From contig JAEYFY010000075.1 of assembly GCA_023454395.1 (NCBI GenBank), forward strand, positions 1 through 14,817: a stretch of 14,817 nt of DNA, read 5' to 3'. The translations under genes and the position numbers were made by a program. The notes under the pieces are model-generated. The model had not been told where the DNA came from and ran no database searches. It saw only the letters and a list, made by a program, of their open reading frames with translations. Source of the stretch: Pseudomonadota bacterium (GTDB lineage: Bacteria; Pseudomonadota; Gammaproteobacteria; Enterobacterales; Enterobacteriaceae). Below, piece by piece: positions 1 to 14,817 of the stretch (positions are counted from its first letter, which is position 1; each line of letters starts with the position of its first letter).

Positions 1-101
1 CTCCATTTGCCTTCGACGTCCTTTTCAGTCACTTCTACGAATTGACCGTCTTTAAATGCCATGTTTTTGAATGGTTTGATTGGGGTATTAATTAAAGACA
101 T
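1..101 (-). CDS. ahpC: Alkyl hydroperoxide reductase subunit C, 5' end only
   Basis: The 33 visible codons read MSLINTPIKPFKNMAFKDG... and match the N-terminus of enterobacterial AhpC (MSLINTKIKPFKNQAFKNG as I remember it), including the TEKD-EG-W stretch. AhpC is the cytoplasmic 2-Cys peroxiredoxin that reduces hydrogen peroxide and organic peroxides and is recycled by AhpF. The catalytic cysteines lie beyond the window edge, so they cannot be checked. The start at 101 is preceded by a strong ribosome binding site (AGGAGG, 6 bases upstream). An OxyR-type promoter lies just upstream. ahpF would be expected downstream, outside the window. Confidence 0.95.
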   Translation of the reverse strand, partial: MSLINTPIKPFKNMAFKDGQFVEVTEKDVEGKW

Positions 102-152
102 TGTATTTCCTCCTGTTTGGTATGGGACTAATGTACCTATTCCATTTGAGAA

Positions 153-195
153 TAGCTAATACATTCCTGCTATCAGTTCAATAGGTTTTACCTAA
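153..195 (-). promoter_or_regulatory. ahpC promoter with OxyR operator
   Basis: On the plus strand, 159-195 reads ATAC-N7-CTAT-N7-ATAG-N7-CTAA. This is the four-element OxyR motif (ATAG-N7-CTAT twice, separated by 7) with one mismatch in each of two elements and correct spacing throughout. Most of the conserved inner T and A positions are present too. Reading toward ahpC, a -35 TTGAAC (181-176) and a -10 TAGCTA (158-153) are separated by exactly 17 bases. The operator therefore covers the -35, as expected for OxyR activation. The leader to the ahpC start is about 45 bases. Confidence 0.75.
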
Positions 196-395
196 TGAGT
201 TGAAGAAATTGATAGAGATAGGTTAACGAAATGTAGCTATTAAAGCAAATGGACAACAAGCCAATTACGTCTACCTTTTATTAACCTACTTTCTTAACCT
301 ACTCTCTATTTAATATCCTTAGCTTCGATAAGGGTATAATTATAATACCATGAATTATAAAGTTAATATTCAATCCAGCATAGATAGATTCAATA

Positions 396-1046
396 TTATT
401 GCGCTAATTTGGCAGGTTTAAGAATAGTATAAGTACATTCAAATGCCGCCTTTTGAATACGATAAACATCTTGGCTATCTGTTGTGGATTGCACAATAGC
501 ATCGCCCGACTGAAAACGTTGTAATTCTCCCCAAGGAGCCTTCATTGCAAACGCTGGTGTAGATTCGGGTACAATGAAATAATTCATTTCGATACCTTTG
601 GGGATAAAAGGCTGATAATTATCAGGATAAGACGTTATATTGATTTGATTTTTATCTGTTTCACTATAACGCTGAATAAATTTGTTTTTTCTTACCAAAA
701 TTTCTTCATTTCCCGTTTCAGGACAAATATTTTGCACTACCCAATCACCTACTTTTGCCGGTTCTGAAACTGTTTCAACACCTTCACCTTTAATTATCGT
801 TGTAATGATCTCACCTTCTTTGGCTGGTCTTGCTAGAACAGGCTTTGTTTTAATTGCAACACCAGTGTTCCCTGCTTGTTGAGCTTGCGTAAAGTAAGTT
901 ACGCGTTCTTTTTGCGGTAATTGAGAAAGATCATTAGCAAAGACAAATGAAGGAATTAAGGCTAAGCCGATTAATAGTGGTTTGGTTCTATTTTTCTTAT
1001 CGGTTTTGTCACTATTTGAATTACTGTTTTGTATATAAAAAGGCAT
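396..1046 (-). CDS. Exported protein with internal GDxxVQ repeat (PGDYG-like)
   Basis: This 216-residue protein has a basic N-region (KTDKKNRTK) and a hydrophobic stretch ending in VFA, so a Sec signal peptide with cleavage near residue 37 is likely and the product is probably periplasmic. The mature part contains two similar modules: GDWVVQN followed by ILVRKNKFIQRY (about 100-127), and GDAIVQS followed by VYRIQKAAFECTY (about 181-208). The second is preceded by APWGE. This resembles PGDYG-type domains, but that is recalled similarity and not a firm assignment. Two cysteines, C108 and one near the C-terminus, could form a disulfide. The start has AGGA about 10 bases upstream. It is transcribed divergently from the ATP-grasp gene. 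Function unknown. Confidence 0.75.
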   Translation of the reverse strand: MPFYIQNSNSNSDKTDKKNRTKPLLIGLALIPSFVFANDLSQLPQKERVTYFTQAQQAGNTGVAIKTKPVLARPAKEGEIITTIIKGEGVETVSEPAKVGDWVVQNICPETGNEEILVRKNKFIQRYSETDKNQINITSYPDNYQPFIPKGIEMNYFIVPESTPAFAMKAPWGELQRFQSGDAIVQSTTDSQDVYRIQKAAFECTYTILKPAKLAQ

Positions 1047-1074
1047 TGAATGATTTCCTAATAAATATCATTTG

Positions 1075-1096
1075 CACTTAATACGCTAGTTAAGTG
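1075..1096. promoter_or_regulatory. Inverted repeat between divergent genes
   Basis: CACTTAA (1075-1081) and TTAAGTG (1090-1096) form a perfect 7-bp dyad with an 8-base centre. It lies 29 bases upstream of the exported-protein start and about 200 bases upstream of the ATP-grasp start. The position and size fit an operator for a dimeric regulator, but no regulator is identified. It could also be chance in AT-rich DNA. Confidence 0.3.
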
Positions 1097-1298
1097 TCTG
1101 TAAACATTAAATCGATTATGGCAGGAAATAAAACAATGGCACGAGTAAAATCAGATACCTAGTCGAAAAAGATCAAAAAATCGAGAGATCTCACAACTTA
1201 GAAAAGAGAACATGTAATTAAGAGAAAAAAGGTTCAAGTCGTTAAATAAAGCGTTAGGATGTTCTTCATCAAACCTATTTAATTAAAAGGAATTTCTT

Positions 1299-2084
1299 AT
1301 GCAAATAATTTACCCTGATGACTATTCGAAAACAGGAAAACCCGATGAGGCTTTTGAACAAGAATATCATTGCGCCCAAATGCTAAATATTCATTGTTTG
1401 TTACTCTCATCAGAAGATATGGCATTAGGTAAATATAAGTTTTCACACCCTTTTAAATCAGACTCTCCCGTTATTTGGCGTGGGTGGATGCTAAATAAAG
1501 ACGAATATCAACAACTATACGATGCTGTTAATACTCATGGTGGTCAAATGCTCGAAACGCCTGAATATTATATCCAAAACCACCATATAGCGGGTTGGTA
1601 TGAAAAATGTAAAGAGTTCACACCCAAAACAGTTATCACAACCATGGATACTGACTTTGAAAGCTTAACTAACCAACTTCAATGGCCAGCTTACTTTGTA
1701 AAAGACTATGTAAAATCTTTAACCACCACAAGAGGTTCCATCGCTAAAAATGCAGATGAAATTAAAGAAATACTAAAACTTATTGCGCAGTATAGAGGGA
1801 ATATTGAAGGTGGTGTAAGTCTTCGCTATGTTGAGGAATTTATTAATGAGAGTGAACGTAGATATTTTGTTTTAAATAAGAAAATATTCTCTGCGGATGA
1901 TGAAGTTCCTGAGTTTGTAAAAAAAGTAGTGCAGCATATAAATACCCCCTTTTATTCTATTGATGTAGTCAAAAACGCAGTAGGAGAATTGCGTTTAGTT
2001 GAAATTGGTGATGGGCAAGTTTCAGACATTAAAGAGTGGTCAGCTGAAAAGTTAGTTAAGGCTTTTTCCTTATCTGGTATTTGA
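1299..2084 (+). CDS. Stand-alone ATP-grasp protein, R2K clade (family 3 type)
   Basis: This 261-residue soluble protein has the layout of the R2K-clade ATP-grasp domains (formerly DUF4343). An N-terminal pre-domain carries WRGWML with R61. A central lysine segment FVKDYVKS has K135 and K139. A C-terminal metal and nucleotide segment reads YSIDVV...ELRLVEIGDGQVSD. ATP-grasp enzymes couple ATP hydrolysis to carboxylate-amine (or similar) ligation through an acyl-phosphate. R2K members are mostly unassigned and several lie in peptide-modification or immunity-type loci. The substrate here is unknown. The start is supported by AAGGAA 7-8 bases upstream. No other biosynthetic gene is adjacent; the only close neighbour is the divergent exported protein. 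A hairpin lies just after the stop codon. Confidence 0.8.
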   Translation: MQIIYPDDYSKTGKPDEAFEQEYHCAQMLNIHCLLLSSEDMALGKYKFSHPFKSDSPVIWRGWMLNKDEYQQLYDAVNTHGGQMLETPEYYIQNHHIAGWYEKCKEFTPKTVITTMDTDFESLTNQLQWPAYFVKDYVKSLTTTRGSIAKNADEIKEILKLIAQYRGNIEGGVSLRYVEEFINESERRYFVLNKKIFSADDEVPEFVKKVVQHINTPFYSIDVVKNAVGELRLVEIGDGQVSDIKEWSAEKLVKAFSLSGI

Positions 2085-2121
2085 TGTTTTATATCCCTAC
2101 AACTGTGCAAACTATATAAAA

Positions 2122-2172
2122 ATATAAAGACCTCAATTAGCCACAATACTCTGTATCTTGAAGTCTTTATAT
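2122..2172. terminator. Hairpin between convergent genes, possible bidirectional terminator
   Basis: The left arm (2122-2136, ATATAAAGACCTCAA) pairs with the right arm (2158-2172, TTGAAGTCTTTATAT) over 15 positions with one mismatch, around a 21-base loop. It sits between the stop codons of the convergent ATP-grasp and porin genes, where a shared terminator is expected. The stem is AT-rich and the T-run is weak on both strands. Confidence 0.45.
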
Positions 2173-2208
2173 AAAATCAATCGCTAACAAAAAGTGCTAA
2201 AAATGAAG

Positions 2209-3720
2209 TTAAAATAGATATTTAAAACGGATTCGAGCGCCGTAACGATCTTTGTCACTGCTGTGTACATTAATATCGTCTTTACCATCTATACGTGAAT
2301 AATAAGCACCTAAATAGGTTTTAAAATTATCCATATCTAAAATATTAGGCAGTTCATAAGACGCAAATACCGTGTTGATATTGTACTTACCAGGATTGAG
2401 CGTTAAATAGGTGTCATTTTGACCACTGTTGTTCCCGCTTTTGTGATAGTAAGCTTTAATATCATTATGAGCATAAATATAACCAAGTTGGAATTTGCGC
2501 CATAAAACATTACTACCAATAGAAAAATCATTTTCATCTTTAGCATTAAGATAAGCAGTACTTAAATTTGCAACAATGCCGTTGATAGGATCATCAGCTA
2601 AAGTGTCCCATTTTACAGTTAAGCCATAACCTGTACGTCGCGATTGATCTTGGAATTTTCCATTTTCATCATCAAAGCCATAGGCTTTGCTTATCACGTT
2701 CGCATCTATTGCTCCTGCAATAGTTAAATTGTCTTTCTGCCATGCAACAACAGGACGCATATAAATAACATTTTTGCGGTTATCAAGTTTACGTCCATGA
2801 TATTCATTATCTTTAAAAACAGAAGTTCCATCTTCAACTAAAGCATTTAACTCAAAATACCAGTCGTTATAGTGTGTATTAACCATCATACTGCCACCAT
2901 CACTACTACGGCCTCGCCCTTCTTTCATCATATAGATATAGCCAAAACCATCACCATATAAATCATTTGCTGTATTACCTGAATATTCAACAAATGTATC
3001 TTGGTTTAAAGGGAACATGTCGTAAGCTTCATAACGACCAATTTTATATTGCCATTTATCGCGTTGACCAAAATAGAAAACAGCATCATCTAGATTCATT
3101 TTACCTGTCATGTCAGCCATAGGCTGAGCACGAAAACCCGCATAATTGCCGTTTTTTAATTCTCGTTCACCATCCACACCAATTAAAATGCGTCCATTAA
3201 GTGACCACTTTTCATTATCATCAAAGTCTTTTTGATTACCGGGCATCGTTCTCATAGATGTTAGTTGCCCTTTTTTACTCGCAGCATCGATATTATATTC
3301 AACATCACCATACAATTTGAGATCACCCCAATTTGTATTGGTAGAGAAAAAGCCTGTACCTTCTTTATTTTTCGTATTAGCAAGCTGATCTGATTGTTTT
3401 TGTTGGATTTCATTAAGTTGAGTTTGTGCAATGTTTACTTTTGCTTGAGCCTCATCAGATTGCTTTTCTAATATCGCAACGCGTTGCTCCATGCCGACAG
3501 TTGTAACATGATCCGTTTGAGATTGGCTGTTGGAGTTAATTAATTGCTCAAGCCGAGCCGCTTTTTGTTCCGCAGCAGCGGCTCTAGCCTCAGCAGCTGT
3601 TGCACGTTGTTCAAGTGCATTTAACCTTGCTTCAATTGCACTTATATCAGTTTGTGCGTTTGCACATAATGGTGTAGCGAGTATTAAACTTATCACAGCA
3701 GATAATGCTTTTACTTTCAT
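2209..3720 (-). CDS. Coiled-coil carbohydrate-type outer-membrane porin (RafY-like)
   Basis: This 503-residue protein starts with a clear Sec signal peptide (MKVKALSAVISLILATPLCANA, cleavage near residue 22). A long Ala/Glu/Gln-rich heptad region follows from about 26 to 115 (IEARLNALEQRA...), as in the N-terminal coiled coils of sugar porins such as ScrY. The rest alternates aromatic and polar residues in short beta strands (LKLYGDVEYNI, KWQYKIGRYEAYDMF, DWYFELNALVEDG) and ends in FKYLF with a terminal Phe, the outer-membrane insertion signature. The barrel resembles the glycoporin RafY family (Porin_8) as I recall it. The likely role is oligosaccharide uptake, but no sugar operon is adjacent, so the substrate is open. 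The ribosome site is AGGA about 9 bases upstream. Confidence 0.8.
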   Translation of the reverse strand: MKVKALSAVISLILATPLCANAQTDISAIEARLNALEQRATAAEARAAAAEQKAARLEQLINSNSQSQTDHVTTVGMEQRVAILEKQSDEAQAKVNIAQTQLNEIQQKQSDQLANTKNKEGTGFFSTNTNWGDLKLYGDVEYNIDAASKKGQLTSMRTMPGNQKDFDDNEKWSLNGRILIGVDGERELKNGNYAGFRAQPMADMTGKMNLDDAVFYFGQRDKWQYKIGRYEAYDMFPLNQDTFVEYSGNTANDLYGDGFGYIYMMKEGRGRSSDGGSMMVNTHYNDWYFELNALVEDGTSVFKDNEYHGRKLDNRKNVIYMRPVVAWQKDNLTIAGAIDANVISKAYGFDDENGKFQDQSRRTGYGLTVKWDTLADDPINGIVANLSTAYLNAKDENDFSIGSNVLWRKFQLGYIYAHNDIKAYYHKSGNNSGQNDTYLTLNPGKYNINTVFASYELPNILDMDNFKTYLGAYYSRIDGKDDINVHSSDKDRYGARIRFKYLF

Positions 3721-3772
3721 TCGAATATTCCTAAATTAGCAAATGTTGGTTTAACAGGTACGGCAAATACAT

Positions 3773-3799
3773 AACAATCAATTTAGTTGATCGATTGTT
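3773..3799. promoter_or_regulatory. 7-bp inverted repeat upstream of the porin gene
   Basis: AACAATC (3773-3779) and GATTGTT (3793-3799) are perfect complements separated by 13 bases. They lie 53-79 bases upstream of the porin start, within the expected promoter and leader region. This is compatible with an operator for a repressor. I could not place confident -35 and -10 hexamers around it. Confidence 0.35.
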
Positions 3800-3918
3800 C
3801 TATCTGATGAGCGTATTGTTATTTTTATTCGATAATATTTTTACAAATATCAATCGGTTACTCGCATCATTATTTCTATTCTTAATAATAAATAAGCCGA
3901 TACCTGATCATTTTGCCA

Positions 3919-3953
3919 TTACTTATGCGGTTAGCTTCCTGCTTCATAAGTAA
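3919..3953. repeat. 9-bp inverted repeat (hairpin) upstream of the repeat array
   Basis: TTACTTATG (3919-3927) and CATAAGTAA (3945-3953) pair perfectly around a 17-base centre. No T-run follows on either strand, so it does not look like an intrinsic terminator. It lies immediately beside the 18-bp direct repeats and may belong to the same regulatory or RNA structure. Confidence 0.5.
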
Positions 3954-3967
3954 GGCTACGTTTGAAC

Positions 3968-4039
3968 GAAGGTACTAATTCTCACCTAAGTACTTCTTCT
4001 TATTTAAGTACTTATTCTCGTTTAAGTACTTACAAACGT
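3968..4039. repeat. Four 18-bp direct repeats with AAGTACTT cores
   Basis: Three good copies begin at 3986, 4004 and 4022, each (C/T)TAAGTACTT plus 8 variable bases. A degenerate fourth copy at 3968-3985 keeps GTACT and ATTCTC at the same 18-base phase. The core AAGTACTT is itself palindromic, so each unit is a potential dimer-binding site. The array is bounded by ACGTTTG (3958-3964) and CAAACGT (4033-4039), which are inverted complements. It lies about 250-320 bases upstream of the porin start. The number of units and the strict phase argue against chance. The function is unknown. Confidence 0.6.
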
Positions 4040-4158
4040 TTATTATTTTGACTCAGTATTTAATTTATTATTATTTCAAGCATATCTCTGGTTTAAGTTT
4101 TCAAATTTTATAATGGCTTCACTCGCTAAATAAAATAATCGCTAATATGGAACATTTC

Positions 4159-4180
4159 CACAATCATTTGTGATTTTTTT
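4159..4180 (+). terminator. Intrinsic-terminator-like hairpin on the plus strand
   Basis: CACAA (4159-4163) and TTGTG (4168-4172) form a 5-bp stem with a 4-base loop, followed by A and seven Ts. A second small hairpin, TGGAA/TTCCA, lies just upstream. No plus-strand gene precedes it. It would therefore end either a divergent leader from the porin region or a short RNA starting near the TATAAT at 4109. The stem is short, so confidence is limited. Confidence 0.35.
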
Positions 4181-4415
4181 GAGGTTAGTACAATAACCTA
4201 AGAAAAACGACACAAATAACCATCAAAAAAGAGGATATAGAAAGAAAATAAAGCTATTGATTAAGAGGAATATAAACTAAGCAAATGATAGTTAAGATTG
4301 GAAGAGAATAATTTTATCACGGTGTTGTTAGCTTCTATTATTTAGAAACCTTACTTACTGTAAAAAGGCGTTAATACGGTGGGAAGAGTAAATAGGATGA
4401 GAAAGGAGAAGAATT

Positions 4416-4445
4416 GACAGAGGTCATGTCATTACAACCTCCGTC
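4416..4445 (-). terminator. Hairpin after the PadR-regulator operon
   Basis: Read on the minus strand, GACGGAGGT pairs with ACCTCTGTC over nine positions (one G-U pair), around a 12-base loop that can form TGT/ACA. A pyrimidine-rich tail (AATTCTTCTCCTTTCT) follows. It begins 8 bases after the stop of the 51-codon ORF, which suggests that ORF is part of the transcript. The tail is not a clean T-run. Confidence 0.45.
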
Positions 4446-4453
4446 CATCATTA

Positions 4454-4609
4454 TCATATTCTGCCAGGTTTACGTAACGCTCTACGAAAGTAAGAAACTG
4501 GCATTTTAGGGCAGATTTGTTCTTTTACTGCTGGATTATTTTCCAAATCATCTTTATCTATTTCATTATTTCTTCTTGAATTTTGTAGCTGAGTATCTGT
4601 TTTATTCAT
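4454..4609 (-). CDS. Small 51-residue ORF overlapping the PadR-type regulator gene
   Basis: The ATG at 4609 lies inside the last codons of the regulator gene (ATGAATAA overlap), so translational coupling is likely. The regulator's own GAGGAAAGGGAAG codons supply a purine-rich ribosome site. The predicted peptide has a polar, charged N-terminal half (MNKTDTQLQNSRRNNEIDKD), a single cysteine, and a basic end (SYFRRALRKPGRI). There is no signal peptide or membrane segment. I recognise no family. The tight overlap and the following hairpin favour a real gene, but a chance ORF of this length is possible. Confidence 0.45.
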   Translation of the reverse strand: MNKTDTQLQNSRRNNEIDKDDLENNPAVKEQICPKMPVSYFRRALRKPGRI

Positions 4610-5453
4610 CTTCCCTTTCCTCTGAGATCAATGCCTCATTGATAGCTTCAATTTTCTCAACTGCTTCATTAAGAATAGAAGCAATACGTCCTGCTTTTTC
4701 CACCGAAAGCTCTTTTAACACTAATTTGTGGCGTAAAACTGCTTTTAATTTACCAACAGCAGATTCAATTTCCTCAGAAACACCACCTGCGTTTTGAGAT
4801 AAATCTCTTGCATAAGCCAGTTTTCTTTGAATATTGGCATCAATATCTTGATGTTCTGCTAAAAATGCAGTGCCTTCAGATGTAATACTGTAGCTTTTAC
4901 GACCTTTTTCAGCAATCGTAGCAACTAATAGATCTTGCTCTTCAAGTAGTGTTAGCGTTGGATAAATAACACCAGGGCTAGGTACATATAATCCTGAAGA
5001 AGCCTCATCTATTTCTTTGATAATTTCATAGCCATGACTTGGTTTTTTCGAGATCATGCTAAGTAACAGAACGCGTAAATCACCATGATCAAACATACGT
5101 TTTAACTGGCGACCTTGGCCTTTACCTCTGCCACCGCACCCACGGCCACGTTGGTTTCCATGCTCGTCAGAACCATGTTCACCATGACCTTTGTGTCCGC
5201 GACCATGCTCACCATGGCAGCATTCACCACGACCTTCGTGTCCATGACCATGTTCACCATGGCAGCATTCGCCATGACCTTCGTGTCCGTGACCATGTTC
5301 ACCATGACAGCAATGCTCGCCATGATTTTCTTGGTGACGACTATGTTTACCTTTACCACCACAGCGACCTCTTCCGTGACCATGTCCATGACTACCATGT
5401 TCGCCATCTTCAGCACGCTGTTGATAAAGTGAGTTTAATGCTCGAATCATCAT
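4602..5453 (-). CDS. YqjI-type PadR-family metal-responsive regulator with expanded His/Cys repeats
   Basis: This 283-residue protein ends in a PadR winged helix (from about 117: MFDHGDLRVLLLSMISKKPSHGYEIIKEID...YVPSPGVIYPTLTLLEEQDLL) plus a C-terminal helical dimerisation part. The N-terminal 100 residues contain 23 His and 7 Cys in a Gly-rich setting. These include three tandem 15-residue units starting CCHGEHG at residues 48, 63 and 78 (DNA 5178-5312). E. coli YqjI has the same architecture, with a shorter His/Cys extension; it senses nickel and represses the ferric reductase gene yqjH. The likely role here is a nickel- or other metal-released repressor. Autoregulation is probable because three dyads surround its promoter. 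yqjH is not adjacent. AGGG lies 7 bases before the first ATG, which is followed by a second ATG. Confidence 0.85.
   Translation of the reverse strand: MMIRALNSLYQQRAEDGEHGSHGHGHGRGRCGGKGKHSRHQENHGEHCCHGEHGHGHEGHGECCHGEHGHGHEGRGECCHGEHGRGHKGHGEHGSDEHGNQRGRGCGGRGKGQGRQLKRMFDHGDLRVLLLSMISKKPSHGYEIIKEIDEASSGLYVPSPGVIYPTLTLLEEQDLLVATIAEKGRKSYSITSEGTAFLAEHQDIDANIQRKLAYARDLSQNAGGVSEEIESAVGKLKAVLRHKLVLKELSVEKAGRIASILNEAVEKIEAINEALISEEREDE
5178..5312 (-). repeat. Three in-frame 45-bp tandem repeats in the regulator gene
   Basis: Residues 48-62, 63-77 and 78-92 read CCHGEHGHGHEGHGE, CCHGEHGHGHEGRGE and CCHGEHGRGHKGHGE. The 45-bp units are in frame, so gain or loss of a unit would change metal-ligand number without a frameshift. 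Each unit supplies two Cys and four to five His in the first two copies. Confidence 0.85.
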
Positions 5454-5470
5454 AAATATTCCCTCATTGT

Positions 5471-5544
5471 TTTAGATATATCGAATTCATGTAGTGCAAT
5501 ATAATCCGATATATCTAAATAATCAAGTTTTAGATATATCTAAA
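5471..5544 (-). promoter_or_regulatory. Regulator promoter with three dyad operators
   Basis: The 16-bp perfect palindrome TTTAGATATATCTAAA lies at 5529-5544. Imperfect copies sharing the GATATATC core lie at 5471-5486 (core 5475-5482) and 5504-5519 (core 5508-5515). On the minus strand a -35 TTGATT (5526-5521) and -10 TATATT (5503-5498) are exactly 17 bases apart. The middle dyad fills that spacer and the others flank the promoter. This is a convincing repressor layout, and autorepression by the PadR-type product is the simplest reading. Confidence 0.7.
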
Positions 5545-5618
5545 TGCACATTTAAATCGACTCACTTATTAACAATATGATTTATCTATGATTAATTTTT
5601 TCAAATCTGGGCTTAATT

Positions 5619-5637
5619 ATGAATGATTATCATTCTC
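5619..5637. promoter_or_regulatory. Fur box
   Basis: On the minus strand this reads GAGAATGATAATCATTCAT, matching 15 of 19 positions of the Fur consensus GATAATGATAATCATTATC, with the central AATGATAATCATT intact. It lies about 165 bases upstream of the regulator start and about 90 bases beyond its -35. That is far for direct repression of this promoter. No open reading frame starts on the other side. Confidence 0.65.
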
Positions 5638-5788
5638 TAGCTTGCTTTTATGTGCTATCAATGAAAATAAAAGAAAATAAATAATAAAGAAGAATACAAA
5701 ACAGACACTTTTAGCTTAAAATACGCACAAAAAATAAAACAGGTTTATAATGCAATAAGTGACAACGTCACCTTAAATTCATTTTAAA

Positions 5789-5831
5789 AAAAAGCGAAGA
5801 TAATGAGCAACAACCCACTACTTCGCTTTTT
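5789..5831 (-). terminator. Intrinsic terminator downstream of the decarboxylase-like gene
   Basis: AAAAAGCGAAG (5789-5799) and CTTCGCTTTTT (5821-5831) form a perfect 11-bp stem. On the minus strand the stem ends in eight Ts, about 50 bases after the gene's stop. It also ends in Ts on the plus strand, so it can work in both directions. A shorter AGCG/CGCT hairpin followed by six Ts overlaps the stop codon itself (5870-5881). Confidence 0.75.
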
Positions 5832-5879
5832 AACAAAATTTATTTTAATTGTAGGAAATATCACAAAAAAGCGATATCG

Positions 5880-7718
5880 CTACTGGTCTAATGCGGATAA
5901 AACCACTTTCTTAATATATTGATATCCAGCTTCAATTTGTTGTTCATCACAGACCTCAGTACTTTTTATAGTAAGCTGCAACAAATTTAAGTGTTTGATG
6001 GTTTCCCACTCATTGCTATCAAAACCACACTCAGAACAAAACTGCGCTGGTGCATCATCACTATTACGAGCGCAAAGCGTTAATAAACTTAAATCTTGTT
6101 TATGATGACTTTTTATAACCAAGTTTTCATAGATTGTTTTATTAAGATCATTTTGCGTTTCTAAGTCCTTATTTCCTTTCTTTACTATCGCAAAATTTAG
6201 TTTATTAAAGTCAGATGCAGATAAAATACGAATATAATAGCGCTCACCTTCTTTTTCGAAAGCTGCGGCTTGATTAAAAAACTGCTCAAGTTTGATACGC
6301 GTTTCCCATTGAATTTGTGCATATTTCCCATATCCAGATGAAGTAAAAGGATAGAGTTGATGCACACTCCACATAGACGCCACTGCTGGTGCAGATTGAA
6401 TACCATCAATTTCCGGAACATCATCTGCTTGCTCTGGGCATAATCTAGGGGGATTGGTTAAAAAACGACTAATACGCGCATCTTTAATACAGACTACACC
6501 CGTAGGATATGGTGAAAATCCAGCTTGAAACGGTTCAAAAGAGACTGAATCAGCGAGAGAAAGCTGTGTAATGCTTTCATATATTTCGGATGTTAATTCA
6601 AGTAATGGGGCTTCTTTCTTTAATTTTTCACACAAAATCTGATAAGGGATAATTTCATAATTATCATCAAGAAATAAGCTTTTCATATAACCAAATTGTG
6701 ATGCATCAATATGGATATAAAATGAATTGTTGTATTTTTCCTCACACTCTTTTCTTAGCTCAAAAAGTGGTTTTAACTTATCAACACAACCATAAGACGG
6801 TGCGCCTAATATTCCTATAACCCCAAGAATAGGCTCACCTTGTTCAATCAGGCGAAAAACAATACTGCGTGTTTTTTCAATATCGGTTTTAAATGTTTCA
6901 TCAATAGGCAATGCAATAAGGTTGTCATATCCCAACCCAAGTATATCCATTGCTTTTTTCCAAAATTCAAAACGGGAAACAGGAACAAGCAGTTTTCCTA
7001 AATGCATTGTTTTTGTCATGCCCGTTCCTCGGCATGTTAAATGACTTACATCATCAAAAATCCCGCGCTCATTGAGTTGTTCGCTTATGGCTAAAATATC
7101 TGTGACAGACATATTAAATAACTCAAAGGCTTTTTTATCTGCAACCAAATCTCGTGATTTTGGATGACGAGCAATCGCCATTGGCAATGTTTTTAAATTT
7201 CTAAGCGCCCATAATATTTCATAGCAAGCAAGAGTATGGCTTGTTGTGATATGACCAAATGCATCTTTTGATGAGAAACCGATTAATTTACAGAGATCAT
7301 CCGTAATTTTCTTTTCTTGTTCTTTTAGTAAGGGGGAATGATTATTAAAAACATTATCCGAGTTGTATGCTAATGCAGAAAGATAACCGAATTTCGCCAA
7401 TTGCATCACTTGTGAATGATGATGAGAAAAATAAGGTTCAATATCAGATTGATTATAATTATTTTGCTGTTTTAAAGTCTCTAAAATACTTTCATAAGCA
7501 TTATCTACTGCTTTTTTTTCAATAGCGTTACTTTTTATTTTAGCGTCTAAACTCTCGCTATTATTTCTTTTCATTTTATTTGCTTTAGGAAAAGAATACT
7601 CACTATTCATTAGTATTTTTGCCATCTCTCGATGATAACATGTAAGAGTATCAATGGTTCGGGTATGGTATACACGCTCTGCAGCACTCAGACAGGTTTG
7701 TTTGTGATTTGCCATCAT
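5880..7718 (-). CDS. Tyrosine-decarboxylase-like protein lacking the PLP lysine (probable pseudoenzyme)
   Basis: This 612-residue protein aligns along its length with bacterial group II PLP decarboxylases. It is closest to Enterococcus/Lactobacillus tyrosine decarboxylase (about 620 residues) as I remember that sequence. Shared landmarks are PYFSHHHSQVMQ near 95-106, GHIT...EILWALRNLKTLP (155-179), GKLLVP (241-246), DILGLG, HIDAS with the PLP-pyridine Asp D338, and SPYPTGVV. The lysine motif DPHK, however, reads EPFQ (395-398), so the Schiff-base lysine is Gln (codon 6525-6527). The HYSW motif reads FEFW, so the PLP-stacking His is Phe250. The STEEGAVD loop reads APSYGCVD. The frame is fully open, which argues against simple decay. 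No amino-acid antiporter is adjacent. Two ATGs overlap the start; AGGTG fits the second (7715) slightly better. Ordinary decarboxylase activity is unlikely. Confidence 0.75.
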   Translation of the reverse strand: MMANHKQTCLSAAERVYHTRTIDTLTCYHREMAKILMNSEYSFPKANKMKRNNSESLDAKIKSNAIEKKAVDNAYESILETLKQQNNYNQSDIEPYFSHHHSQVMQLAKFGYLSALAYNSDNVFNNHSPLLKEQEKKITDDLCKLIGFSSKDAFGHITTSHTLACYEILWALRNLKTLPMAIARHPKSRDLVADKKAFELFNMSVTDILAISEQLNERGIFDDVSHLTCRGTGMTKTMHLGKLLVPVSRFEFWKKAMDILGLGYDNLIALPIDETFKTDIEKTRSIVFRLIEQGEPILGVIGILGAPSYGCVDKLKPLFELRKECEEKYNNSFYIHIDASQFGYMKSLFLDDNYEIIPYQILCEKLKKEAPLLELTSEIYESITQLSLADSVSFEPFQAGFSPYPTGVVCIKDARISRFLTNPPRLCPEQADDVPEIDGIQSAPAVASMWSVHQLYPFTSSGYGKYAQIQWETRIKLEQFFNQAAAFEKEGERYYIRILSASDFNKLNFAIVKKGNKDLETQNDLNKTIYENLVIKSHHKQDLSLLTLCARNSDDAPAQFCSECGFDSNEWETIKHLNLLQLTIKSTEVCDEQQIEAGYQYIKKVVLSALDQ

Positions 7719-8186
7719 CGCACCTATATATAAATTTTTATTATCTGTTTTAATGAAATTTGTGTTTATTAATCGTCGATACTTAATCTTTATTCAAATG
7801 ATATACCACATGATGAGTAAGAATCTTCTTTATTTTATTGATATCAGTTAATATTTTTCTAATTTGATTTAAGCAAATGATATCTTAATGATAAATGATT
7901 TAGCTTTATTTGTTAGTTTCTTAAATTCACTATCAATTTTGATTTAAGTTATATTTCTGTAAATATGATATTATTTTTGCCAAGGTCAATACTTAAATCT
8001 ACCTTAATCAGAATCAATGAATATTTCTATCGCTTAACATCTATAAAAAAGAATAGATATTAAATTACTTATCTAAAATAAAAATTTATTTATTTAAATG
8101 TTATTCATTTTTCCTTCAATACATAAAAAACACATAAAATATTTAGTATGTATTTTTCGGAATATTCGCTTTTTAGAAAGGAAAAG
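7719..8186. other. AT-rich gene-free interval upstream of the decarboxylase-like gene
   Basis: About 470 bases with very high AT content and no ORF I can support. It holds the leader of the decarboxylase-like gene, two copies of TTTGATTTAAG about 75 bases apart (near 7863 and 7939), and an ATCTAT/ATAGAT hairpin near 8040. The composition is typical of H-NS-bound or acquired DNA in enterobacteria. That is inference only. No convincing -35/-10 pair stood out among many AT-rich candidates. Confidence 0.4.
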
Positions 8187-8187
8187 A

Positions 8188-8224
8188 AGTGCTTACCTCT
8201 TATATCAAATAAGTTTTAAGCACT
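8188..8224 (-). terminator. Terminator-like hairpin after the quinone oxidoreductase gene
   Basis: AGTGCTTA (8188-8195) pairs perfectly with TAAGCACT (8217-8224), and an inner CTTAT/ATAAG stem extends it. On the minus strand it is followed by TTCTTTTCCTTT, a T-rich tail. It begins 8 bases after the end of the quinone oxidoreductase gene. Confidence 0.6.
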
Positions 8225-8231
8225 CTTATTT

Positions 8232-9257
8232 TTACTCTTTTCCGTTATAAGATGGGATTTCAAGCATCACCTTACCAATTAAATCACCGGACTCCATTAA
8301 CTGATGTGCTTTCCCTACTTCTTTTAATGGAAAAATAGCATTAATAATTGGTTTAATTTTTCCTTCAGCAATAAGTGGCCACACTTGCTGTTTTAATTCT
8401 TGTGCTATTTGCGCCTTCTCTTCTATTGAGCGAGATCGCATCGTGGAACCAGTATGAATTAAACGCTTAATCATCATTGGCATCATATTTAAATTTTTAG
8501 GCATTCCTTTCATCATACCCACTTGTATAACGCGCCCAAACTTGCTGGCAACTTGATAATTTTTCTCTACGTAATCCCCACCAATAATATCAAGAATAAC
8601 ATCAACGCCTTTCCCTTCAGTTAATATAGGAATTTCTTTAGCAAAATCGGCTTGTTTGTAATTGATGACATAATCAGCGCCGAGCGCGCGAGCCACGGTA
8701 GCTTTTTCTTCAGAGCCAACCGTTGTATAAACTGTCGCACCGATTGTGTGAGCAAGCATGATGGCAGTTGATCCAATTCCCGATGTTCCGCCATGAATAA
8801 GAACAGATTCACCTTGTTTTAGTTTTCCTAACTGGAATAAATTAGCCCAAACAGTAAAGAAATTCTCAGGCAATGCTGCGGCTTCAATGTCCGTTAAATT
8901 CATTGACGGTAATGCGATATCTTCATGAGCAATGCAATATTGAGCGTAACCACCACCAGCAACTAAAGCACAGACTCTATCTCCCAATTGCCATTTAGTG
9001 CAGCCTTCCCCTAATGCGACAACCTCTCCAGCAACTTCAAGACCTGGGATAGGTGAGGCATCTGCTGGTGGCGGATAACTGCCTTGGCGTTGAAAAATAT
9101 CCGGGCGATTAACACCAGAAGCTGTAACTTTGATCAAAAGATAATGTGGAGGAAGTAACGGTATCGGTGATAGTTGGGGTTGTAACTTATCTATACCACC
9201 TGGCTCTGTAATGGCAATTTCTAACATTTCCGCAGGTAAAACAGTTGTTTTCATCAT
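8232..9257 (-). CDS. NAD(P)H:quinone oxidoreductase, zinc-independent MDR family (PIG3 type)
   Basis: This 341-residue protein is a medium-chain dehydrogenase/reductase. It has the N-terminal GroES-like domain (VTASGVNRPDIFQRQGSYPPP, 44-64; PIPGLEVAGEV, 69-79; GDRVCALVAGGGYAQY, 92-107) and a Rossmann domain with VLIHGGTSGIG (152-162). The zinc-binding Cys/His set of alcohol dehydrogenases is absent. NRPDIFQRQG and the sequence after the Rossmann motif are typical of the PIG3/TP53I3 quinone oxidoreductases, cytosolic enzymes that reduce quinones with NAD(P)H. The gene stands alone between its own terminator and a 128-base gap. The start is double: GGGAG is only 3 bases from the first ATG (9257) but 6 from the second (9254), so translation probably begins at the second. 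Confidence 0.85.
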   Translation of the reverse strand: MMKTTVLPAEMLEIAITEPGGIDKLQPQLSPIPLLPPHYLLIKVTASGVNRPDIFQRQGSYPPPADASPIPGLEVAGEVVALGEGCTKWQLGDRVCALVAGGGYAQYCIAHEDIALPSMNLTDIEAAALPENFFTVWANLFQLGKLKQGESVLIHGGTSGIGSTAIMLAHTIGATVYTTVGSEEKATVARALGADYVINYKQADFAKEIPILTEGKGVDVILDIIGGDYVEKNYQVASKFGRVIQVGMMKGMPKNLNMMPMMIKRLIHTGSTMRSRSIEEKAQIAQELKQQVWPLIAEGKIKPIINAIFPLKEVGKAHQLMESGDLIGKVMLEIPSYNGKE

Positions 9258-9385
9258 ATACTCCCATTTTATTTGGTCACTCTCGGAATTTAATGATAAA
9301 TAAATAAAATCAACATCCTATCTCTTTTTTTTATAAGGATGAGAGTTTATTAAACAATAAATAACTTAAGTGTAATTGAGAGAGA

Positions 9386-10270
9386 TTATAACCAACCTTG
9401 CTTCTGATGTTGTATGCAAATCGGGCACAATTTTGCTTCTGGACTCCAAGATAAGAAGGCTAAACGGCATTTTTCACAGTGGGCATCATAATAATGGTAA
9501 TGTGTTGGTTCGTTATTTTTAGCAACGTGTTTATTAACATGAATAGATTTAGGAAAACAAACCACTTCACAACTCATACAACCAGTACAACGCTTTTCAT
9601 CAAGCATGAATATATTATTTTCAAGTTTAATCGCACCTTCATCACACACTTTGGCGCAGGCAGAGCAAAGAATACAACTGTCTTTGTCTAACTGAATTTG
9701 AAACCAACTATCTTCAGGATAAAGTTGTTTTCTTGCATTTAATCCTGTTCTTACTTGATTTTTATTGAGTGGCTTTTCATCTAGTTTTTGACGAAAAAGC
9801 ATAAAGCGACGCCCACTATCAATATCCGTAGGTTCAGTGATTATTAATTGCCAAATAGGCTCTTGTAATGTTTTTAATTGAAGATTTAAGTTTGCTAAAA
9901 CAGGAAGCCATTTATCCACTAAAGGTTGCGCTATCTTCATTCCTCTAATTTGATATTGGCGGTGCCACACTAATAATTCTTCTGTGCTTGCTAACGGTTC
10001 ATCATGATTAACAACAAGGTAATTATCTTGGTGTGTTCTTTCGTGTGGCGCGATATTTTCTATCGCGTCAACGGGACAAGTAAATAGACAATTACCACAT
10101 TGAAAACAGCGTTCATTGTCTATTTTTACATCTAAGTGAGCAAAAGTGATAGCGCCCACAGGGCAAACTTTGGAGCAACTATCACATAGGCTTTGTTTGA
10201 GGCGTTTTCTAACACATTTATCATTAATAATTGGTTCAGGAGGAAGCTCCACCTTAATAAAACGCCTCAT
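9386..10270 (-). CDS. Polyferredoxin with C-terminal zinc ribbon, fourth gene of the dms-type operon
   Basis: This 294-residue protein has no signal peptide or membrane segment. Cys sets, in order, are C19/C29/C32/C36, with an unusual 9-residue gap after the first Cys; C55/C58/C61/C65P, a classical 4Fe-4S motif; C199/C202/C205/C209; and C228/C231/C234/C238. The layout suggests two ferredoxin-like pairs, with cross-ligation normal in such folds, so up to four 4Fe-4S clusters. C265xxC268 and C282xxC285 form a zinc-ribbon-like tail. Residues 80-190 contain no Cys and match nothing I know. The gene follows the DmsC-like gene by 14 bases with GGAG upstream, so it is in the same operon. A role in electron transfer to, or maturation of, the reductase is inference. 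E. coli dms operons lack such a gene. Confidence 0.8.
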   Translation of the reverse strand: MRRFIKVELPPEPIINDKCVRKRLKQSLCDSCSKVCPVGAITFAHLDVKIDNERCFQCGNCLFTCPVDAIENIAPHERTHQDNYLVVNHDEPLASTEELLVWHRQYQIRGMKIAQPLVDKWLPVLANLNLQLKTLQEPIWQLIITEPTDIDSGRRFMLFRQKLDEKPLNKNQVRTGLNARKQLYPEDSWFQIQLDKDSCILCSACAKVCDEGAIKLENNIFMLDEKRCTGCMSCEVVCFPKSIHVNKHVAKNNEPTHYHYYDAHCEKCRLAFLSWSPEAKLCPICIQHQKQGWL

Positions 10271-10284
10271 ACATCACTACTCCA

Positions 10285-11157
10285 CTACTTAACAATAAAG
10301 AATGCAAAACGATTAAGAATTTCTGCAATCAGTATTATTGCGCTACTTGCTAACACCATACGCAATCCTGAAGTAAATACAGCATTACGATATTTCCATA
10401 CACTGTATCCCATCATTAAAATACCAAGAACTGACATAAGCCATGCAGATATTCTTAATCCGAATGTTTCATTATACGCAATGATAGGCGTATGAGGGAA
10501 CGTTATTGCATCATTTGTTGAAATGACTGCTGACATCCATTCCAAATAGAACGGCTGTACAGCCATACGTAATGTTACAGCAAGAAAAACAACCACTAAT
10601 GCACTTATTACAATCCTTTTTGCTAACTCATCATTCACAAATGCTTTAACACGAAATGCCGTTATTGATAGTGCAATAACCGAGCCAGCTGCAAATAATG
10701 CCCCTATAAACATAAAATAGGTATTTGCGTGCATCCATGTCAGCATTGAGGTGTTGTAATACAGTGATGCCATACAGAATATATCGATGATGCCAAGCAA
10801 ACCAATAATTGCCAGTATGGTTTTATTCATATGCCCTTTTATCAAAACAACTAAGGTATAAAGGCATAATGCACCAAGATAAACTGCAGCAAATATGATT
10901 TCACGACTTAGCCATGATGAAGATATATGGCGTAATGCATGAAAAGCATTCCATGGGTATCCCATGTGTAATGTTGAAGCTAATAATCCCAAGCAACCTA
11001 AAATAGCACCCGTTAATAATACAGGACGCATAGCAACGGTTGCTCTTTGATTACCAATTGTTTTTTCTAACCAGTAAAAATAAAGTGCGGTGAAAATAGT
11101 CACACCCACAGAACTTTGGACGAATAAAGTAAAGGTAACTAATGGCCATTCACTCAT
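10285..11157 (-). CDS. DMSO-reductase-type membrane anchor subunit, DmsC-like
   Basis: This 290-residue protein is an eight-helix membrane protein of the DmsC family. It starts MSEWPLVTFTLFVQ, very like HEWPLMIFTVFGQ in E. coli DmsC as I recall it. It keeps the LLASTLHMGYPWNAFHAL segment, whose His corresponds to the quinol-site residue studied in DmsC (LHLG). DmsC oxidises menaquinol and anchors the A and B subunits in the inner membrane. The start codon overlaps the stop of the upstream DmsB-like gene (ATGA). The stop is TAG. Confidence 0.85.
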   Translation of the reverse strand: MSEWPLVTFTLFVQSSVGVTIFTALYFYWLEKTIGNQRATVAMRPVLLTGAILGCLGLLASTLHMGYPWNAFHALRHISSSWLSREIIFAAVYLGALCLYTLVVLIKGHMNKTILAIIGLLGIIDIFCMASLYYNTSMLTWMHANTYFMFIGALFAAGSVIALSITAFRVKAFVNDELAKRIVISALVVVFLAVTLRMAVQPFYLEWMSAVISTNDAITFPHTPIIAYNETFGLRISAWLMSVLGILMMGYSVWKYRNAVFTSGLRMVLASSAIILIAEILNRFAFFIVK

Positions 11158-11783
11158 GCTTGAACTCCTCCCTTTTTCGTCGCACCCATATGAGGTTTGA
11201 TAACTAAATTCGGGTTTGTCATCGTAAAATCAGGCAATCCTTGAACTTGGTTTAAATGCCCATATTTCGCCCTGAGATCTTTAATTTTGCCAAACTTAAT
11301 CGCATTTAGTGGACAGGTATCAACACAAATTGGATTTTTGCCTTCTGCTAACAAATCGATACAAAAATCGCATTTTGACATCTGCCCAGTTTCTTCATTC
11401 ATTTGTGGTGCGCCGTAAGGGCATGACCAAGCGCAGTAACCACAACCTACGCATTTAGAGGTATCAACACGGACAATACCATCACCTTCACGCTTATGCA
11501 TTGCAGTAGTCGGGCAGTTTTTCACACAAACAGGTGAATCGCAGTGGTTACAAGATAGGGTTAATGTATAAGCAAAAACATTATTAACGAAACCTCCTTG
11601 TCCTGTGGGTGCAAAACCGCCACCTTTTACTTCATAAATACGGCGAAAACGACGTCCTACTTCTAAATTATTTTTGTCTTTGCATGCCACTTGGCAAGCT
11701 TTACAACCAGAGCAACGAGAGGAATCAATAAAGAAACCGAGCTGTTCATCACTCACTGGTGCATATTCTTTAAAGTCACTCAT
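11154..11783 (-). CDS. DMSO-reductase-type iron-sulfur subunit, DmsB-like
   Basis: This 209-residue protein carries four 4Fe-4S motifs: C24xxC27xxC30xxxC34; C78xxC81x4C86xxxC90P; C111xxC114xxC117xxxC121P; and C138xxC141 with C153 and C157P. This is the standard arrangement of DmsB/NrfC-type electron-transfer subunits, which pass electrons from the membrane subunit to the molybdenum subunit. Length and motif spacing are normal for DmsB. It overlaps its neighbours by 4 bp on both sides (ATGA at each junction), so the three subunits are translationally coupled and probably made in fixed proportion. It has no signal peptide, as expected for a subunit carried across by the twin-arginine signal of the catalytic partner. 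Confidence 0.9.
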   Translation of the reverse strand: MSDFKEYAPVSDEQLGFFIDSSRCSGCKACQVACKDKNNLEVGRRFRRIYEVKGGGFAPTGQGGFVNNVFAYTLTLSCNHCDSPVCVKNCPTTAMHKREGDGIVRVDTSKCVGCGYCAWSCPYGAPQMNEETGQMSKCDFCIDLLAEGKNPICVDTCPLNAIKFGKIKDLRAKYGHLNQVQGLPDFTMTNPNLVIKPHMGATKKGGVQA

Positions 11784-14170
11784 GCTTTGGTTACCTCAAC
11801 TAAAACGGTTAAATGCGAGTTACCATGTGCTAATGGTGTCATTCGTGTTGATGTTAAAACATTAGGGCATCCACCATGATCAACGCCATTTTCATCAGGC
11901 GTCCACCATGCGCCTGCTTGCAATCCAACCACACCAGGAATAATGCGTTGTGTCACTAATGCAGGGATTTGAGTTATTCCTCTGTCGTTATAGACACGCA
12001 CCATATCACCATTTTTGATACCTCTATTTTCAGCATCAATTGGGTTTATCCATACTTCTTGACGTTGTACTTCTTGTAACCACGGATTGGCATATTGTGT
12101 TGAATTCGCCCGATTTTTTCCTTTCCAAGTTAGCATTTGTAATGGATACGTTGCTGTTAATTTATCTTCAGGACCTTCAATCGCTGGAACATAATGAGAT
12201 AAAGCAGGAATATCCTGATCATTCATGTCATAAAGGCGCTTAGAGAAAATCTCAATTTTTCCTGATGGTGTTGGGAATGGGTTACTCGCAAAATCATTGA
12301 TGTTTTCTTCAAAGGCAACGAAAGGCTCATCTTTGAAAAGATAACGACGTGTTTTTACCAACTCGTCAAAATTAGGGAAGTCAGGTCTATCTTGAAAACG
12401 CGCTTTATTGGTATCAACAAGATGAGCAATCCACTCTTTTTCACTTCGGCCTTCAGTAAATGCCTCTTTTACGCCCATTTTTTCTGCTACGTCTGTTATC
12501 CACTCATAGTCAGAGCGACGCTCAAAAGCCGGCTCTACCACTTTTTCGGACAGAAGAAAATAGTTACCCGTACCCCATGTATTACCAATGTTCCAACGCT
12601 CTAGAAAACTGGTTTCAGGTAAAACAAGATCGGCATATCTTGCAGATGGAGAGAGATATAAGTCACTAGCAACAATAAATTCAACTTTTGAATCATCTGC
12701 TAATAATTTAGCCGCTGCATTTACATCTGGGTTCTGGTTAACTAAATAGTTGCCGGCTAAAGAAAATATCATTTTGATATTAGTATCGAGTTTATCAACA
12801 CCTAAAAGACCATCTTCAACACGTATTTGGCTTGCATCATCAACTGCTTGCATCCAGTTCATAATGGAAATTTGGGCTTTAATTGGATTCTTTCCAACAT
12901 TAGGGCCACGCAGAGATTGACGATTACCAATACCACCATAACCAGCCGCCCATGCCCCTTTTTTACCTACATTTCCGGTGATCGCGGCCAATAATGTCGA
13001 ACCTCGAGCGCTACGCTCACCACAAATATGGCGTTGAGGTCCCCAGCCTTGAATAAGAGCCGCGGGTTTTGTCATGGCATATTCGCGTGCGAGTTGACGA
13101 ATAGTATTTGCGGGCACTCGAGTGATTTTTTCTGCCCATTCAGGCGTTTTTTCTATTCCATCTTTTTGACCTGTTAAATAAGCAACCAAGGACTCATTAG
13201 CAGGAACACCTTCAGGCATATGCTCTTCATCAAAACCAATGACATATTTATCAATAAAAGGTTTGTCATGAAGATTTTCGGTGACAATGACATACATCAT
13301 TGCATCCATTAAGGCATTATCTGTTGTCGGTAAAAGAGGAACCCATTGATCAGCAAGAGACTGTGCCGTATCTGAATAACGAGGATCGACCACAATAAAC
13401 TTAGTACCTTTATTTTTCATTTTCTGAAAATAATGGTTTGTGTGACCAAAAATAGTTTCATTGGGGTTATGACCCCATAAAATCACGAGTGGTGTATCTT
13501 CAAGTGTATCGAGTGAACTGCCTGTTTTAGATATGCCGTAAGTATAAGGGGTCACTTTGACCGTATTCCCTAAACTAACAGAATGATAATAAGGTAAGTA
13601 TCCACCAGTTAAATTGAAGAGTTTCTTCATCATGGTATCACCAGAGAAGATCCCCCCTGTTACAGCGGTATTGACGGTTAAAAAGCGACTTGCTGCACCA
13701 TGTTTTTCAGTTAAACGCGTAATATTTTCTGCAATAAGTGTTGTCGCTTCATCCCATGAAATACGTTCAAATTTACCCTCACCACGTTTGCCCACACGTT
13801 TCATTGGGTATTTTAGTCTGTCAGCATGATAAGAAAATTTACGATAACCTCTGCCACGCACGCACGCTCTCATAATAGGCATCGTTTCATCTAATTCATT
13901 ATCAGGTCTTGTTGTGATCCGAGTGACAATTCCTTCTTTAATATTGGCTCGTATATCACACTTTCCACCGCAGTCAAAAGTACTACATGTCGTTACAACG
14001 GTAGCTGGGTTTCCTTCCATTTTTGCAATTGGCAAACTTTTATCTGCATTAGCTTGTGCATTTCGTGCGAAAAATGGCACAGTAACTAATGCAGCACTCG
14101 TTTGAACAAAGTGGCGACGACTTAGCGACATCTCCCCTCTATTTTTTTCACTTTTTTCTATTTTTTTCAT
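11780..14170 (-). CDS. Molybdopterin oxidoreductase catalytic subunit, DmsA-like, Tat-exported
   Basis: The protein is 796 residues from the ATG at 14170. A twin-arginine signal (SRRHFVQ at 17-23, then a hydrophobic stretch to NAQA) directs export with bound cofactor. A 4Fe-4S motif C62-x4-C67-x3-C71 with C103 in RACVRGRG follows. DmsA-like blocks are RLKYPMKRVGKRGEGKFERIS, GWGPQRH, ITGNVG and INPIDAENRGIKNGDMVRV. The Mo ligand should be a serine, S199 in HSVSLGN, aligned to the DmsA serine. It probably reduces S- or N-oxides such as DMSO or TMAO; the true substrate is not settled. An upstream TTG (14194) is in frame but would leave about 8 bases of leader from the predicted start point. An internal ATG (14131) has its GAGGGGAG directly abutting. 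The ATG at 14170 is therefore preferred. Confidence 0.85.
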   Translation of the reverse strand: MKKIEKSEKNRGEMSLSRRHFVQTSAALVTVPFFARNAQANADKSLPIAKMEGNPATVVTTCSTFDCGGKCDIRANIKEGIVTRITTRPDNELDETMPIMRACVRGRGYRKFSYHADRLKYPMKRVGKRGEGKFERISWDEATTLIAENITRLTEKHGAASRFLTVNTAVTGGIFSGDTMMKKLFNLTGGYLPYYHSVSLGNTVKVTPYTYGISKTGSSLDTLEDTPLVILWGHNPNETIFGHTNHYFQKMKNKGTKFIVVDPRYSDTAQSLADQWVPLLPTTDNALMDAMMYVIVTENLHDKPFIDKYVIGFDEEHMPEGVPANESLVAYLTGQKDGIEKTPEWAEKITRVPANTIRQLAREYAMTKPAALIQGWGPQRHICGERSARGSTLLAAITGNVGKKGAWAAGYGGIGNRQSLRGPNVGKNPIKAQISIMNWMQAVDDASQIRVEDGLLGVDKLDTNIKMIFSLAGNYLVNQNPDVNAAAKLLADDSKVEFIVASDLYLSPSARYADLVLPETSFLERWNIGNTWGTGNYFLLSEKVVEPAFERRSDYEWITDVAEKMGVKEAFTEGRSEKEWIAHLVDTNKARFQDRPDFPNFDELVKTRRYLFKDEPFVAFEENINDFASNPFPTPSGKIEIFSKRLYDMNDQDIPALSHYVPAIEGPEDKLTATYPLQMLTWKGKNRANSTQYANPWLQEVQRQEVWINPIDAENRGIKNGDMVRVYNDRGITQIPALVTQRIIPGVVGLQAGAWWTPDENGVDHGGCPNVLTSTRMTPLAHGNSHLTVLVEVTKA

Positions 14171-14209
14171 TATCTTATCATTCTCACATAACAACGCTCA
14201 TCAGTGAAA

Positions 14210-14250
14210 ATGATAGGATATAGTGGTAAACCCTCATTGATGTATATCAA
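14210..14250 (-). promoter_or_regulatory. FNR-activated promoter of the dms-type operon
   Basis: TTGATGTATATCAA (14237-14250) is a perfect match to the FNR consensus TTGAT-N4-ATCAA. On the minus strand a -10 TATCAT (14215-14210) lies 21 bases downstream, placing the FNR box centre at about -41 relative to a start near 14203. This is the class II activator position, so the operon should be induced without oxygen. An 8-bp inverted repeat surrounds the box: TAGTGGTA at 14221-14228 and TACCACTA at 14251-14258. Confidence 0.8.
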
Positions 14251-14258
14251 TACCACTA

Positions 14259-14674
14259 AAGAGGTAATAGAATGTTTCAATATTCCACACTTCTTTGCAG
14301 ATCCCCCACTTTTTATAAGGAAAAGCTAATTCAAGGTAGCATTAAGTTGTATCAAAAATACACCTAGTTAACTTTACCTAATTTTTTGTTATAAAAATAA
14401 AGAGTTATGTATAAAAAACACGAATTTAAGGTAGAGCCGTAAATAAAATGTCAATATAAAGGTAAAAAATATTGAAGCGCCTCTTCATTTTTGGCTTTTG
14501 ACAAGGATAATTTAGTAATAGCACTATGACTTCGTTAGAAAATCGAATAATATACCAATTGAGTATAGGGTTAGCGCAAATTGTTCTAAATAGACCTTTA
14601 AGCAAAACATTGTTTTTATCAAGATACATGTTTTGTTACATTCAGAATTATTTCCACACGTATCGTTATTCCCC
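14259..14674. other. Spacer between the dms-type and fnr promoters
   Basis: About 415 AT-rich bases between divergent promoters. I see no supported gene. A 67-codon frame on the minus strand (14426-14629) has no ribosome site, odd composition and no recognisable family. The motifs TTCAAGGTAG (14330) and TTTAAGGTAG (14426) recur about 95 bases apart, with no known meaning. Confidence 0.4.
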
Positions 14675-14716
14675 TTACTAATTACTGCAGTATGTGTTAA
14701 AATTGACGCATATCAA
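14675..14716 (+). promoter_or_regulatory. fnr promoter with FNR autoregulatory site
   Basis: TTGACGCATATCAA (14703-14716) matches the FNR consensus with one mismatch. A plausible promoter, TTACTA (14675-14680) and TTAAAA (14697-14702) with a 16-base spacer, puts the start point near 14709, inside the FNR box. E. coli fnr is negatively autoregulated from a site around its start, so the same control is likely here. The hexamers are weak matches. Confidence 0.6.
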
Positions 14717-14742
14717 TATTTTTATTTGTAATGAGCAAGCTT

Positions 14743-14817
14743 ATGATCCCAGAAAAACGCGTCGTTCGCCGAATCCAATCTGGCGGTTGTGCAATCCATT
14801 GTCAGGATTGCAGTATT
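14743..14817 (+). CDS. fnr: FNR oxygen-responsive transcription regulator, 5' end only
   Basis: The 25 visible residues, [20 protein letters not shown] then QDCSI, are almost identical to E. coli FNR ([20 protein letters not shown]). C20 and C23, two of the four 4Fe-4S ligands that sense oxygen, are present; C29 and C122 lie beyond the edge. FNR is the CRP-family global activator of anaerobic respiration. An in-frame ATG at 14731 lacks a ribosome site; GAG 9 bases before 14743 and the family N-terminus favour 14743. Its likely targets include the adjacent dms-type operon and itself. Confidence 0.95.

Follow-up and report, generated by a model that had tools for sequence, protein, structure and literature searches.

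DisA of Proteus, probably a tyrosine decarboxylase retired in place and kept for a non-enzymatic role

The window, meaning the whole stretch of 14,817 nucleotides that was analysed, carries on its reverse strand a 612 amino acid (aa) open reading frame that was identified as the orthologue of disA from its sequence clade and its gene neighbours. It is highly probable that this gene is a tyrosine decarboxylase (TyrDC) gene that was retired in place and kept for a non-enzymatic function, most likely the role of DisA as a brake on swarming. In the proposed course of events, disA would have descended in place from the active TyrDC of a TyrDC-transporter operon that is still present in Providencia-like and Photorhabdus-like relatives. 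On the Proteus branch, the linked transporter would have been lost, and substitutions would have removed the PLP lysine together with most residues of the cofactor site and of catalysis. Purifying selection would then have preserved the protein for a function other than catalysis, most likely the swarming brake that DisA exerts via lower class 2 flagellar gene expression.

The disA gene and the active-site residues of its product

The disA gene and the two neighbours that serve as syntenic anchors are located in the window as follows.

5880..7718, reverse strand: disA orthologue encoding a 612-aa pseudo-tyrosine-decarboxylase, 74% identity to P0007
8232..9257, reverse strand: PIG3-family quinone oxidoreductase (QOR) gene, the upstream syntenic anchor common to active TyrDC loci
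4602..5453, reverse strand: gene for a PadR-family regulator with a His/Cys-rich N-terminal extension, the downstream syntenic anchor

The closest gene-named protein, P0007 (463 member sequences), is labelled 'swarming inhibition tyrosine decarboxylase DisA [Proteus mirabilis]'. The disA frame starts with ATG and includes no internal stop, in agreement with the preliminary description of an intact 612-codon frame, which left the strand unstated. Exactly one disA match, also free of internal stops, was found in each of 20 Proteus genomes, and the DisA protein of the nearest Proteus genome (G001) is identical to that encoded in the window. No match to a second TyrDC-family gene was found at E <= 0.001 in any of the 20 genomes; as the neighbours of disA are also common to active loci, the possibility that disA is a paralogue of a TyrDC gene that is still present was ruled out. 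A database cluster of 21 members (P0011) represents a 355-aa disA product from which about the first 257 residues are missing and, as some of its members come from P. mirabilis records, disA may be broken or otherwise annotated in some isolates.

The DisA protein of the window barely exceeds the gathering threshold of Pfam PF00282 (27.7 bits; threshold 27), clearly exceeds that of PF21391, the tyrosine decarboxylase C-terminal domain (53.7 bits; threshold 27.2), and at 277.8 bits lies below the equivalog cut-off of 905.3 for NCBIfam TIGR03811 (tyrosine decarboxylase). Its predicted structure has the tyrosine decarboxylase/PLP-decarboxylase fold, and among solved structures the closest in sequence are the tyrosine decarboxylases of E. 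faecalis and L. brevis. Among the residues expected of a TIGR03811 member, the ring-nitrogen Asp is present (D338 in 23 of 23 DisA sequences), and the Schiff-base lysine, the PLP-stacking His and the catalytic-loop Tyr are absent. Public labels call DisA a tyrosine decarboxylase, yet the catalytic lysine is missing and the window protein falls far under the NCBIfam cut-off.

Residues were mapped by alignment to the L. brevis tyrosine decarboxylase (LbTDC), with residue roles taken from the available text of PMC4904194. The positions of interest are listed below.

6525..6527, reverse strand: Q398 (codon CAA), replacing the PLP Schiff-base lysine (LbTDC K392)
6534..6536, reverse strand: E395, replacing the phosphate-contacting Asp (LbTDC D389)
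6969..6971, reverse strand: F250, replacing the PLP-stacking His (LbTDC H241)
7236..7238, reverse strand: H161, replacing the phosphate-loop Gly (LbTDC G158)
6705..6707, reverse strand: D338, the retained ring-nitrogen Asp of the HIDAA motif (LbTDC D328)
6399..6452, reverse strand: shortened catalytic loop, residues 423-440 (pLDDT < 50 in the model)

In the window DisA, the site corresponding to DPHK reads E395-P-F-Q398, the KHYSW site reads R-F250-E-F-W, and L426 and I440 occupy the positions of the catalytic Tyr (LbTDC Y420) and the cross-subunit Ser (LbTDC S440), respectively. The preliminary description had pointed to EPFQ at the DPHK site with Q398 encoded by CAA, to F250 at the position of the stacking His, and to retention of the motif Asp. 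The first was confirmed by the translation, the LbTDC alignment and all 20 genomes, and the other two hold in 23 of 23 DisA sequences. Q encoded by CAA, together with RFEFW and GHITTSH, is found in DisA of all 20 Proteus genomes, which include 11 named records, among them P. mirabilis ATCC 29906, P. vulgaris, P. hauseri, P. penneri and P. myxofaciens, that carry the same motif without exception (11/11). A sequencing or strain error as the source of Q398 was therefore ruled out.

The replacements extend well beyond the lysine. Of the ten PLP/catalytic residues described in the L. brevis enzyme, the ring-nitrogen Asp is the only one that all 23 DisA sequences retain. The positions of LbTDC A330 (S or A in DisA), S159 (T, I or V), T298 (P or S) and Y420 (I, L or V) vary, and the remaining five sites have one fixed substitute each. 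Invariant in the 23 sequences are D338, H99 and Y404 and the DisA-specific H161, F250, E395, Q398 and I440. Uniformity across 39 lysine-bearing rows reaches 95% or more at 90 positions; of these, 43 were kept in all 10 DisA rows examined, 22 were swapped for one other residue and 25 were variable. Every DisA row is also short of four columns where the catalytic loop ends, although 90% or more of the other rows have them; the model has pLDDT < 50 in the 423-440 loop, as does a lysine-bearing control model in the same loop.

A search with a DisA profile recovered 54 homologues, 10 of them DisA with Q. The lysine is retained in the other 44, as judged from the alignment for 40 and from the motif alone for P0046 and P0053-P0055. 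Q398 and F250 are conserved throughout the DisA sequences compared, and no orthologue with K was seen. The codon at the equivalent site is AAA in 7 of 7 lysine-bearing loci of other genera. As HK is kept in 10 of 10 other group II decarboxylase loci, drawn from eight Proteus genomes, the loss of the lysine is not general to Proteus.

According to the available text of PMC4904194, only the N and Q variants of H241 in the L. brevis enzyme kept low activity, with F inactive, and Y420F had no activity. Structures carrying PLP are available for the K392A E. faecalis TyrDC (PDB 7cwz) and, with PLP and as the external aldimine, for the K245A M. jannaschii enzyme (PDB 6ldr and 6lds), indicating that lysine loss alone does not abolish PLP binding, and residual binding of PLP or another ligand by DisA is possible. 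An H203F tyrosine decarboxylase, in which the replaced His may be the stacking one or another, has also been solved with PLP and Tyr (PDB 8x0o). DisA is very unlikely to perform the decarboxylase chemistry that has been assigned to it.

Constraint on DisA and descent of its locus

The median dN/dS of disA is 0.087 over 210 pairs, and 0.078 with a maximum of 0.12 over the 47 pairs with dS of 0.02-0.3. Such low values indicate that the gene is being kept. Lysine-bearing gene pairs gave 0.042-0.097, a comparison that is thin because only 4 of 21 such pairs were usable. The frameshifts that relaxed selection would leave were not found in any of the 20 genomes. The proposal in the preliminary description that this is a maintained pseudoenzyme is supported by the invariance of Q398 and F250, dN/dS of ~0.08 and frames that are whole in 20/20 genomes, and the pseudoenzyme status of DisA is strongly supported. 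Since the lysine and most of the cofactor site are lost in the Proteus species examined, yet the protein is strongly conserved, DisA probably acts as a protein switch; it would make no amine and would act as a protein.

Enzyme active sites are normally the most conserved part. For 26 pocket positions, the rate relative to the core was 0.25 in 27 lysine-bearing enterobacterial relatives and 0.99 in the 10 DisA rows. The fraction of permutations as low was 0.52 and 0.48 in two runs on DisA. The overall divergence of the DisA and lysine-bearing groups is alike (0.257 and 0.240, respectively). A ligand pocket specially conserved as a set was not found by the 26-position permutations. The ten PLP/catalytic positions taken alone gave 0.195 against 0.239 for the core in seven DisA representatives, a small gap that may not be significant. 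The old pocket of DisA has lost its special constraint. The partial sequence P0026 was left out of the conservation and pocket comparisons, and P0011 (355 aa), P0046 and P0053-P0055 were left out of the main alignment.

Two segments of DisA stand out in these comparisons.

6999..7208, reverse strand: residues 171-240, DisA-conserved windows, from window conservation
7434..7718, reverse strand: residues 1-95, N-terminal arm, from alignment, conservation and the model

For conservation windows within residues 171-210 and 218-240, DisA varies less than the lysine-bearing relatives do, beyond the 95% column-permutation level, and the best window (180-199) was reached by 0 of 2000 permutations; these windows were picked after looking and the permutation ignores kinship. 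The block 171-240 is a candidate new interaction surface. Windows within residues 41-99 vary more in DisA than in the lysine-bearing relatives. The N-terminal arm, 75 of whose 95 residues lie in segments with pLDDT < 50 in DisA, is described as the dimer hinge of LbTDC in the available text of PMC4904194.

The genetic context of disA was compared with that of active TyrDC genes. The order QOR, disA, PadR was found in 5 of 5 Proteus loci compared; in the named Proteus records QOR adjoins disA in 11/11 and PadR lies on the other side in 10/11, one contig ending first. In four TyrDC loci of relatives, QOR adjoins the TyrDC gene in three, a linked TyrP-like transporter is present in three and PadR in two. 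The Providencia-like locus (L068; TyrDC 92% identical to P0035) has the order QOR, TyrDC, TyrP-like transporter, PadR, as does L069 (TyrDC 78% identical to P0012) with one small extra gene; this arrangement is taken as that of the active ancestor. In the Photorhabdus-like locus (L066) QOR, TyrDC and the transporter are present and PadR was not found, and the Xenorhabdus-like locus (L067) has a lysine-bearing TyrDC with no QOR, transporter or PadR nearby; the genus of L066-L068 was assigned by protein identity. As L067 keeps the lysine without a linked transporter, such a transporter is not a condition for TyrDC activity.

The operon transporter was matched over its length at L066, L068 and L069, and no match was found in the window or at five other Proteus loci (best E 0.16; 0.44 at L067). 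A TyrP-like gene is present elsewhere in all 20 Proteus genomes. That this gene is the operon transporter moved to a new position was rejected, as the four compared are nearer to stand-alone (69-73%) than to operon copies (62-65%). The Photorhabdus-like operon transporter is 72% identical to the stand-alone copy of its own genome, so that operon and stand-alone copies are less clearly distinct in that case.

In a tree of 24 rows (the window protein and 23 of the 54 homologues), DisA forms one clade with support of 100/100 (6 rows) and falls together with the enzymes of Providencia, Photorhabdus and Xenorhabdus, with those of Vibrio and farther ones on the other side of the fork (support 95/94). 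The DisA stem branch is 3.27 changes per column long, against inner branches of 0.03-0.25 in the rest of the enterobacterial group and 0.55-1.74 in farther families. As the tree is unrooted and this stem is long, the exact position of DisA inside the group is uncertain. QOR shows no divergence jump like that of DisA. In 15 Proteus-to-other pairs its identity is 64-67%, against 32-36% for DisA/TyrDC, and in 3 other pairs the two values are 65-71% and 71-76%, respectively. The locus can be read as a before-and-after record of an operon enzyme becoming an apparent regulator, in the same place and with the same neighbours, the transporter gone, the active site released from constraint and the protein itself retained.

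Further features of the region were recorded. The PadR gene beside disA includes a 45-bp unit repeated three times (5178-5312) in the His/Cys-rich N-terminal extension. The part preceding the PadR core is 102-140 aa long with 17-28 His in 15 Proteus loci (12 distinct genomes), and the PadR proteins at the TyrDC loci L068 and L069 are just 198 and 177 aa in their whole length. The extension is possibly a metal-sensing addition, found in the genus that also changed DisA. In P. mirabilis ATCC 29906 (L062/L086) there was no match to the porin that other well-flanked Proteus loci have downstream of PadR, and the next window gene matched after PadR encodes a 216-aa protein. On the QOR side, a gene for a 294-aa ferredoxin-like protein adjoins QOR, and positions 9386-14194 (reverse strand) of the window hold a DMSO/selenate-type reductase cluster, the catalytic subunit of which was identified by TIGR02166; the 209-aa and 290-aa genes of this cluster look like those for its Fe-S and membrane subunits. 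In 11/11 named Proteus records, matches to the 290- and 294-aa genes lie beside QOR-disA. A promoter/terminator scan of positions 5400-8300 returned signals at the level of shuffled sequence.

The swarming brake and its possible mechanisms

Among the factors known by name to restrain swarming is DisA. It reportedly holds back swarming of P. mirabilis, the only species in which this function is said to have been tested, by lowering class 2 flagellar gene expression. Mutation of disA is said to restore swarming to a putrescine-deficient mutant and to raise class 2 and 3 flagellar transcripts while flhDC itself changes little; expression of DisA in E. coli reportedly lowers motility, an effect said to be mimicked by phenethylamine. 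The class 2 effect in E. coli suggests a target common to both species, for which FlhD4C2 is the plain candidate.

In the mechanism put forward here, DisA would be a protein-level brake, derived from a dead enzyme, on FlhD4C2 or on its access to promoters. Direct action on FlhD4C2 in the manner of YdiV (RflP), possibly via the conserved block 171-240, is plausible, at somewhat under an even chance. A fuller version, in which a dead TyrDC became an FlhD4C2 anti-activator peculiar to Proteus, binding through this block, and an ancestral amine operon (TyrDC, transporter and PadR) was rewired into a swarming-control locus, is more tentative. A YdiV homologue is present in 7 of 7 other enterobacterial control genomes but in none of the 20 Proteus genomes, and a search of 8 Proteus genomes for EAL domains likewise gave no match in any of them. 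However, a YdiV homologue is also missing from 7 of 7 TyrDC-bearing relatives, so its absence does not single out Proteus. The lack of YdiV is older than the DisA change and does not by itself explain it, and the suggestion that DisA is a Proteus-specific stand-in for YdiV is weakened.

The preliminary description had allowed a regulatory, a binding or a different catalytic role. The last of these is disfavoured, as set out below. In a rival reading, DisA would keep a small-molecule pocket and be a sensor of a ligand (putrescine, phenethylamine, an amino acid or PLP) that controls its grip on a flagellar regulator. This is on the unlikely side. The eight residues invariant in all 23 sequences, the slightly lower variation of the PLP-contact positions than of the core and the reported rescue of the putrescine-deficient mutant by disA loss would suit a sensor, but taken together the 26 pocket positions show no greater conservation than the core, and several of them vary.

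The published idea is said to be that DisA works by making phenethylamine. As an active phenylalanine/tyrosine decarboxylase, DisA would supply phenethylamine as the inhibitor of FlhD4C2 activity. The tyrosine decarboxylase fold of the model is consistent with this, as are the 2013 title naming 'the DisA amino acid decarboxylase', which is a reference entry in PMC7142476, and the inhibition of swarming by phenethylamine reported in the available text of the same article, which fits the older product model. DisA is found there in the reference list only. However, the Schiff-base lysine is missing in 20/20 genomes, the stacking His, phosphate-loop Gly, catalytic Tyr and cross-subunit Ser are lost too, the constraint on the pocket is gone and the linked transporter is missing, making an active enzyme very improbable. 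No mention of the missing lysine was found in the literature searched, the scope of which was without the primary DisA papers, so this says little. DisA did not occur as a word in the available main text of PMC7027876, PMC9861413, PMC6914683, PMC7658346, PMC11224256, PMC5544767 or PMC12153312, the first of which mentions phenethylamine once, and the best 12 of 17 matches in PMC11688363 held no Proteus amine data. If DisA is unable to decarboxylate, either the amine of the phenethylamine model comes from elsewhere or the model falls, and the silencing of class 2 flagellar genes becomes a question of protein interaction.

It is equally improbable that DisA is a prozyme-like inactive partner that activates or inhibits another group II decarboxylase in a heteromer. 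Decarboxylase prozymes and antizyme inhibitors are precedents, and other group II decarboxylase genes are present in 8 of 8 Proteus genomes searched. However, Proteus has no second TyrDC-family gene, the other decarboxylases look distant (GAD-like, DFHKWG type and HDC-like, as typed from sequence), and a GAD-like gene is found in just 4 of the 8 genomes among the matches listed. The remaining part of the earlier suggestion, that the old pocket now carries out a different, lysine-independent reaction, has slightly less still to recommend it. Lysine-free PLP enzymes such as ColD exist and Q398 and F250 are fixed, but different chemistry is disfavoured because the pocket set is no more conserved than the DisA core (0.99, against 0.25 in the lysine-bearing relatives). 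Decay of disA, which the 355-aa form in some P. mirabilis records might suggest, is rejected for the genus on the low dN/dS and the intact frames in all 20 genomes.

Comparison with known systems

The window protein is an orthologue of P. mirabilis DisA (P0007; L019/L086, ATCC 29906), with 73-74% identity, about equal length, the same neighbours and the same Q and F, and there is no difference in kind between them. The subgroup that the preliminary description suggested might be unrecognised is already known by the name DisA, though it is annotated as tyrosine decarboxylase. As the gene and the phenotype are known by name, what is new here is the reading that DisA is without the decarboxylase residues.

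Compared with the bacterial tyrosine decarboxylases (TIGR03811; L. brevis 5hsj and E. faecalis 7cwx), DisA lacks the lysine, the stacking His and the catalytic-loop Tyr, its phosphate loop is altered and its catalytic loop is shortened. The Photorhabdus, Providencia and Xenorhabdus TyrDC proteins (P0012-P0039) are its nearest relatives at 32-35% identity and, unlike DisA, all keep DPHK and HYSW.

The antizyme inhibitor and the AdoMetDC prozyme are decarboxylase pseudoenzymes with regulatory roles. However, these are eukaryotic, belong to other decarboxylase groups and regulate polyamine enzymes. YdiV (RflP), annotated as an anti-FlhDC factor in E. coli, is a degenerate EAL protein and would offer a parallel, since in both an enzyme fold without activity would serve as a flagellar anti-activator, though its fold is unrelated to the PLP-decarboxylase fold of the DisA model. 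If the reading of DisA as an FlhD4C2 anti-activator is true, control of the flagellar master regulator by a retired enzyme would be known from two unrelated proteins, with DisA as the second.
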